Source: Clostridium minihomine
Lineage (GTDB): Bacteria > Bacillota > Clostridia > Oscillospirales > Acutalibacteraceae
Assembly (NCBI RefSeq): GCF_900240385.1
Contig: NZ_OEQH01000001.1
Span: 124,001-188,000 of the forward strand
Direction of reading: 5' to 3'
DNA length: 64,000 bases
The notes beneath the pieces are model-generated. The model saw only the letters and a list, made by a program, of their open reading frames with translations, was not told the DNA's origin and searched no databases. This document shows positions 1 through 64,000 of this stretch, piece after piece; the first letter of the stretch is position 1; every line of letters starts with the position of its first letter. Position numbers and translations under genes: made by a program.

Positions 1-375
1 GATTTTATCTGCGAGAACTGTACGGAAGTTTGTCCAAACCGCGCGAATATTGCAATCCGCGTTCCGGGAGCACAAATGCACCAAATCATTCATGTGGATT
101 ATATGTGCAACGAATGCGGAAACTGTCGCAGCTTCTGTCCTTATGATTCCGCGCCCTATCAGGAAAAATTTACACTCTTTGCTGCCGCGCAGGATATGGA
201 GGATTCCAAAAATGATGGCTTTGCCTTTACGGATCAGCAGGGAAGCGTACAGGTTCGATTGGGCAGCGATTACTTATCTTATACGGTAGGCGGCAAACAC
301 GAAAAATTACCTCAAGAATTGGCCAATGTCATTGACACGGTATATCAGGATTACCCTTATTTGATTCTTTCTTAA
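1..375 (+). CDS. ygfK: YgfK-like iron-sulfur oxidoreductase, C-terminal end (partial)
   Basis: The frame is open from the first base and stops at 375, giving the last 124 residues of a larger protein. Two ferredoxin-type cysteine clusters are visible: CxxCxxxCP at about residues 4-12 and CxxCxxCxxxCP at about 36-46, enough for two [4Fe-4S] clusters. The tail matches the C-terminal end of YgfK, the large flavin/iron-sulfur protein annotated as a putative selenate reductase subunit and repeatedly found in purine and hydantoin degradation clusters. The hydantoinase 36 bases downstream fits that context. The N-terminal flavin domains lie outside the window, so the family call rests on the tail and the neighbour. 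Confidence 0.8.
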   Translation, partial: DFICENCTEVCPNRANIAIRVPGAQMHQIIHVDYMCNECGNCRSFCPYDSAPYQEKFTLFAAAQDMEDSKNDGFAFTDQQGSVQVRLGSDYLSYTVGGKHEKLPQELANVIDTVYQDYPYLILS

Positions 376-411
376 AAACAGATGCAAAGACAAACGTTGT
401 GGGAGGCGGCC

Positions 412-1785
412 ATGAACAAAAAACTCATTCAAAATGGACTCCTTATTTTCCCGCAGGGGAGCAAAAAAGCGGATCTGCTCATTGATGGGGAAAAAATTTC
501 TCAGATCGGAGAGAATTTGCCCACGGAAAACGCACAGATCATAGATGCTGCGGGCAAGCTGGTTTTTCCGGGATTTATCGATGCGCATACGCATTTTGAT
601 CTGGCGGTAGCCAATTGCGTGACGGCAGACGATTTCGCTTCTGGCACGGCTGCCGCCGTAGTCGGCGGAACCACGGCTATTGTGGATTACTGCACACAAT
701 ACCGGGGTGAAACTATGCGCCATGCGCTGCAAAACTGGAAACAAAAGGCGTCTGTCGGCTGCTCATGCGATTACGGATTTCATATGGCCATCACCGACTG
801 GACCCCCGAAATTCATGCAGAGTGCCATGACATCATGGACGAAGGCGTCACAACGTTTAAGCTATATCTGACCTATGATACCCAAGTAGATGACGAAACG
901 CTGTTCAAGATTTTACAACGCCTGAAAGAGGTAGGCGGTATTGCCGGGGTGCATTGTGAAAATTCCGGGATGATTGCTGCCCTGCAGCAGGAATATGCCG
1001 CAGATGAGCGGATTTCAAAGGTTAGCTCGCATTATCTTACACGCCCCCCGGCATCAGAGGCCGAGGCCATCGGCCGGCTTTTGCATTTTGCAGAGGTAAT
1101 CGATACCCCGGTAATCGACGTTCACCTGACCGGTGAGGAAGGGCTGAACGAAATCCGTGCGGCGCGCCGGCGGGGGCAGACGGTTTATGTGGAAACCTGC
1201 CCCCAATACCTGTGTATGGACGACAGCCTGTATGAACTGCCCGGGTTTGAGGGGGCAAAGTATATTATTGCGCCGCCCCTGAGAAAACCGAGAGACAATC
1301 AGGTGCTTTGGGAAGCACTGGCCGCCGGAGAAATTCAGACGGTCGCCACCGATCATTGCTCCTTTACGCTAGCCCAAAAAGAGCTTGGAAAGTCTGACTT
1401 CCGAAAAATTCCCGGCGGAATGCCTGGGGCGGAAACATGCGGGCGGCTAATTTTTTCGGAAGGTGTTTGCAAGGGTCGGCTCACCAAGGAAAAAATGTGC
1501 GAGGTGCTTTGTGAAAATCCCGCAAAACTGTATGGGATGTACCCGCAAAAGGGGGTTCTTGCCCAAGGCTCTGACGCGGATATTGTAATACTGGATCCCG
1601 GCTGTAAAGAGGTGATCGCCGCTTCCCGGCAAATGTCCCGCTGCGGCTATTCCCCGTTTGAAGGAAAAGAACTGACGGGGACTATTGATCAGGTTTATCT
1701 GCGGGGGGAGCTGGTTGCCCAGAACGGAAAGCTGATACAAAAAAATCGCGGCAGGTTCCTCCGCCGCGGCCGCTTTGCCCTGTGA
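412..1785 (+). CDS. hydA: Dihydropyrimidinase/D-hydantoinase family cyclic amidohydrolase
   Basis: This 457-residue protein is a full-length hydantoinase-type amidohydrolase, which opens cyclic imides such as hydantoins or dihydropyrimidines by hydrolysis. The expected binuclear metal ligands are visible: HxH at residues 59/61, the lysine to be carboxylated at about 150 (TFKLYLTYD), histidines at about 181 (HCEN) and 238 (VHLT), and the aspartate at about 314 (ATDHC). The start at 412 is chosen because GGGAGG lies at 401-406; an ATG at 382 has no such site. It follows ygfK by 36 bases, so the two are probably co-transcribed. The substrate is not settled: such genes beside ygfK are linked to anaerobic purine breakdown, but the family is broad. 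Confidence 0.88.
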   Translation: MNKKLIQNGLLIFPQGSKKADLLIDGEKISQIGENLPTENAQIIDAAGKLVFPGFIDAHTHFDLAVANCVTADDFASGTAAAVVGGTTAIVDYCTQYRGETMRHALQNWKQKASVGCSCDYGFHMAITDWTPEIHAECHDIMDEGVTTFKLYLTYDTQVDDETLFKILQRLKEVGGIAGVHCENSGMIAALQQEYAADERISKVSSHYLTRPPASEAEAIGRLLHFAEVIDTPVIDVHLTGEEGLNEIRAARRRGQTVYVETCPQYLCMDDSLYELPGFEGAKYIIAPPLRKPRDNQVLWEALAAGEIQTVATDHCSFTLAQKELGKSDFRKIPGGMPGAETCGRLIFSEGVCKGRLTKEKMCEVLCENPAKLYGMYPQKGVLAQGSDADIVILDPGCKEVIAASRQMSRCGYSPFEGKELTGTIDQVYLRGELVAQNGKLIQKNRGRFLRRGRFAL

Positions 1786-2670
1786 AAAAGGGTTTGTGTT
1801 TATAATGGAGTGTTATGCGCAGGAGGGTTCGTGCGGCCGCTCTTTTTCTGTGGGAAAATGATGCATTGCCGGCCAAAGAGAAGCAAAGCGTACCATCTGA
1901 ATGATAAGAAGGGTTTTATGTACGGAACAAATAAAAAAACCGATGGAAGAAGGCTTGTCCTTTCCATCGGTTTTTTATTTTGTTATGGCAAGAACACTGC
2001 GTTAAATGGATACAGTGGAAACAGATTTGGCTTGGAAAATAAAAAAGTAAAATCCGGCGGCAGCATTTCTGCCAAGCCCCATAAGAATGTTTTTTTCACA
2101 TAGGTGCAGATGAGAACCACACCGAAGAATAGACAAAAGCCTAATTGCAAGCAATCGGTAGAATCATTAGAGGAGCAAGGGATTCGGTTCCGCTGGAACT
2201 GTCAAAAAAATAATGGAAATTAATACAAATGAACTGTGTGGATCACACAACAAATAAAGCAAAAAATGAATAGATATATTGCGGGTAAGTTATTGACATT
2301 ATTTTCCATAAATGTTAGTGTTTATATAAATTAAACAAATTATTTTCTGTATTTTATTGATTTTATGGAATAAAAAACCTAAAATATTGGAAGAATTTCA
2401 GAAATTTATACGTTTGATACTTTCTGTCAATCAGGAAATGAAAATAGCAGATCTTATGAAAAGGTTGAAAAAACAAAAAGTGAAATAAAACTAGGGATAA
2501 GAGGAAGAAAGAGTAATTTTCAGAATAGCGGGGAATTGGGATTGTATGTGTCGGGCAAAGCCTTGCATAAATTATGTTACCAATTTACAGTGCAGCCGGA
2601 ATCAATGAACCCGATTGGGAGAAAGGAAGTGGAGCTTGATTTTGGGCTCTATCTTATAAGGTGATTTGTT
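1786..2670. other. Intergenic region upstream of lanB, no convincing gene
   Basis: Apart from the terminator at 1934-1978 this 885-base stretch holds no gene I can support. A perfect -35 hexamer TTGACA at 2293-2298 has only a poor -10 at normal spacing, so any promoter there would be weak or activator-dependent. Two overlapping frames without good starts look partly protein-like. One ends at 2488 with a basic, helical tail rich in lysine. The other ends at 2664, six bases before the lanB start, and has no ATG until its last 19 codons. They may be remnants of a decayed regulator or other gene, or chance open frames in AT-rich DNA. Confidence 0.5.
1934..1978 (+). terminator. Intrinsic terminator after the hydantoinase gene
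   Basis: AAAACCGATGGA pairs with TCCATCGGTTTT around a 15-base loop, and a T-rich tail follows. It closes the ygfK/hydA transcript. Confidence 0.85.
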
Positions 2671-5600
2671 GTGAAATATGATTGTCATACTGTTTTCATG
2701 ATAAGGGTTCCGTCTATGCCTTCTTTTCATGTGTGCCGTTATCTTCAATCCAAAAAATCTGCAAAAGAATATATCCAGGAGAATGGAATAGAAGATGCTT
2801 TTTTGGAATCATTACTGATCTCGAGTCAATCTTTATACCATTCGTATTTAGAGGACACAGAGGCTCATATCAAAAAAAATAAAAAAATAAAAATGTTAAA
2901 TAAATCGCTTACTCGATATTTAATTCGTGCTTCAAGCCGACCAACTCCCTTTGGAACCTGGGCCCGTGTTGGCTTAGGTTCGTGGGGAAAAGAAGATTCT
3001 GTTGTGATTGATTCAAAAAAGTTTCGAAAGAAGGCAACAGTAGATGAACTTTGGATGTCTTATATCATTTCTCAGTTAGAGAAAGATTTGGATCTATTAC
3101 AACATCTTGATCTAAAAATGAATCCGATCCTGTATCCTCAGGGTGACAGAATTAAAAATCCTTTTTGCTCAAATCATGGTTTGCTTGGGACAAAAGATCG
3201 GAAAGAGGTTCTGTTGCAAAGCCATATTAGAAAAACCGGATTAATTGATTTTCTTGCGAAAGAAGCGAAAGATTTTATTCCATGCCATTCCTTGATGGAG
3301 CGCATCGCTAATGAATACGTTGGAATTCCAACTGAATTAGTGAACCATACATTATTACAGCTAATAGAAAACGAGATATTAATTACAAACCTGCATTTAC
3401 CATCTTTCTGTAACGACCCCTTGCAGCATGTGCTTGCAGTGTTGGAACAAACCAATTGTAAGGTTGATCTATTAAAAGATTTAAGTGAACTGCAAGATAT
3501 GATTAAGAGATATGAAAATAGTTCGCCTAATGTCGAATTGCTTCAATCCATTTATCAAAGAATGTCTGCTTTCTATCAGGCAGATAACTACTTAAAAGTC
3601 GATGCCGGTTTACAATTTCAGCAAAATATTTTATCGGAAGATATCAAAGAAATTCTAGAAAACTTCGTAGAAAAATTTGCAAAATTAGCAGTCAATCAAA
3701 CAAAAACAAAAAATCTAAATCAGTTTAAAAACAAATTTTATGAAAAATACGGCCCAAATGTTGATGTGCCCATCTATGAAGTAATCGATGAAAAATCTTT
3801 TCATGGATTAAATTACTTTTCGTTTGAATCTGAATTCAAAGACAGCGATCGGGAATTGGCGATTAAATCGGTTTTGGATCAAAAAATCTTGGACGCATAC
3901 CTGAGTAAGAGTGAAGAAATTCACTTAAGCTTATCTGATTTTGATCGGCTTCATTTGGATGAGGAAGAGCTTATCTATGGAAGTTCTTTTGATTTAAATA
4001 CATTTATCTTTAAAAATGATCAAAATGAATACCGACTTGCAATAGGCCCGAATGTAGGCTCTACCAGTGCCGGAAAAATGTTTCAAAGGTTTTCAGAGGT
4101 ATACGATCCATCTTCTTATCATGCTTACAATCAGATATATGGAAAAATGATTGAGAAAACAAAAAATAATTATTGTATTGCCGAAATTAGAGAAGCGCCA
4201 ACATCAGGAAGAATTGCCAATATTATCAGTACTCATAAAACGTATGCTCATTATATCGCTATGGGAAATACCGAACAAAATTTAGAGGGTGAAATTTTAC
4301 TTCGTGATTTGGCGATTGGGATACAGGATAATAAGCAGTTATATATCAAATCCTTAAAAACAGATCAAATGGTAAAAGTGACCACCAACCATATGTTAAA
4401 TGTGGATTTAGGCAGCAAAATACAAAAGCTATTAATCACCATTTCGGAAGAGTATGAATCCTTTCCGCTTTCCAGAATATTTTCTTTATATCAGAATTCA
4501 TACCCTTATATTCCAAGGATCGTATTTGAAAAAGTCATTCTTTATCCGAAAATGTGGTTCTTATTCCCTGATTTTTTTCATTTAGAGACGCTGCAAACCT
4601 TTGAAAAAGATTTTATGCTATTTAAAGAGCGTTATCAGCTGGATGAAATGTTATATCTTGCAGAAGGGGACAACCGTTTGGTCATTGATATCACACAAAA
4701 GGAGTATCAAGAGTACCTATATGAGATTCTGAAAAAGAAACAAATCGTTAATCTGCGAGAAATGGAAGATAAAACATTTCAGCAATCCATTGTGCGAGAT
4801 GAAAATCAGAATCATTATCTTGCGGAGTATGTATTTTCCTTTGTGGCAAGGGAGAATCCAAAAGCAAACAGGTCAACGAGAAAAAGTTGTTTGCTGCAAA
4901 ATACGAACCATCGGTATCTTCTGGCAGAGAATGGATGGATTTATTTTAAACTATATGGAGTCGATAATCGCGAAACAGAATTTTTAACCAAGCTGTTAAA
5001 GCCCTCATTGAATCAGCTTTTACCAGAAAGATTCTTTTTTATCCGTTATCGGGACGATCAAAACCACTTGCGAATTCGATTGCAGTACCGCACATCAGAA
5101 GAGGCAATTCACAGTTTATATGAATTAACTTCTTTCCTCTGTCAATGGAGGGAAAAAGGTGTTGTGGGTAACGCTGTTTTTGATACTTATGAGCTGGAAG
5201 TAAATCGTTATGGCGGAACAGGATGCATAGAGGAACTGCATGAAGTTTTTTATCAAGATAGTCTTTGGGTCATCGCGATGCTCGAACAGTTTAAAGTCAA
5301 CGATGAAGACGAAAAAGAAATGGTTTACTTTGTCGGCATGATTTCAGCGTTTTTGTGCCTTACCGATTCAGTGGAAGAATTATTTGAAACATTGAATGAA
5401 GAAGGGCTGAAAAATTCCAATAAACCGGAATTTAAGAAAGAGAGATTAAAATATTTAAGGTGGTTTGAACTCATTCAAAAAGATCATCTGGAACAAATAG
5501 ACGAACGGTTTCTTCCGTTAAGAAATTCCTATTTAAAACGGCAAAATGCTTTTCGAAGCTTTCGTGACAAAATAAAAAGTCAAACACAGCTGACAAACAC

Positions 5601-5745
5601 AAAAAAAGAGATTCAATTTTCATTAGTGCACATGTTTTGCAACCGCATGACAGGGGTAATTGAATATGAAAGCCGTTGTTTGTCCCTAATTCGACATACC
5701 GTTTTTCATTCCTTAGAAAGGATGAAACATTTATCTGGCCAATAA
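2671..5745 (+). CDS. lanB: Class I lanthipeptide dehydratase LanB
   Basis: This 1024-residue protein has the size and layout of a full-length LanB. These enzymes activate Ser and Thr of a precursor peptide with glutamate from glutamyl-tRNA and then eliminate it to give dehydroalanine and dehydrobutyrine. The N-terminal glutamylation part carries the family signature SSRPTPFG at about residue 88. The C-terminal elimination domain (SpaB_C type, about residues 735-1010) shows the FFFIRYRD, HLRIRL and NRYGG motifs. The start is GTG at 2671, six bases after AAGGTGAT. It is the first gene of the operon, directly before the precursor. Composition is clearly AT-richer than the hydantoinase gene, which suggests acquisition by transfer. 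Confidence 0.95.
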   Translation: MKYDCHTVFMIRVPSMPSFHVCRYLQSKKSAKEYIQENGIEDAFLESLLISSQSLYHSYLEDTEAHIKKNKKIKMLNKSLTRYLIRASSRPTPFGTWARVGLGSWGKEDSVVIDSKKFRKKATVDELWMSYIISQLEKDLDLLQHLDLKMNPILYPQGDRIKNPFCSNHGLLGTKDRKEVLLQSHIRKTGLIDFLAKEAKDFIPCHSLMERIANEYVGIPTELVNHTLLQLIENEILITNLHLPSFCNDPLQHVLAVLEQTNCKVDLLKDLSELQDMIKRYENSSPNVELLQSIYQRMSAFYQADNYLKVDAGLQFQQNILSEDIKEILENFVEKFAKLAVNQTKTKNLNQFKNKFYEKYGPNVDVPIYEVIDEKSFHGLNYFSFESEFKDSDRELAIKSVLDQKILDAYLSKSEEIHLSLSDFDRLHLDEEELIYGSSFDLNTFIFKNDQNEYRLAIGPNVGSTSAGKMFQRFSEVYDPSSYHAYNQIYGKMIEKTKNNYCIAEIREAPTSGRIANIISTHKTYAHYIAMGNTEQNLEGEILLRDLAIGIQDNKQLYIKSLKTDQMVKVTTNHMLNVDLGSKIQKLLITISEEYESFPLSRIFSLYQNSYPYIPRIVFEKVILYPKMWFLFPDFFHLETLQTFEKDFMLFKERYQLDEMLYLAEGDNRLVIDITQKEYQEYLYEILKKKQIVNLREMEDKTFQQSIVRDENQNHYLAEYVFSFVARENPKANRSTRKSCLLQNTNHRYLLAENGWIYFKLYGVDNRETEFLTKLLKPSLNQLLPERFFFIRYRDDQNHLRIRLQYRTSEEAIHSLYELTSFLCQWREKGVVGNAVFDTYELEVNRYGGTGCIEELHEVFYQDSLWVIAMLEQFKVNDEDEKEMVYFVGMISAFLCLTDSVEELFETLNEEGLKNSNKPEFKKERLKYLRWFELIQKDHLEQIDERFLPLRNSYLKRQNAFRSFRDKIKSQTQLTNTKKEIQFSLVHMFCNRMTGVIEYESRCLSLIRHTVFHSLERMKHLSGQ

Positions 5746-5760
5746 GGCACCCTTATTTTT
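5741..5760 (+). terminator. Weak hairpin with T tail at the end of lanB
   Basis: AATAAGG and CCTTATT form a seven-base-pair stem with a three-base loop and are followed by TTT. It overlaps the lanB stop codon. It is too weak to be a certain terminator, but could reduce read-through and separate lanB from lanA expression levels. Confidence 0.35.
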
Positions 5761-5764
5761 GCTA

Positions 5765-5783
5765 ATTACAAAAGCCTAGATGT
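5765..5783 (+). repeat. Left arm of a 19-base inverted repeat around lanA
   Basis: This arm pairs with 6025-6043 on the other side of lanA: 14 bases (5765-5778, ATTACAAAAGCCTA) match perfectly, then one G-T pair, then four more matched bases. The arm ends just upstream of the lanA ribosome binding site. It could be one end of a mobile cassette or one side of a long-range RNA stem. Confidence 0.8.
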
Positions 5784-5803
5784 ATCATAGGAGGAAAAAT
5801 ATC

Positions 5804-5989
5804 ATGGGAAAATTTGATGATTTTGATTTGGATTTTACAAAGGTATCAGCAGCAGCCGAAAACTCATCTGAACGGGCTGGCATTGCCGTTCCGAAACTTG
5901 CTATCAATTGGAGTAAAATCAGCTGCGCTTGCTCCCCCAGCGATATGACTGTTTGCCGCGCAGGCGCTCCCGGCCAGTTAAGGTGCTAA
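5804..5989 (+). CDS. lanA: Class I lanthipeptide precursor peptide LanA
   Basis: The 61-residue product has the features of a class I lanthipeptide precursor. An FDLD box at residues 7-10 corresponds to the F-N/D-L-D leader motif recognised by LanB and LanC in nisin-type systems. The C-terminal core holds four Cys (41, 43, 51, 61) and Ser/Thr at 37, 40, 44, 46 and 49, all absent or different in the leader. An ER|AG site at 24-25 is one possible leader cleavage point. AGGAGG lies at 5789-5794, ten bases before the ATG. The core does not match nisin, epidermin, subtilin, Pep5 or planosporicin patterns that I know; it lacks their CTPGC-type ring and ends in Cys. Ring pattern and activity cannot be read from sequence alone. 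Confidence 0.9.
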   Translation: MGKFDDFDLDFTKVSAAAENSSERAGIAVPKLAINWSKISCACSPSDMTVCRAGAPGQLRC

Positions 5990-6024
5990 TTTTACAGTAA
6001 AAATGCTAACACATAAACATTAAA

Positions 6025-6043
6025 ACATTTAGGCTTTTGTAAT
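6025..6043 (-). repeat. Right arm of the inverted repeat around lanA
   Basis: Reverse complement of the arm at 5765-5783, with 18 of 19 positions in Watson-Crick register and one G-T. It lies 35 bases after the lanA stop codon. No transposase gene or GC-rich terminator stem accompanies it. Confidence 0.8.
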
Positions 6044-6119
6044 GTTATATTTTAAAAAAATTAATGAGTTTAAAGAAATTATCTGAGGACATCACAACAG
6101 ACCAGAGGAGAGAATAAGT

Positions 6120-6263
6120 ATGGAACAAAAACAAGAAAATCAGTTTTTTGCTTATTCCGGTGCAGCCTTGTTAGCTCTATTCATACTAACGCTTTTTAGC
6201 TCTTATGTAGAAGTAGGAAGCAATTGTCCATTCCTTAATACCGTGGGGATATTCAAGCCCTAA
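6120..6263 (+). CDS. Small membrane protein in the lanthipeptide operon, possible immunity peptide
   Basis: A 47-residue frame begins with ATG at 6120 behind AGGAGAG (6105-6111). It has a charged N-terminus, one hydrophobic segment at about residues 9-30 and a short polar tail. I do not recognise the family. Its place between lanA and lanC, and the lack of LanI or LanFEG genes nearby, make a self-protection role plausible, but this is inference. The frame may be truncated: see the open frame at 6217-6384, which continues to just before lanC in the +1 register. Confidence 0.55.
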   Translation: MEQKQENQFFAYSGAALLALFILTLFSSYVEVGSNCPFLNTVGIFKP

Positions 6264-6384
6264 TGTCTATGTGAGAAATCAGGAAGAGGAATTGTGGTTT
6301 TTTGAAAAACAATACTGGAATCAAACAGCAATCAAACAGTGTAAATCTTTTCAAGAATTCGCAATGCTGAAAAGAGAGAAGTGA
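6217..6384 (+). pseudogene. Open frame that may be the shifted C-terminal part of the small membrane protein
   Basis: This frame runs 55 codons to a TGA at 6382-6384, eleven bases before the lanC start. It has no ATG until nine codons from its end. Its content (a stretch with VYVRNQEEELWFFEKQYW and further charged residues) looks like protein. It overlaps the end of the 6120-6263 frame in the +1 register, so a single base change in 6217-6263 would join the two into one protein of about 87 residues. It may be a frameshifted gene, a programmed frameshift, or a sequence error. Confidence 0.4.
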
Positions 6385-6394
6385 GGGATTTCAA

Positions 6395-7693
6395 TTGTTA
6401 AAAAGTCTTGATTCAAAAATCGTTTCAGAACATTCTTTAAATGAGATCGATATCTTTCTAAATCAGTATTATTCCGATGTTTTTAAATTATATAAAGAGC
6501 AGAGAATCAGTCCGGATCAATATGCGGATCTATTGCTGACGATTGCTTGCGGGCTGGACTTTTTTGAAGATAAGGAAATCGGGATAGAAATGGGGTATCA
6601 TTTGTGTTTGGGCATAAAACAAGAAGTAGAACGGTTTCCGCCTGAAACAGAAGAATTAGGGATGATAGCCGGTTTCGGAAATATCTGTTTTTCGGTACAT
6701 AAATTTGTGGAAAGTGCGGGGATATTACATAGCTTTTCAAACTCCTTAAACAAATTATTATTAATACAGGCAGACAAGTTTCTGAAACAAACTCCAGACC
6801 GGTTTGGGACGAATATGAATCACTATGACATGGTATTTGGAATGGCTGGTATACTGAATTATCTTTTGGAGTTTGAATGGGACATGGAACAGAAAAAAAC
6901 GATCGAAAAGATCATTATCTATTTAGTGGACTTATCTCAGGACTACAATTATCAAGGGGAAAAGTTAATTCGATATCATATTCCCGTGGGCGAGCAAAAA
7001 AGGGAAGATGAAAAGCGTGACTTCCCAAATGGACATATCAATTTTGGGGCTGCACATGGAATGGCGGGCCCTCTTTTAGCTTTGTCCAAAGCATATTATT
7101 CTGGATATGAGGTTGACGGGCTAAAATCAGCGATTCAAAAACTGTTCCATCTGTATGATTCGTTCCAAGTGTTTTCAGATCATACAATACGATGGCCCAC
7201 CCAATTATCGGTGGAAGATTACTTAAACCAAAAATACAATGATATTTATCGCCCTAATTTTGCAGGGTGGTGTTATGGAAATTTGGGAACGGCTTCTGTG
7301 CTTTATACTGCATCAAAATACAATGAAGATCTGGAAAAAATAAATTTCTATCAACGACAATTGTGTAAAATCATTAATCGAGAAGTTCAGGAGTATCAGT
7401 TATATAAAATTGGGATTTGTCATGGCTATGCGGGGATGCTGTTTATTCGTATGGCGTTCTTTGCTGAAACCAATGAACCGGATTTTATAAATACCTTGCA
7501 GATGCAAATTGACTGGATGCTGGACCAGATAAAACAATATAAATCGGATGATGGCGTTTATGATTTTGGTGCGATGAAGGAATTGTTTGAAGGGGAAGCT
7601 TTGTTTTTAACTGATTTATCAGGAGTGGTTCTTGCATTTCTGGCCGTATTCGGAAAAACAGATAGCTTGAAATTAGTATTGGGATTAAAATAG
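6395..7693 (+). CDS. lanC: Lanthipeptide cyclase LanC
   Basis: This 432-residue protein is a LanC-type zinc cyclase, which joins Cys thiols to dehydrated residues to form lanthionine rings. The zinc ligands are visible: Cys at about 293 in GWCYG and the Cys-His pair at about 342-343 in ICHGYAG. The repeated glycine-rich HGMAG-like motifs of the alpha/alpha barrel occur at about residues 150, 217 and 343. The start is a TTG at 6395 with GAGGGA seven bases upstream; no ATG fits better. The stop codon is directly followed by the lanT ATG, so the two are translated from one message. Confidence 0.93.
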   Translation: MLKSLDSKIVSEHSLNEIDIFLNQYYSDVFKLYKEQRISPDQYADLLLTIACGLDFFEDKEIGIEMGYHLCLGIKQEVERFPPETEELGMIAGFGNICFSVHKFVESAGILHSFSNSLNKLLLIQADKFLKQTPDRFGTNMNHYDMVFGMAGILNYLLEFEWDMEQKKTIEKIIIYLVDLSQDYNYQGEKLIRYHIPVGEQKREDEKRDFPNGHINFGAAHGMAGPLLALSKAYYSGYEVDGLKSAIQKLFHLYDSFQVFSDHTIRWPTQLSVEDYLNQKYNDIYRPNFAGWCYGNLGTASVLYTASKYNEDLEKINFYQRQLCKIINREVQEYQLYKIGICHGYAGMLFIRMAFFAETNEPDFINTLQMQIDWMLDQIKQYKSDDGVYDFGAMKELFEGEALFLTDLSGVVLAFLAVFGKTDSLKLVLGLK

Positions 7694-9466
7694 ATGAAGA
7701 AAAATAAAAAGGGAATAGAAAACATCAAAAGAAGTATCTCACTGATTCAATTACAAGATAAAAAATTTTTATTTATGTCCTTAGTCACCACAGTTCTATT
7801 AAGTTTATTTCCGGTTTGTTCGCTTTTGATTATGCAGTCAATTATTAATTATATACAAATCGGAACACTGGACATGAAACTCATTGCGATTTTAGTTTTA
7901 TTCTATATCGCAATCGATATTATACAAACGATAGTGCAAGTCATATGGCAGCAATATAATTTGAAGTTTTCACTAAACTTTAAATTATATATTGAGACTC
8001 TTCTTCAAAAGAAAATTAAAAATATGAATTTATCGGATTATGAAACCAGTGAAATATACGATCAGCTTCAGCTGGCTCAAAGTCAAAATGGCACGCAGCT
8101 ATTAGAAACCATCAATTTATTAATTCAGCTGATTGGCAGCATCACGGGCATCGTGTCTCATATCCTCATATTAATTCACTTTAAGGCATGGATTATTGTT
8201 GTAATTATGATTCTGCCTGCCGTGAAATATATCGTTACCAATCAGTTAAATCAAGAGCAATACGATATCGTAACATCTCGTGCCACGGGGGCCAGAAAAA
8301 TTTGGTATTGGAATTATTTAATCACTTCAGGACGTCATTTTAAAGAATTGACAGTATATCACTTGTTTGATTTCTTTATTCAAAAATATAGAAAAGAATC
8401 AGAAAAGTTTAATGGACAAGATATCAAACTTTCGAAGAAACGGAATCTCTTTTTAACGATATTGACAGTCATCGAAATTTTAATTAATGGCTTGGTATTT
8501 TCCTTTATTATCTATTCCGGTTATATCGGGGTTATTTTAATCGGTAATATTATTACATATACCCGGTCAATTATTGCGACAAAATCAGGCGTGGATACTT
8601 CGTTAAATACCATTTCGACGATTAAGCAGTCCTCCCTTTATATCAACCTGTTTTTTGAATTTTTAGACTTGCCGTCTAAAGAAATGGGGGATAAAAATTT
8701 ACAGATAATCAAAAAAATAGATTCGATTGAAGTGCGTAATTTATCCTTTCGATACAAGGGGAAATCTCAATACACCATTAAGAATATGAGTTTCACTTTA
8801 AAAAGGGATCAGTTAACCGTTATTGTAGGAGAGAATGGAGCAGGAAAAACAACTTTAGCCAAAATCCTGATTGGTTTCTATGACGAATATGAGGGTGAAA
8901 TCTATATTAATGGTGTAGATCTAAAGCAAATTAATAAAGAAGAATATATGGCGCTGATTGCAACTGTGTTTCAAGACTTTACCCAGTATGAAGCCACCGT
9001 AAAAGAAAATATCGGTTATGGCAATTTAAAAGCAATCGATGAGGAAGACAGAATCAAAGAGGTGCAAGCTGTATTTCAAAGCAATTTTCTTCCGCTTCAT
9101 GCTCAAATCGGGAATTGGTTTGACGACGGAACCCAGATTTCGATGGGGCAATGGCAGAAAATTGCGTTGTCCAGGGCATTCTTAAAAGATGCTGATTTGT
9201 ATCTTTTAGATGAGCCCAATGCGGCACTAGATCCCATTTCTGAATTTGAAATTGCACAGCTATACCACAAAATTTTAAAAAATAAGCTGGGGATTATCAT
9301 TGCACATAAATTCAATCATTTCATTTTTAATGCTGATAATATCTTGGTCATTGAAGATGGAGAAATAAAAGAGCAGGGCACTCATGAAGAATTGCTTCAA
9401 AACAAAAACAAATATTATGAATTGTTTTCTGTACAATCTGAAACCGGAAAGAACCACGTTCTTTGA
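7694..9466 (+). CDS. lanT: Lanthipeptide ABC exporter LanT without peptidase domain
   Basis: This 590-residue half-transporter has an N-terminal membrane domain (about residues 25-320) and a C-terminal ATPase. Walker A (GENGAGKTT) is at about residue 379, the signature (SMGQWQK) at about 482 and Walker B (LYLLDEP) at about 502. The signature differs from LSGGQ, which is common in this family. There is no N-terminal C39 peptidase domain, so the leader is not removed during export by this protein; NisT-type exporters of class I systems are the same. No leader protease gene is seen in the operon. It starts at the base after the lanC stop. Confidence 0.9.
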   Translation: MKKNKKGIENIKRSISLIQLQDKKFLFMSLVTTVLLSLFPVCSLLIMQSIINYIQIGTLDMKLIAILVLFYIAIDIIQTIVQVIWQQYNLKFSLNFKLYIETLLQKKIKNMNLSDYETSEIYDQLQLAQSQNGTQLLETINLLIQLIGSITGIVSHILILIHFKAWIIVVIMILPAVKYIVTNQLNQEQYDIVTSRATGARKIWYWNYLITSGRHFKELTVYHLFDFFIQKYRKESEKFNGQDIKLSKKRNLFLTILTVIEILINGLVFSFIIYSGYIGVILIGNIITYTRSIIATKSGVDTSLNTISTIKQSSLYINLFFEFLDLPSKEMGDKNLQIIKKIDSIEVRNLSFRYKGKSQYTIKNMSFTLKRDQLTVIVGENGAGKTTLAKILIGFYDEYEGEIYINGVDLKQINKEEYMALIATVFQDFTQYEATVKENIGYGNLKAIDEEDRIKEVQAVFQSNFLPLHAQIGNWFDDGTQISMGQWQKIALSRAFLKDADLYLLDEPNAALDPISEFEIAQLYHKILKNKLGIIIAHKFNHFIFNADNILVIEDGEIKEQGTHEELLQNKNKYYELFSVQSETGKNHVL

Positions 9467-9487
9467 AATGTGGTTCTTTTCTATTTT
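9449..9487 (+). terminator. Intrinsic terminator of the lanthipeptide operon
   Basis: AAGAACCAC pairs with GTGGTTCTT, followed by TTCTATTTTTATT. The left arm overlaps the last lanT codons. Confidence 0.85.
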
Positions 9488-9834
9488 TATTACAACCAGA
9501 GAATCAGGCTGTATGCTTTTTCAAAGGCTAACCACCTTTTCGCTTAACCACAAGCGGTAATGCGGGCAGAGCTTTAGTTTGCGTTTGCAAGACTGGTTTT
9601 GTCTTTAGATTCTATGTATGGATTGCTTAATACCAATGAAGTTGAATAAGAAAATGAAAGAAAAATCCATTCTGCAAAAATGGTCTCGCACATAAAAACA
9701 AATTCGCTTGCTTTGAGCAGATGAACTGTGTTATCCTTTCACCATGAAAACCAGTCGGCAGAAAAACCGGAATGCCCTGTATAATAAAGTGAGCATGTCA
9801 GACAAAATTCAATTCACAGAAAGGCAGAGTTGCG
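9488..9834. other. Intergenic region, nothing recognised
   Basis: This stretch between the lanthipeptide operon and the methyltransferase gene shows no frame, hairpin or promoter that I can support beyond the ribosome binding site of the next gene. Confidence 0.5.
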
Positions 9835-10593
9835 ATGCTGAGTTATTATGGTAGATTATCTTCTGAAGTATATGATATGGATAAGCCCATCGGCCATTCT
9901 TTTGGAGATGTGGAATTTTATAGGGAGCGGTTAAAGACATGCACTGGGCCTGTTTTGGAACCGGCAACAGGAACCGGCCGGATACTGATACCGCTTTTAG
10001 AACAAGGTATTCAGGTTGCGGGATTTGACAGCTCAAAAGAAATGCTGAATCTTTGTCGTCGTAACTGTAAAAAAAGGGGGTTAAGCCCAAAACTTTTTGA
10101 GGCAAAGATGGAGTCTTTTTCAGAAGACACAAAGTATGATGCGATTATCGTGCCAACCGGAACTTTTCTTTTATTGCATAAACGCGAAGATTCCATTCAG
10201 GCATTACAAAACTTTTATCAGCATTTATCAAATCGTGGCAGACTGATTCTTGACCTGTTTTTGCAGACAGATATTTCAATCGGAACAGTTTCCACAAAAA
10301 CCTGGGAATGCCCGAATGGGGATATTATTACCTTAGAAAATAAAACAGTGGAAGTCGATTATATCAATCAATACACGATATCTCATGGAAGATATGAAAA
10401 GTGGCGGGAAGGTGTGCTTCTGCAAACGGAATTAGAGTATTTTCCATTGCGATGGTATGGGGTAGAAGAGTTTCGATCCATCCTGGAATGGATCGGATTT
10501 AAAGATATTGTTATTTCTGCCGATTATCAATGGGGGCAGTATCCTTCCAGTCCAGAAGCGATTGTTACGTTTGAGGCGGTTGCTGAAAAATAA
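9835..10593 (+). CDS. Class I SAM-dependent methyltransferase
   Basis: This 252-residue protein has the S-adenosylmethionine binding motif I (LEPATGTGRIL) at about residues 41-51, the acidic end of the second strand (GFDSS) at about 63 and a motif IV-like DAIIVPTGTF at about 102. The rest follows the Rossmann-like methyltransferase fold. The substrate cannot be predicted. It begins at ATG 9835 behind GAAAGGCAG. It is separated from lanT by a terminator and 350 bases, so it is probably not part of the lanthipeptide operon, although tailoring methylation cannot be excluded. Confidence 0.8.
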   Translation: MLSYYGRLSSEVYDMDKPIGHSFGDVEFYRERLKTCTGPVLEPATGTGRILIPLLEQGIQVAGFDSSKEMLNLCRRNCKKRGLSPKLFEAKMESFSEDTKYDAIIVPTGTFLLLHKREDSIQALQNFYQHLSNRGRLILDLFLQTDISIGTVSTKTWECPNGDIITLENKTVEVDYINQYTISHGRYEKWREGVLLQTELEYFPLRWYGVEEFRSILEWIGFKDIVISADYQWGQYPSSPEAIVTFEAVAEK

Positions 10594-10766
10594 AATGCCA
10601 TGTTGCGAATCGCGTGGATCCTATTATGGTGCTGCTGGTGAGCAGACGCATTAAAATGGTGGTTTCCCAAGCAAATCTGAATTACGGTAAGTTTGTAATT
10701 GATTGCAGGCAGCAGATCATAAAGCTATTAGCACTTTATTGGTAATTGAGGGAGGGGTGAGATGTC

Positions 10767-11405
10767 ATGAATATTAAAAAGATTGAAAAGCTTTCCAGTA
10801 TGCCGTTGGACAAAGTAAGTGGCACAAATGATTGGTATTTTTCTGCTGAGTGGACAGGGGATATATACGAAGCGGAAGAAATGCTTCAAAGAGGCAAAGA
10901 GTTTGAAGGTTCGACCATGCATCTGATACATTATCCCGATGGAAAAGTGTTTACACCGTTTGAACGGAAGAAAAATGTTTACATCCAGCGTCCTATTTGG
11001 GATCAGGGCTTTATCGCTGTATTAACAGTTGATTTTAACAGCAAAGAGATCTCGATATTTCATGTGCAGCCAAGCGATTGCTCGATGCAGCGCATTGCCA
11101 ACCTGCCGTTGTCATCTGTAAAAGATTGCTATAATATGCATCTGAGCCTAGAACCGCTTTCTTTATACCGGCATGGCTCTGATGGGGAATTTGAACTGAT
11201 TTGGCCAGAGAAAGTATGCTTTCAGGTGGATGCATCCGAAAGTCTGGTTCACCGGGATGGTGATGTTCTATACTTTTCGAAGTGGTATGAAGATATGGAT
11301 TATCGAGAAGAAATTTGTGTCCGAAGCGTTCATACCGGTGAGGTCGTTCGTCAGTTTCCCGGAATATTGTACGATATGCCGGATGGAACCTGGTGGTTGA
11401 TGTAG
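10767..11405 (+). CDS. Protein of unknown function, 212 residues
   Basis: I do not recognise this protein. GGGAGGGG precedes the ATG at 10767 and there is no signal peptide or membrane segment, so a soluble cytoplasmic protein is likely. It is rich in Trp, Tyr and short alternating hydrophobic stretches such as EISIFHV and VLYFSKW, which suggests mostly beta structure, perhaps propeller-like blades. The last residues are WWLM. Neighbours on both sides are unrelated single genes, so context does not help. Confidence 0.7.
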   Translation: MNIKKIEKLSSMPLDKVSGTNDWYFSAEWTGDIYEAEEMLQRGKEFEGSTMHLIHYPDGKVFTPFERKKNVYIQRPIWDQGFIAVLTVDFNSKEISIFHVQPSDCSMQRIANLPLSSVKDCYNMHLSLEPLSLYRHGSDGEFELIWPEKVCFQVDASESLVHRDGDVLYFSKWYEDMDYREEICVRSVHTGEVVRQFPGILYDMPDGTWWLM

Positions 11406-11611
11406 AAAAATAAATGAATCAAAATAAGCTGATTTGAGCCGGGTAGCTGCCTTTTATCACTTTTAAATAAATCATAAAAGGCAATGAAAACAGTCAGGTC
11501 AGGCATATTTTTTTCTAAAAAGTAATGTTTGGCCGATTGCTTTTACACAATCATCTGTTTTGAAAGATGAGGACTTGGGTCACAATACCAAGATAACAGG
11601 AGAATTATTTT

Positions 11612-12328
11612 ATGCAGTTAAAGCAGTTAACCGACCGCGTATTTTACAGTACGCATCGAAAAGAGGCGGATCGACCGGCTCTTGGATATATTAACGGAAA
11701 AAAGTATTCTTTGATGGTGGATGCAGGCAATTCAAAAGCGCATGTGGAATTATTCCATGAGGCGATCGCAGAAAGAGGAATGCGAAAACCGAATTTTGTT
11801 GCAGTCACTCATTGGCACTGGGATCATACCTTTGGCATGCACGCCGCAGAAGGAGTGACCATTTGCCATAAAAAGACCAACGAAAAATTAAAGGAAATGG
11901 CGCAGTGGAAATGGACCGATTCCGAAATGGCAAACAGGCTGCAAACACAGGTGGAAATTGAATTTGCAGATACCAGTATTCGGAACGAGTATTCCCGGCT
12001 TGCTGAGATACAAGTGGTGACTTCCGCTGTGACGTTCCATGAAACGATGGAAATTGATTTGGGAGATATTGTTGTAGAGTTACATCATATCCCGTCACCC
12101 CACAGCGAAGGCTGCATCTGCGCATGGGTTCCTCAGGAACGCGTATTGTTCATTGGCGATGCAATTGGGGTGGACTATTACAATCATTGCTCTTTGGACA
12201 AAGATAAGCTACAAGCTTTGACGAAAGCTATCACAGCCTTTGATTTTACAGTATGTGTGATGGGACATGCAGAACCGATGGGCAAACAGGAAATTCTGGA
12301 TATTCTATCCTCTTTGCAGGCGCGATAA
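11612..12328 (+). CDS. MBL-fold metallohydrolase
   Basis: This 238-residue protein carries the metallo-beta-lactamase fold metal motif HWHWDH at residues 67-72. Further ligands are likely the His in PSPHSEGC (about 165), the Asp in FIGDAIGVD (about 181) and the His in MGHAEP (about 223). Such proteins hydrolyse a range of esters, thioesters and phosphodiesters with two metal ions. The order of motifs fits a small cytoplasmic hydrolase, not a secreted beta-lactamase: there is no signal peptide. AGGAG precedes the ATG. The substrate is unknown. Confidence 0.85.
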   Translation: MQLKQLTDRVFYSTHRKEADRPALGYINGKKYSLMVDAGNSKAHVELFHEAIAERGMRKPNFVAVTHWHWDHTFGMHAAEGVTICHKKTNEKLKEMAQWKWTDSEMANRLQTQVEIEFADTSIRNEYSRLAEIQVVTSAVTFHETMEIDLGDIVVELHHIPSPHSEGCICAWVPQERVLFIGDAIGVDYYNHCSLDKDKLQALTKAITAFDFTVCVMGHAEPMGKQEILDILSSLQAR

Positions 12329-12469
12329 GAAAACAAAAAATCTAAAATACATTCGGTCAACGTTTTTTCGGCCGAACATTTCTGGTCTGTTCCGATGGCC
12401 TTGCGCTTGGGATGGACGAGCTGCGGCTCTCGGTATTTTGCATTTCTTTTATAAGGGGGAAGAGAGCAA

Positions 12470-13108
12470 ATGAATCCATTTTTTAAAACCAATTCGGTTG
12501 TTTTGTTTTATGGGGATTCGATTACGGACGCTTCGCGAGTGCGGGAAGTACCGGATCATCTGGGGAACGGCTATCCGGCCAAAATCGCCGCCCAATATCG
12601 CATGCTGTTCCCCAATGCCAACGTTTCTTTTTTGAATCGAGGGGTTTCCGGCGACACCAGCGCCGATCTGCTAAGGCGTTATAACAAAGATGTTCTGGCT
12701 CATAAGCCGGACTTTATTTCGATTTTGATCGGAATTAACGATACCTGGAATGGCTGGGTGGAAGGCAGTCCTGTTTCAGAGCAAACCTTTGAGAAAAACG
12801 TGCGCACTTTGCTGGAAAACCTGCGCTGTGATCTTCCGGATACCCAAATGATGCTGATGGTTCCATATCTGCTTTCTTCGGATCCGCAGAAGGCAAGCTG
12901 GCACGTGGATTTTGACCCCAAAGCAAAGGTGATTCGCCGGCTGGTTGGCGAATATGCGGATTATTCCATTGACCTGCCGCTCCTGTTTGCCCGGCAAATG
13001 GAACAGGGCATTCCTGCTGAAATTATTTCTGAGGATGGGGTTCATCCGCTGGATTACGGCCATAGCCTAATTGCAGAAGCTTATCTAAAAACCCTTGGCA
13101 TTCTGTAA
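12470..13108 (+). CDS. SGNH/GDSL-family hydrolase
   Basis: This 212-residue protein shows the four SGNH blocks: GDSIT with the nucleophilic Ser at residue 17, the Gly in RGVSGDT at about 60, Asn in GINDTW at about 90, and the DGVHP block with Asp 189 and His 192. It is an esterase or acetylhydrolase of the type that removes acetyl groups from sugars. No signal peptide is seen, so it acts in the cytoplasm. GGGGGAAGAG precedes the ATG at 12470. It is 141 bases after the MBL-fold gene and may share its transcript. Confidence 0.88.
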   Translation: MNPFFKTNSVVLFYGDSITDASRVREVPDHLGNGYPAKIAAQYRMLFPNANVSFLNRGVSGDTSADLLRRYNKDVLAHKPDFISILIGINDTWNGWVEGSPVSEQTFEKNVRTLLENLRCDLPDTQMMLMVPYLLSSDPQKASWHVDFDPKAKVIRRLVGEYADYSIDLPLLFARQMEQGIPAEIISEDGVHPLDYGHSLIAEAYLKTLGIL

Positions 13109-13220
13109 GCAGGGGATTGGAATATGTATTTTTAAATCAAACTTAACACATGGTTCGAGAAAGGGGTAACTGCTACCAAAGCAAAAGCCCTGTGTTTCTG
13201 GAAACAACCGAATAAAAAAG

Positions 13221-13254
13221 AAAATGCACCTCAATTGAGGTGCATTTTGCTTTT
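13221..13254. terminator. Bidirectional terminator
   Basis: AAAATGCACCTCA is followed directly by its perfect inverse, with T-rich DNA on both sides. It can serve the SGNH gene on the plus strand and the acetyltransferase gene on the minus strand. Confidence 0.9.
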
Positions 13255-13287
13255 GTGGTAAAAAGGCAAATACAATTCAGAATCTTC

Positions 13288-13968
13288 TTATTGTATCTGT
13301 AATCTATCTTTTATTTGTTTTTTGACTGAGGATAAATCCGAGTCGCACAGAAGGGGCAGCGCCTTCACCAATTGTTCCGGCTCAAAGTCCCACCACTTCA
13401 GTTTTAAAAGAAGCTCGATTAACTCTTCGTCTTCAAAACGCTTTTTTATTATTTTAGAAGGATTGCCGCCTGCGATGGTATAGGCTGGAATATCATTAAC
13501 GACCACTGAACGTGACGCCACAATGGCTCCGTCGCCAATTTTAACCCCAGGCATAATCAAGCATTCCCGTCCAATCCACACATCATTTCCAATGATAGTA
13601 TCTCCTTTAAAAGGAAGCTCAGAAAGATGGGGGGCGGTGTTTTCTGTCCATGCGCCGCCGAATACGTTAAAAGGGTAGGTGGTGACACTGCTCATGCGAT
13701 GATTGGCGGGGTCCATCACAAACTGTGTTCCGCTGGCAATGCAGCAGAATTTTCCGATGATCAGCTTATCTCCAAAATCAGGCCAGTTGTACAGAATATT
13801 GCTTTTTTCAAAGCCTGTGGGATCCTGAACATCATCATCATAGTAAGTGTAGTCACCGATGATAATATTCGGTGCGGTAACGATATTTTTCAAAAAACAA
13901 GTAGTTTTATACTCATTTGCGAAAATAGCATTCGGGTCGGGAATTTGATTTTTTATTGGATTACTCAT
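13288..13968 (-). CDS. vat: Vat-like xenobiotic/streptogramin O-acetyltransferase
   Basis: This 226-residue protein is a left-handed beta-helix (hexapeptide repeat) acetyltransferase of the Vat/CatB xenobiotic group, which acetylates streptogramin A or chloramphenicol with acetyl-CoA. Typical features are the N-terminal IGDYTYYDD, the catalytic His in PANHRM (about residue 88), the GNDVWIG repeat and the NPSKIIKKRF closing motif. AAGGAG lies seven to eight bases before the ATG. It has its own promoter at 14101-14129 and a leader of about 125 bases that contains a short frame (14025-14066). Whether it gives resistance in this host is not known; many chromosomal homologues are uncharacterised. 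Confidence 0.85.
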   Translation of the reverse strand: MSNPIKNQIPDPNAIFANEYKTTCFLKNIVTAPNIIIGDYTYYDDDVQDPTGFEKSNILYNWPDFGDKLIIGKFCCIASGTQFVMDPANHRMSSVTTYPFNVFGGAWTENTAPHLSELPFKGDTIIGNDVWIGRECLIMPGVKIGDGAIVASRSVVVNDIPAYTIAGGNPSKIIKKRFEDEELIELLLKLKWWDFEPEQLVKALPLLCDSDLSSVKKQIKDRLQIQ

Positions 13969-14024
13969 AGATTCATTCTCCTTAATTTTTTATTTTTCAA
14001 TCACCTCCAGATAGATTTGGTTCT

Positions 14025-14066
14025 CTAAAAAATAATGGCTCTTTTTTTGCGCATCTCTTTTATCAA
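14025..14066 (-). CDS. Possible 13-codon leader peptide upstream of vat
   Basis: In the vat leader a TTG at 14066 lies six bases after AAGGAGTG and opens a 13-codon frame reading MIKEMRKKRAIIF before TAG. It lies between the vat promoter and the vat start. Short leader frames of this kind control several antibiotic-resistance genes by drug-induced ribosome stalling. I see no clear mutually exclusive hairpins by eye, so attenuation is a suggestion. Confidence 0.4.
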   Translation of the reverse strand: MIKEMRKKRAIIF

Positions 14067-14100
14067 TTTACGCACTCCTTTTTCGAATAAAAACGAGAGT

Positions 14101-14129
14101 ATTATAGCATCTTTCAAAATTTATGTCGA
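14101..14129 (-). promoter_or_regulatory. Promoter of the vat-like gene
   Basis: On the minus strand TCGACA (14124-14129) and TATAAT (14101-14106) are 17 bases apart. Transcription would begin near 14094, which leaves a leader of about 125 bases before the vat start. Confidence 0.75.
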
Positions 14130-14262
14130 GTTTTTGATGCCCTTCGCTCAGGGGGACAGGAATACAGCTATTCTCTTGAAAAAAATCCGCCTAAAATATT
14201 TGGGAACCAACCATGCCGGAATAAAAACCTGTGGGTATTCTTTCTTTAAAACCAAAGAATAT

Positions 14263-16221
14263 TTAAAATGCCCCAGAGCGCGAATGAAAAACAGACTGCA
14301 TATTTTTACCAACGGCTTTCAGCAGCTCTTTTGGCAGTTTTTCTACCTGCTCCCCAATCATCACTCCACGGGGCTGTTTGTATCCTTCGTTCCAGACAAA
14401 ATCAAATATTTTTTCATTGGTGCTGTTGTTCTTTCCGATTTGAAAGGCGTAAATTTCAACGTTTTTTGACAGCAAGTCCTTTACCGCTTCTTTGGCAGAA
14501 CCAGGAAAACTGGAAGCGCCATCTGTAATTTCAAAGATAATTTTGATTTGTTTTCCCTTTTGCAGTTCACTTTGCTGCAAAGGTGTAATGCGGCTGCAAA
14601 TTTCTCGCAGGCAGGCGGCGTCATCTGTGGCTCCATCTGTTGCATCAAGTTTGACAATAGAGCGGATAATATCACTTTTTTCTTTTTCTTTTGCACTTTT
14701 ATCGTTAAATTTTTTTACATGATAATAGGCACTGCCAAAAAACCAGGTTTCGCTTAAAACAGACACTTTTTGATTGAGCTGTTCCGCATTGCTTTTTAAA
14801 TATTGGTTAAAATCATCGATGGATAAAAGTGTTACGGCCAAGGCTTTTCTGGCAGCTTCTATTTTGGACGCGTTCATCGAACCGGAGTTGTCGATCACAA
14901 AAGAAATCTCAATTCGTTCCGGCAAGATATTTGCCTGGGGTTCCAGAACATATCGGTTAAAAATGGGAAGATTTTTGTAATTCCCCTTTTTTTCTGCTTC
15001 GGTTAACTCCGGATAGGAGTGAATCAGGCTGTTGACATCCAGTTTTCCTTTGATTTGATCTTCTTTTTTGACGCTGACTTCTTTTTTGGCGTTGCCGATT
15101 AGCTTTTTCCAAAATTGCCGCATTTGATCTCGTTCCGCTTTCATTTGCTTGGAATAGAATTGAAACAATTGCTGATCCGATTGCGTAATTCCATAGGGTT
15201 CTAAATTCACCTTACCCAGCATGGCATTTTGAATGCTTTCACTTACCTGGTCTTGCTGCTCCAGCATATCTTCTAAAATTTGATCAATTTCTTGTTGTGT
15301 GGACTCTAAAGAATCGGGAACCTCTTTGGATGGGGAAGGTTCAAAGGGAGGGCTGTTTCCTTTTCCCGGTTCTCCGGTTTGCCCCACAGAAGGCGAAAAC
15401 TCCATTTCTTCGATCTCGTCTTTCCACAACTGCTCAAAGGTTGGAAAAACAAAAGAGCGCAAGAAGGGATCCCTCTCTAAAATTCCGGCGCCCTTGTTGA
15501 TTTGCCGAATGAGTTGATTGGAAACAAAATCAAATAAAGGCTGATGAAATATTGTTTGTTCAAAGGGGTTTTGTGTCCAACTGTCTGCTTTGGGTTGGGT
15601 TTGATAAAGTTCTATGAGGGTAAAACTGTTGGCAAACGCCCGGTGCCCGGGCAGTGGAGCAATGGATTCCAGTGTTTTGCCGTTTTGCTTCATCGAGAGA
15701 ACTATTTTCTCAAAATATTCTTTATCTCTATAGATGGGGCACAGCTGAAGAACTCTTAAAAATGAGGTGTAATAATCCATGACATGCAGGAATTCCAGAA
15801 TCTCTTTTCCCACATAGCGGGAAAGCACGGGGGGCTGATAAGCAGGATCCTTTTCTAACGACTCAGCTTTTACTTTGCTGAGAAGATAAGCGGTCATGCG
15901 ATCGATTTCTTTTTGCCAGCCTTTTTTTCTGTATCGATATTTTCTGGTTTGCTTTTTCCAGTCGGGGTATAGGGCCAGTTCATAATAGATATGCCACAGA
16001 ATTTGATTCTCATCTAATTCCCGCTCCAAAAAACTTTGCAGCGGCAAATAGAGCACACCTTTGGCCGGATCTAAGCGAAAACGCTGTAATTTTGCGTCGG
16101 GCAAATACAGTAAACTGGGATCCCCGGTGAAAGTTGCTAATGCACGTTGCTCTTTCTGCAAAAATTCTTCGCAGTGCCTTTGGGCTTCTTCGATTAGACT
16201 TTGCTCATCCCATTCAAACAT
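14263..16221 (-). CDS. VWA domain protein of a MoxR-VWA-propeller operon
   Basis: This 652-residue protein has a long helical N-terminal half and a C-terminal von Willebrand A domain. The MIDAS metal site is visible as DNSGS at residues 444-448, with a later TDDAA block and an ITDGASS block that complete it. The middle (about residues 290-340) is rich in Ser, Pro and Glu, probably a flexible linker. The start at 16221 is preferred because a run of six G lies seven bases upstream; ATG 16227 is too close to that site. It is the last gene of the operon, 13 bases after the propeller-like gene. VWA proteins of this kind act as adaptors for MoxR-type AAA+ ATPases, as ViaA does for RavA. Confidence 0.85.
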   Translation of the reverse strand: MFEWDEQSLIEEAQRHCEEFLQKEQRALATFTGDPSLLYLPDAKLQRFRLDPAKGVLYLPLQSFLERELDENQILWHIYYELALYPDWKKQTRKYRYRKKGWQKEIDRMTAYLLSKVKAESLEKDPAYQPPVLSRYVGKEILEFLHVMDYYTSFLRVLQLCPIYRDKEYFEKIVLSMKQNGKTLESIAPLPGHRAFANSFTLIELYQTQPKADSWTQNPFEQTIFHQPLFDFVSNQLIRQINKGAGILERDPFLRSFVFPTFEQLWKDEIEEMEFSPSVGQTGEPGKGNSPPFEPSPSKEVPDSLESTQQEIDQILEDMLEQQDQVSESIQNAMLGKVNLEPYGITQSDQQLFQFYSKQMKAERDQMRQFWKKLIGNAKKEVSVKKEDQIKGKLDVNSLIHSYPELTEAEKKGNYKNLPIFNRYVLEPQANILPERIEISFVIDNSGSMNASKIEAARKALAVTLLSIDDFNQYLKSNAEQLNQKVSVLSETWFFGSAYYHVKKFNDKSAKEKEKSDIIRSIVKLDATDGATDDAACLREICSRITPLQQSELQKGKQIKIIFEITDGASSFPGSAKEAVKDLLSKNVEIYAFQIGKNNSTNEKIFDFVWNEGYKQPRGVMIGEQVEKLPKELLKAVGKNMQSVFHSRSGAF

Positions 16222-16234
16222 CGCCATTCCCCCC

Positions 16235-17473
16235 TTATTGATACAACGGCAGATCCCATAAGTCTTTTGGGGTATCAATTCGATTTATGTGTAAGAAATT
16301 GAATGTTCCATCCAGATCCATCAGCAGGTAATTTGATTTACTGAAGGGCAAAACATTGGTAAAAAAACGATCGTTGACCGTTGCACCTTCATTAAGAGCC
16401 CAATTTCCGAAATTTTCTTCCAGTAAATACAGAATGCCGTCTTCGCTTAATAAGATGGCCGTCCCTTGCTGAGACTGAATGTCAAATAGATTTCCCTTTA
16501 AATCTTCGCGGTGCATTTCTATGACTCTCTTACCTTGGCGGAAAGAAACCGCTGCAAGGCCGCCCTGATCGCCAATTGCTATCAGCGTATTGCGACTTCC
16601 TGTTTCGTCCTGCAAGCATTTGATTTGCCGAATTCGGTTTGATAAAATATCTAACGTTTCTTCCGTTTTTAATTTTCCGTTTTCATATTTTACAAAATGC
16701 AATTGCCCCTGATTGGTTCCCACCGCCAAATAATTGTCTTCGATTGTTTCCAAACAGCTTACACCAGAAATAGCGCAGCTTTCCTCGGTATGAAGCACCA
16801 GCCGGTACTCCTGATTTTCTTTTTTCAGTTCTAAAATATTCAGCGTATCCTCTGCGCTTTGCATCACGAATATACCATCGCTGATGGTGCAGCAAAGTTC
16901 CAATCCCTGAAAATCCGGATCGGTTAGAATTTTTTGAATTGTTATGGGTTCGGACAGATCCGCAATGGCAGGGGAGGACTGGCCGGAAAGCAGATAGCAG
17001 CCGCCTCGAATTCCCAAGAGTACCAGCGTTCCATCTTGCAATTTGCTCAGAAAGGGAATGGTTTCGTTGATTTCTTTCAGGGGCAGGCTCCATTCCATTT
17101 CTATTTGTTTGGGATCCGAAAACTTATTCATCGAATCCAAAAGGGCAAATTGCACTTGTCTTTCGATGCTGCTCAACAGAAACAGATTTTCCTGTATCCG
17201 GGCAAACGACTTTAAAAAACCTTCAAAACCAAAGGCTCCCCGCTGTGAAATCGGGTGAATAGCAAGGGTGGTTTGCTGGATGTTCTTTGCATATACCCGG
17301 TAATAGGGAATCAGCTCTGTCAGCAATTGTTCTTCGGCTTTGGCCAGTGCTTCTAATTGTTGCTGAAACTCTTCATCTAATCTTCCGTTTGACTGACATT
17401 CGTTCAGTTTTTCTCTCAGCGCCTGAACCTGATTTTTAAACTCTTTTCCGTCAACGGACAAATTCACTTTCAT
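16235..17473 (-). CDS. Propeller-like protein between the MoxR and VWA genes
   Basis: This 412-residue protein starts with a helical, probably coiled-coil segment (about residues 1-70), then shows about six repeats of alternating strands with motifs such as NYLAVGTNQGQLHFV and GILYLLEENFGNW, which look like beta-propeller blades. There is no signal peptide. Its ATG overlaps the stop of the MoxR gene by four bases, so the two are coupled. MoxR-VWA-beta-propeller ternary systems have been described computationally as likely conflict or defence systems; this protein occupies the propeller position. I cannot assign it to a specific propeller subfamily by eye. Confidence 0.7.
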   Translation of the reverse strand: MKVNLSVDGKEFKNQVQALREKLNECQSNGRLDEEFQQQLEALAKAEEQLLTELIPYYRVYAKNIQQTTLAIHPISQRGAFGFEGFLKSFARIQENLFLLSSIERQVQFALLDSMNKFSDPKQIEMEWSLPLKEINETIPFLSKLQDGTLVLLGIRGGCYLLSGQSSPAIADLSEPITIQKILTDPDFQGLELCCTISDGIFVMQSAEDTLNILELKKENQEYRLVLHTEESCAISGVSCLETIEDNYLAVGTNQGQLHFVKYENGKLKTEETLDILSNRIRQIKCLQDETGSRNTLIAIGDQGGLAAVSFRQGKRVIEMHREDLKGNLFDIQSQQGTAILLSEDGILYLLEENFGNWALNEGATVNDRFFTNVLPFSKSNYLLMDLDGTFNFLHINRIDTPKDLWDLPLYQ

Positions 17474-19581
17474 GGTTTTTCACCGCTGTTTTCCAGATAC
17501 TCTAACAGTGCTTTGGAATGTTCCAAATGAGATACTTTCTGATCAAAATCCTGATATTTTTGTACATTAATCCGCAAAGCGTCTTCCGGCGAGGATTCGA
17601 AAATTTCCTTTAGCTCATTTGGCAGTGCTTTTCTGGACGGACCGGCTCCAAACAGAAGATGAACCACGTCGAGAGTGCTGAGTGTTTCCATAGCCGGACG
17701 AATATAGTGATAAGGGCGGGTGCGAGTTTCATCATAGGCAGTGGTGGCGGCACCAATGCCTTTGGACTGAATGTTCCAACCTTCTGCCGCAGGAAAAAAG
17801 CCAAAGCGCACCGCTTGTGAAAGAATATAGTTTTGATCGTCGGCATATGTGATGGAACTGATAAAACCATCCCACAAAGCTTTGCTCAAATCCTTTTCTT
17901 CCCCTAAATTCCAATTGTCTAAAACATGCAGAATATTGCGGATAGACAGCACCGATTCCCTCAGTTCCAGTTCCTCTGTGTTGGCATCCTGGGGGTCATC
18001 GGGGTCTTTCCATTTTCCCATAAAGACATTTTGCGTCACCCGGCACAACTGAGAAAAGCGAAACAGTTCTTCTAGGGTTCGTTTGGGATCGGGAAGGGGA
18101 AGCCGCCCGGCCTGGTCGGTTAATCGTGCGATTATGATACGAAAAAGTTCGTTCTGTTCCGGGAATTCCTGATCTTCTAAAGCACCGGTGATTTTTTGGG
18201 GAACATAGTTGTATTCAAGGGTGACAAAGCGCGATTTAAACGCAGGGTTCAGTTCGTTGGTTCCCTCATAATGAACCATTTGGGTGGATAGGTTTCCGGT
18301 ACCGATAAATGCAAAACCGGGTTTGATTAAAACTGGGCCAACCCCGGTGATATATGCCGTGCTGCCTGCATGGCGCTGCAAAATATCGTTGAGGGCAATC
18401 AGGTTTTGCATAGCAATGGTGTTTAGTTCGTCTACAATAACCGGACGACCTTCTTTTACGGCCATCAAAATTTCCCGTTCGGTTTTCCGGATTTCTGTTC
18501 CGAAAGCGCTGTTGCTGGCCACCAATAAATCCGAAAAACTTTTCCAAATCTGAATTTTCAGCTGAAGCTGTTCTTCATTGGTCATTTGGCTCAGTCTTTC
18601 CCGGTGATCCCCCATCCACTGATCAAAATCGTCGATGATGCTATTCAGATAATCCACAAAAGAGCCATGGGAAAAGCTTTGCTTGAGATACAAAGTTTTT
18701 TCCACAAACATATCTTCATAGGTTAAATTGTGAGAACCAGAGATAAAAAGCGGCTGTAACGATTCCACTTCTTCTTTACTTCCGCTGGCCAATAGGGTTT
18801 CATAGTGATTTTTTCGGTCTTCGTTCAGCTCTTTGAATTTTTGGATTGCATCGGCTTCGGTTGCACTGGGGTTGGAACAGTACCATTGTTCCAAGGATTC
18901 TTCCAGTTCTTTTTGGATTTTGTTTTGAATGGTGAAATCCAGAGCTGCTTCTGTTGCCAATTGTGTTTTTCCGCTGCCGAGATGCCCGACAATGTAAACC
19001 GGAACACCCAAATTTAAAGAATCAATTACTTTTTGCTTTGCGTTTTTTACATAGGGTACTGTCACCAAACGCTGTTGATGCTGTGTTTTGATATCACTGA
19101 GTAATTGGCGCTTATAATAAACGGCCCAAGCTTCGGGAGAGCGCTCTAACAGAAGTGCCAATTCTGTTTTCAGCTGGGTGATACAATCCACCCGATATCT
19201 GGTAGCAGAGTTGCTTCCATAATGTTTGCTCTTCCTGATTTCGCGATTTAGCCTTCGTTCCCAGCGCAAAAAGAATTCATGGTACTGTATTAAATTTTCT
19301 AGTTCCTGTATCTGACAATATTTGTTTTCGCTTTCTTGTTCCACATACGCTTTATATTTTTGATAATATACGTTATCCGGTGCCGCAGTAACCGGTTGGA
19401 CATTCTCTCTTTTTTCTAATTTGCGAAATGCATGAAAAAAAGAGCGGGTTTCATTTGTGAGGATGTCTTTCTCATCCTCTGATGACTGTACGGCGTTTTG
19501 GCGCAATTCATTGTTATACCAACTTTGCATTTCTTCCATGGTGGGAAGATAAGCTGGATCAAATTTATTTTGTTGGCTCAC
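17470..19581 (-). CDS. MoxR-like AAA+ ATPase
   Basis: This 703-residue protein has a helical N-terminal extension of about 180 residues followed by an AAA+ domain. Walker A (GHLGSGKT) is at residues 199-206 and Walker B (VIVDEL) ends with Asp 384 and Glu 385. A sensor 1-like FIGTGN and an arginine-containing NPAFKSRF finger region follow. The layout fits the MoxR group of ATPases that remodel protein complexes. The start is taken as GTG 19581 because GGAGG (19590-19594) is eight bases upstream; upstream in-frame ATGs have no such site. It is the first gene of the operon and has an extended -10 promoter just upstream. Confidence 0.88.
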   Translation of the reverse strand: MSQQNKFDPAYLPTMEEMQSWYNNELRQNAVQSSEDEKDILTNETRSFFHAFRKLEKRENVQPVTAAPDNVYYQKYKAYVEQESENKYCQIQELENLIQYHEFFLRWERRLNREIRKSKHYGSNSATRYRVDCITQLKTELALLLERSPEAWAVYYKRQLLSDIKTQHQQRLVTVPYVKNAKQKVIDSLNLGVPVYIVGHLGSGKTQLATEAALDFTIQNKIQKELEESLEQWYCSNPSATEADAIQKFKELNEDRKNHYETLLASGSKEEVESLQPLFISGSHNLTYEDMFVEKTLYLKQSFSHGSFVDYLNSIIDDFDQWMGDHRERLSQMTNEEQLQLKIQIWKSFSDLLVASNSAFGTEIRKTEREILMAVKEGRPVIVDELNTIAMQNLIALNDILQRHAGSTAYITGVGPVLIKPGFAFIGTGNLSTQMVHYEGTNELNPAFKSRFVTLEYNYVPQKITGALEDQEFPEQNELFRIIIARLTDQAGRLPLPDPKRTLEELFRFSQLCRVTQNVFMGKWKDPDDPQDANTEELELRESVLSIRNILHVLDNWNLGEEKDLSKALWDGFISSITYADDQNYILSQAVRFGFFPAAEGWNIQSKGIGAATTAYDETRTRPYHYIRPAMETLSTLDVVHLLFGAGPSRKALPNELKEIFESSPEDALRINVQKYQDFDQKVSHLEHSKALLEYLENSGEKP

Positions 19582-19615
19582 AGAGTTTTCCTCCATTGCA
19601 TCATGATCTAGAGTC

Positions 19616-19624
19616 ATTATAACA
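19616..19624 (-). promoter_or_regulatory. Extended -10 promoter of the MoxR-VWA operon
   Basis: TGTTATAAT on the minus strand is a TGnTATAAT extended -10 element. No good -35 is seen at standard spacing, which extended -10 promoters tolerate. Transcription would begin about 28 bases before the GTG start. Confidence 0.65.
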
Positions 19625-19783
19625 GAAAAACAGCAGATCGTTTTCACGGAATAGCCGCTTTGGTGTGGATTATGATTTCTTATCCTTCCGGCCGCCACAC
19701 TCGTTATTTTGTTTGTGGCAGTAGAATTTTATCAGGTGTTAAATGACCAAAAACTGGCCAAAGACAGATAAATACTGATAAAC

Positions 19784-19820
19784 GAAAATCCCGAATTTTT
19801 GTAAATTCGGGATTTTCATC
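19784..19820. terminator. Terminator after oleate hydratase
   Basis: GAAAATCCCGAATTT and AAATTCGGGATTTTC form a long stem with a four-base loop. T-rich tails exist in both directions. It separates the oleate hydratase transcript from the MoxR operon. Confidence 0.88.
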
Positions 19821-19839
19821 AGATTATCAAATGAGAGGA

Positions 19840-21633
19840 TTAAAGAATTCCATGTTCTTTTAATAACACTTCAATATCAGTTCCTGCCAGTTGTTTTAAA
19901 ATCTTGCGTTTTGTCAGAGGAGGCAAGTGCATTTCAAACTTTTCTCCATCCAACAGGCATGTGCCGGCATTTAACAGATAACGGATATCGTATCTGGAAC
20001 CAAATACTTCCGGAACCCCTTTTTCCACTCCGGTCAAGACGTATACGGCTTCCATTGCGGTACGTCCGGAATACTCAATGGTAAACACGGTATCACGTCC
20101 CGGATCATCCAATGTTTCTGCAAACTGACCAAGGAACGCAAAGTTCACCGCGTTCTTCGGAACAACATAAGGCCGATCACCGGATTCACGAACCATAAAT
20201 TGAGAAGTAATAAACGGCATCATAACAGGTACAGCCGTGCAGGAATCTGCCAATTCTTCTATTTCATTTTCGGGCACGCCCAAATGATACAGCCATTCCT
20301 TGGTGATTTCTTTTCCGGTGCAATCTCTCATGGGCTTTTTGATATAGTCGCCGGGGATATCGCTGAATAAACCATAAACCCAAACAATAACGTCTTTTTC
20401 CGGCTGGCCGTAATATTGCTCCTGACGGTTGATGGTCCAGCTTGTCAGCCAAGAAGAGTCGATGGCGGTGATAATGCCGCCGGTTACGGTGCGGCCGGTA
20501 TAGGGGGAACGTTTTGTAATTTTTTCAATGTATTTTGGAACGCGTTCGTCGTGGCAAGTTACAGTGCAGGATTCCCAATTGGATTTTTCGGGATCCGAGC
20601 AGAATTTTTCGGGTCTGCCGAATTCCTCAGACTGCGCCGCAATATTTTTCCACAGTGTCCAGCAGCCGCCCGGCTCTTTATTGAAGGGAGCGGGGGTGTT
20701 GTCATCACCGTAACCCGATCCTTCGGTCATGGATCCATTGGTGATAAAGACCAAATCGTTCTCGGTCAGGTCAATGGAAATATCTTTTCCGTTTTTATCC
20801 ACTGCAACGATTTTTTTGGCCGCTTTCTTCTCATTTGTGATTGAGAATTCCACGTTATTGACGGTCACTCCATATTGGAACTTTGCGCCGTGCTCTTCCA
20901 GATACTTTACCATAGGCAGAACGAAAGAGGTGAATTGGTCATGGCGCGAGAACTGCAGAGCAGACAGATCCGGCAGTCCGCCAACGTGGTGGATAAAGCG
21001 GTTCATGTACAGCTTCATTTCCAGAGCACTATGCCAGTTTTCGAAAGCAAACATGGTTCTCCAATAAGTCCAGAAGTCGCTGTTCAAAAGCTCATCAGAG
21101 AAAATATCTTCGATGGATTTGTTTTCCAGCTGATCATCAGACATTGCAACGAAGAAAGCCAATTCTTTTGCCAAATCCTGGCCTAAGTTGAATTTTCCGT
21201 TGTCATACCGCTCTCCCTGGTTTTTGGTAATGCGGCAATTGCTGAAGTTGGGATCGTCATAGTTGGTATAGAAGAAGTGATCGAGCACCGTCATGCTGGG
21301 ATCTTCGGTGGAGGGGAGGGAACTAAAAAGGCTCCACAACACTTCAAAACAATGACCCATTTCACGGCCGCCGCGGGCCACATAACCTGCATTCTGCCGG
21401 ATGGCACCATCCAAAGAACCGCCGGGAATATCCAATTGCTCTAAGAAGGTAATTTTGCTGCCCTCCATATGAGCATCACGAATCAAAAAACAACCGGCAG
21501 CCAACGCACCGATTCCGGTACCGATTAGATAAGCCTGTTTCTCTTCAATTCCCTTGGGCTTTCTGGCATTTACTAAGGAATGATAAGTTCCATGGGTAAG
21601 AGTCAGCCGATCATCATGTGTTTTTAATTTCAC
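19840..21633 (-). CDS. ohyA: Oleate hydratase
   Basis: This 597-residue protein is a full-length oleate hydratase, an FAD-dependent enzyme that adds water to the cis-9 double bond of oleic acid to give 10-hydroxystearate and is thought to detoxify unsaturated fatty acids. The N-terminal dinucleotide motif GTGIGALAAG is at about residues 38-47, followed by EQLDIPGGSLDG and the RGGREMGHCFE block that carries the catalytic Glu. The start is GTG 21633 with AAGAAGGGA upstream. A TetR regulator lies upstream on the same strand, which suggests fatty-acid-responsive control. Confidence 0.95.
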   Translation of the reverse strand: MKLKTHDDRLTLTHGTYHSLVNARKPKGIEEKQAYLIGTGIGALAAGCFLIRDAHMEGSKITFLEQLDIPGGSLDGAIRQNAGYVARGGREMGHCFEVLWSLFSSLPSTEDPSMTVLDHFFYTNYDDPNFSNCRITKNQGERYDNGKFNLGQDLAKELAFFVAMSDDQLENKSIEDIFSDELLNSDFWTYWRTMFAFENWHSALEMKLYMNRFIHHVGGLPDLSALQFSRHDQFTSFVLPMVKYLEEHGAKFQYGVTVNNVEFSITNEKKAAKKIVAVDKNGKDISIDLTENDLVFITNGSMTEGSGYGDDNTPAPFNKEPGGCWTLWKNIAAQSEEFGRPEKFCSDPEKSNWESCTVTCHDERVPKYIEKITKRSPYTGRTVTGGIITAIDSSWLTSWTINRQEQYYGQPEKDVIVWVYGLFSDIPGDYIKKPMRDCTGKEITKEWLYHLGVPENEIEELADSCTAVPVMMPFITSQFMVRESGDRPYVVPKNAVNFAFLGQFAETLDDPGRDTVFTIEYSGRTAMEAVYVLTGVEKGVPEVFGSRYDIRYLLNAGTCLLDGEKFEMHLPPLTKRKILKQLAGTDIEVLLKEHGIL

Positions 21634-21927
21634 GTTGATCCCTTCTTTCTAAAATTTTAAAGCGTATTTTATTCTGTTAATCAATGCTTGCGGATACTTT
21701 CTGTTTGATCGGCCGCAGCCTATCAGTCATCGAATATCCTTTGTTGATTGGGAAGGATTATACGCAGTGTAGGTTTTCTGTAAATCTATCATATCGGTTT
21801 TTTTAGCATCCTTCATTAGGCAAACAGGGTCTAGTGTTCGATTTTTTATCATTTGCTAATTTATGTCTGGGTATTTGGGCGTTTCCATTCGAATGTTTGA
21901 GAAAAAACAAAATAAAAAGGCAGGGGA

Positions 21928-22497
21928 TCAGGAGTCGTGCAATGCCGCACTGTGCCTTAAAGATGCCTCAATGTTTCCTGCAAAAAGCTGGCCAATCCGG
22001 CGAATGACAGTGTCGGGATCTTCCTTCATGCCGGCGGCAATCCAGCGCAAAACCATTTCGGTCAGGGCACACTGATAGAAAGAAGCGATCAGCTTGCGGT
22101 CTTCTTCAGAAGCAGGAATTCCTTCACTCACGTTTTCCACAAAGCGGATCATAACGTTTCCGGCCACATTGTAGATGTAATTTACTAAAGTCTCTCTCTG
22201 CATGGAATTATAGACATGATAAACGGCGGTTTTATTATCAACAGCAAATTTGGCAGCCACAATAAAGCTTTCTTCCCAAGAAAGGGTTTCGTTATATTTA
22301 TCAATGACAATTTGAAGCTCTGTTTGAAAGATTTCTGACAAAAGCACATAAACATCGGTATAATAATAGTAAAAAGTATTTCGATTAATTTCACATGCTT
22401 CAGCAATATCCTTAACGGTAATTTTGTTCAGTGGACGTTTGTTCAGCATCTGTACAAATACCTGGCGAATCATTTTTTTGGTATATTGCTGTGCCAA
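21928..22497 (-). CDS. TetR/AcrR family transcriptional regulator
   Basis: This 189-residue regulator has a typical N-terminal helix-turn-helix (ITVKDIAEACEINRNTFYYYY, about residues 25-45) and a helical ligand-binding domain. The start is TTG 22497, with GGAGG (22505-22509) seven bases upstream; the longer frame upstream is not coding. Its own promoter lies at 22535-22562. It precedes ohyA by about 290 bases on the same strand and is the likely controller of that gene, perhaps responding to fatty acids. That link is from proximity only. Confidence 0.85.
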   Translation of the reverse strand: MAQQYTKKMIRQVFVQMLNKRPLNKITVKDIAEACEINRNTFYYYYTDVYVLLSEIFQTELQIVIDKYNETLSWEESFIVAAKFAVDNKTAVYHVYNSMQRETLVNYIYNVAGNVMIRFVENVSEGIPASEEDRKLIASFYQCALTEMVLRWIAAGMKEDPDTVIRRIGQLFAGNIEASLRHSAALHDS

Positions 22498-22534
22498 GCT
22501 ACCGCCTCCTTTATGCTTTGTTTGGTACTCAAAA

Positions 22535-22562
22535 ATTATAGCATACGGCAATTTATTTGCAA
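22535..22562 (-). promoter_or_regulatory. Promoter of the tetR gene
   Basis: Minus-strand TTGCAA (22557-22562) and TATAAT (22535-22540) are 16 bases apart. Transcription would begin about 30 bases before the TTG start. Confidence 0.7.
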
Positions 22563-22796
22563 ATTGCCCCATTTTAATCATGTGGGATATGCCTGGGATT
22601 TTGGACGAGCAGTTTGCGGCCGCTGTGCACAAAATGTTTTTTTCTGAATTAGATTGGCAGAAAAACCTTGCTGTATTTCTGGTTTAGCTTCGGATTCTGT
22701 GGCAAAGTAAAGTGAAGATATTGTGTGGCAGATGCAGCCGGGTTTATTCAGAGCAGACCAATTTTAAAAATAAAACATCAGAAATAATAAGACGGG

Positions 22797-23417
22797 ATGA
22801 GGACAATGAAGCAAAAGAAAAAGCAAATGGAACTTGTTCAGCTGCAAAATCAAATCTTGCAGTGCCGATTATGTCAAGAGGATTTTGGATTTGAACCGCA
22901 TCCGGTCATACAGGGGAATTCCGGGGCGAAAATTATGCAGATTAGCCAGGCTCCTTCTAAAAAGGTTCATGAAACGGGGCGGCCTTTTGATGATGCCAGC
23001 GGAAAAAAGCTGCGCAAAGAGTGGTATGGAATATCTGACGAGGATTTTTATAATCCGAATTGTTTTTATATTGTGTCTATGGCACATTGCTATCCGGGAA
23101 AATCGCCTAATGGCGGCGACCGCCGCCCACCTAAAATTTGTTCCCGGCAATGGCTTTTAAAAGAAATGTCTTTGGTGGAAAATGAAATTTATATTATTAT
23201 TGGAAGCTATGCAGCAGAGTTTTTCTTTCCGGGGCAGAAAATTACCGCATTGGCTTTTGAAAACAAGCAAATCAATGGCAAACCCGCCTATATTCTGCCG
23301 CATCCTTCGCCTTTGAACATGAAATGGTTCAAAGATTATCCGGAATTCACCAACACCAGAGTGTTGGAAATTCGAAAAGCAGTGCATCAGGTGTTGGGAA
23401 TTTCTGAATCGTGCTGA
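22797..23417 (+). CDS. Uracil-DNA glycosylase family 4-like protein
   Basis: This protein of about 206 residues resembles the iron-sulfur uracil-DNA glycosylases (family 4/5), which remove uracil from DNA. It has an N-terminal CRLC pair, two later Cys (in AHCYPGK and KICSRQ) that complete a four-Cys set for a [4Fe-4S] cluster, the QISQAPSKKVHETGRPFDDASG active-site block, and the C-terminal LPHPSPLN motif with the His. In many family 4 enzymes the first block reads GEAPG, so this copy diverges. ATG 22797 is used, but the true start may be 22806; neither has a strong ribosome site. Confidence 0.78.
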   Translation: MRTMKQKKKQMELVQLQNQILQCRLCQEDFGFEPHPVIQGNSGAKIMQISQAPSKKVHETGRPFDDASGKKLRKEWYGISDEDFYNPNCFYIVSMAHCYPGKSPNGGDRRPPKICSRQWLLKEMSLVENEIYIIIGSYAAEFFFPGQKITALAFENKQINGKPAYILPHPSPLNMKWFKDYPEFTNTRVLEIRKAVHQVLGISESC

Positions 23418-23565
23418 TTGTTTTTTCTGGCTTCTCGTGCCCGGCAAAGGGCAGAAAACAAGACCTTCAGAACCGCGTCTGAAGATCCCGGTTTTTTACC
23501 AAGGGCAACTGCGTTAGGTGGTTTCACAGCACTGCCATCTAACGAAAAGCCCCATCTGTCCTTTT

Positions 23566-24501
23566 TTACTGCGGCATATGGCAGTTCAGCCAAGTGATTA
23601 CATCTGTCATCACTTCATCCCGGTTGGTTTCGTTGAACATTTCGTGTCGGCCTTCCGAATATAGCCTTAGTTCCACATCTTTTACCCCATATCTTTTGTA
23701 AGTGCGAAACAGCCGTTTAACGCCTCTGCCGTTTTTCCCTACCGGATCTTTATCGCCGGAAAAGATCAGAATGGGCAGATCTTTTGGGATCTGATTCAGA
23801 TTTTCACGTTTTTCCAATTCTTTTAGACCAGTGAGAAAATCATAAAAGAATCCTGTGGTAAACACTGTTCCGCAAAAGGGGTCACTGATATATTGATCTA
23901 CTTCAGCGGTATCTCGGCTCAACCAGTCGAATGAGGTTCGGTTTGGCCGAAAGCGCCGGTTAAAATTGCCGAATAAAAGCTGATCCATTTTTTCACTGGG
24001 GGCGGTTCGGCCGTGTTTTTCTGCTTCTTTTTGCGCAATTCGCAGACCCATGTCCAGTGCAATTCCCTGTCTGCCGTTAGAACCGGAAAGAATTGCGCCT
24101 TGCAGTTCATTGCCATAAAGCATGATGTACCGCTGAACGGCAAAGGAACCCATGCTGTGCCCCAGCAAAAACAAAGGTAAACCCGGATGCTTTTCTTGGA
24201 TGATCTGGCTCAATTGATGCAGATCCTGCACCAGCCAGTGAAACCCATCCTGATCCGCAAGGTAGCCCAGTTTTTCCAGTGTGCCGGCTGTTTTTCCATG
24301 CCCTCTGTGGTCGTTTGCGTAAACTGCAAACCCCGAATTGGTCAGAATTTTTGCAAACCGTTCATATCGTTTTGCGGTTTCTGCCATGCCGTGGGATATC
24401 TGTACGATTCCCTTTATGGTTGCTGGATCTTCCGGAGTCCAGACATAAACAAATATTTCGGTTCCTTCTTCAGACTTAAATCGAAAATCATGACAAACCA
24501 C
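23566..24501 (-). CDS. Alpha/beta hydrolase, monoacylglycerol lipase-like
   Basis: This 311-residue protein is a serine hydrolase of the Hydrolase_4 (lysophospholipase/monoacylglycerol lipase) type. The HGMAE oxyanion motif is at about residue 36, NDHRGHG at about 63, the nucleophile motif GHSMGS at about 110, the catalytic Asp in FSGDKDP at about 250 and the His in GRHEMFNE at about 285. The start is GTG 24501 with GGGAGG upstream; there is no signal peptide, so it is cytoplasmic. It ends facing the glycosylase gene. A role in lipid turnover is likely, but the substrate is unproven. Confidence 0.87.
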   Translation of the reverse strand: MVCHDFRFKSEEGTEIFVYVWTPEDPATIKGIVQISHGMAETAKRYERFAKILTNSGFAVYANDHRGHGKTAGTLEKLGYLADQDGFHWLVQDLHQLSQIIQEKHPGLPLFLLGHSMGSFAVQRYIMLYGNELQGAILSGSNGRQGIALDMGLRIAQKEAEKHGRTAPSEKMDQLLFGNFNRRFRPNRTSFDWLSRDTAEVDQYISDPFCGTVFTTGFFYDFLTGLKELEKRENLNQIPKDLPILIFSGDKDPVGKNGRGVKRLFRTYKRYGVKDVELRLYSEGRHEMFNETNRDEVMTDVITWLNCHMPQ

Positions 24502-24776
24502 AATGATTCCTCCCGTTTTCGTTTTCTTAAAAGATGCTCTTTTTGTTTTGCGCAATAGAATGCCGAAACGTTTTAAATGGTATCAAAGCCCACAAAATAG
24601 CTTTACGCTGTTTTTGATGTTGCTATTTTATCTATCGTAACATATCTTGCCCAAATAGCAATCGGCAATTTAATCTGAGTGCATAGAAAGTTGGAATCAT
24701 CCAATCTTATTTTTATTTTCATAATAAGCACCGAAAAGCATGAAGCGTTCGTGGGGGGACAAGAGCTTAAAATAGA

Positions 24777-24822
24777 AATCGCCCTCAACAGGCATGAGCC
24801 TGCTGAGGGCGATTTGTTTTTT
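24777..24822. terminator. Strong terminator after the ABC importer operon
   Basis: AAATCGCCCTCA pairs with TGAGGGCGATTT, with an inner CAGGC/GCCTG stem and ATGA loop. A run of T follows on the plus strand and a T-rich tail on the minus strand, where it ends the importer operon. Confidence 0.9.
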
Positions 24823-24846
24823 TGTGCTATGAAAGATATCGTCAGG

Positions 24847-25542
24847 CTACCTTAAAATGTTTTCTACAATTTTTGCACGCAGGGATAATAAATGAGGATC
24901 ACCCAGCTTTCGTTCTCTTTGGGGCGTTTTGATTTCCAGTGATTCCAAAACGTGAGCCGGGCGTTTGGAAAACACCAAAATTTCATCTCCCAAAAGAAGT
25001 GCTTCGTCAATTTCGTGGGTGACAAATACAATGGCGCATTGACTTTTTTCCCAAAGCAGCAGCAGTTTTTCGATCATTTCAAACCGCAGGTTAAAATCCA
25101 AAGACTTGAAAGGCTCATCCATTAATAGAAGATCAGAGCCGTAATAAAAGGCACGAGCGATAGAGCAACGCTGCCGCATTCCGCCGGACAATTGATCGGG
25201 CAGATGTTTTTCGTACCCCTTTAACCCCACGTCTTCGATTAGGGACAGAATCTGCCGGGAATCTTCTGCATTCTTCACAAAGCGAATATTATCGTAAACA
25301 CTTTCCCAAGGCAGCAGTCTGTCTTCTTGAAACACATAGGCTGTTTTGGTGGAAGCATCCATTTGAATGGTTCCGTTGTCCGGGAGATCCAAACGGGAGA
25401 GCAGATTCAAAAAAGTGGATTTTCCACATCCTGAGGGCCCCACAATGCAAATGATTTTCCCTTTGTGCAAATGCATATTGATGTTTTCTAAAACAGGAAC
25501 ACCGTCAAAGCATTTGCAGATGTTTTCTAACCGAATTTGCAT
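24847..25542 (-). CDS. ABC importer ATPase, SsuB/TauB type
   Basis: This 231-residue ATPase has Walker A (GPSGCGKST) at about residue 38, the signature LSGGMRQR at about 130 and Walker B (LLLMDEPFKSLD) at about 152. This pattern fits the nitrate/sulfonate/taurine importer group. Its ATG shares one base with the permease stop (TAATG), so translation is coupled; the longer upstream frame overlaps the permease and is not used. It energises uptake with the permease and lipoprotein encoded just upstream. Confidence 0.9.
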   Translation of the reverse strand: MQIRLENICKCFDGVPVLENINMHLHKGKIICIVGPSGCGKSTFLNLLSRLDLPDNGTIQMDASTKTAYVFQEDRLLPWESVYDNIRFVKNAEDSRQILSLIEDVGLKGYEKHLPDQLSGGMRQRCSIARAFYYGSDLLLMDEPFKSLDFNLRFEMIEKLLLLWEKSQCAIVFVTHEIDEALLLGDEILVFSKRPAHVLESLEIKTPQRERKLGDPHLLSLRAKIVENILR

Positions 25543-26315
25543 TAATGTGTCAACTCCTTTGCTTTGGATGAGGAATTCGGGGAGGAATCGAGCAGCCGGA
25601 TCAGAACGAATTTGATTCCAAACCATAAAAATGCGATTAATAGAGAAATAGCAAATACTTTATACATTTCCAGGTTCATTCTGGCTTGTGATAATAAATT
25701 GCCCAGTCCCTTAGCCAAAGTCAGATGTTCCCCCATAATGGTGAGCTTCCAGCCCAGTCCGGCCGCAACCAATAAGCCGGATTTAAAGGGAATTTTCAGC
25801 GACGGCAGAATAATATGCCGCAATATCTTTTTTTGCGGGATCTGGTACAGCCGACCCATTTGCATCAGCTGTTTGTCAATTCCGGCAAAACCTTCATACA
25901 CATTGATGAACAGAATAGGGGTGGCAGCCAGAATAATAATGAATATGGTTGGGCCCGTGGTCAGGCCAAACCAAATCATTGAAATTCCAAGCCAAGAGAT
26001 TGGCGGAATGGACTGCATCATATCTACAATCGGTTCGGCGTATCCATACCATTTGGGCATGGAACCAATTAAAATTCCTGCTCCACAGCCGATCACTATG
26101 GCGATTCCAATGCCAATCACCAGTTTTATCAGGGAGTACCACAGCGCAGTGTAAAATTCTGGGGATTGCAGAAACCCGGAAATCCCCCGCAAAGTAAGCA
26201 GAGGGCCGGGCAGCATAATGTCCGGCGTAAAAAGCGAGGCAATTTGCCAGACAAGGATGACCACCGCTATGGTGGTGAAAGGTTTTTTATTACGGGAGAT
26301 AGAAGAATGCATCAT
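25542..26315 (-). CDS. ABC importer permease, SsuC/TauC type
   Basis: This 257-residue membrane protein has about six hydrophobic segments and the inner-membrane component loop near GRLYQIPQKKILRHIILPSL (about residues 165-185), which contacts the ATPase. The start is taken at ATG 26315, eleven bases after GGAGG; it overlaps the end of the binding-protein gene by 26 bases. A longer in-frame start has no ribosome site. Confidence 0.88.
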   Translation of the reverse strand: MMHSSISRNKKPFTTIAVVILVWQIASLFTPDIMLPGPLLTLRGISGFLQSPEFYTALWYSLIKLVIGIGIAIVIGCGAGILIGSMPKWYGYAEPIVDMMQSIPPISWLGISMIWFGLTTGPTIFIIILAATPILFINVYEGFAGIDKQLMQMGRLYQIPQKKILRHIILPSLKIPFKSGLLVAAGLGWKLTIMGEHLTLAKGLGNLLSQARMNLEMYKVFAISLLIAFLWFGIKFVLIRLLDSSPNSSSKAKELTH

Positions 26316-27318
26316 CGGGGAGTTTGCCTCCAATACTTTCCTGGCTGTATCCAAACAGGATATTGTAATAGCGATCCAGTTCCTCACGGCTGTCGGCAGC
26401 GGATTTAAATTGCAGCGCCATGTTGGGAACAGCGGCAGCGGTAACCTCTGGGTTCATGCCCAGATATTTTTCTGCCAAAGCGCCGGCTTCTTTCGGGTTT
26501 GCCAACACCCATTCCAGTGCCCTTTTGTATTCAGACTGGAAGCGGGCAACGGTTTCGGGGCTCTGCTTTGCAAACTCCCCTTTTGCGGCAAGTCCGGCAT
26601 TGGGAAGATCGGTTTCTGTTTTTGTCATCTGCTGCCATTCCTTCTGGTAATCCACAATAGAGCGGATTTCTGGGTTCTTTAATTTGGCGGCGGTAACCAT
26701 GGGTTCAATGCTGACAAGAACCTTGGCCTGGCCAGAGAGCAAAAGTTGGGTTCCTTCTGCAATGCTGGTATACTGGGTCTTCACATCTTTGTCCACCGTA
26801 AGTCCGTGCTCTTTCATAAAGGTTTGTGTCATATAATCTACCGGAGAAGATTTGATGGGAATATAAACGGTTTCGCCTTTTAAATCATCCCATCCCTTGA
26901 TGGCCGGATCCGCCGTAATCATGCTCATAACGGCCCATGTGTTAATGTTCATCAGCTGAACATCCAACCCTTTGTTGTACATAGAAACGGCGCTGTTCAG
27001 CGGCAGTGCAAGGAATTGCACTGAGCTGTCATTGGCCATGGCCATCAGGGTTTCCATTGCATCCCATTTGGTAAATTCAATGGTAACATTTTCACCCATT
27101 GCTTTGGAGTCCATCATTCTTAAAATTGGCAGAGAGGGTGGGGACGAGGGGCCGCCGACTTTGATGGTTTGTGCGGGAAGTTCTTGGGTGCTGTTCTGCA
27201 CACTGGACTGCTGTGCGCCCGAATTGTCTGAAGAAGAGGTGGATTGCGGAGCAGAACTGCAGCCGGCAAGCATGGTTACGGCCAGTAAAGCTCCTAACAT
27301 CTTTGTGAAAATTTTCAT
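26290..27318 (-). CDS. ABC importer substrate-binding lipoprotein, NMT1/SsuA type
   Basis: This 342-residue protein begins with a lipoprotein signal (hydrophobic segment and LAGC lipobox, Cys at residue 20), then a Ser/Gln-rich linker and a periplasmic-binding fold of the NMT1/SsuA group. It should sit on the outer face of the membrane and deliver its ligand to the permease. The ligand is not obvious: the group binds sulfonates, nitrate, thiamine precursors or aromatic acids. AAAGGA precedes the ATG. A perfect 16-base palindrome (27360-27375) lies upstream and may be the operator. Confidence 0.9.
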   Translation of the reverse strand: MKIFTKMLGALLAVTMLAGCSSAPQSTSSSDNSGAQQSSVQNSTQELPAQTIKVGGPSSPPSLPILRMMDSKAMGENVTIEFTKWDAMETLMAMANDSSVQFLALPLNSAVSMYNKGLDVQLMNINTWAVMSMITADPAIKGWDDLKGETVYIPIKSSPVDYMTQTFMKEHGLTVDKDVKTQYTSIAEGTQLLLSGQAKVLVSIEPMVTAAKLKNPEIRSIVDYQKEWQQMTKTETDLPNAGLAAKGEFAKQSPETVARFQSEYKRALEWVLANPKEAGALAEKYLGMNPEVTAAAVPNMALQFKSAADSREELDRYYNILFGYSQESIGGKLPDDAFFYLP

Positions 27319-27359
27319 GAATAAAAATCCTTTCTGTCAATAGAATAGAGTGAATAAAT

Positions 27360-27375
27360 GTTAGCTATAGCTAAC
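27360..27375. promoter_or_regulatory. Palindromic operator upstream of the ABC importer operon
   Basis: GTTAGCTATAGCTAAC is a perfect 16-base palindrome, 42 bases upstream of the binding-protein start. It shares TTAGCTA half-sites with the inverted repeat at the marR promoter (35210-35242) and matches 13 of 16 positions of the near-palindrome at 32301-32316. The form resembles MarR/SlyA-type sites such as TTAGCAAGCTAA. Confidence 0.6.
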
Positions 27376-27424
27376 TTACTTTGGGAAAGAGAGGCGCACC
27401 GGCGCCTTTCATTTCATGATAAAG

Positions 27425-27775
27425 TTAGGCCTGTGGTTTTACCACAGTAAGAAGAAATTGAAACGAGACGTCACCAGCATTCACCGCATGGGGAAAATCT
27501 GCCGGCATCACGATGCATTCTCCCTTTTGGACGGTATGGTGATTGCCGTCGATGATGACATCGCCGGTTCCGTCCAGTGCATAGACCAAAGCATCCCCTT
27601 CACACACATGAGGCCCCACGCCGGTTCCGCAGTCCAGCGCCAGAATGGTTACGCTGAAATAGTCTTGCTGGGCCAAAGTCTGGCTGGCCACCATCCCCTT
27701 TTCATAAGGGACCATTTGAGACAGGTTCTGCACGGTGGCAGGTTCCATATTTTTGATAAATTGAAGTGGATTCAT
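27425..27775 (-). CDS. Small cupin protein
   Basis: This 116-residue protein is a single-domain cupin. The first cupin motif is seen around GVGPHVCEGDALVYALDG (residues 52-70) and the second around KGECIVMPADFPHAV (about 83-97). The first motif has only part of the usual HxH-E-H metal set. Small cupins of this type bind metal and act as enzymes, sensors or regulators. AAAGGAG is seven bases before the ATG at 27775. It lies 20 bases after the second cupin gene, so the two are one transcription unit. Confidence 0.85.
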   Translation of the reverse strand: MNPLQFIKNMEPATVQNLSQMVPYEKGMVASQTLAQQDYFSVTILALDCGTGVGPHVCEGDALVYALDGTGDVIIDGNHHTVQKGECIVMPADFPHAVNAGDVSFQFLLTVVKPQA

Positions 27776-27795
27776 AAGAAAACTCCTTTGTTTTT

Positions 27796-28134
27796 TTATA
27801 TTTCGCCAACGGCGATTTTCATCAGTTGAACAGGCTGGGTTGCATGGACTCCATGGGGAACACCCGCAGGAACCGCAATTCCTTGTCCGGCGCAAACAAT
27901 ATGTGCGTCGGATTCGATTTCGATTTGGGCACCGCCGCTTAACACCACATACAAAGTGTCTTGATCAGCACTTTCTTTGCTGATTCCTTCTCCGGAATCA
28001 AACGAGAAGAAGGCAGCGGACTCTTTTTCTCTGCGGCAAAAGGTAAGGCTTAAAATCTGATTGCGCTTTATCGGCAAAAAATTCTGCGGACGTAAAACAA
28101 CTGATTTTTCCAAATTTTGAATCGTATGTTTCAT
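27796..28134 (-). CDS. Small cupin protein
   Basis: This 112-residue protein is a second single-domain cupin, with the strand pattern DTLYVVLSGGAQIEIE (about residues 57-72) and GQGIAVPAGVPHGVHA (about 83-98). The first motif lacks the usual histidines, so metal binding may be lost. GGAGG lies nine to ten bases before the ATG. It is 106 bases downstream of the activase gene and directly upstream of the other cupin. The pair may form a heteromer, which is inference. Confidence 0.82.
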   Translation of the reverse strand: MKHTIQNLEKSVVLRPQNFLPIKRNQILSLTFCRREKESAAFFSFDSGEGISKESADQDTLYVVLSGGAQIEIESDAHIVCAGQGIAVPAGVPHGVHATQPVQLMKIAVGEI

Positions 28135-28240
28135 TGCAGTTTTCCTCCTTTCAAAAATAGGATTGAATAAAACATTTTAGGTGTGGCTGATGTTTGGTTT
28201 GTCCGTTGCTTTCCTTGTGCTCATTTGACGGCAGATGCTG

Positions 28241-31200
28241 TTACAGATAACACAAAAAGGAAGAAATGCGCAGTTCATCATGGCTTCCCGGGTTGCCGTC
28301 AAAAGACAGAGAAAGGCAAGGCAGTTCCCTATTTTCACTCAATAAATTCAGAATGGTGGCTGTGTTTTCATACATGGACGCCACATTTAAGATTCCATGC
28401 ACACCGGGTAAGCCGAGGATGCTTTTGGCAAACCGATATTGGCCGTTTCCGCCCGAAAACATGGGCAAAGTTTTGTCTGCCGTTTCCACCAGTTTTGAAA
28501 AGTCTGTGGAAAAACTGCTGTTTGCCCCCAAACATTCCGCTGCCTTTTGGATTTGATTTTCAAAGCTTTTCTGTGTGGATTCGGACAAATGACTTTTCCA
28601 TAAAAACAGCATATATTCGCTCATGGGGCTATAATGCAGCCGGTATCCCTGCTGCTCTGTTTGGCGCAGCACATGATTATTCAGTAAGGAATTGAAAATG
28701 CAGGCAGGTTCCCCCACCACCAAAAGCCGCTTGCTGTCTGTTTTCTCTGGCTGAATTGTTTGTGTCATCTGCAAAAGAGTATGAAAAGACAGGCTGCCTT
28801 TCTGAATCTGCTTTAACATGTGATCCAAAAGCGGTTGACGCTGGAGGGCAGGCGCGGACAAAACCACATCACCAGCCAGCAGTAGCAAAAAGAGGCGGCG
28901 GCACAGGGATTCGTTCCGGTTTGGCAGCTGTTCCAGACAGGGCGCCGTGATTTTGGCTTTTTGGTACCCTTCTTTGTTTAAAATAGCGCGGATCACCCGA
29001 CTGTACTGCCCGTCGGCCTCGGCCCCCTCGGTTTGATACAGAAGGAAACGGCAGTCATTCGTTTTCTTCGTTTGGGTTATCACATCGCCCAGCAAAGCAG
29101 CGAAAGAAAGGTATTCTTTGGACTGAGTCAAAGATTTTCCTACAGCAAGACTTTCCGGCGATGTGGGCGGCAGGCATTTTACTGAGTAGCCTTGCCGGGT
29201 CAGATCCTCTGCAATGAGTTGGGAATAGGGATACAGCCAGGGGATGCAAACCGTATCTTTTTCGCCCTTTGGCAAATGGTTCTGAATGTTTACCACAGGG
29301 TGAGGGATATCTTTTGCATAGGCCGGAAGGGATTTGATGGGTTGGGTGGTTTTCTTTCTGGATTGCAGGCTGCTGATAAAGGCTTCGATGCGGGTAATAA
29401 CCCCCACGGGGGAGGAATGCTCGTCTACTTCAATGGCCAGATACGGCTTGTCACCCATTTGTTCCCGGAACAGGTGAGAGAGCATGGTGTCCGGCCCGCA
29501 GCCGTGATTGGTCAAATAAATGGCATACAAATTGGGGTGCTGCCGCACCAGCTGAGCGCCAGAAAGAATGTGCTGCCCAAAGGGCCAATAAAGATTTGGG
29601 AACTCACAGCTGGTGTTAATATCGTGGGCGGGCAGATGGGGCAAGGTTAGCACCTGATACCCCCGCTCGGTGATGGTTTTCGCAATTCCCATATTCAAAA
29701 CCGGATCCGTCAGGCCGTAATTCCGGGTAATGACCACAAAAGCGATTTCATTGGGCGACAGCCTGTCAACCGCCTGCTGCCCCAGCTGTTCCATAGCAGA
29801 TCCGTAGGCGGCCAGTGCGGCCACGCCCTTCATCATGGCAGCCATGGTCTGCACCTGGTTTTTACCCAGCTGCTTTCCGACTGAGAGCATTGCCGATGCG
29901 ATTTGTTTTTTCCCAAACTGTAAAGATAAGACCGGGCTTAACAGGGGAATTCCCGTCTGTTCCAGACCGATGGCTTTGGCTGCGATTTGGGGGGCTGTCT
30001 GCATATATACACAGCCGTAATTGCAGGATACTTTTGAGATTTCGTGCTGCATGGTGTGCAGCCGGGGCAGAAAGATGTAATCCACCTTTTTTTGTGCCAG
30101 TTCCAGCATGTGGCCGTGAATCAGTTTGACTGGGTAACAGGTTTCTTCTTTGGAATATTCCTGACTGTCCCGTACGGTTTTTTCATTGGTTTCTTCCGAG
30201 AGCAAAACGTTGTACCCTAATTCTTTGAAAAAAGCGTGAAACATTGGGAACATGCGGTGAATCATTAGCACCCTTGGGATTCCCACCGTCTTTTTTGCGG
30301 GATCCAAAGGTCCGTCATAACTGCCCAAAAACAGCTGTTTCGATTTCATTTGCAGTCGGTGGCTGTTTTTCACACGTTCGCTTTCTGTGGCCGGTGCTGT
30401 ATTTATGCTTTGGGGCAGCTGATAGCCAGAAAACTTGGTAGTTCCGGTTCCCACTGCCTCTTGCGCTAAAAGTGCCGCCCCAAGGGCTCCGCTAACACTA
30501 AAAAAAGGTGGAACCGATAGCTTTTCGCCGAAATAATGGCGGAATGCCGCCACAATTCCCGGGTTGTGAGCAATGCCCCCTTGCAGGAAAATACGGTTTC
30601 CAATGGGCTTTCCGGCCACTACTTTGGTTAAGTAATTTCGCACCACCGAATAACACAACCCGGCGGTGATATCATTTTTATCCATTCCCTGCGCCAGACA
30701 GGTGGAAATATTTGTTTCAATAAAAACCGTGCACCGTTCGCCTAAATCCACTGGGGAATGAGCCGCTAATGCGCGGCTGCCAAACTGTTCAATGGGGATT
30801 CCAAACCGGTTTGCCTGTTCTTCCAGAAACGAACCGGTTCCGGCTGCACAGATTTTGTTCATTTGAAAATCAGATACAGAACCGTTTTGGCAGCTGATGT
30901 ATTTGGAATCCTGACCGCCGATTTCAAAAATGGTGTCCACCTGCGGATCAAAGGACAAAGCCGCCGTTGCCTGTGCGGTGATTTCGTCCCGAATGGCGTC
31001 GGCTCCCACTAATTTTCCAATCAGATATCGTCCCGAACCGGTGGTTCCCACACTGGTAATAACAATGGTGTCGCCAAAGCGGCAGCGAATGCTGTCCAGT
31101 CCGTTTTGCACCGCCTGTTTGGGGTTTCCGCGGGTACGCAGATATTGATAGTCCAGTACATTCCCGGCTTTGTCTGCCAGCACCAGATTTGTGCTGGTGG

Positions 31201-32164
31201 ATCCGATATCGATCCCAAGGGAACAGGGGGTACAGTAACTTTGATCTTGCGGGGAACAGTGATGTAACCGGGTGATATCGCTGCCCTGAGCGTTCAGGCG
31301 AGGGAGACGGATGATTTCGCTGGATTTTTCGCCCGAAAGCTTTTCTACAGCTTGTTGCAGGCTGGAAAGCAGAACAGGCTGATTGTTTTTTTCAGCCAGT
31401 AAGGCGGTTCCGGCAGCCTGCAGGCAAGGCACATGGTTGGGGATCAGCAACTCTTCGTCAGAAAGACCGAACACCTCTTTTACCGCTCGCAGAACTCCTT
31501 GGTTGTACGCCACGCCCCCGGCGATTAAAACAGGTTTTTGCACCGGCAGGTTTTTTACAATGGTGCTTTTATAATTCCGCACCATGGCATAAGACAGCCC
31601 CAACAGAATATCTGGGGAGGAAACACCCTCCTGCTGGTGGTGAATGATATCGGTCTTTGCAAATACACTGCAACGCCCGGCAATGCGGGGGATGCTTTGC
31701 GCTTTTTGAATATAGTTGGAATATTCGCCCATGGGCAGGCCCAGACGCTGCATCTGATCTTCAAAGAACGAACCGGTTCCTGCCGCGCAGTGATTGTTCA
31801 TCGCAAATTGTGCCCGGGATTTCCCCGCCTGTAAATTGGTGATGTATTTGGAACTTTGGCCGCCCATTTCAATGACAGAAGAAGCATTGGGACACAAAAA
31901 GAGTGCGCCTTCCATCAATGCAGCAAACTCATTGGCTTTTTTCAGGGGCAGCTGGCGGGTCAAAAGCGCACTGCTGCTGCCGCTGACCATACAGAATAAT
32001 TCGCGGCCGGTTATTTTTTCTTCCACTGCTTTCAGCGCTTTTTGCAGAACCGGCTGGATATTTCCCATATGAAGCTCGTAAAAAGAGGCCGCAATTTCTT
32101 GCTTCTGATTGAGAAGCACCAGCTTGATGGAAGATGTTCCAATATCAATTCCTAGTTTATCCAT
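28241..32164 (-). CDS. Acyl-CoA dehydratase activase-type protein with two BcrAD/BadFG modules
   Basis: This 1307-residue protein contains two ASKHA-type activase modules, each like HgdC, which drives electrons at the cost of ATP into 2-hydroxyacyl-CoA dehydratases or related double-cubane proteins. Module 1 (about residues 1-260) has GIDIGTSS, GGQSSK, CAAGTG and CSVF; module 2 (about 310-580) has GIDIGSTS, GGQDSK, CAAGTG and CTVF. The Cys of CAAGTG and C(S/T)VF are the cluster ligands in HgdC. Downstream is a DUF2229-like region (about 630-850) and an HgdB-like region. The start is taken at ATG 32164 with AAGGGTGG upstream; GTG 32194 is the alternative. No dehydratase subunits are in the window. 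Confidence 0.9.
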   Translation of the reverse strand: MDKLGIDIGTSSIKLVLLNQKQEIAASFYELHMGNIQPVLQKALKAVEEKITGRELFCMVSGSSSALLTRQLPLKKANEFAALMEGALFLCPNASSVIEMGGQSSKYITNLQAGKSRAQFAMNNHCAAGTGSFFEDQMQRLGLPMGEYSNYIQKAQSIPRIAGRCSVFAKTDIIHHQQEGVSSPDILLGLSYAMVRNYKSTIVKNLPVQKPVLIAGGVAYNQGVLRAVKEVFGLSDEELLIPNHVPCLQAAGTALLAEKNNQPVLLSSLQQAVEKLSGEKSSEIIRLPRLNAQGSDITRLHHCSPQDQSYCTPCSLGIDIGSTSTNLVLADKAGNVLDYQYLRTRGNPKQAVQNGLDSIRCRFGDTIVITSVGTTGSGRYLIGKLVGADAIRDEITAQATAALSFDPQVDTIFEIGGQDSKYISCQNGSVSDFQMNKICAAGTGSFLEEQANRFGIPIEQFGSRALAAHSPVDLGERCTVFIETNISTCLAQGMDKNDITAGLCYSVVRNYLTKVVAGKPIGNRIFLQGGIAHNPGIVAAFRHYFGEKLSVPPFFSVSGALGAALLAQEAVGTGTTKFSGYQLPQSINTAPATESERVKNSHRLQMKSKQLFLGSYDGPLDPAKKTVGIPRVLMIHRMFPMFHAFFKELGYNVLLSEETNEKTVRDSQEYSKEETCYPVKLIHGHMLELAQKKVDYIFLPRLHTMQHEISKVSCNYGCVYMQTAPQIAAKAIGLEQTGIPLLSPVLSLQFGKKQIASAMLSVGKQLGKNQVQTMAAMMKGVAALAAYGSAMEQLGQQAVDRLSPNEIAFVVITRNYGLTDPVLNMGIAKTITERGYQVLTLPHLPAHDINTSCEFPNLYWPFGQHILSGAQLVRQHPNLYAIYLTNHGCGPDTMLSHLFREQMGDKPYLAIEVDEHSSPVGVITRIEAFISSLQSRKKTTQPIKSLPAYAKDIPHPVVNIQNHLPKGEKDTVCIPWLYPYSQLIAEDLTRQGYSVKCLPPTSPESLAVGKSLTQSKEYLSFAALLGDVITQTKKTNDCRFLLYQTEGAEADGQYSRVIRAILNKEGYQKAKITAPCLEQLPNRNESLCRRLFLLLLAGDVVLSAPALQRQPLLDHMLKQIQKGSLSFHTLLQMTQTIQPEKTDSKRLLVVGEPACIFNSLLNNHVLRQTEQQGYRLHYSPMSEYMLFLWKSHLSESTQKSFENQIQKAAECLGANSSFSTDFSKLVETADKTLPMFSGGNGQYRFAKSILGLPGVHGILNVASMYENTATILNLLSENRELPCLSLSFDGNPGSHDELRISSFLCYL

Positions 32165-32259
32165 TCCTTTTGCCCACCCTTTTATGGAATCCACGGGAAA
32201 GCAATCCGGCAGAAAACGTCAGTTGAAAAGAAAGAAAATCGTTATTTTCTGGCTGGGGA

Positions 32260-32317
32260 TTGTTATTTCACAGGGAATCGTCTATAATAAAAATAAGATA
32301 GTTAGCTTAAACTAACT
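32260..32317 (+). promoter_or_regulatory. Promoter and operator of the Crp/Fnr gene
   Basis: TTGTTA (32260-32265) and TATAAT (32283-32288) are 17 bases apart on the plus strand. The near-palindrome AGTTAGCTTAAACTAACT (32300-32317; 16 of 18 positions symmetric) begins about where transcription should start, an ideal place for repression. It lies between the divergent activase and Crp/Fnr genes, so it could control both. Confidence 0.65.
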
Positions 32318-32381
32318 CAAGCTGTATTTTATCATACATACTTCTGGATTGCGGTTGCCATGGCAACAGAAGGAGAATTTC

Positions 32382-33098
32382 ATGGAAAAATATCTGTCTG
32401 TTTTGAAAAATGTAAAGTTGTTTCAGAACTTTACGGAAGAAGAAACCCTGACAGCACTGGCCTGTTTGGGCGCTTATCAAAAGCACTATGAAAAGGGAGA
32501 AACCATTTTGGCCTTGGGCGATACGCTCAAAGCCGTGGGAATCGTCTTGAACGGCGTGGTTTATACCAACAAAGAGGATTTGTTCGGAACCCGAAATTTG
32601 GTGACGGAATTGCAGAATGGGGATATTTTTGGGGAGTCTTTGCTTTGTGCCGGGCTCAGCCAAAGCCTGCACCGCATTTTGGCGGCAACGAATTGTGTGG
32701 TTCTATATATTCAGATGGATCAGATTATTCACCCCAGCATGCCGATCTGTTGTTTGCGGGGCCGGGTCATTGAAAATCTGCTTCAAATCATCGCCCAAAA
32801 AAATGTGTATCTGGACAGCAAGCTGGATATTATCTCAAACAAATCCCTGCGAAAGCGGATTATCAGCTTTTTATATGTACAGGCCAGAAAAAATGGCTCT
32901 CGTGAATTTGAAATTCCTTTTTCCAGAACTGATTTGGCAGATTATTTGAATGTGGATCGCAGTGCCCTTTCTCGGGAGCTTTGCCGCATGCGCGATGAGG
33001 GGCTGATTACCTTTACCAAAAACAGCTTCTCGCTGCATCTGGAGCGCATGGACAGCAGAGGAGAGCGAGCTTGTGGCGCTTTGGTGGGGAAACATTAA
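32382..33098 (+). CDS. Crp/Fnr family transcriptional regulator
   Basis: This 238-residue regulator has an N-terminal cyclic-nucleotide-binding-like beta roll (about residues 1-120), a long dimer helix and a C-terminal winged helix with RTDLADYLNVDRSALSRE (about 183-200) as the recognition unit. It has no N-terminal Fnr-type cysteine cluster, although scattered Cys occur. AGGAG lies before ATG 32382, better than the upstream in-frame ATG. It diverges from the activase gene and is likely to control it or sense a related condition. Confidence 0.88.
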   Translation: MEKYLSVLKNVKLFQNFTEEETLTALACLGAYQKHYEKGETILALGDTLKAVGIVLNGVVYTNKEDLFGTRNLVTELQNGDIFGESLLCAGLSQSLHRILAATNCVVLYIQMDQIIHPSMPICCLRGRVIENLLQIIAQKNVYLDSKLDIISNKSLRKRIISFLYVQARKNGSREFEIPFSRTDLADYLNVDRSALSRELCRMRDEGLITFTKNSFSLHLERMDSRGERACGALVGKH

Positions 33099-33176
33099 TC
33101 CCGCAGATTTATGGCAAAGGGCAGCCTGCGAAAACATTTGCATAGTAGAATCGGGTGAAATCCGGCAATAAACGCT

Positions 33177-33224
33177 AAAAAACAGCCGGGTGTGTTCTAG
33201 AACACACCCGGCTGTTTTTTTTAG
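33177..33224. terminator. Bidirectional terminator between the Crp/Fnr and MFS genes
   Basis: AAAAAACAGCCGGGTGTGTTC is mirrored almost directly by its inverse, with a run of T on the plus side and of A that gives T on the minus side. It ends both convergent genes. Confidence 0.92.
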
Positions 33225-33241
33225 CAAGATTGTTTTGATGG

Positions 33242-34672
33242 TTACTGGTTGGTTGAAACCGGACATGTGCCGCTTTGCGGGGATTTTTTCTTTCGATCCA
33301 CGAAAAGTAATACAATCACCAGCTGAAAAATAGACACTGCTGTAATGCCGATAAAGGCGGCGTTTATTCCGGCAACATTGGCGGTGATATTCGCAAAATC
33401 GCTCGTAACATTCGTGACGAATGTCATAAGAGCCACAAACACAGCGGCGCCCAGAGCCCCAGAAATGGTTCGCAAAGAGGTTAAAAGAGCTGTGCCATGG
33501 GACGTGTATTTGCTGTTTAGAGTACTCATTCCCCATGTGACAACCGGCATCATAATGCAGCTGATGGCAATTAACCGTACTACATAGAAAAAAGCCAGAT
33601 AGAAAACAGAGGTTTTCTCATCGACAAAAGAGATGCCCAAACAGCTGATTGCCATAAAGGCACTGCCGACCACAATCAGGCGCCGGATCCCAAATTTATC
33701 ATATATTTTTCCCGCAAAGGGGCTGATAATTGCCATGGCCAAAGAACCCGGCAGCATAATCAGGCCCGATAAGGTGGCAGATAATCCGTGAACGATTTGA
33801 ATGTAGATAGGGATTAGAGTAGAACCGGAAATCATGACCGTGTAAAGAAGCATACTGATGATTACCGATAGCCGGAATTCTTTGTTTTGAAACGTGCGAA
33901 GCTCTAAAAACGGGGAATCCATTCGCAGCTGCCGCAGGGAAAACGCCACCAAAGCCGCTGCGCCAATCAACAGCGGAACCGCTATGGACAGGCTGAAAAA
34001 GGAGTCTAACCCCAGATTTCCCAACCCGATTACCACGCCGGAAAATCCCATGGCGCTCAGCAGCATAGATCGCAGATCAAAAGACTGCTTTTCATTTTCC
34101 AACACATCTTTCATGGCAAAGCAGGCAAACAAAAGATCCAGAACGACAATCGCAAGGCAGAACCAGAAGATAACATGCCAATCAAAACGGTCAATGACAA
34201 TTCCCGTTAAGGTTGGTGCCAAAACCGGAGCGGCCCCCACTGCCAGCCCATAAATTCCCATGGCAGTTCCCCTTTGTTCGGGTGGGAACACCGTTAAAAT
34301 TACCACCTGAGTCATAGAAAGCAAAAGGCCGCTGCCCAAAGCCTGCAAAACCCTGCCCAGCAAAAAGGCGGAATACACGGGGGTTGCGGCGCAAAACAAA
34401 AGCCCAATGCCATAGAGTCCCATTCCGGTTAAAAAAAGTTTTTTGGTGGGGAACCGTTTCAGTAAAAAGGCCGTGGCGGGAACCATAATTCCCATCGCCA
34501 GAGAATAAGCGCTGGTCATCCACTGGGCGCTGGCAGCGGTTATCCCAAAGTCCTTCATGATGGCAGGCAGTGCAGTGGTCAGCGACGTTTGCAGCAGCGA
34601 GCCGATAATCGAACTGAGCAGCAGTACGGAAAACATCCTGTTTCTTGATTTCTTGGTCATGGTCATAGTCAT
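33242..34672 (-). CDS. MFS drug exporter, DHA2 (EmrB/QacA) type
   Basis: This 476-residue protein has about fourteen hydrophobic segments, as in the DHA2 family of proton-driven multidrug exporters. The N-terminal LQTSLTTALPAIMKDFG block and the SAYSLAMGIMVPATAFL region fit the family. Positions for the start are loose: MTMTMT allows ATG 34672, 34666 or 34660, and GAAAGAAG lies upstream. It follows the marR gene by 22 bases on the same strand, so it is part of the same transcript and likely relieved when MarR binds a toxic ligand. Confidence 0.9.
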   Translation of the reverse strand: MTMTMTKKSRNRMFSVLLLSSIIGSLLQTSLTTALPAIMKDFGITAASAQWMTSAYSLAMGIMVPATAFLLKRFPTKKLFLTGMGLYGIGLLFCAATPVYSAFLLGRVLQALGSGLLLSMTQVVILTVFPPEQRGTAMGIYGLAVGAAPVLAPTLTGIVIDRFDWHVIFWFCLAIVVLDLLFACFAMKDVLENEKQSFDLRSMLLSAMGFSGVVIGLGNLGLDSFFSLSIAVPLLIGAAALVAFSLRQLRMDSPFLELRTFQNKEFRLSVIISMLLYTVMISGSTLIPIYIQIVHGLSATLSGLIMLPGSLAMAIISPFAGKIYDKFGIRRLIVVGSAFMAISCLGISFVDEKTSVFYLAFFYVVRLIAISCIMMPVVTWGMSTLNSKYTSHGTALLTSLRTISGALGAAVFVALMTFVTNVTSDFANITANVAGINAAFIGITAVSIFQLVIVLLFVDRKKKSPQSGTCPVSTNQ

Positions 34673-34694
34673 TGGATTCTTCTTTCACGGGAAA

Positions 34695-35159
34695 TTATTT
34701 TTCATAGATTTCTGAAATTCTGTTTTGCAGGCGAATATATTCCACGGCATCTTTTGGCCCAAGAGCCTTTAAAAAAGGAATGGCACGTTCATTGTACCGT
34801 TCTATATTGATTTGGCGTTGAGCCTTGCCGGCCGGCAACAGATAAATTAGGGTTTGTCTGCCGTTTTCGGCATCCTGTTTTCTTTCAATCAGCCCTTTTT
34901 GCTCCAGTTGGTTTAAAATCATGGCAACCCGGGCAGAACTGACATGCATTACTTTGCAGATTTCTTTGGGGTTTACCGGATTTTTACTGTCGTCAAGATA
35001 TCCTAACACGAAGCTTTCTCCGCTATAGATATCGGTGATCCGATAAATGTTTGGGATATTTACCATTTTCTTATTTGCATCTGCCAGTTGCCGGGCGAGC
35101 TTTAAGTAGTCCGGCTCTGTAGCGTCCAGAAGGTTTGGTTCAGTTATTTCCTGATTCAT
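34695..35159 (-). CDS. MarR family transcriptional regulator
   Basis: This 154-residue protein has a winged helix with NPKEICKVMHVSSARVAMIL (about residues 64-83) and the wing at RKQDAENGRQTLIYL. The flanking helices form the MarR dimer interface. GGGAAAGGAG precedes the ATG. Its promoter carries a perfect 14-base inverted repeat that contains the -10 element, so it very likely represses itself and the MFS exporter. Similar half-sites near 32300 and 27360 suggest further targets. Confidence 0.9.
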   Translation of the reverse strand: MNQEITEPNLLDATEPDYLKLARQLADANKKMVNIPNIYRITDIYSGESFVLGYLDDSKNPVNPKEICKVMHVSSARVAMILNQLEQKGLIERKQDAENGRQTLIYLLPAGKAQRQINIERYNERAIPFLKALGPKDAVEYIRLQNRISEIYEK

Positions 35160-35209
35160 ATTGGCTCCTTTCCCTTTGCGGCCGCAATATAAAAAGCAAA
35201 ATGTGAATC

Positions 35210-35263
35210 GCTATAATAGCTAACATCATTAGCTATTATAGCACGATCTTCTTTGCTATTCAA
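35210..35263 (-). promoter_or_regulatory. marR promoter with embedded operator
   Basis: On the minus strand TTGAAT (35258-35263) and TATAAT (35235-35240) are 17 bases apart. The -10 lies inside a perfect inverted repeat, GCTATAATAGCTAA (35210-35223) and its inverse (35229-35242), separated by five bases. A bound dimer would block RNA polymerase. Confidence 0.8.
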
Positions 35264-35434
35264 TAAAAGATAGTTTATAGGGGCAATACGTGATTTTTAA
35301 ACGTTGTTTTTCCCCGGAATTCCGTTGACTTTGCGCCTGTCCTGTGGCAGAATTTGACTCAGAACAGAAAAAGTGAAAATGGACGCATAGGTTTGGCAAA
35401 AAAAGAGAAAGATGACACAAAAGGAGTGACCGAA

Positions 35435-36385
35435 ATGTCTGAGATCTATTTGGCTGGCGGCTGTTTTTGGGGGCTGCAAAGTTACCTGAAACAAGTTCGC
35501 GGAGTTCGTTCTAGCCGGGTTGGGTATGCCAATGGGAACACAGATTCCCCTTCTTATGAGGATGTTTGTTATCGTAATACCGGGCATGCAGAAACTGTTT
35601 GGGTGGATTACGATGAAACGGTGCTGCCGCTGGATTTTTTGCTGAACCTGTTTTATCAGGCAATTGACCCCACGTCTGTCAACCGGCAGGGCGGGGATGC
35701 GGGGACCCAGTACCGAACTGGAATTTATTATACAAAACCGGAAGACTTGCCCGTGATTCGCAGCAGTATTGGGGAACTTCAGAAAAGCCTGACAAAGCCT
35801 GTGGCGGTAGAGGTGCTGCCCCTGAAAAATTTTACCACAGCGGAGGAATATCATCAGGATTATCTGGAGAAAAACCCGGGCGGGTATTGTCACATCGGGC
35901 CGGCATTGATGGAACAGGCGGCAAAGGCGGTGGTCAGTCCAGCCCTTTACACGGCTAAAAGTAAGGAAGAATTGAAAGCGGAGCTGACGGATATACAGTA
36001 CCAGGTGACTCAAAACAATGGCACAGAGCCACCCTTTCAAAATCCGTATTGGGATTTAAACCGGCCGGGAATTTATGTGGATGTCACCACCGGAGAACCG
36101 TTGTTTTTATCTGGGGATAAGTTTGATTCCGGGTGCGGGTGGCCCAGCTTTTCCAAACCCATTGAGTCTTCTGTGGTGAAGGAATTGACGGATACCAGCC
36201 ATCACATGGTGCGCACCGAAGTGCGAAGTCAGACAGGGGACGCCCACTTGGGACATGTATTTCCCGATGGCCCCAAAGACTTGGGAGGACTGCGCTACTG
36301 CATCAACAGCGCCTCTCTTCGCTTTATTCCCAAGGAAGAAATGGAACAGCAGGGTTATGGTGCATATTTGGATTTGGTTCGATAA
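35435..36385 (+). CDS. msrAB: Fused peptide methionine sulfoxide reductase MsrA-MsrB
   Basis: This 316-residue protein repairs oxidised methionine. The MsrA half (about residues 1-160) has the GGCFWG motif with the catalytic Cys at about residue 10, and the MsrB half (about 180-316) has [16 protein letters not shown] and the catalytic Cys in LRYCINS near residue 293. The MsrB part lacks the two zinc CxxC motifs of many homologues apart from isolated Cys. The start is ATG 35435 with AAGGAGTG upstream; a longer frame exists without a ribosome site. There is no signal peptide, so it is cytoplasmic. Confidence 0.94.
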
Positions 36386-36460
36386 ACGGATGAAAGCATC
36401 GGGATGGAATGCGGGCAGGCTCGGTAAAGTCTGCAAAGTGAAAAATAACGAAGATGAAAA

Positions 36461-36512
36461 GCAGGGCAGGAAAGCAAATCAAGCTTTCCTGCCCTGTAAC
36501 TGTTATTTTTAT
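36461..36512. terminator. Terminator between msrAB and the ABC exporter operon
   Basis: CAGGGCAGGAAAGC and GCTTTCCTGCCCTG form a 14-base-pair stem with a seven-base loop, with T-rich tails on both sides. The genes on either side are convergent. Confidence 0.85.
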
Positions 36513-36540
36513 AGATTTTGGTATCATGTGTTTCGCGCAA

Positions 36541-38388
36541 TTATCCGTTGGCAGCACCATTTGCAAACTGGCTGTAATACAAATCGGCATAAAAGGTATC
36601 CCCGGCCAACAGTTCCTGATGGGTTCCTTTTTCGATAATGGTGCCGTTTTTCATCACCAGAATCATGTCTGCCGATTTGATGGTAGAAAGCCGGTGAGCA
36701 ATGACAAAGCTGGTTTTTCCTTTCATGATTCGTGCCATCGCCTTTTGCACTTCAACCTCGGTTCGGGTATCCACACTGGATGTGGCCTCATCCAGAATCA
36801 TCAAAGAAGGATCTGCCAGCATCGCCCTGGCAATGGTGAGCAGCTGCATCTGCCCTTGCGAGATACTGCTGTCTTCACTGGAGATCACGGTGTCGTATCC
36901 CTGTGCCAAAGTGCGGATAAAATGATCGCACCGGGCCGCTTTTGCCGCCTGAATAATTTCTTCTCGGGTGGCATCCATTTTGCCATAGGCGATGTTTTGG
37001 GCAATGGTGCCTTGAAACAGCCAGGTGTCCTGCAAAACCATTCCCACCATTCGGCGCAGATCGCTTTTGGGCAGTTTCTTGATATCGGTGCCATCAATCA
37101 GAATTTTTCCGCCGTTGAGTTCATAGAACCGCATCAACAGATTTACCAGTGTGGTTTTGCCGGCTCCGGTGGGCCCCACAATGGCCACCATTTCGTTGGG
37201 TTTTACCGAAAAACTCACGTCCTGCATGAAGATGGCATCCGGCTCATAACCGAATTTTACGTTCTGGAATTCGACTGCTCCTTTGGGGGCAGGGATGCTT
37301 TGGGGATCGGCAGTGTCTGGCAGCTCTTCCTCTTCGTCCAAAAACTCAAAGACCCGTTCTGCCGATGCCAGTGCCGATTGCAGGGAATTTAAAAAATAAG
37401 AGGACTGGGTGATGGGGTCTGAAATCTGGTTTACATACTGCAAAAACGCCTGAATGGTTCCGATGGTCATTCGGCCGGTAACTACCAGAATACTGCCCAC
37501 AATGGCGGTTACCACAAATCCCAGCTGCGTCAGAAAACGGATGGCGGGGTAAATGGCAAACATAACAAACTGGGCTTTTTTATTTGCTGCGTACTGCCGT
37601 TCGTTTACTTCCTGAAATTCCTGCTGTACCTTTTGCTGCTGGTTAAAGCTTTTAATAATCAGGTTTCCGGTGAAGTACTCTTCGATTTTTCCGTTGAGTT
37701 CGCCTAAAACCGTTTGATTTGCAGTTGCTGCCGTCAGGTTTTTACCCGAAATCCACTTGGTTGCAAGCAGGCTGACCGACATGGCGAATAGTATCAGCAC
37801 CGTTAAGCCGACGCTTTGCGTCATCATGATAATCGCGCTGATGCTGATATTGAACACGGCGTTCACAAATTGAAGGGAACCGGTTTTTAGAACCTCTGCC
37901 ACCCGGTCCAGATCATTGGTGACCCGGCTTAACAGTTCGCCGGTTTTATGGGAATCGTAATATCGCAAAGGCAGTTTGGTGATTTTTTCACTCATTTTCT
38001 GTCGAAGGGACAATACCAGGTTTTCCCCCACGGCGGCCATGGTGTATTCCTGCAAAAAAGAAAAGCAGGAACTGAATACATAGGCTGCCAATAACAGCAG
38101 CAAAGGAAAAGCCAGAAATTCCGCCAGCATGGGGAATCCGCCGCCCAGCCCCTCACGCTGAATTCCCCAAATCAGCTGATCGATGGCTTTGCCCAAAATC
38201 AGCGGGGTAGAGGCATACAGGCCGATGTTCCCCAAGGTGGCGATGAGTATGACAACTAAGGCTCCCTTTTGGTTGAGAAGCAGGCCAAACAGCCGTTTGA
38301 CGGCGCCTTTTGTGTCCTTGGGCAAATCGGTTATTTCAAAGCTGTCATCCATAGAGGTGTCGGCTTTCAACTCTTCTTTTTCGCTCAT
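36541..38388 (-). CDS. Heterodimeric ABC exporter subunit, catalytic-site partner
   Basis: This 615-residue half-transporter has an N-terminal six-helix membrane domain and a C-terminal ATPase. Walker A (GPTGAGKTT) is at about residue 400, a divergent signature (ISQGQ) at about 507 and Walker B (LMILDEATSS) with an intact catalytic Glu at about 530. Its start overlaps the stop of the partner gene by four bases. In heterodimeric exporters one site is degenerate; here the intact Glu is in this subunit and the divergent signature may pair with the partner's Walker A. Confidence 0.92.
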   Translation of the reverse strand: MSEKEELKADTSMDDSFEITDLPKDTKGAVKRLFGLLLNQKGALVVILIATLGNIGLYASTPLILGKAIDQLIWGIQREGLGGGFPMLAEFLAFPLLLLLAAYVFSSCFSFLQEYTMAAVGENLVLSLRQKMSEKITKLPLRYYDSHKTGELLSRVTNDLDRVAEVLKTGSLQFVNAVFNISISAIIMMTQSVGLTVLILFAMSVSLLATKWISGKNLTAATANQTVLGELNGKIEEYFTGNLIIKSFNQQQKVQQEFQEVNERQYAANKKAQFVMFAIYPAIRFLTQLGFVVTAIVGSILVVTGRMTIGTIQAFLQYVNQISDPITQSSYFLNSLQSALASAERVFEFLDEEEELPDTADPQSIPAPKGAVEFQNVKFGYEPDAIFMQDVSFSVKPNEMVAIVGPTGAGKTTLVNLLMRFYELNGGKILIDGTDIKKLPKSDLRRMVGMVLQDTWLFQGTIAQNIAYGKMDATREEIIQAAKAARCDHFIRTLAQGYDTVISSEDSSISQGQMQLLTIARAMLADPSLMILDEATSSVDTRTEVEVQKAMARIMKGKTSFVIAHRLSTIKSADMILVMKNGTIIEKGTHQELLAGDTFYADLYYSQFANGAANG

Positions 38389-40121
38389 ACTCGGCTTCTC
38401 TCCTTTTCTGTCAATTGAGAATCCGCAATCTCTTTGTATACGTCGCAGGATTTCAGCAGTTCTTCGTGGGTGCCGACTCCTGCGATTCGTCCGGCATCCA
38501 GCACAATGATTTGGTCCGCATCCATAATGGTGCTGATCCGCTGTGCGATAATCACCACGGCAGCATCTTTCATTCCCTGCCGAAGCGCACTTCGCAAAGC
38601 GGCGTCTGTTTTATAGTCCAGCGCAGAAAAGCAGTCGTCCAACAGATAAACGGGTGCTTTTTTCACCAACGCCCGGGCGATGGAAAGGCGCTGCTTTTGT
38701 CCCCCCGAAAAGTTGGTGCCCCCTTGTGCAACCGGGCTGCCGTATTCCAGATCTAAAGTGGAAATAAAGGGAGCGGCCTGGGCAATTTCAGCGGCATGAC
38801 GCAACTCGTCTTTTGTTGCATCATTGCTTCCCATGCGCAGGTTGTCCGCAATGGTTCCGCTGAACAAAAAGGCCTTTTGGGGCACATAACTGATGCGCTG
38901 GCGCAGCTGATGCTGGGTCAGATTCCGAATGTCTTCCCCCTCAAGCCGGATTTGGCCGCCGGCCACGTCATAAAGGCGCAGCATCAGTGCGGCAATGGTG
39001 CTTTTTCCAGAGCCGGTTCCCCCAATAATGGCGGTGGTTTTGCCCTGTCCGCAAACAAAATTCAAATTTTCCAGCACGGGTTTTTCGGCGCCTTGATAAG
39101 AAAAGCTGACATTATCAAATACAATTTTTTGCGGGTTTTCTGTGTTGGTGACTTTGCAGTCTTCGGCATCCAGAATTTCCGGGACAGTGTCCAGCACTTC
39201 CTGAATACGCTTCAGGCAGGAAAGTGCCCGGGGAAGCATGACAAGAACCATGGCAGACATCATCAGGAACACCAGCATCAGGATGGTGTATTCGGAAACG
39301 GCTGCGATGCTTCCTACCTGGATTTGCCCGTGAAGCACAAAATATCCGCCGAACCAGACCACGGCAACCATGGCAATTCCCATAATGGCCCATACCAAAG
39401 GGTTAAATGCAGCAAAAATCCGGTTTAGTCGAATCATGTGATTGGCATAATCAGAAAAAGCGTTGTCGGTTCTTTTTTGCTCATATTCCGAATTGTCAAA
39501 GGCCCGGATGACCCGGATGCCAATGATGGATTCCCGGACAACCCAGTTGACGGAATCCACCTTTTTCTGGATGGATTCTGAGATGGGCTTGGCTTTTCGA
39601 AACAAAAAGAAAATCACAATAAAAAATATGACGATAGCAACCAGCGGAATGGCGATTAGCGACGGATAAATCAGGGCAGTCATGATAATTGCCGCAATGG
39701 CTATTAGCGGGGTGGGAAGAATCATCTGACTGAACAGAATGACCGACTGCTGTATGACCGTAATGTCCCCCGTGGCGCGGGTAATCATCGAGGCGGTGCC
39801 GAAGTGGTTAAAATCTTTGATCGAGAGCATCTGCGTTTTGTCAAAGATTTTTTTTCGCAGATCTTTTCCTGCTAATGCGGCCAAATCAGCGCATAAATAG
39901 CTGCCCCAAAGAGAGAGCAAAGCGGTGAAGGCAGCCGCGGCCAGCATTTGCAGCCCGATTCTGAAAATGGCCGATAAATCCTTTTGCACAATACCGGTGT
40001 CAATAATTTCCTTTACAAAAAAAGGAACCAATAGTGTGCCGAAAACTTCTAGTAATGCTGCAAAAAGGATAATCCATAATCTTTTTTGATTCTGTTTTAA
40101 AAACTCCATTAAGTATTTCAC
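38385..40121 (-). CDS. Heterodimeric ABC exporter subunit with degenerate catalytic site
   Basis: This 578-residue half-transporter has a six-helix membrane domain and an ATPase with Walker A (GGTGSGKST) at about residue 366, a standard signature (FSGGQKQR) at about 470 and Walker B ending LLDDCFSALD, in which Asp replaces the catalytic Glu. This is the hallmark of the degenerate site of heterodimeric exporters such as TM287/288 or BmrCD. The start is GTG 40121 with GAGAGG upstream. It lies 109 bases after a marR gene and directly before its partner. Confidence 0.92.
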   Translation of the reverse strand: MKYLMEFLKQNQKRLWIILFAALLEVFGTLLVPFFVKEIIDTGIVQKDLSAIFRIGLQMLAAAAFTALLSLWGSYLCADLAALAGKDLRKKIFDKTQMLSIKDFNHFGTASMITRATGDITVIQQSVILFSQMILPTPLIAIAAIIMTALIYPSLIAIPLVAIVIFFIVIFFLFRKAKPISESIQKKVDSVNWVVRESIIGIRVIRAFDNSEYEQKRTDNAFSDYANHMIRLNRIFAAFNPLVWAIMGIAMVAVVWFGGYFVLHGQIQVGSIAAVSEYTILMLVFLMMSAMVLVMLPRALSCLKRIQEVLDTVPEILDAEDCKVTNTENPQKIVFDNVSFSYQGAEKPVLENLNFVCGQGKTTAIIGGTGSGKSTIAALMLRLYDVAGGQIRLEGEDIRNLTQHQLRQRISYVPQKAFLFSGTIADNLRMGSNDATKDELRHAAEIAQAAPFISTLDLEYGSPVAQGGTNFSGGQKQRLSIARALVKKAPVYLLDDCFSALDYKTDAALRSALRQGMKDAAVVIIAQRISTIMDADQIIVLDAGRIAGVGTHEELLKSCDVYKEIADSQLTEKERSRV

Positions 40122-40230
40122 TGTTAGAAATCCTCTCTTGTCCTTGTGTGCGCCTTGCTATGGCTTGACTGAAACAGATGAATTTTCACCGTGTGTTTCG
40201 TTGTCGAAGAAGGCTAAAAATGAACCATTT

Positions 40231-40734
40231 TTATGGGTGATTTTCTGTTTTGGAATGGCTTTTGTTTTCGTCCCGATCCTCGTCCATTGCATGCATAAGT
40301 TTCTTTAAAATATCGCGCAATTGCCTGATTTCATCTAGCTCCATTCGGGCATAAAAGCGATCAATAATCTCTTTGTTGATTTTCTCTTCTTTTGCATAGT
40401 AATTGTGCCCTCGCTGATCCAGCTGAACAATGATTTCTCTTCGGTTATTGGGGTTAATGGTTCGCAGCAGATACTTTTCTTTTTCTAATTTGGTTACAAT
40501 TTGGCTCACTGCGCTGGAAGTAACATTCATCAGTTCGGCCAGCTGACTGATGGATAATTGTGTTTCTTTTTTGACAAAATCCATCAAAACCATTTGCTTG
40601 GGCGAAAGGTCTTCATTGCACAAAGATTGATGTTCGCTGATAAAACGGGCGTCCATGGAATAAAACAGCTCATTAATTTCCGTGGCCAAACGATAAAATT
40701 CATTTTTATTTGGGTAATCTGTGTTGGAATCCAA
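40231..40734 (-). CDS. MarR family transcriptional regulator of the ABC exporter
   Basis: This 167-residue protein has a winged helix with SISQLAELMNVTSSAVSQIV (about residues 77-96) and an RTINPNNRREIIV wing. The start is TTG 40734, with GGAGGGG about seven bases upstream. It precedes the exporter genes on the same strand, as in many drug-responsive operons, and likely represses them and itself. Confidence 0.9.
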   Translation of the reverse strand: MDSNTDYPNKNEFYRLATEINELFYSMDARFISEHQSLCNEDLSPKQMVLMDFVKKETQLSISQLAELMNVTSSAVSQIVTKLEKEKYLLRTINPNNRREIIVQLDQRGHNYYAKEEKINKEIIDRFYARMELDEIRQLRDILKKLMHAMDEDRDENKSHSKTENHP

Positions 40735-40770
40735 GGCGAATCCCCTCCTGTAAACACTTTAGCTTACTTA

Positions 40771-40798
40771 ATTATAAACATATCTAACGGTTTGTCAA
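40771..40798 (-). promoter_or_regulatory. Promoter of the second marR gene and ABC exporter
   Basis: Minus-strand TTGACA (40793-40798) and TATAAT (40771-40776) are 16 bases apart. The spacer contains GTTAG and the downstream flank GCTAA, half-sites that could bind the MarR product. Confidence 0.8.
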
Positions 40799-41141
40799 GT
40801 GATATCGATAAAAATTGATAAAATCCCCATATCACATGAAAGATTCAACCGAATTTTTTGTTTTGATGTCATATCATTTGAAATCAGAATTTCTTTTTTA
40901 GGGGCAGCGGGTGTCAAAGAATTCCTCAAAATAAAGACAGAAAAGATGAGTTTTTTCTTGTGGGTAACATCGACCCGATTCTTTAAAAATCGGGATTTTT
41001 CTATCTTTTTTTGTTTTTTCGACTCGGTATGGTTCCATTATCTGACAAAAATCGATATAAATTGTTAACAAAAAATCAATGTATCAACTGGTATTTTTTT
41101 GACATGACATCATTTGTGCACAAAAAAATAATAAAATATAC
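40799..41141. other. Intergenic region with a lone terminator-like hairpin
   Basis: CCCGATT (40974-40980) and AATCGGG (40988-40994) form a seven-base-pair stem followed by a long T-rich stretch to about 41020. No gene precedes it on the plus strand; an 89-codon frame across it has an implausible, Phe-rich product. It may end a small unannotated transcript. The rest is AT-rich and featureless. Confidence 0.4.
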
Positions 41142-41170
41142 TTGACCTTGCACGAAAATTACCCTATAAT
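41142..41170 (+). promoter_or_regulatory. Promoter of the gntR gene and nucleoside operon
   Basis: TTGACC (41142-41147) and TATAAT (41165-41170) are 17 bases apart. GTTATGACAAC shortly downstream (41182-41192) is a partly symmetric sequence that could be the GntR site. Confidence 0.8.
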
Positions 41171-41251
41171 AAGCTCAACTGGTTATGACAACATATCAAT
41201 GTAAAGTTCCGAAATAGAAACAAATATATTTTAGAACAGAGGAAAAAGACA

Positions 41252-41980
41252 ATGGGCGAAAAAGTGTTAAAGTACTCCATGCTGAAGCGCACCATCGTGG
41301 AAAAAATTAATAACGAAGAATACAAAGTGGGCGAACTGATTCCCAGCGAAAGAGAATTTATGGAAATGTTCTCTATCAGTCGTATCACGGTGCGAAAAGC
41401 CATTGACGATTTGGTCAAAGAAGGCTATTTGTACCGGATTCAGGGAAAGGGTACTTATGTCAGAAGTGAAGAGATTTCTCACGACCTTTTTTCCATTACC
41501 AGCTGTACGGAGGATATTAAGGCCCGGGGGATGACGCCCAGCGCAAAAATTATCAGTGCCGGTGTTATTCCAGCGGATAAACGCCGCATTCGTACTCTGC
41601 AAATTCCCGAAGGCAGTTCTGTCTTTCGCATGGAACGTGTCTTTTGCGCAAATAATGTACCCATTAACTATACAATTACTTATTTGCCGTTGGATTTGTT
41701 TCCGGGGTTGGAACAGTATAACTTTACCAAAGAGTCACTGTATTCCGTGATTGAAAAGGTTTACGGGGTAAAAATCACTCATGCACGCCGCACGTTAGAG
41801 GCGGTTTTGGCTCACGATCAAACAGCCGAATATCTGGGTGTAAAGCAGGGTGAACCCTTAATTCTGTTTCGCTGCAACACTTATGGAGAACTAAATGGCC
41901 AGGAACGAGTCATTGAATCCTTTAAATGTGCTTATCGCACCGATTTGCACAAGTTTTATATCGATCAAATCCGCCAATAG
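41252..41980 (+). CDS. GntR family regulator with UTRA domain (HutC type)
   Basis: This 242-residue regulator has an N-terminal winged helix (about residues 10-72, with SEREFMEMFSISRITVRKAI) and a C-terminal UTRA ligand-binding domain (about 90-235). HutC-type regulators bind small metabolites such as sugars or amino-acid derivatives. It is 148 bases upstream of the importer lipoprotein gene on the same strand and is the probable controller of the nucleoside operon, with the pathway substrate or an intermediate as likely effector. AGAGGAA precedes the ATG. Confidence 0.9.
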   Translation: MGEKVLKYSMLKRTIVEKINNEEYKVGELIPSEREFMEMFSISRITVRKAIDDLVKEGYLYRIQGKGTYVRSEEISHDLFSITSCTEDIKARGMTPSAKIISAGVIPADKRRIRTLQIPEGSSVFRMERVFCANNVPINYTITYLPLDLFPGLEQYNFTKESLYSVIEKVYGVKITHARRTLEAVLAHDQTAEYLGVKQGEPLILFRCNTYGELNGQERVIESFKCAYRTDLHKFYIDQIRQ

Positions 41981-42128
41981 CCGGCGGAAAGGTATTCTGT
42001 ATTCCTGTTTTTGGAAAACCGACTGCCTGAGCATGTCAGCGCGGGACATGCCTTGGCAATCGTTTTCATAGGTTTACCACAGCGTATCAAAACTAAATTT
42101 AATTATTTGTTCAGGAGGTAATGAGAGA

Positions 42129-43346
42129 ATGAAAGGTACGAAGAAATTTCTTTCCGCAGTCCTCGCAGGATTACTGACCGTGTCTTTGGCGTTTACGGGG
42201 TGCTCTTCTCCGGCAAGCTCATCCAGCGCTCCCGCTTCGGGGGACGGACAGGCTGCTAACCAGAAAATTGCATTGCTTTGCTCCGCCGCGGGTGCAAATG
42301 ACAACGGGTACAACCAGACCGCCATCAATGGGCTCAATCAGCTCAAAGATCAAACCGGCGCAGAGGTAAAGGTGGTAGAAAGCACCACCGACTATCCCGG
42401 CACGCTGAAAACTTTGGCCCAGTCTGGCTACAACCTGATTTTTTCCCTGGAATATGATTTCACGGCGCTGATTGAGGGTGTTGGCGGCGAGAAGCCCTTG
42501 GCAGAACAGTTCCCTGACACCACCTTCGTGGTATTTAATGCAAACCCCAATGTGAACGAACAGGGCGAAGCCATTCACAAGAATGTGATTTCTGTAATGT
42601 TTAATGTAAACGAAGCTTCTTTCCTGGCGGGTGTGCTGAGCGTACAGGTGAATGAAAATGCCCCTGTGCTGTTTGATACCGCCAAGTATTCTTTTACTCC
42701 CGGAGCAGAGGGACGTAAGGTCGGATTTATCGGCGGCACTCAGTCTGCCGGAATTGAAGTGTTCAGCTTTGGCTTTGCCGAGGGTGTAAACTATGCAGCC
42801 AAAGAGCTGGGCAATGATGTTTCTTACACTTTCTATTCCACCTATGACGCCGGATTTGTAGACACCGCTAAGGGTGCTACCACTGCAGGAACCTATTACA
42901 GCGAAGGCGCCAACATTGTTTACACAGTTGCCGGTTCTGTGGGTGACGGCGTTGATGCCAAGGCAAAAGAAGTGAAAAAGCTTTCCATTCAGGTAGACGC
43001 GAACAAAGACGTATCACAGGCCGGTTATATTCTGACCAGTGTGCTGAAAAATACCAATGTTCCGGTTTATGAGCTGGGCAAGCAGTATTTGGACGGCAAG
43101 CTGAGCGAAAGTGCCGGCAAAGAAATTTCTTATAACCTTTCTTCCGGAGCCACCGGAATTACCGATTTGGCCACCATTGAAGCCGCTATCAAAAATGATG
43201 ATGCCGCAAAGGCTAAGTGGGCAGAAATCAAAGAGCATTTGAACGGAGTTGCCGAGCAGATCAACAATGGTTCCATCAAAGTGACCAATGCACAAATTGG
43301 TGAAAAACTGGATGTAAAAACATTGAGCAATGTTAAATTGCCTTAA
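42129..43346 (+). CDS. BMP-family nucleoside-type binding lipoprotein
   Basis: This 405-residue protein begins with a lipoprotein signal (AFTGC, Cys at about residue 25) and a Ser/Ala-rich linker, followed by the basic membrane protein (BMP/PnrA) fold. This family binds purine and other nucleosides outside the cell. The typical NDNGYNQ block (about residue 57) stacks on the base in PnrA-like proteins. AGGAGG is ten bases before the ATG. It starts a set of four importer genes in standard order. Confidence 0.92.
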   Translation: MKGTKKFLSAVLAGLLTVSLAFTGCSSPASSSSAPASGDGQAANQKIALLCSAAGANDNGYNQTAINGLNQLKDQTGAEVKVVESTTDYPGTLKTLAQSGYNLIFSLEYDFTALIEGVGGEKPLAEQFPDTTFVVFNANPNVNEQGEAIHKNVISVMFNVNEASFLAGVLSVQVNENAPVLFDTAKYSFTPGAEGRKVGFIGGTQSAGIEVFSFGFAEGVNYAAKELGNDVSYTFYSTYDAGFVDTAKGATTAGTYYSEGANIVYTVAGSVGDGVDAKAKEVKKLSIQVDANKDVSQAGYILTSVLKNTNVPVYELGKQYLDGKLSESAGKEISYNLSSGATGITDLATIEAAIKNDDAAKAKWAEIKEHLNGVAEQINNGSIKVTNAQIGEKLDVKTLSNVKLP

Positions 43347-43380
43347 TAACGCAGCTGGATATTTGACGTGAAAGGGCGGA

Positions 43381-44928
43381 ATGAAAATGAACGTCATTGA
43401 AACGGTGGGCATTACCAAAAAGTTCGGAGAATTCACCGCCAACGACAGCATTGACCTGACAGTCCGAAAAGGAGAAATCAAGGCCATTGTGGGCGAAAAC
43501 GGTGCTGGCAAGTCCACATTGATGAACATGCTTTATGGGCTTTTAACGCCCACCAGCGGTAAAATTTTGATTCATGAAAAAGAGGTTCATTTTTCGTCAC
43601 CCCTTGACGCAATTCAGGCCGGTTTGGGGATGGTGCACCAGCATTTTAAGCTGGTGCCCAGCCTTACGGTGTGTGAGAATATTGTTTTGGGTATTGAGAT
43701 GAACCGAGAAGTAAAGGGAGTGCGGCTTCCTTTTCTCAATGGCAAAAAGCAGCTGCAAAAAGTGCAGCAGGCCATTGACCGCTTCGGCTTTGAGCTGAAC
43801 GCCGCCGATCGGGTGGAAGATTTATCCGTGGGGCTGCGGCAGCGGGTGGAAATCATGAAGATGCTGTACCGTGATGTGGATATTCTGATTTTGGACGAAC
43901 CCACAGCGGTGCTGACCCCCCAAGAGGCCGAAGAACTGATTGAAAATCTGAAAAGGCTCAAGGAACAGGGAAAAACGATTATCGTCATTACTCACAAGCT
44001 GGGGGAGGTCATGAGCCTTTCTGACAGCGTTACCGTAATCAAACGGGGAAAAGTAGTGGGGAACGTGGAAACGAAAGACACCAGCGAACGGGAATTAGCC
44101 CAGATGATGGTGGGCCGCGACGTGGTTCTGCGCGTCAGCAAAGAGCAAACGGAGATTTCCGGCGCGCCGGTGTATGAACTGAGGAATATTTCCACCACCA
44201 ACACCATGGGAAAAGAAGTGCTCAGCGACGTTAGTCTTAGTGTTCGCAAGGGAGAAATTCTGGGTGTTGCGGGTGTGGAAGGAAACGGACAAAGCGAGCT
44301 GCTTAAGGTGCTTACCGGTTTGATGACCGTGACAAAGGGCAGCGTTTTGATGGAAGACAAAGACATTACCAACCGGTGGCCAGCGGATATTCGCGATGCC
44401 GGTGTGGGAATGATTCACGAGGATAGATATGCCCAGGGGCTTTGCCGCACCATGGATTTAAAAGAGAATGCCATTGCCGGCTATCACGGCCGAAGTGATG
44501 TGTGTGCCTCTACGGGTCTGCTGAGAAGCCAAGCCATCCGCAGCAAGCGGGATGACATGATTCGGGATTTTGATATCCGTGTGGCGGATCCGGAAGGTTC
44601 GGTATCACAGCTTTCGGGCGGTAACGCCCAAAAGTTGATTATCGCCCGGGAGTTTAGTTCGAACCCCAAAGTGGTGATTGCATCTCAGCCCACCCGGGGT
44701 GTGGATGTGGGCTCCATTGAGTTTATCCATAACCGGATTCTGGATCTGGCAAAGAAAGGCGTGGGGGTCATTTTGATTTCCAGCGAGCTTTCTGAGGTGA
44801 TGAGCCTTTCGGATCGGATTGCGGTAATGTACAAAGGACGTATCATCGGGCAGGTGGACGCCGCATCGGTGACCAAGGAAGAAATTGGTTTGCTGATGGC
44901 GGGAATCAAGGAGGCGAGCGGTGCATGA
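43381..44928 (+). CDS. Nucleoside importer ATPase with two NBDs
   Basis: This 515-residue protein has two ATPase halves. The first has Walker A (GENGAGKST) at about residue 38 and Walker B (LILDEPTAVL); the second has a divergent P-loop (GVEGNGQSE) at about 298 and the signature LSGGNAQK at about 405. This layout is typical of NupO/RbsA-type ATPases of BMP importers. It overlaps the next gene by four bases. Confidence 0.92.
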   Translation: MKMNVIETVGITKKFGEFTANDSIDLTVRKGEIKAIVGENGAGKSTLMNMLYGLLTPTSGKILIHEKEVHFSSPLDAIQAGLGMVHQHFKLVPSLTVCENIVLGIEMNREVKGVRLPFLNGKKQLQKVQQAIDRFGFELNAADRVEDLSVGLRQRVEIMKMLYRDVDILILDEPTAVLTPQEAEELIENLKRLKEQGKTIIVITHKLGEVMSLSDSVTVIKRGKVVGNVETKDTSERELAQMMVGRDVVLRVSKEQTEISGAPVYELRNISTTNTMGKEVLSDVSLSVRKGEILGVAGVEGNGQSELLKVLTGLMTVTKGSVLMEDKDITNRWPADIRDAGVGMIHEDRYAQGLCRTMDLKENAIAGYHGRSDVCASTGLLRSQAIRSKRDDMIRDFDIRVADPEGSVSQLSGGNAQKLIIAREFSSNPKVVIASQPTRGVDVGSIEFIHNRILDLAKKGVGVILISSELSEVMSLSDRIAVMYKGRIIGQVDAASVTKEEIGLLMAGIKEASGA

Positions 44929-46007
44929 ATAAGCAGAATATTGCAAAACAGACGCTGAACACCTTGCTTCCGATTTTGTGTGCCTTTTTCGTTGGTGGAA
45001 TTATCATCGCCTGTATCGGTGAAAATCCACTGAACGTATATGGGCTAATGCTGAAAAATACTCTGTTTCAGTGGAATGGATTTTTAAAGACTTTGCATTT
45101 TGCGGCTCCGCTGATTTTAACGGGTCTTGCCATCGGCATCACGTTTAAAGCGAACATATTTAACATGGGTGTGGAAGGCCAGATGCTGGGCGGTGCATTT
45201 ATTGCCTGTGTACTGGGATTTTCCCTCAAGGGGTTGTCACCCGTAGTTCATATCGGAATCTGCCTTTTGGCCGGGGTTCTGTGCGGTATGATTTTGGCGC
45301 TGATTCCGGCTTTGCTGAAAGCTTACTTTCGTGTGAATGAGATGGTTGTGACCCTGATGCTCAACTATGCCATTATTGAGATTTTACGGGTGCTTTCCCA
45401 AACAATTTTTCGGGACCCTGCCTCCGGTTATGTGGCAACGCCGCCTGTGGCCGGTTCCGCCATGCTGAACCGCTTGGGGGGAACCAGCCTGACCTTGTTT
45501 TTTCCGATGACCATTCTGGTGTTTGTTTTGATGTTTTTGGTGTTTAATAAATCAAAACTGGGCTACGAAATTAAATCCATCGGCCGTAACCCGGAATTCG
45601 CCGAGGCTTCGGGAATGCATGTGGCGCGCAAAATTGTGGTGATGATGCTCATCAGCGGTGCGCTGAGCGGTCTGGCAGGAGCCGGATTCATGCTCAGTGA
45701 AAAGTTTAAGTATACGCTGGATTTCTCCGGTACTCCCGGTCTTGGATGGGACGGCATGCTGATTTCCCTTTTGGGCGGACACAGCCCGGTGGGAATTTTG
45801 ATTGCAGCTATTTTTTACAGCGCCCTGAAAACCGGAAGCGATACCATTGGAATTTTCACGGATGTTCCCAAAGAAATTGTGGGTGTGATTCAGGGACTTT
45901 TAATTTTGTTTTTATCCATTCGTTTTCTGGATGAGCATACCATGGTCTTTTCCCGCATCAAAGCAAAATTTTTACCCCGCAGCAAAAAGGAGGCGTCCGG
46001 CTCATGA
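44925..46007 (+). CDS. Nucleoside importer permease, NupP type
   Basis: This 360-residue membrane protein belongs to the BPD_transp_2 group of permeases that accompany BMP lipoproteins. About ten hydrophobic segments are seen, with the conserved NIFNMGVEGQMLGGAF block at about residues 75-90. Start and stop overlap its neighbours by four bases each, so the subunits are made together. Confidence 0.92.
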   Translation: MNKQNIAKQTLNTLLPILCAFFVGGIIIACIGENPLNVYGLMLKNTLFQWNGFLKTLHFAAPLILTGLAIGITFKANIFNMGVEGQMLGGAFIACVLGFSLKGLSPVVHIGICLLAGVLCGMILALIPALLKAYFRVNEMVVTLMLNYAIIEILRVLSQTIFRDPASGYVATPPVAGSAMLNRLGGTSLTLFFPMTILVFVLMFLVFNKSKLGYEIKSIGRNPEFAEASGMHVARKIVVMMLISGALSGLAGAGFMLSEKFKYTLDFSGTPGLGWDGMLISLLGGHSPVGILIAAIFYSALKTGSDTIGIFTDVPKEIVGVIQGLLILFLSIRFLDEHTMVFSRIKAKFLPRSKKEASGS

Positions 46008-46918
46008 ATTTTCAAAGAGTGCTTTATGACATGCTGTCTTACAGTGCGCCAATCATCCTTTGTGTGCTGGGCGGGAACTTTGCCCACCGTGCTAATGTGC
46101 TGAATATTGCACTGGAAGGCATGATGCTGATGGGGGCCTTTACCTCGGTATTGTTTGTACTGCTGACGGGCAATCTTTATCTGGGAATTCTGGCAAGTGT
46201 GCTGATTTCTCTTTTGCTGGGGCTGGTGTTCAGCTTTATGAGCGTCACCAAAAAAGGCAACCCGATTATCGCCGGTTTGGCAATTAACCTGATTGCCTCT
46301 TCGGTCAGCGCTTTTGTGCTCAAGGCCATGGGTTTGCCCAATTTAAATGTAAACAGCATTGTGGATGTGGCAGCGCTTAAAATTCACATTTCGGTGATTC
46401 AGCATATTCCCTTTTTGGGCCCGATTCTAAGCGGTCATCCGCCGCTCACTTACCTGAGCTTTATCGGCATTTTCATCATGTGGGTGATTATGTTTAAAAC
46501 CAAATTCGGTGTATATGTAAGAGTGGTGGGTGAAAATGAGGAAGCCGCCGTCAGTGTGGGCATCCCCACCAACCGTATTAAGTATATTGCCATTTTAATC
46601 GGTGCAGTTTGCTGCTCTTTGGCCGGAGCCAATATGGCGTTGGAAAAAATGGCGCTGTTTACCAATAATATGAGCGCCGGAATCGGCTTTATTGCTATCG
46701 CCGCTATTTTCTGCGGCAAAGGGCAGCCGGTGCGCACTTCTCTTTACGCCATGCTGTTCGGTTTAATGCAGGCTATGGCCATCAACCTGAATATTTCGGC
46801 CGGGCCGGCTTCGGGACTACTGAATACACTTCCATACTTCATGATCATCATGATTTTGGCAGTGGTATCGGCTCTCCAACTGAAGAACAATCACATCCGC
46901 AGCTTTAAAGCGGAATAA
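46004..46918 (+). CDS. Nucleoside importer permease, NupQ type
   Basis: This 304-residue membrane protein is the second permease of the same importer, with the NVLNIALEGMMLMGAF block at about residues 30-45 that mirrors the motif of its partner. Eight or more hydrophobic segments are visible. It overlaps the preceding gene by four bases and is followed after 40 bases by catabolic genes. Confidence 0.92.
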   Translation: MNFQRVLYDMLSYSAPIILCVLGGNFAHRANVLNIALEGMMLMGAFTSVLFVLLTGNLYLGILASVLISLLLGLVFSFMSVTKKGNPIIAGLAINLIASSVSAFVLKAMGLPNLNVNSIVDVAALKIHISVIQHIPFLGPILSGHPPLTYLSFIGIFIMWVIMFKTKFGVYVRVVGENEEAAVSVGIPTNRIKYIAILIGAVCCSLAGANMALEKMALFTNNMSAGIGFIAIAAIFCGKGQPVRTSLYAMLFGLMQAMAINLNISAGPASGLLNTLPYFMIIMILAVVSALQLKNNHIRSFKAE

Positions 46919-46958
46919 ATAGCACAGAAAAGAAAGCAGAGCTTGGAGTGAATGCTTT

Positions 46959-47546
46959 ATGAAGAAAACTGTAATTCTTGTGGTGGATATGGTGCATGAT
47001 TTCACCAATGAAAAAGGCCTGGTATTTTACCCGGAAAACCGAAATGTTCTTCCGAAAATCAATCAGGCAGTGGAAGTTTGCCGCAAGCACGGCGCTTTGG
47101 TGGTGTATTTACAGCATTGCTATCGCCAAGGCAAGCCGGATAAAAATTTGATCAATATGCGCCCCAATTGTATTGAGGGCAGCGGCGGGGAAGAGCTGGA
47201 TCCTTTGTTGACCGTTCTTCCGGAGGATTATGTGATTCGCAAGCGCCGTTACAGCGGCTTTTTTGGCACAGATTTGGATTTGGTTTTGCGGGAACATGAC
47301 ATTCGCCGTGTGATTGTGGTGGGAACCAAAACCAACTGCTGCATCCGCGCCACCGTAACGGATGCCTATAATCTGGACTATGAGGTGCATGTGATCCGGG
47401 ATTGTGTGGCCACCAACGATCCGGTGGTAAATGAGGTGCATTTGACCGATATTGCCAAATATTTAGGTCATGTGTTACCTTTGGAAAATTTGGATGCACT
47501 GCTTTCCAATGAACAGGATCCGGAAGGAAAGGCGGGCAACCTATGA
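46959..47546 (+). CDS. Isochorismatase-family cysteine hydrolase
   Basis: This 195-residue protein is a cysteine hydrolase of the isochorismatase/nicotinamidase superfamily. The triad is visible: Asp in VVDMVHDF (about residue 9), Lys in VIRKRRYSGF (about 91) and Cys in KTNCCIRAT (about 128). Such enzymes hydrolyse amides or ureido groups, for instance nicotinamide or N-carbamoyl compounds. In this operon it may act on the base released from the nucleoside, but the substrate is unknown. It overlaps the kinase gene by four bases. Confidence 0.88.
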   Translation: MKKTVILVVDMVHDFTNEKGLVFYPENRNVLPKINQAVEVCRKHGALVVYLQHCYRQGKPDKNLINMRPNCIEGSGGEELDPLLTVLPEDYVIRKRRYSGFFGTDLDLVLREHDIRRVIVVGTKTNCCIRATVTDAYNLDYEVHVIRDCVATNDPVVNEVHLTDIAKYLGHVLPLENLDALLSNEQDPEGKAGNL

Positions 47547-48496
47547 AACAGTATGATGTACTGACCAGCGGCTATGTCAGCATGGATCGGATTATTAAGA
47601 TTTTATCGCCCTTAAAAGTGGGGTTTACTTCACTTGTGGAAAATAAGGATAACGCTAAAATCTATTATGGCGGCTGCTCGGTCAATATCGCTTATGATTT
47701 GGCTCGCCTGGGAATGAAAGCGGTTCCTTACATCCGGGTGGGGGAAGATTACCGTGAGATTGGATTTTGCGAGTATTTGGAAAAGGCCGGAGTATGTGCG
47801 GGGGCCATTCGGGTAGTAGAGGGAGAAACCACTTCTAACTGTTATTTGTTGGAAGATGCCGAGCGCAATCATGTAACGGTGTTCTACCCCGGCGCCATGG
47901 ATGGAAAATACGCGGGCCCCATGGAAGACCAATGGTTTGAGCAGTCCCGCTTGGGTGTGATGACGGTGGGTTCTTACCCCGACAACTTGGAGTTTTTGAA
48001 ACGCTGCCGCAAAAACGAACTGCCTTTGGTTTTTGGCATGAAGTCGGACTTTGATGCATTTCCGCCGGATTTTCTGCGGCAGGTGCTGGGTTACAGCCGG
48101 ATTATTTTTGCCAATAATACAGAGCGGGAAACCATAGAGCGTATGTATGGAATGCGTTCCATCACCGATTTGTTTGAGAACGGACAGGCAGAGATTATTG
48201 TGATTACTTTAGGGAGCCGGGGCAGCATCTGCTACCAGAAAACAGAAAGCGGCTTTGATTTGACGGAAATCCGCATTGCCCGCTGTGAACATGTGGTAGA
48301 TACCACCGGTTCGGGTGACGCCTATATGTCGGGCTTTCTTTATGGATATCTGAATGGTTACGATTCGGTGGAGTGCTGCAATATGGGCAGCATTTTATCT
48401 TCCTTTATTATAGAAAAGATGGGGTGCAGCACCAATGCCCCCGACGAAGAACAATTTCTGGCAAGGTATCGGGAATTTAAAGAGCAAAAACGATGA
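47543..48496 (+). CDS. PfkB-family sugar or nucleoside kinase
   Basis: This 317-residue protein is a ribokinase-like kinase. The C-terminal anion hole and catalytic base are in DTTGSGDAYMSGF (about residues 253-265) and an N-terminal GGCSVNIAYDLARLG (about 44-58) fits the first PfkB signature. It transfers phosphate from ATP to a sugar or nucleoside. Placed between a nucleoside importer and a phosphorylase, it may phosphorylate ribose 1-phosphate, ribose or the nucleoside itself. Confidence 0.9.
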   Translation: MKQYDVLTSGYVSMDRIIKILSPLKVGFTSLVENKDNAKIYYGGCSVNIAYDLARLGMKAVPYIRVGEDYREIGFCEYLEKAGVCAGAIRVVEGETTSNCYLLEDAERNHVTVFYPGAMDGKYAGPMEDQWFEQSRLGVMTVGSYPDNLEFLKRCRKNELPLVFGMKSDFDAFPPDFLRQVLGYSRIIFANNTERETIERMYGMRSITDLFENGQAEIIVITLGSRGSICYQKTESGFDLTEIRIARCEHVVDTTGSGDAYMSGFLYGYLNGYDSVECCNMGSILSSFIIEKMGCSTNAPDEEQFLARYREFKEQKR

Positions 48497-48529
48497 TGCG
48501 CCAAAGCGCGGAAAGGGTTGGATTTTCCC

Positions 48530-49288
48530 ATGAAAACACTGTATTTGAAAGCGGACGAAAGCATTGCGCCTTACGTCATTTTTTCCGGGGATCCCTGGCG
48601 GGTTGAGGTGCTGGCCAAATATTTAGACAACGCACAACATGTGGCTTTTTCCCGGGAGTTCAACACCTATACCGGTGAGTACAAGGGAATGAAGATCACC
48701 GTGACATCCACGGGAATCGGTGCGCCCTCCGCAGCCATTGCCGTGGAAGAAATGTATGCCTGCGGCATGAAGGTGGCGGTTCGCATGGGCACCGTTATGT
48801 CACTGAAAGATGAGCTTTTGGGGCAGTTTATCATCCCCAGCGCTGCAATGCGGGAAGAAGGAACCAGCAAAACCTATGTACCCGACAGCTACCCCGCTGT
48901 GGCGGACATTGGCCTAATCAACTGCATGAATCAGACCGTGGCAGAGCATGGCGTGGGATACCACAACGGAATTAACTGCACCATGGATGGTTTTTATTCC
49001 CAGATGAAAGAGTCGCGTCTTTCAAAAGAACGCGGTGTTCCGATTCCCGACACCTATGCCCGGCTGAAAAAGCTGGGGATTGCGGGAATTGATATGGAAA
49101 GCAGCTGTATTTTAACACTCGCCTCGCTGATGGGGATTCGGGCCTGTGTGGTGACACTGGTCACTGTTTTAGAAAATTTAAAGGACGAGCTGCGGGGCCA
49201 AGAGCGCACCGACGCAGAGGATTTGCTCTGCCGGGTGGTGCTGGAAGGCCTGTATAAACTGCATCAGGAAAATCAGGAAGGAGCGTAA
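48530..49288 (+). CDS. Nucleoside phosphorylase, uridine/purine phosphorylase family
   Basis: This 252-residue protein belongs to the PNP_UDP_1 family, which splits nucleosides with phosphate into base and pentose 1-phosphate. GDPWRVEVLAKYLDN (about residues 18-32) carries the phosphate-binding Asp-Pro-Arg, STGIGAPSAAI (about 62-72) the second phosphate contact, and GIDMESSCILTLA (about 183-195) the ribose-binding Met-Glu. The start is uncertain: TTG 48518 lies directly on a GAAAGGG site, and ATG 48530 twelve bases from it. Base specificity cannot be read. Confidence 0.9.
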   Translation: MKTLYLKADESIAPYVIFSGDPWRVEVLAKYLDNAQHVAFSREFNTYTGEYKGMKITVTSTGIGAPSAAIAVEEMYACGMKVAVRMGTVMSLKDELLGQFIIPSAAMREEGTSKTYVPDSYPAVADIGLINCMNQTVAEHGVGYHNGINCTMDGFYSQMKESRLSKERGVPIPDTYARLKKLGIAGIDMESSCILTLASLMGIRACVVTLVTVLENLKDELRGQERTDAEDLLCRVVLEGLYKLHQENQEGA

Positions 49289-49294
49289 AAACAC

Positions 49295-50089
49295 ATGAGC
49301 AAACTGGATTTTAGCGCAAAAGAACGCGGACTGATTCTGGGAATGGTACATTGCCTGCCTTTGCCGGGAACCGCTCGTTACGGCGGCGATATGGACAAAA
49401 TTGTGAAACAAGCGGTACAGGATGCCGTCACTTTGGAAAAAGCCGGCGTTGATGCGATTATTGTAGAGAATATGGGGGACGATCCCTTCTATGTGGAGTT
49501 GGAAACGGCTCAGAGCACGGCGCTGGCGGCTGTCAGCATGGCGGTGCGGCAAAGTGTAGCGCTCCCGATTGGCATTGATGCGGCAATGAGCGACTTTAAA
49601 TCTGCTATTTCCATTGCTCAGGCCATCGGCGGAGATTTTGTCCGGATTCCTGTGTTTGTGGATACCGTCCATTATGGTGGCTGCGGCATTATTGAGCCCT
49701 GCGCTGCCGAAGCGATGCGTTACCGCAAACTGCTGGGAGCCGAGCACATTCAAATTCTGGCGGATATTCAGGTGAAGCACACTACCATGGTTCTCTCCGG
49801 TGTTAGCTTGGAGGATTCGGCTCGGGATGCCAGAGACAGTGGTGCTGACGCTTTGATTGTCACCGGTTCCCGCATTGGGCAGGAAACCCCCATTGAAATG
49901 ATTCGGCGGGTAAAAAAGGTGGTCAATATTCCTGTTTTGGCCGGCAGCGGCGTAAATAAGGGAAATGTAAAAGAACAGATGCAGATAGCCGACGGCGCAA
50001 TTATCGGCAGTGCCCTGAAAGAGGGCGGCGTGATTACGAATCCTGTCTCTTTTGAACTGACAAAGGAACTGACCGACGCGCTTCGTTAA
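49295..50089 (+). CDS. BtpA/SgcQ-family TIM-barrel protein
   Basis: This 264-residue protein is of the BtpA family, a TIM-barrel group named for a cyanobacterial photosystem I biogenesis protein and found in sugar operons of other bacteria as SgcQ. MVHCLPLPG (about residues 10-18), DAIIVENMGDDPF (about 53-65) and a C-terminal phosphate-binding SGVNKGN...GAIIGSAL pattern are typical. No enzymatic reaction is firmly assigned to the family as far as I know. The phosphate-binding pattern suggests a phosphorylated substrate made by the upstream kinase or phosphorylase. Confidence 0.85.
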   Translation: MSKLDFSAKERGLILGMVHCLPLPGTARYGGDMDKIVKQAVQDAVTLEKAGVDAIIVENMGDDPFYVELETAQSTALAAVSMAVRQSVALPIGIDAAMSDFKSAISIAQAIGGDFVRIPVFVDTVHYGGCGIIEPCAAEAMRYRKLLGAEHIQILADIQVKHTTMVLSGVSLEDSARDARDSGADALIVTGSRIGQETPIEMIRRVKKVVNIPVLAGSGVNKGNVKEQMQIADGAIIGSALKEGGVITNPVSFELTKELTDALR

Positions 50090-50165
50090 AAAATAAAAGG
50101 GTTCGCTTCCGGCCCACGGAAGCGGGAACCATTTGGCAGTGGGCAAAAAGAAAGGATGAAATGCG

Positions 50166-51314
50166 ATGGCTATTATGAGACCAATGAAGCTGGCGGGCAG
50201 CGAGCTGTTATTTGGGCAAGGCTGCCTTGAGCATGTGAAAGCCTTAAAAGGCACCCGGGCCATGATCGTGATATCCGGCGGTTCTCTGAAACGAAACGGG
50301 ATTCTGGATAAAGTGCAGGCCTATTTAAAAGAAGGCGGAATCGAATCTGAGGTGTTCGAAGGCGTTGAGCCCGATCCCAGTTTTGCAACTGTGATGAAAG
50401 GCGCCAAGGCGATGCTGGCCTATCAGCCGGATTTAATTGTCGCTTTGGGCGGCGGTTCCGCCATGGACGCGGCCAAAGGCATGTGGATTTATTATGAGCA
50501 CCCGGAACTGAAAGAGCTGGCAGATATTATGCCGCCCAACTCGTTCCCCACATTGCGGAACAAAGCGAAAATGGTGTGCATCCCCTCCACCAGCGGCACT
50601 GCCAGTGAAGTCAGCCGCAGCATTGTGATTACGGACGACAAGAAAATAAAGCACGGCCTTGGCAACATGGAAATGATGCCGGATATCGCCATCTGCGATC
50701 CCGAAGTGACTGCTTCTATGCCCAAGAAAATTACGGCCGAAACCGGCATGGACGCTTTGACTCATGCGGCAGAAGCTTATCTTTCGCGCCGGGCCAATTA
50801 TGTCAGCGATACTCTTGCCGCTCAGGCGGTAAAGGATGTATTCCAGTATCTGCCCAAAGCCTATGAGGAAGGCGCAAATCTGGATTATCGTGAAAAAATG
50901 CTGAATGCTTCTATGGTGGCAGGTTTGGCCTTTACCAATGTTTCTTTGGGCATTGTCCATTCCATGGCTCATACTTTGGGCAGCTATTTTGGTCTGGCCC
51001 ATGGTTTACTCAATGCGGTGATTCTGCCTTATATCATTGAGTATAACAGCGCCGATCCCGCAGCGAAAAAACGTTATGACGAACTGGCAGCTTCGGTTGG
51101 GGAAACCGATTTTGCAGCAGCGGTTAGAAACCTGAATGCTAAAATGGACATTCCCACCTCTATTCAGTCGCTTGTTCCCGACAAGGCTGCTTATGAAGCC
51201 GTCATTGACGGTATGGCAGAAATGGCTTTGGCGGACGGATGCACCAAAACAAACCCGATTATTCCGGATGTGGCCGGCTTTGCCCAGCTGTTCCGGACGA
51301 TCTATCAAGGATAA
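50166..51314 (+). CDS. Iron-containing alcohol dehydrogenase
   Basis: This 382-residue protein is a group III (iron-dependent) alcohol dehydrogenase, with GGGSAMDAAKG (about residues 97-107) for NAD(P) binding and the metal site in THAAEAYLS and HSMAHTLGSYFGLAHG (about 262-277, with the ligand His residues). In this operon it likely reduces an aldehyde released from sugar cleavage, regenerating NAD. GAAAGGATG precedes the ATG. Confidence 0.93.
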   Translation: MAIMRPMKLAGSELLFGQGCLEHVKALKGTRAMIVISGGSLKRNGILDKVQAYLKEGGIESEVFEGVEPDPSFATVMKGAKAMLAYQPDLIVALGGGSAMDAAKGMWIYYEHPELKELADIMPPNSFPTLRNKAKMVCIPSTSGTASEVSRSIVITDDKKIKHGLGNMEMMPDIAICDPEVTASMPKKITAETGMDALTHAAEAYLSRRANYVSDTLAAQAVKDVFQYLPKAYEEGANLDYREKMLNASMVAGLAFTNVSLGIVHSMAHTLGSYFGLAHGLLNAVILPYIIEYNSADPAAKKRYDELAASVGETDFAAAVRNLNAKMDIPTSIQSLVPDKAAYEAVIDGMAEMALADGCTKTNPIIPDVAGFAQLFRTIYQG

Positions 51315-51326
51315 AGGATGAGGCTT

Positions 51327-52049
51327 ATGAAACTGATTTGCTATCTGTCAAACGGATACCCCACATTAGAAGAAAGCGCGAAAATCGCCGGAATGTACGC
51401 CGAAGGCGGCTGCGATATTATTGAGATCGATCTGCCTTCCCGCAACCCTTATTTGGAAAGCGAGTATATTTCAGGCCGCATGGCTTCTGCGCTTCAGGCT
51501 TGTGACGACTATGACCGCTATATGGAAAATATTCTGCGAATCAAAGCGGAAAATCCCGGCGTTCATATGATTGTTCTCAGCTATGAAAATACCGTGAAAG
51601 AAATCGGCGTGGAAAAATTCGCAGATTTCTGCGTGAACAACGAATTAAAAGACCTGATTTTTGTGGGACTTTGTGATGATACTATTAAAAACCAGCTGAT
51701 TGAGCGGGGACTTCGCGTTTCTTGCTATGTCCAGTTCCCCATGCATCCCGAAGAAATTGCTTCGGCTCAGGATTCCAATGGGTTTGTCTATATGCAGGCC
51801 AAGGCAGAGCCGGAAAAAATCAACCCGAAATTCCCCACGCTGGCTGATTGCATCCAGCATTTGAGAAGCATCGGAATTGATCGTGAGATTTATTGCGGTG
51901 TGGGTGTATCTACCCCGGAAGACTTTAAAATGGTGAAGCAGTCCGGTGGTGACGGTGCCTTTGTGGGCAGCACCGTATTAAAGCTTTACGATAAGCCCGA
52001 AGAGCTAAAGGCGACAATTCGTGCCTTTAAAAAAGCGGATGGGGAATAG
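51327..52049 (+). CDS. TrpA-like TIM-barrel lyase outside a trp operon
   Basis: This 240-residue protein resembles the tryptophan synthase alpha chain, which splits indole-3-glycerol phosphate. The general acid position is kept (Glu in DIIEIDLPS, about residue 33), and the phosphate-binding GVGVST and GAFVGSTVLK motifs are intact (about residues 193 and 211). The usual PFSDPxADGP loop that carries the second catalytic Asp is replaced by PSRNPYLESE, so the acid there is Glu. No other trp gene is present. It is therefore probably an aldolase or lyase acting on a phosphorylated sugar. AAAGGA is eight bases before ATG 51327. Confidence 0.85.
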   Translation: MKLICYLSNGYPTLEESAKIAGMYAEGGCDIIEIDLPSRNPYLESEYISGRMASALQACDDYDRYMENILRIKAENPGVHMIVLSYENTVKEIGVEKFADFCVNNELKDLIFVGLCDDTIKNQLIERGLRVSCYVQFPMHPEEIASAQDSNGFVYMQAKAEPEKINPKFPTLADCIQHLRSIGIDREIYCGVGVSTPEDFKMVKQSGGDGAFVGSTVLKLYDKPEELKATIRAFKKADGE

Positions 52050-52161
52050 TTCCTTTTCTCAGGGACTAACCTAAGCAAAATGCATTCGCACCAGTAGTTT
52101 TTGGTTAAGAAAGTGCAGAGCTTTCTTTTGAACCTGCGACTTTTTTATCATATTCCCCTCC

Positions 52162-52211
52162 ATCCCTTAGCCACGGTTTCCAGCAGTTTCTGTGGTTGAG
52201 GGATTTTTTCT
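52162..52211 (+). terminator. Terminator of the nucleoside operon
   Basis: ATCCCTTAGCCAC pairs with GTGGTTGAGGGAT, using two G-T pairs, followed by a run of T. Confidence 0.8.
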
Positions 52212-52239
52212 TGGTGCGGCCATTCTCATATTAAAAGAT

Positions 52240-52302
52240 AAAAAACAACGAGCACGGGGATCCCCCGGACGGACAGGATCCACAGTACTCGTTGTTTTTT
52301 AT
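52240..52302. terminator. Second terminator-like hairpin
   Basis: AAAAAACAACGAG and CTCGTTGTTTTTT form a perfect 13-base-pair stem around a long loop that contains two GGATCC copies and a CCCCCGG stretch. It can act in both directions. It lies 30 bases after the operon terminator with no gene between. Confidence 0.75.
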
Positions 52303-52774
52303 TGGATTATTTTTGAGCGATGTCAACTGGAGCGGTGACACCGTCATCTGGCGGTAACAGAGATTGAAAAAAGCCCCAAATGGCCGTTTTTTAAAACGGA
52401 TGGATTCGCAGCAGCTGTTTGTTTTGACTGACTCAAGCAAATCAATATTAGATTTTATGCGATATGTATCTGGTTCGGTTTTGTTATGCCCGGTTGGATA
52501 TGTAGGCTAGGGGGCTGTGGGCGAAACAACCTCCATTTCTCTCTGTATATTAAAAAGTTTAATAAAAAATTATGTGCTGGTTATTTATAGTATTTGAAAT
52601 AATTTTAAACAATCCGGATCTGATGTTAAAAAGACAAGGGTTTTTGGCAGAAAAAGTGCCGATGCTGTCGATGATGGAAAAGAAACGGGAAAAATCATGA
52701 CAAGAATTTGGGGAAGGCTGAAATAAATGTTCCGGGCTTGCCTCTCTTTGCCGGAAAAGAGAAGGAAAAAACGA
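52303..52774. other. Intergenic region between two terminators
   Basis: About 470 bases without a gene I can support. A short perfect repeat CCGTTTT-TT-AAAACGG is at 52386-52401. No frame has a ribosome site and protein-like content. A small RNA ending at the terminator at 52775-52819 is possible. Confidence 0.4.
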
Positions 52775-52819
52775 AAATGCGCCTGAATTGGGTTTCTGCC
52801 CAATCCGGCGCATTTTTTA
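52775..52819. terminator. Third terminator hairpin
   Basis: AAAATGCGCC and GGCGCATTTT enclose a second stem, GATTGGG-like with a six-base loop. A run of T follows. It faces the end of the FMN reductase gene, which is on the minus strand, and may also end a plus-strand transcript. Confidence 0.8.
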
Positions 52820-52916
52820 AATTTAAAAAAATTACTTTCGGGATCTCTTGTCGGCTATCACCGGCTTCCCCGGCTTGGTCAAATCCAATATGCCCGTGTG
52901 AGAAAAAGAATTTGTT

Positions 52917-53480
52917 TTATTTCTTTTCTCTGAGAGGTTTGAGTGCTCCGGCCCAAGCAATCAGCTGGCTGAGCATCGCATTTACCTCGTCTGCATGCCG
53001 GGGATCGGGGTTAAATACACTGAAATTTTCAAAATCTGTAAACAGAGAGAAGGCTACCTGTGCACGCACATCGGCAATTTGCAGTTCTGCCATGATGGGG
53101 CGTAATTGTTCCACTGCCCTTGCGCCGCTTAAAGAGCCGTAGCTGACAAAACCGGCAGCTTTATTGTTCCATTCCGCGTAAATATAATCCAGTGCATTTT
53201 TGAGTGCACCAGAGGTGGAATGGTTGTACTCCGGCGTGACAAAAACAAAACCATCGAATCCGTCTATCTTGCTTGCCCACTTTTGGGTGTGGGGTTTGGA
53301 ATACTGATGGTATGCGGCGGATACCGGCTCGTCCAACAGCGGCAAATCAAAATCAGCAATGTCTACAATCTCAAAAGAAGCGTCGCTGCGCTGTTTTGCA
53401 ATTTCATATACCCACTGTGCGACAGATGGCCCAACACGTCCTGGGCGGGTGCTTCCGATAATAATGGCTATTTTAATCAT
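52917..53480 (-). CDS. NADPH-dependent FMN reductase
   Basis: This 187-residue flavoprotein has the FMN phosphate-binding GSTRPGRVG (about residues 8-16) and TPEYNHSTSGALKNALDYI (about 84-102), the signature of the NADPH:FMN reductase/quinone reductase family. It reduces flavins, quinones or azo compounds. The start is ATG 53480 with AAAGGAGGGA upstream; the longer frame overlaps the promoter. It stands alone on the minus strand. Confidence 0.92.
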   Translation of the reverse strand: MIKIAIIIGSTRPGRVGPSVAQWVYEIAKQRSDASFEIVDIADFDLPLLDEPVSAAYHQYSKPHTQKWASKIDGFDGFVFVTPEYNHSTSGALKNALDYIYAEWNNKAAGFVSYGSLSGARAVEQLRPIMAELQIADVRAQVAFSLFTDFENFSVFNPDPRHADEVNAMLSQLIAWAGALKPLREKK

Positions 53481-53529
53481 GTTTGCTCCCTCCTTTATCA
53501 TAATATTAGTGTGTAAGTTTGTTTCGCTC

Positions 53530-53557
53530 ATTATACGGGATACGGGAAAAAGACAAA
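53530..53557 (-). promoter_or_regulatory. Promoter of the FMN reductase gene
   Basis: Minus-strand TATAAT (53530-53535) has TTTGTC at 53552-53557, 16 bases upstream. The -35 is moderate. Confidence 0.55.
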
Positions 53558-53879
53558 AAACAAATGTCAAACGGGATTTGTTTTTTTGCAATTGGGACTT
53601 GCAGGCCTTCTTAAAAACAAATGGAAATACGGGCTTCACCATAAAAGGGGAAGGCTGCATCTCGGGTGGTACTTTCTGGAATTTGAGGAATCAACTGGTC
53701 ATTTTTATTTCTTTTTTTCGTTTTTTATGGTACAATCGGTTCCAAAACTCACTTTTATTTTGAAATTTTGGATGCAACAATTAGTGTTATTATTTTAACA
53801 ATTCAGCAAATGCCTGTTTTTTCGGCAAGACCCAGCAACACTACTAGATGAGCTATGTGTATTTTGTCTATTTTGCAAA
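53558..53879. other. Intergenic region between the FMN reductase and glp genes
   Basis: AT-rich stretch between divergent promoters. I see no gene or clear hairpin in it. Confidence 0.5.
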
Positions 53880-53908
53880 TTGAACTTTGATTAAAAATGG
53901 AATATAAT
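53880..53908 (+). promoter_or_regulatory. glpP promoter
   Basis: TTGAAC (53880-53885) and TATAAT (53903-53908) are 17 bases apart. Transcription would begin near 53915, giving a leader of about 165 bases that contains a terminator hairpin. Confidence 0.8.
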
Positions 53909-53966
53909 ACTAAAAAAATAAAAAGTATATGTAAATAGGTTACAAACATCTGCCTTGAGAATTGTG

Positions 53967-54009
53967 ACGTGCAGAGAGCAGCCTGGCTGCTTTTTGTGCG
54001 TTTTTTTAT
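53967..54009 (+). terminator. Leader terminator upstream of glpP
   Basis: ACGTGCAGAGAGCAGCC pairs with GGCTGCTTTTTGTGCGT, with several G-U pairs in RNA, and a run of T follows. It lies between the glpP promoter and start, so it can limit glpP expression. It contains GAGAGCAGC, also present in the hairpin at 54751-54813. Confidence 0.7.
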
Positions 54010-54081
54010 TCAGTTTTGCTTCATTCCTGCATATAATTAGACAGCAGGAGTATTTTAGAAAAGAAAATGTGGGGTACAAAG

Positions 54082-54648
54082 ATGAATCATGAGTTTACCG
54101 AAACATTGGAACGCAGTCCTGTGATTGCAGCGGTTTTTGAGTCTTCGGATTTGGACGAGGCGATAGAATCTCCGTGTGAGGTGATATTTCTGTTATCCGG
54201 CAGCATCTGTGAGCTGCACGATTTGATAGATAAAGTACATGAAAAAGGGAAGAAACTCTATATTCATATTGACTTGCTGGAAGGCGTGGCCAATGACCGA
54301 AGCGGGATTCAGTTTATCAAAAACAATTTTTCCCCTGACGGGATTATCACAACAAAGGCCACTGTGGCCCGGCACGCCAAAGAACAGGGAATGTTTGTCA
54401 TTCAGCGCTTTTTTGTTCTGGATTCCAAATCCTTTGAAAATGCTTATAAAACCATCAAATCCAGCGATGTGGATGCAATTGAAATACTGCCCGGAATTTT
54501 GCCGGAAATTATTTCTCAAATCAGTCAGTCAGCTAAAATGCCCGTTATTGCGGGCGGACTGATTCGCAGCAAGAAAAATGCTGTAGACAGTTTGGCCATG
54601 GGGGCCATGGCAGTTTCTACCAGCTGTAAGAAAATTTGGAACATGTAA
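54082..54648 (+). CDS. glpP: Glycerol-3-phosphate-responsive antiterminator GlpP
   Basis: This protein of 188 residues is GlpP, an RNA-binding regulator that, with glycerol 3-phosphate, lets RNA polymerase pass terminators in the leaders of glp genes in Bacillus. The family core is clear: SPVIAAVF near the start, HIDLLEGVANDRSGIQFI (about residues 60-77), DGIITTK, IQRFFVLDS and the closing PVIAGGLIRSK...GAMAVSTS. ATG 54082 has GGGG upstream; ATG 54067 is the alternative. It is the first gene of the regulon, and candidate targets follow at 54751 and 57740. Confidence 0.94.
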   Translation: MNHEFTETLERSPVIAAVFESSDLDEAIESPCEVIFLLSGSICELHDLIDKVHEKGKKLYIHIDLLEGVANDRSGIQFIKNNFSPDGIITTKATVARHAKEQGMFVIQRFFVLDSKSFENAYKTIKSSDVDAIEILPGILPEIISQISQSAKMPVIAGGLIRSKKNAVDSLAMGAMAVSTSCKKIWNM

Positions 54649-54750
54649 GGTGGCTTAAAACCACTTAATTCCGGGCAATTTGGCCCGCAGAAGAATCAGG
54701 GAAAGGCAGAATCACTCCTCGGCGAACACACTGACAATAGAATTTAAAAT

Positions 54751-54813
54751 TGCGAGAGATGAGAGCAGCAAAAATCAGGGGCCAAAACCCCCTGTGTTTT
54801 GTTGCTCTTTTTT
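54751..54813 (+). terminator. Leader terminator between glpP and the flavin reductase gene
   Basis: AGAGCAGCAAAA and TTTTGTTGCTCT enclose an inner TCAGGGG/CCCCCTG stem with an AAAA-type loop; a run of T follows. It can end the glpP transcript or act as a GlpP-controlled attenuator of the genes downstream. The bases just before it (TGACAATA, TTGC, GAGAGA) recur before the hairpin at 57740. Confidence 0.8.
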
Positions 54814-54888
54814 CTAATAAAAACTGGTTTGTTTGCTTTTGCATACAAAGTGCAAAAAATTCTAAAAAATAAAACAGGAGGTAGAAGT

Positions 54889-55404
54889 ATGAATTACGAG
54901 GGTCTTTCCAAGCTTGGATACGGTGTCTATTTGGTCGGGGCGCCCGACGGCAAAGGGGGCGGCAATGCACTGCTTGCTAACCTTGTGATGCAGGTTTCCA
55001 GTGAACCACTGATGCTTTGTGTTTGCGTAGGCAAAGAAAACCTGACTCATGATCAGATTGCTGCAGCAGGGAAGTTTAATATTTCCGTAGTAGGAGAAAC
55101 AGCCGATATGGAGTTCTTGCAGCGCTTCGGTTTTTCCAGCGGTCGTGACGTCGACAAATTGTCTAAGGTAGAAACAAAAGAATACAACGGGTTCCCCACT
55201 GTGGTGCAGAACTGCGTGGCCCTGTTGGAATGTCAAGTAACCGGACAGACAGATTGCGGTGCTTCCACAGTCTATTTTGCAAATGTACTGTCCACAAGAA
55301 CCCTTTCTCCCGGAAAAACCATGACCAGCAGTTATTATTATGATGTCATGGAGGGCAAACCTTCTCCCAAAGCGCCGGCTTGGGCAGCTCGTTATGAAAA
55401 GTAA
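54889..55404 (+). CDS. Flavin reductase-like FMN-binding protein
   Basis: This 171-residue protein is a split-barrel FMN-binding flavoprotein of the flavin reductase/FlaRed group. It begins MNYEGLSKLGYGVYLVGA and has the NLVMQVSSEPLMLCVCVGKENLTH block (residues 31-54) that binds FMN. AGGAGG is six bases before the ATG. In this glycerol operon it may move electrons between flavins and the glycerol-3-phosphate oxidoreductases; that role is inference. Confidence 0.85.
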   Translation: MNYEGLSKLGYGVYLVGAPDGKGGGNALLANLVMQVSSEPLMLCVCVGKENLTHDQIAAAGKFNISVVGETADMEFLQRFGFSSGRDVDKLSKVETKEYNGFPTVVQNCVALLECQVTGQTDCGASTVYFANVLSTRTLSPGKTMTSSYYYDVMEGKPSPKAPAWAARYEK

Positions 55405-55421
55405 AATATTTCAGTGGCTGA

Positions 55422-56945
<1,524 letters not shown>

Positions 56946-56977
56946 TCCCGTTAACAAACTGCTGAGGAGGAATTTTT

Positions 56978-57685
56978 GTGCAAAACTACCTGTATGAATT
57001 TCTAGGAACAGCCCTTCTTGTCCTGCTGGGTGATGCAGTGGTAGCCAACGTAATTCTGAACAAAACAAAAGGCCAAGGTTCCGGGTGGGTTGTCATTACC
57101 TTAGGATGGGCCTGCGCTGTTTTGATTCCAGCACTGATCTTTACCGCCAGCGGCGCGATGTTTAACCCTGCTTTGGTTCTTGGCCTTGCTGCTATCGGCC
57201 GTTTGGAATGGGCTTTGGTGCCCGGTTACATCCTTGCAGAAATGCTGGGTGGATTTGTAGGCGCTATTTTAGTGTATATCATGTATAAAGATCATTTCGA
57301 CGATACCGAAAGCCCCGATGTTAAGCTTGGTGTATTTTGCACCGGCCCTGCCATTCGCAGCTACGGAACCAACTTTATCGGTGAAGTGATTGCCACTTTT
57401 GTACTGGTGTTTGGTATTCTGGGCATTGCGAACACTGCTGTTGGTGATGCAGCGGCACTTGGAACCTTTGGCGTAGGTGCTATCATCTTCGCCTGCGGCG
57501 CCAGCCTTGGCGGCACCACCGGATATTCGATGAACCCGGCCCGTGACCTGAGCCCCCGTATTGCTCACGCAGTTCTGCCGATTAAGGGCAAAAGAGATTC
57601 CGACTGGTCTTATTCCTGGATTCCGGTATTCGGACCTATCTGCGGCGGTCTTTTGGGTGCTTTCTTGGCGGCAGCTATCTTTTAA
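56978..57685 (+). CDS. glpF: Glycerol uptake facilitator, aquaglyceroporin
   Basis: This 235-residue channel protein has six hydrophobic segments and the two NPA motifs (FNPAL at about residue 67, MNPARD at about 187). The Asp after the second NPAR is typical of glycerol-conducting members. The start is GTG 56978, with GAGGAGG upstream. It lets glycerol diffuse in for trapping by glycerol kinase. Confidence 0.96.
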   Translation: MQNYLYEFLGTALLVLLGDAVVANVILNKTKGQGSGWVVITLGWACAVLIPALIFTASGAMFNPALVLGLAAIGRLEWALVPGYILAEMLGGFVGAILVYIMYKDHFDDTESPDVKLGVFCTGPAIRSYGTNFIGEVIATFVLVFGILGIANTAVGDAAALGTFGVGAIIFACGASLGGTTGYSMNPARDLSPRIAHAVLPIKGKRDSDWSYSWIPVFGPICGGLLGAFLAAAIF

Positions 57686-57739
57686 GGTTTGATTTTGACT
57701 TGACAATAACATAAACTGAACTTGCCATGTAGAGAGAGA

Positions 57740-57797
57740 AGAGCTAGGCAAAAGAAGACCCATGGGGAGTATGAGTCTTCTTTGCTTGGCTTTTTTC
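57740..57797 (+). terminator. Terminator or attenuator between glpF and the glpA-like gene
   Basis: GAGCTAGGCAAAAGAAGAC pairs with GTCTTCTTTGCTTGGCT, followed by a run of T. TGACAATA, TTGC and GAGAGA...GAGC in front of it echo the leader at 54751. It can lower expression of the oxidoreductase genes unless GlpP acts on it. Confidence 0.8.
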
Positions 57798-57827
57798 ACT
57801 CATATCGATTCATTAGGAGGTCTACAC

Positions 57828-59276
57828 ATGTTTGATGTGGCAATTATCGGCGGTGGGGTGTGCGGCTGCTCCCTGTTGTATGAACTGAGCCGCTACCGGG
57901 TAAACGCGGTTTTGCTGGAAAAGGAAAATGACGTGGGGGTTGCCACCACCAAGGCAAACAGCGCCATTGTCCACGCCGGGTATGATCCCGAACCTGGCAC
58001 CGCAATGGCCCGCTACAATGTGGAGGGAAACCGGATCATAGAGCAGTTGTGTCATGATTTGGACATCCTCTATAAAAAAATCGGTTCCTTTGTGTTGGGT
58101 TTTTCACCGGAAGATCGAGCGATGGTGGAAAAGTTATACCAGCGGGGCATCGAGAACGGAGTTCCCGGTTTGCGCATTGTGGAAAAAGAGGAGCTGCATC
58201 AAATGGAGCCGTCCCTGGCAGATGAGGCCCTGTTTGCCCTGTATGCCCCCAGTGCGGCTGTGGTGAACCCTTGGGAACTGGCCAGCGCCCAAGCAGAAGC
58301 CGCGGTGGATGGCGGCGCCAAGGTAATGCTGGACACCGAGGTAAAAGGAATCAAAAAAACAGCTGAGGGCTTCACAATTGAAACCTCTCAGGGGCAGGTG
58401 AAAGCCAGATTTGTGGTAAACGCTGCCGGAACACATTCAGATCGGATTGCCGAAATGGTAGGCGATCACAGCTTCCGTATTGTGCCTAACCGGGGAGAAT
58501 ACTTTTTGCTGGATACCACCCAAGGCAAATTGGTGCAGCATGTGATTTTCCAATGTCCGACGAAAGTGGGCAAAGGCGTATTGGTTTCTCCTACCGTACA
58601 TGGAAACCTGATTGTGGGCCCCAATGCTGAGGATACCCAGGCGGATGACGTTACCACCACGGCTGAGGGACTGCAAAAGGTAAGGGAAGCAGCGCTCAAG
58701 AGCGTGCCTTCTATTAATTTCCGAGATTCCATCCGTAATTTTGCGGGTATTCGCGCGGTTGCTACCAAGGATGATTTTATTGTAGGACCCTCCGAAAGCT
58801 GTGATGGATTTTTCCATATTGCGGGTATTAAATCTCCGGGCTTGTCATCTGCCCCGGCCATCGCCCGGGACGTGGTGCGGATGCTGGAGTCGGCCGGCCT
58901 TGCTCTGGGGGAAAACCCCAAGTTTACAGGCCAGAGAAAGGTTTTGCGGTTTAAGTATCTCGACGCCAAGGGCAGAGGAGAGGCCATCCGCCAGAATCCC
59001 TTGTATGGAACCATTGTCTGCCGGTGTGAAACGGTAACAGAAGGCGAAATTGTGGACGCACTTCACCGCTCCCTGGCGCCCCGTTCAGTAGACGGTATCA
59101 AACGCAGATGTACACCGGGCATGGGGCGCTGTCAGGGCGGTTTCTGCGGCCCGCGGGTGCAGACGATTATCGCCCGTGAGCTGGGGATTCCCAAAGAACA
59201 GGTGCCGCTGGATCGGGCCGGTATGAAGATTATTCTTGGCCGAACCAAAGAGCATAAGGAGGCAGGCGAATCATGA
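57828..59276 (+). CDS. GlpA-like FAD-dependent glycerol-3-phosphate dehydrogenase with [2Fe-2S] domain
   Basis: This 482-residue protein has an N-terminal FAD domain (DVAIIGGGVCG, residues 3-13) of the DAO/GlpA type, likely to oxidise glycerol 3-phosphate to dihydroxyacetone phosphate, and a C-terminal BFD-like [2Fe-2S] domain with CRCE (about residue 400) and CTPGMGRCQGGFC (about 428-440). AGGAGG is eight bases before ATG 57828; the longer frame upstream crosses the terminator. It overlaps the next gene by four bases. The trio with the next two genes is common in Clostridia and stands in for GlpABC. Confidence 0.9.
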   Translation: MFDVAIIGGGVCGCSLLYELSRYRVNAVLLEKENDVGVATTKANSAIVHAGYDPEPGTAMARYNVEGNRIIEQLCHDLDILYKKIGSFVLGFSPEDRAMVEKLYQRGIENGVPGLRIVEKEELHQMEPSLADEALFALYAPSAAVVNPWELASAQAEAAVDGGAKVMLDTEVKGIKKTAEGFTIETSQGQVKARFVVNAAGTHSDRIAEMVGDHSFRIVPNRGEYFLLDTTQGKLVQHVIFQCPTKVGKGVLVSPTVHGNLIVGPNAEDTQADDVTTTAEGLQKVREAALKSVPSINFRDSIRNFAGIRAVATKDDFIVGPSESCDGFFHIAGIKSPGLSSAPAIARDVVRMLESAGLALGENPKFTGQRKVLRFKYLDAKGRGEAIRQNPLYGTIVCRCETVTEGEIVDALHRSLAPRSVDGIKRRCTPGMGRCQGGFCGPRVQTIIARELGIPKEQVPLDRAGMKIILGRTKEHKEAGES

Positions 59277-60538
59277 AACAGCAATATGACGTGATTGTGG
59301 TTGGAGGAGGCCCCGCCGGGCTTGCGGCTGCTCTTTCCGCAAGAAAAAACGGTGCGCAGGACGTTTTGTTGCTCGAACGTCAGGCAGATCTGGGCGGAAT
59401 TTTAAATCAGTGTATCCACAATGGGTTTGGCCTGCATCATTTTAAACAGGAGCTGACCGGGCCGGAATATGCCGAACGGTTTATTGATGAACTGAAAGCC
59501 AGCGACATAGATGTACTGACCGGCACGATGGTGTTGGAAATGGATGCTGAAAGGACGATTTATGCGATTAATCCCAAGCTGGGTTATTTGCAGCTAAAAG
59601 CGAAATCTGTCGTTTTGGCTATGGGCTGCCGGGAACGCACCCGGGGCGCCATTGGTATTCCGGGAAGCCGCCCTGCCGGTGTGTTCACAGCAGGCGCCGC
59701 ACAGCTTTATATGAATCTGGAAGGGGTTCGTGTGGGCAGCCGCGTGGTAATTTTGGGTTCCGGCGACATCGGCCTGATTATGGCCCGGCGTTTGACGCTG
59801 GAAGGTGCCAAGGTTCTGGGCGTTTATGAAGTGATGCCTTATTCCGGCGGACTGAACCGAAACATTGTGCAGTGCCTGAACGACTATGGAATTCCGCTGC
59901 ATTTGTCCCACACAATTACCGATATTCGCGGGGATAAGCGGGTCGAGCAGGTGGTGGTGCAAAAGGTGGACGAAAAGCGCATGCCCATTCCCGGAACTGA
60001 GCAGGTATTAGACTGCGATACCGTTTTGCTGTCGGTAGGCTTGATTCCTGAAAATGAGTTGTCTCGCCAGGCAGGAATGCAAATAGATCCCCGCACCAGC
60101 GGGCCGGTGGTGTATGAAAACATGGAAACCAGTCTTCCCGGTGTATTTGCCTGTGGAAATGTGGCCCATGTGCATGACCTGGTAGATTTTGTTTCCGCAG
60201 AAAGCGAACGAGCCGGCAAGGCCGCCGCGCTGTGCAGCCAGAGCGGAAGTCCTTCTCAGGATAGCATCATCGAACTGAAAAACGGGTTTGGAGTTGGATA
60301 TACAGTTCCGCAAAAAATACGCCCCCAAGGTGTGGAAAAATCGGCAGAGGTCTTTTTCCGCGTGAATCAGATTTTCCACAAGGTGCAAATTCAGGTAACC
60401 AGCGGCGACGAACGAATTGCCCTGTACCCCAGAGAGCACATGGCCCCCGGAGAAATGGAAAAAATCGTTTTGCCCGCCAAGTTGCTGGAAAAGGTGCGGG
60501 ATGGCGTAATTACTGTTTCAATCGGGAAGGAGGCGTAA
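59273..60538 (+). CDS. NAD(P)/FAD-dependent oxidoreductase of the glycerol-3-phosphate complex
   Basis: This 421-residue protein is a two-dinucleotide-domain flavoprotein: GGGPAGLAAALSARKNG (about residues 10-26) for FAD and ILGSGDIGLIMARRL (about 160-174) for NAD(P). The family pairs with GlpA-like proteins. It likely passes electrons from the glycerol-3-phosphate dehydrogenase subunit to NAD or another carrier. It overlaps the upstream gene by four bases and lies three bases before the DUF1667 gene. Confidence 0.9.
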   Translation: MKQQYDVIVVGGGPAGLAAALSARKNGAQDVLLLERQADLGGILNQCIHNGFGLHHFKQELTGPEYAERFIDELKASDIDVLTGTMVLEMDAERTIYAINPKLGYLQLKAKSVVLAMGCRERTRGAIGIPGSRPAGVFTAGAAQLYMNLEGVRVGSRVVILGSGDIGLIMARRLTLEGAKVLGVYEVMPYSGGLNRNIVQCLNDYGIPLHLSHTITDIRGDKRVEQVVVQKVDEKRMPIPGTEQVLDCDTVLLSVGLIPENELSRQAGMQIDPRTSGPVVYENMETSLPGVFACGNVAHVHDLVDFVSAESERAGKAAALCSQSGSPSQDSIIELKNGFGVGYTVPQKIRPQGVEKSAEVFFRVNQIFHKVQIQVTSGDERIALYPREHMAPGEMEKIVLPAKLLEKVRDGVITVSIGKEA

Positions 60539-60541
60539 AAA

Positions 60542-60907
60542 ATGACCGAACTGATTTGTATTGTATGTCCGAAAGGGTGTCATTTACATGTTGATGAGAA
60601 AAATGGTTACACGGTAACCGGGAATGCCTGCCCACGGGGCGCGATTTATGGCAAAAAGGAGCTTTTGCATCCGACTCGTACAATTACTTCCACTGTTCGG
60701 ATTGAAGGGGCTTCCATTCCCCGTGTTCCGGTAAAAACTGACCGGGATATTCCGAAAGAGGATATTTTTGCGGCGATGAAGCTGCTGGATAGCGTGACAT
60801 TGCAGGCTCCGGTTCATGTAGGGGACATTGTAGTAGCTAATATTTTAGGGCTAGACGCGAATTTTGTGGTAACAAGAAGTCTGGAACAGGCAACGGATTC
60901 TGATTAA
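60542..60907 (+). CDS. DUF1667 domain protein
   Basis: This 121-residue protein matches DUF1667. Four Cys occur as CIVCPKGC (residues 6-13) and ACPRGA (about 29), probably to bind a metal or iron-sulfur cluster. The family is a constant third partner of the two upstream oxidoreductases. It follows the upstream gene after three bases. Its precise role is unknown; an electron-transfer or assembly subunit is likely. Confidence 0.88.
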   Translation: MTELICIVCPKGCHLHVDEKNGYTVTGNACPRGAIYGKKELLHPTRTITSTVRIEGASIPRVPVKTDRDIPKEDIFAAMKLLDSVTLQAPVHVGDIVVANILGLDANFVVTRSLEQATDSD

Positions 60908-61000
60908 GCAAGCAAGAACCAGCGGCCGTTAGAAAAGGGCTGCAGTGTTTTTAAACTTTTTATCTGCTTATAAGTTATTCCTTTTTTACAGCTTAGCACA

Positions 61001-61062
61001 AGACATCAAACCGGAAGAACCGTACCCTTTGCGGTGCGATTCTCCGGTTTGATGTCTTTTCT
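61001..61062 (+). terminator. Terminator of the glycerol operon
   Basis: AAGACATCAAACCGGA pairs with TCCGGTTTGATGTCTT and is followed by TTCTTTGTTCTT. The inner part has a second short stem (ACCG/CGGT). It also faces the end of the LysR gene. Confidence 0.9.
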
Positions 61063-61085
61063 TTGTTCTTCTCATGTTTTACAGG

Positions 61086-61994
61086 TCAGGATCCTTCGTT
61101 GAGCACTAAAAGGGATGAAATTCCCTCGATTTTTTCCAGATGTTCTTTTAAAAAATGGAGCAGGCGGTTTGTGGGTTCCGGTTTGCGGTCGGCTCCCAAA
61201 AGGTAATAGGTAATTCGATCAGACGGGCCATCCTGCATTTCATGTACTTGAATTCCGATTTTACGCTCCAGTTGGTTGGCAATAGAGGCAGGCAAAATAG
61301 CCCAGCTGTCTTTCAGGCAGATAAATTGTTCCATCAGGGACATCTTGTCCAGAAACACCAAAGGATGGGTTGTGGAACCAAACCAGTATTCATGCCATTG
61401 ATTGTATTCCGGGTTCCATGGCAGTTTTATTTGTTTTTTGGCATCCAAGGCAGAAGGATGCACCTGAGGCGGATAGTCGGATTCTCTGGCACAAACAAAA
61501 TACATGGTTTCGCGAAAAGCGGGGATGGTTTCTACATTTTTATAGTACCGATCGTCAGAAATAAAGGCGATATCAGTCGATCCATTTTCAACAGAAGGAT
61601 AAGCGTCAAAGGAATGAAGTGTCCGAATCGTCAGGTTCGTTTTGGGTGCAGACTGCAAAAAGAGATGAAAAACCGGGGGCAAAATATAAGTGCTGACGCT
61701 GTCTACAGAAGCCACGTTTAAAATGGAGTTTCGATCCAAATGGCGAATTTTTTGCGATTCCTGCCAAAGGGTTCGCCACCGTTCTGCAATGGGGATAAAA
61801 GCACGCCCGGCATCCGTTAGCTCCACAGAGCGCACCCCTTTTTGCCGCAGAATCAGCCGATACCCCAATTCGGATTCTAACGTCTGTATTCTTCGGCTCA
61901 AAGCGGGTTGGCTGATGTAAAGCTTTTCTGCTGCTTTTGTAATACTTCCGTATTGAATAATGTTCAAAAAAGCCTTGATTTCCAAATGCGTCAT
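61086..61994 (-). CDS. LysR family transcriptional regulator
   Basis: This 302-residue regulator has the standard N-terminal helix-turn-helix (GSITKAAEKLYISQPALSRRI, about residues 16-36) and a C-terminal periplasmic-binding-like effector domain. GAGG precedes the ATG at 61994. It diverges from the MATE transporter gene, with a perfect 10-base inverted repeat in between, so it probably controls that gene and itself. Confidence 0.92.
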   Translation of the reverse strand: MTHLEIKAFLNIIQYGSITKAAEKLYISQPALSRRIQTLESELGYRLILRQKGVRSVELTDAGRAFIPIAERWRTLWQESQKIRHLDRNSILNVASVDSVSTYILPPVFHLFLQSAPKTNLTIRTLHSFDAYPSVENGSTDIAFISDDRYYKNVETIPAFRETMYFVCARESDYPPQVHPSALDAKKQIKLPWNPEYNQWHEYWFGSTTHPLVFLDKMSLMEQFICLKDSWAILPASIANQLERKIGIQVHEMQDGPSDRITYYLLGADRKPEPTNRLLHFLKEHLEKIEGISSLLVLNEGS

Positions 61995-62004
61995 GAAAAA
62001 CCTC

Positions 62005-62076
62005 TATAATATAAATGTTATGTTATATTATAAGCTTAAAATATGCATTATTCAATGGTTTCATTTTCGATATAAT
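62005..62076. promoter_or_regulatory. Divergent control region of the LysR and MATE genes
   Basis: TATAATATAA (62005-62014) and its inverse (62023-62032) form a perfect inverted repeat, spaced by eight bases, a plausible LysR site. TATAAT at 62071-62076 is the likely -10 of the MATE gene; the -35 is weak, in keeping with an activator-dependent promoter. Confidence 0.65.
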
Positions 62077-62106
62077 AGAGTTATCAGTTTTTTGGGGGGG
62101 ATTTGT

Positions 62107-63579
62107 ATGGCTTCACCTGTTCACCTGTCCGAAGGAAAGATTCGGCCGCATTTGATTCGGTTGGCATTGCCTCTTTTGGTCGGTAATATTTTACAACAAT
62201 TTTATAACCTTATTTCTGCTGTGATTGTGGAGCGCTATTTGGGCGAAACTGCTTTTGCTGCGGTTGGCATTGCAGGCACGGTCATGAATTTATTTATTTT
62301 TGTTTTAGGGGGCTGCTGCACCGGAATTGCTGTGGTGATGGCATCTTTATACGGGAAAAGGGATTTTCCCGCTTTGCGTCAGGCAATTTTTCTGTCACTG
62401 GTATTTGGAGCTTCGTTTACCATTCTGATCAGTGTGTTGGGCCTGCTTGGCACGCCCTTTCTTTTGCGGCTGATTCAAACACCCGAGAATGTTTCTTATC
62501 TGGCGGTGGAGTACTTAAATACGATTTTTCTTGGGCTTTTAGCCTGTTTTCTTTATAATTTTTTTGCTGCTGTTTTGCGTGCCATCGGCAACACCAAAAG
62601 CGCTTTGCTGTTTTTGGTTATTTCTATTGCAATCAGTTTGGTTCTGGCGGTATTGTTTGTGGCAAAAATGGGGCTTGGGGTGCGGGGCGCTGCTCTTTCT
62701 GCGGTGCTGGCGCAAATTTTATCGGCAGTGTTGTGTTTTATTTATATTATGAGATCTCTGCCGTTTTTGCGGGTGCACCGGGAAGACATGCACTATGACG
62801 GTGCTCTCATCGGCCGGATTTCTAAATTTTCTTTGGTTTCCGCTATGCACCAGTCCAGCCTATACATCGGCAAGCTTTTGGTTCAGGGCGCGGTAAATAC
62901 CATGGGTTTGGCGGCGATTTCTGCCTATACCGCCACCACCCGGGTAGAGGGGATTGTGCTGGCCGTTGGCGACAGCGGTGCGGAATCTATCTCGGTTTTT
63001 GTGGCGCAGAATACAGGTGCGGGCAAAAAGCAACGGGCAAGAGAAGGTTTTTTGACCGGTTTGCGCATTATGCTTTTGGTGGTTGCTGTTCTTTCTGTTT
63101 GCCTGTTTTTCTTGGCGGAACCCCTGATGCACTTTTTTGTATCCTCTGACAATGCTCAGACCATTGCTTATGGAACTTCATATCTTCAGATTCTGTGTTT
63201 CTGTTACTTTTTAAGTTATACGGGTAGTGCTTTTGTGGGGTATTTTCGCGGCAGCGGACGCGTGGATATTCCGTTTATCGGCACGACGATTCATGTTTCG
63301 GTTCGTGTGATTTTATCGTACCTGCTGGTTTCGCAGTTGGGAATGGATGCTGTGGCTTATGCAACAGGAATTGGCTGGATTATCGTGGTGGTGTTCCACA
63401 GCGTTATGTTCCGCCGCTTTGGCCGTATGGATAAAATGCTTCAGACTTTGGACGAAGAAGCCGCCGGTGCACAAGCAGCGGCACAAGAAACGGGTGCTGC
63501 GGCAGAGGAGCCCAACCAGCCAATGACTCAGGTATTTCCATCAGCGGATACCGGTGAAGAAAATTCTAAAGAGGAATAA
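62107..63579 (+). CDS. MATE family efflux transporter
   Basis: This 490-residue protein has about twelve hydrophobic segments and the MATE layout of two similar halves, which export drugs or metabolites in exchange for sodium or protons. LVGNILQQFYNLISAVIVERYLG (about residues 22-44) is the family start. The C-terminal tail (about 445-490) is rich in Ala, Glu and Gln and lies outside the membrane. A run of G seven bases upstream supports ATG 62107; the longer frame overlaps the LysR promoter. Confidence 0.92.
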   Translation: MASPVHLSEGKIRPHLIRLALPLLVGNILQQFYNLISAVIVERYLGETAFAAVGIAGTVMNLFIFVLGGCCTGIAVVMASLYGKRDFPALRQAIFLSLVFGASFTILISVLGLLGTPFLLRLIQTPENVSYLAVEYLNTIFLGLLACFLYNFFAAVLRAIGNTKSALLFLVISIAISLVLAVLFVAKMGLGVRGAALSAVLAQILSAVLCFIYIMRSLPFLRVHREDMHYDGALIGRISKFSLVSAMHQSSLYIGKLLVQGAVNTMGLAAISAYTATTRVEGIVLAVGDSGAESISVFVAQNTGAGKKQRAREGFLTGLRIMLLVVAVLSVCLFFLAEPLMHFFVSSDNAQTIAYGTSYLQILCFCYFLSYTGSAFVGYFRGSGRVDIPFIGTTIHVSVRVILSYLLVSQLGMDAVAYATGIGWIIVVVFHSVMFRRFGRMDKMLQTLDEEAAGAQAAAQETGAAAEEPNQPMTQVFPSADTGEENSKEE

Positions 63580-63610
63580 TCTGTTAAGACAAATTTTGAA
63601 AATAATATTG

Positions 63611-63668
63611 CAATCGGCGGTATCAGCAAGGGCTGTGCCGCCGATTTCCAGTTGCAATTCTTTTTTGC
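63611..63668 (+). terminator. Terminator after the MATE gene
   Basis: AATCGGCGG and CCGCCGATT form a nine-base-pair stem with an inner AGC/GCT pair, but the run of T lies some 15 bases after it. Termination is likely but may be inefficient. Confidence 0.6.
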
Positions 63669-63680
63669 TTTCGATATAAT
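63652..63680 (+). promoter_or_regulatory. Promoter of the AraC-type gene
   Basis: TTGCAA (63652-63657) and TATAAT (63675-63680) are 17 bases apart, placing the transcript start near 63687. Confidence 0.7.
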
Positions 63681-63781
63681 TTTCAGTTAGAAGGCTCTAA
63701 CTTTTAGAGGAACAGATGCTTTTATGCAGGGGAAGAGAAGGGCTAAATGAAAACAGATTCAGGAAAAAGAAAGGGGATCCT

Positions 63782-64000
63782 TTGGTTTTGAAACTCAATC
63801 ATCTGGTGGAGCATTTCTCAAATCTTTCCTTTCGAGTAAAGGGAGTTTATCAATATAAAATTGAACCTGGTGCTGTTGGGATGCAAAATTCGGCGCCGTA
63901 CCCCGGGTTTATTTTTCCGATGAGTGGACAAGCGCAGTTTTCATTTGACGGAACCCCTTATTTGGCACAGGTGGGCAAAGTGATTCACGGCGGTGCAAAT
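63782..64000 (+). CDS. AraC family regulator, N-terminal part (partial)
   Basis: The frame is open to the end of the window, giving 73 residues. PGFIFPMSGQAQFSFDGTPY (about residues 40-59) followed by a GKVIHGGAN pattern is typical of the N-terminal cupin-like domain of AraC-type regulators, some of which are fused to iron-siderophore binding domains. The start is TTG 63782, five bases after AAGGGG, or TTG 63788. The DNA-binding part lies outside the window, so the class is likely but not proven. Confidence 0.65.
   Translation, partial: MVLKLNHLVEHFSNLSFRVKGVYQYKIEPGAVGMQNSAPYPGFIFPMSGQAQFSFDGTPYLAQVGKVIHGGAN

What the first reader, a model, noticed from the sequence alone, without database searches (positions are those of the whole stretch)
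2671..9466. Compact class I lanthipeptide operon with an unfamiliar core peptide
The sequence shows lanB, a 61-residue FDLD-leader precursor, lanC and lanT in one operon. The core has four Cys at 41, 43, 51 and 61 and five Ser/Thr, lacks the CTPGC ring of nisin and epidermin, and ends in Cys. I know of no described lanthipeptide with this core. Leader protease, two-component regulator and LanFEG immunity genes are missing, so processing and immunity must come from elsewhere.
Basis: partly seen in the sequence, partly recalled or inferred. Interest (0 to 1): 0.72.

Follow-up and report, generated by a model that had tools for sequence, protein, structure and literature searches.

The report
Lanthipeptide operon with hairpin-enclosed precursor gene
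A bacterium carries an acquired set of genes for a new family of ring-bearing, antimicrobial-type peptide, and in this and related bacteria the small precursor gene sits between two matching sequences that would fold its messenger RNA into a closed loop, probably so that the cell can make more precursor than enzyme.

Summary
The operon is real and is a class I lanthipeptide cluster: lanB 2671-5745, lanA 5804-5989, lanC 6395-7693, lanT 7694-9466, with catalytic residues intact. The core is not nisin-like but is not alone: Clostridium pascui, C. mobile and C. liquoris encode the same C-terminal module (SxxC-S[PL][SG]DMT-C-RC). It scores below the curated nisin and FDLD cut-offs. The 'missing' genes are partly explained: sister clusters carry CAAX-type proteases and/or a LanJB-like FMN reductase between lanA and lanC, and here only the reductase's last ~33 residues survive, just upstream of lanC. 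No S8 protease was found in the genome. The unexpected result: lanA is bracketed by a 19-nt inverted repeat (5765-5783/6025-6043), the only one of its strength and span in the 64 kb. Brackets of other sequence enclose one to three lanA copies in 13 of 19 members of the LanB clade, and in none of 14 outgroup clusters. They show compensatory changes and a sense-strand G-U excess (13 against 2 A-C). I propose a long-range mRNA stem that releases or protects the lanA segment so that precursor outnumbers enzyme. The stem is well supported; its function is inferred.

The parts
2671..5745 (+). lanB, class I dehydratase (1024 aa, GTG start)
   Evidence: PF04738 and PF14028; residues matching MadB R89, R93, T95, D128, D308, R483, R822, R864, H1005 present as R86, R90, T92, D125, D311, R473, R792, R846, H987
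5765..5783 (+). left arm of the inverted repeat that brackets lanA
   Evidence: only inverted repeat of score 15 or more within 1.5 kb in the window
5804..5989 (+). lanA, 61-aa precursor with FDLD leader; core MxS..SKISCACSPSDMTVCRAGAPGQLRC in residues 25-61
6025..6043 (+). right arm of the inverted repeat that brackets lanA
   Evidence: mean pair probability 0.98 on the sense strand
6120..6263 (+). 47-aa ORF with a ribosome-binding site and one hydrophobic stretch; no relative found; possibly the start of a deleted gene
   Evidence: no similarity above shuffles to sister CAAX proteases
6280..6384 (+). remnant: C-terminal ~33 residues of a LanJB-like FMN reductase, no good start codon
   Evidence: profile of eight sister-cluster reductases, E 2.6e-8 over six frames of the window; found again by a genome-wide search, 55% identity
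6395..7693 (+). lanC, cyclase (432 aa, TTG start)
   Evidence: PF05147; expected zinc ligands C293, C342, H343 present; related to MadC 8byk
7694..9466 (+). lanT, ABC exporter without peptidase domain (590 aa)
   Evidence: PF00005
9446..9481 (+). terminator-like stem (15 pairs) at the end of lanT

Best explanation
A horizontally acquired, partly reduced class I lanthipeptide operon. Shown from sequence: LanB and LanC carry the residues needed to dehydrate and cyclise LanA; LanT lacks a peptidase; the core belongs to a family with a conserved C-terminal module; a LanJB-like reductase gene has been lost down to its tail; lanA is enclosed by an inverted repeat that relatives also have, with compensatory changes. 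Inferred: LanB dehydrates up to five core residues and LanC closes up to four rings, most likely S37-C41, S40-C43, S44-C51 and T49-C61, leaving S46 as dehydroalanine because the reductase that might reduce it is gone. In the polycistronic mRNA the two repeats pair into a long-range stem around lanA. A double-strand-specific nuclease such as RNase III cuts the stem, or the stem shields the segment, so that lanA RNA outlasts the enzyme genes' RNA and precursor is made in excess. The leader is removed by a host protease that is not an S8 subtilase.
For: Domains and catalytic residues. Core family in four species, z 11.4 for C. pascui. Reductase remnant in the syntenic place. Low G+C island and no LanB in three congeners. 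Bracket: unique in the window, present in 13 of 19 clade members and 0 of 14 outside, stronger than all 200 shuffles of its flanks in the window and most relatives, 13 G-U against 2 A-C on the sense strand, compensatory changes, pair probability 0.98 in the window, lanA always in operon sense where bracketed.
Against: No transcript, cleavage or product data. The whole bracket region folds no better than shuffles (z -0.22), although the stem itself appears in the predicted structures. The bracket is absent in the Lachnospiraceae/C. difficile group and in two other clade members, and in T. pigra, G1039 lanA2 and L027 the duplex energy is not better than shuffles. G-U counts are partly shared between close relatives, and C. 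liquoris and Peptostreptococcus D1 have an A-C instead. Ring pattern is not determined.
Confidence: 0.55

Rival explanations
1. The inverted repeats are recombination sites: the lanA segment is an invertible DNA cassette that is switched on and off (phase variation).
For: Long, nearly perfect repeats directly flank the gene in many species; inverted repeats of this length serve as invertible switches in C. difficile (general knowledge; papers listed).
Against: Every bracketed lanA runs with the operon; mismatches favour G-U over A-C on the sense strand, 13 to 2; the sequences differ between species, so no common recombinase site; no recombinase gene beside the window's operon.
Confidence: 0.15
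2. The cluster is a decaying relic: after loss of the reductase and perhaps of a protease it no longer makes a mature peptide.
For: Reductase remnant; no S8 protease found in the genome; no LanE-type permease over the cut-off; stop codons break lanB in two related clusters.
Against: All four core ORFs are full length and catalytic residues are intact; the bracket pairing is intact; C. mobile also has lanC directly after its lanA genes without reductase or CAAX protease between.
Confidence: 0.2
3. The repeats are footprints of lanA cassette duplication or insertion, kept alike by gene conversion, without a function in RNA.
For: Two or three lanA copies lie within one bracket in C. mobile and M8S5, and Evtepia has two bracketed lanA units with similar arms.
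Against: Compensatory changes and one-sided changes to G-U on the sense strand; arms lie outside the ribosome-binding site and stop codon in every case; presence follows the LanB tree.
Confidence: 0.1

Closest known systems
Maddinglicin system (MadA, MadB, MadC) of Clostridium maddingley
   Same: Best solved-structure match of LanB (9g04, E 7.5e-71) and of LanC (8byk, 6.1e-32); FDLD leader; same enzymes.
   Different: The core here has no CTPGC and no resemblance to nisin-type cores; the nisin-type clusters examined here have no lanA bracket.
Nisin/gallidermin family lantibiotics (TIGR03731)
   Same: Class I enzymes and an FDLD-type leader (leader-only match, 17.1 bits).
   Different: Below the 29.3-bit cut-off; no CTPGC ring; no LanP, LanFEG or LanRK in the cluster.
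[quoted passage not shown]
   Same: Sister clusters encode members between lanA and lanC; PMC7268733 notes such genes in class I clusters.
   Different: In the window only the C-terminal tail is left; activity in class I is unproven.
Selective RNA processing and stabilisation in operons (PMC10667835, abstract) and RNase III stems around pre-rRNA (general knowledge)
   Same: Intercistronic structure that can set the ratio of products from one transcript; a stem enclosing the product segment.
   Different: Here the enclosed segment is a protein-coding precursor gene; cleavage and stability are not shown.

Membership tests
Class I lanthipeptide cluster | LanB with glutamylation and elimination domains and their catalytic residues | tested here: met
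   PF04738 and PF14028; nine residues mapped
Class I lanthipeptide cluster | LanC cyclase with zinc ligands | tested here: met
   PF05147; C293, C342, H343
Class I lanthipeptide cluster | Precursor with FxLD leader and a core with Ser/Thr before Cys | tested here: met
Class I lanthipeptide cluster | Product with lanthionine rings | not testable with these tools
   needs expression and mass spectrometry
Nisin/gallidermin family (TIGR03731) | Score over curated cut-off; CTPGC ring | tested here: not met
   17.1 against 29.3 bits; no CTPGC
FDLD family class I lanthipeptide (NF038155) | Score over curated cut-off | tested here: not met
   12.5 against 20 bits
SDMT core family (defined here: window, C. 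pascui, C. mobile, C. liquoris) | SxxC-S-x-x-D-M-T-x(1,2)-C, C-terminal Cys | tested here: met
   only these hits in 1.24 million six-frame residues; alignment
Cluster with its own LanP subtilase | S8 peptidase (PF00082) | tested here: not met
   none found in the whole genome; control genomes ring
LanJB-containing cluster | Intact FMN reductase gene | tested here: not met
   only the C-terminal tail is left
lanA-bracketing stem | Inverted repeat directly flanking lanA in intergenic space | tested here: met
lanA-bracketing stem | Pairing kept while sequence changes | tested here: met
   compensatory changes in close pairs; G-U 13, A-C 2
RNase III-processed or stabilised operon segment | RNA ends at the stem and excess of the enclosed RNA | not testable with these tools
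   needs RNA end mapping
Invertible DNA switch | Both orientations observed; strand-symmetric mismatches | tested here: inconclusive
   one orientation only and strand-asymmetric mismatches, but no reads were available

The most novel reading that the evidence does not exclude
A clade of class I lanthipeptide operons in Clostridia uses a long-range mRNA stem to enclose one to three precursor genes within the polycistronic message; cutting of the stem excises, or the stem protects, an independent precursor mRNA, and so sets the precursor-to-enzyme ratio after transcription.
Probability: 0.45. Interest if true: 0.75.

Novelty: new variant of a known kind. Interest (0 to 1): 0.58.

Why it matters
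Pathways of this kind need more precursor than enzyme (general knowledge). When lanA sits inside the operon behind lanB, something must uncouple its level. A conserved stem enclosing the gene would be a simple, testable answer, and a marker for precursor genes that curated models miss (this one scores below every cut-off). The core adds an uncharacterised lanthipeptide family with a conserved C-terminal module, and the reductase remnant predicts that this product keeps a dehydroalanine that sister products may lose.

Tried and rejected
The 47-aa ORF as the truncated start of a CAAX protease: no similarity above shuffles. Plasmid-borne LanA relatives: none convincing. LanE-type immunity elsewhere in the genome: one weak hit far below the cut-off. 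A PDB relative of LanA: none. Insertion site by comparison with congeners: the upstream gene has no match in them, so an empty site could not be shown. A genome-contig scan with LanB alone found nothing; an alignment query worked. The strong repeat in G1224 (L067) lies directly after each of two lanA copies; I take it for a duplicated palindromic terminator, not a bracket (reading of the coordinates). Literature on brackets or phase variation of lanthipeptide genes: nothing relevant found.

Full report
What is there. The operon is as described: lanB 2671-5745, lanA 5804-5989, lanC 6395-7693, lanT 7694-9466, all on the + strand, closed by a terminator-like stem at 9446-9481. Domain searches confirm LanB, LanC and LanT. 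Mapping onto the published MadB residues (PMC12241602) shows all nine glutamylation and elimination residues in place (R86, R90, T92, D125, D311, R473, R792, R846, H987); LanC has the expected zinc ligands. It is the only LanB found in the genome. G+C is 31-40% across 2001-9500, against 44-55% to the left and about 39-51% over the next 5 kb to the right, and the three congeners searched have no LanB relative. I infer horizontal acquisition.

The core. The precursor scores below both curated class I precursor models (17.1 against 29.3 bits and 12.5 against 20). A LanB alignment query over one genome per species fetched 19 loci, and their small FxLD ORFs were listed. Three species carry the same C-terminal module: C. 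pascui (z 11.4, none of 3000 shuffles as good), C. liquoris (z 7.1, none) and C. mobile (z 4.3, 3 of 3000; two copies). The pattern SxxC-S-x-x-D-M-T-x(1,2)-C...C-stop hits nothing else in 1.24 million six-frame residues of fetched sequence. The motif words occur in no paper of the library. Conserved residues suggest rings S40-C43 and S44/T49 with C51/C61; S37-C41 is the fourth option in the window. The ring pattern is inference.

The missing genes. In many relatives the stretch between lanA and lanC holds CAAX-type (PF02517) proteases and/or one or two FMN_red (PF03358) reductases. Reductases of this family are called LanJB when they reduce dehydro residues to D-amino acids (PMC7268733). A profile of eight sister-cluster reductases, run on all six frames of the window, hits 6280-6378 at E 2.6e-8, covering only the last ~33 residues, directly upstream of lanC; the next hit has E 0.3. 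A separate search of the whole genome with the C. pascui reductase finds the same fragment (55% identity). So the reductase was lost here. The 47-aa ORF before it (6120-6263) has no detectable relative. No S8 peptidase was found in the genome and no LanE-type permease over the cut-off; three CAAX-type proteases lie on other contigs. How the leader is removed stays open.

The bracket. Repeat analysis showed a 19-nt inverted repeat around lanA (5765-5783 and 6025-6043; 18 Watson-Crick pairs and one G-U). It is the only inverted repeat of score 15 or more with arms within 1.5 kb in the 64-kb window, and the same holds for the whole fetched locus in six relatives (L016, L017, L019, L027, L029, L030). 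Relatives have their own arms: C. pascui 27 nt, C. mobile 26 nt around a pair of lanA genes, C. liquoris 18, M8S5 12 around three lanA genes, Tissierella simiarum 17, T. pigra 14, G1039 19, SUG277 36, Evtepia 28 and 32 around two separate lanA genes, Peptostreptococcus D1 23, S11_Bin2 22 and 21. Duplex energies beat all 200 shuffles of the flanks in the window, C. pascui, C. liquoris, the C. mobile pair, M8S5, T. simiarum, SUG277, both Evtepia units and Peptostreptococcus; they do not for T. pigra, G1039 (3 of 200 for lanA1), L027 and L029 (7 of 200), where at least one flank taken was long. Of 296 control genes 7 reach score 13, and two of those are lanA arms themselves. Mismatches on the sense strand are 13 G-U against 2 A-C; these counts are not fully independent between close relatives. 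Compensatory changes occur between close relatives: A-T to C-G in C. pascui/C. mobile, G-C to A-T in the two S11_Bin2 clusters, three in SUG277/Evtepia unit 2. On the LanB tree the bracket is confined to one supported clade (13 of 19 members) and absent from the 14 clusters outside; four changes in all, against a shuffled mean of 10.5. The stem has mean pair probability 0.98 in the window and 0.76 or more in every bracketed locus, though the energy of the whole region is ordinary (z -0.22).

Interpretation. The arms sit between the previous gene and the lanA ribosome-binding site, and after the lanA stop; every bracketed lanA runs with the operon; G-U is favoured on the sense strand. This points to RNA rather than to a DNA inversion switch. 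The most likely use is selective processing or stabilisation of the lanA segment, so that precursor exceeds enzymes; such control is described for other operons (title and abstract of PMC10667835). Cleavage, stability and stoichiometry are not shown here. In the window the enclosed segment is 241 nt.

Verdict. As a lanthipeptide operon this is a new member with a new core family, in a cluster that has lost at least one tailoring gene. The enclosing stem makes it a new variant and is the part worth following up.

Noticed in passing
window 5876-5986: The lanA core codes at 57% G+C, while lanB, lanC, lanT and the flanks are 33-37%.
   Followed up: no
L066 (G1259 contig 42) 593-5480, minus strand: About eleven different FxLD precursor ORFs in tandem near one LanB; no bracket seen there.
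   Followed up: no
L011 (Clostridium liquoris), LanB codon 740: An in-frame TAG interrupts lanB of C. liquoris, seen in both copies fetched; LanB of G1261 has two stops.
   Followed up: no
L031 (Clostridioides difficile CD10-165) 15534-15773, minus strand: A class I precursor gene lies antisense to its lanC-lanT-lanB-lanC genes, beside a gene that looks like an integrase; no bracket.
   Followed up: partly
L017 (Clostridium pascui) 7108-9954: Response regulator, GHKL kinase and AgrB directly upstream of lanB: agr-type quorum sensing probably controls that cluster.
   Followed up: no
window 1926-1984: Strong terminator-like inverted repeat after the hydantoinase-like gene, upstream of the operon.
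   Followed up: no
window 9835-10593: A SAM-dependent methyltransferase gene follows the operon after its terminator; nothing shows that it belongs to the cluster.
   Followed up: no
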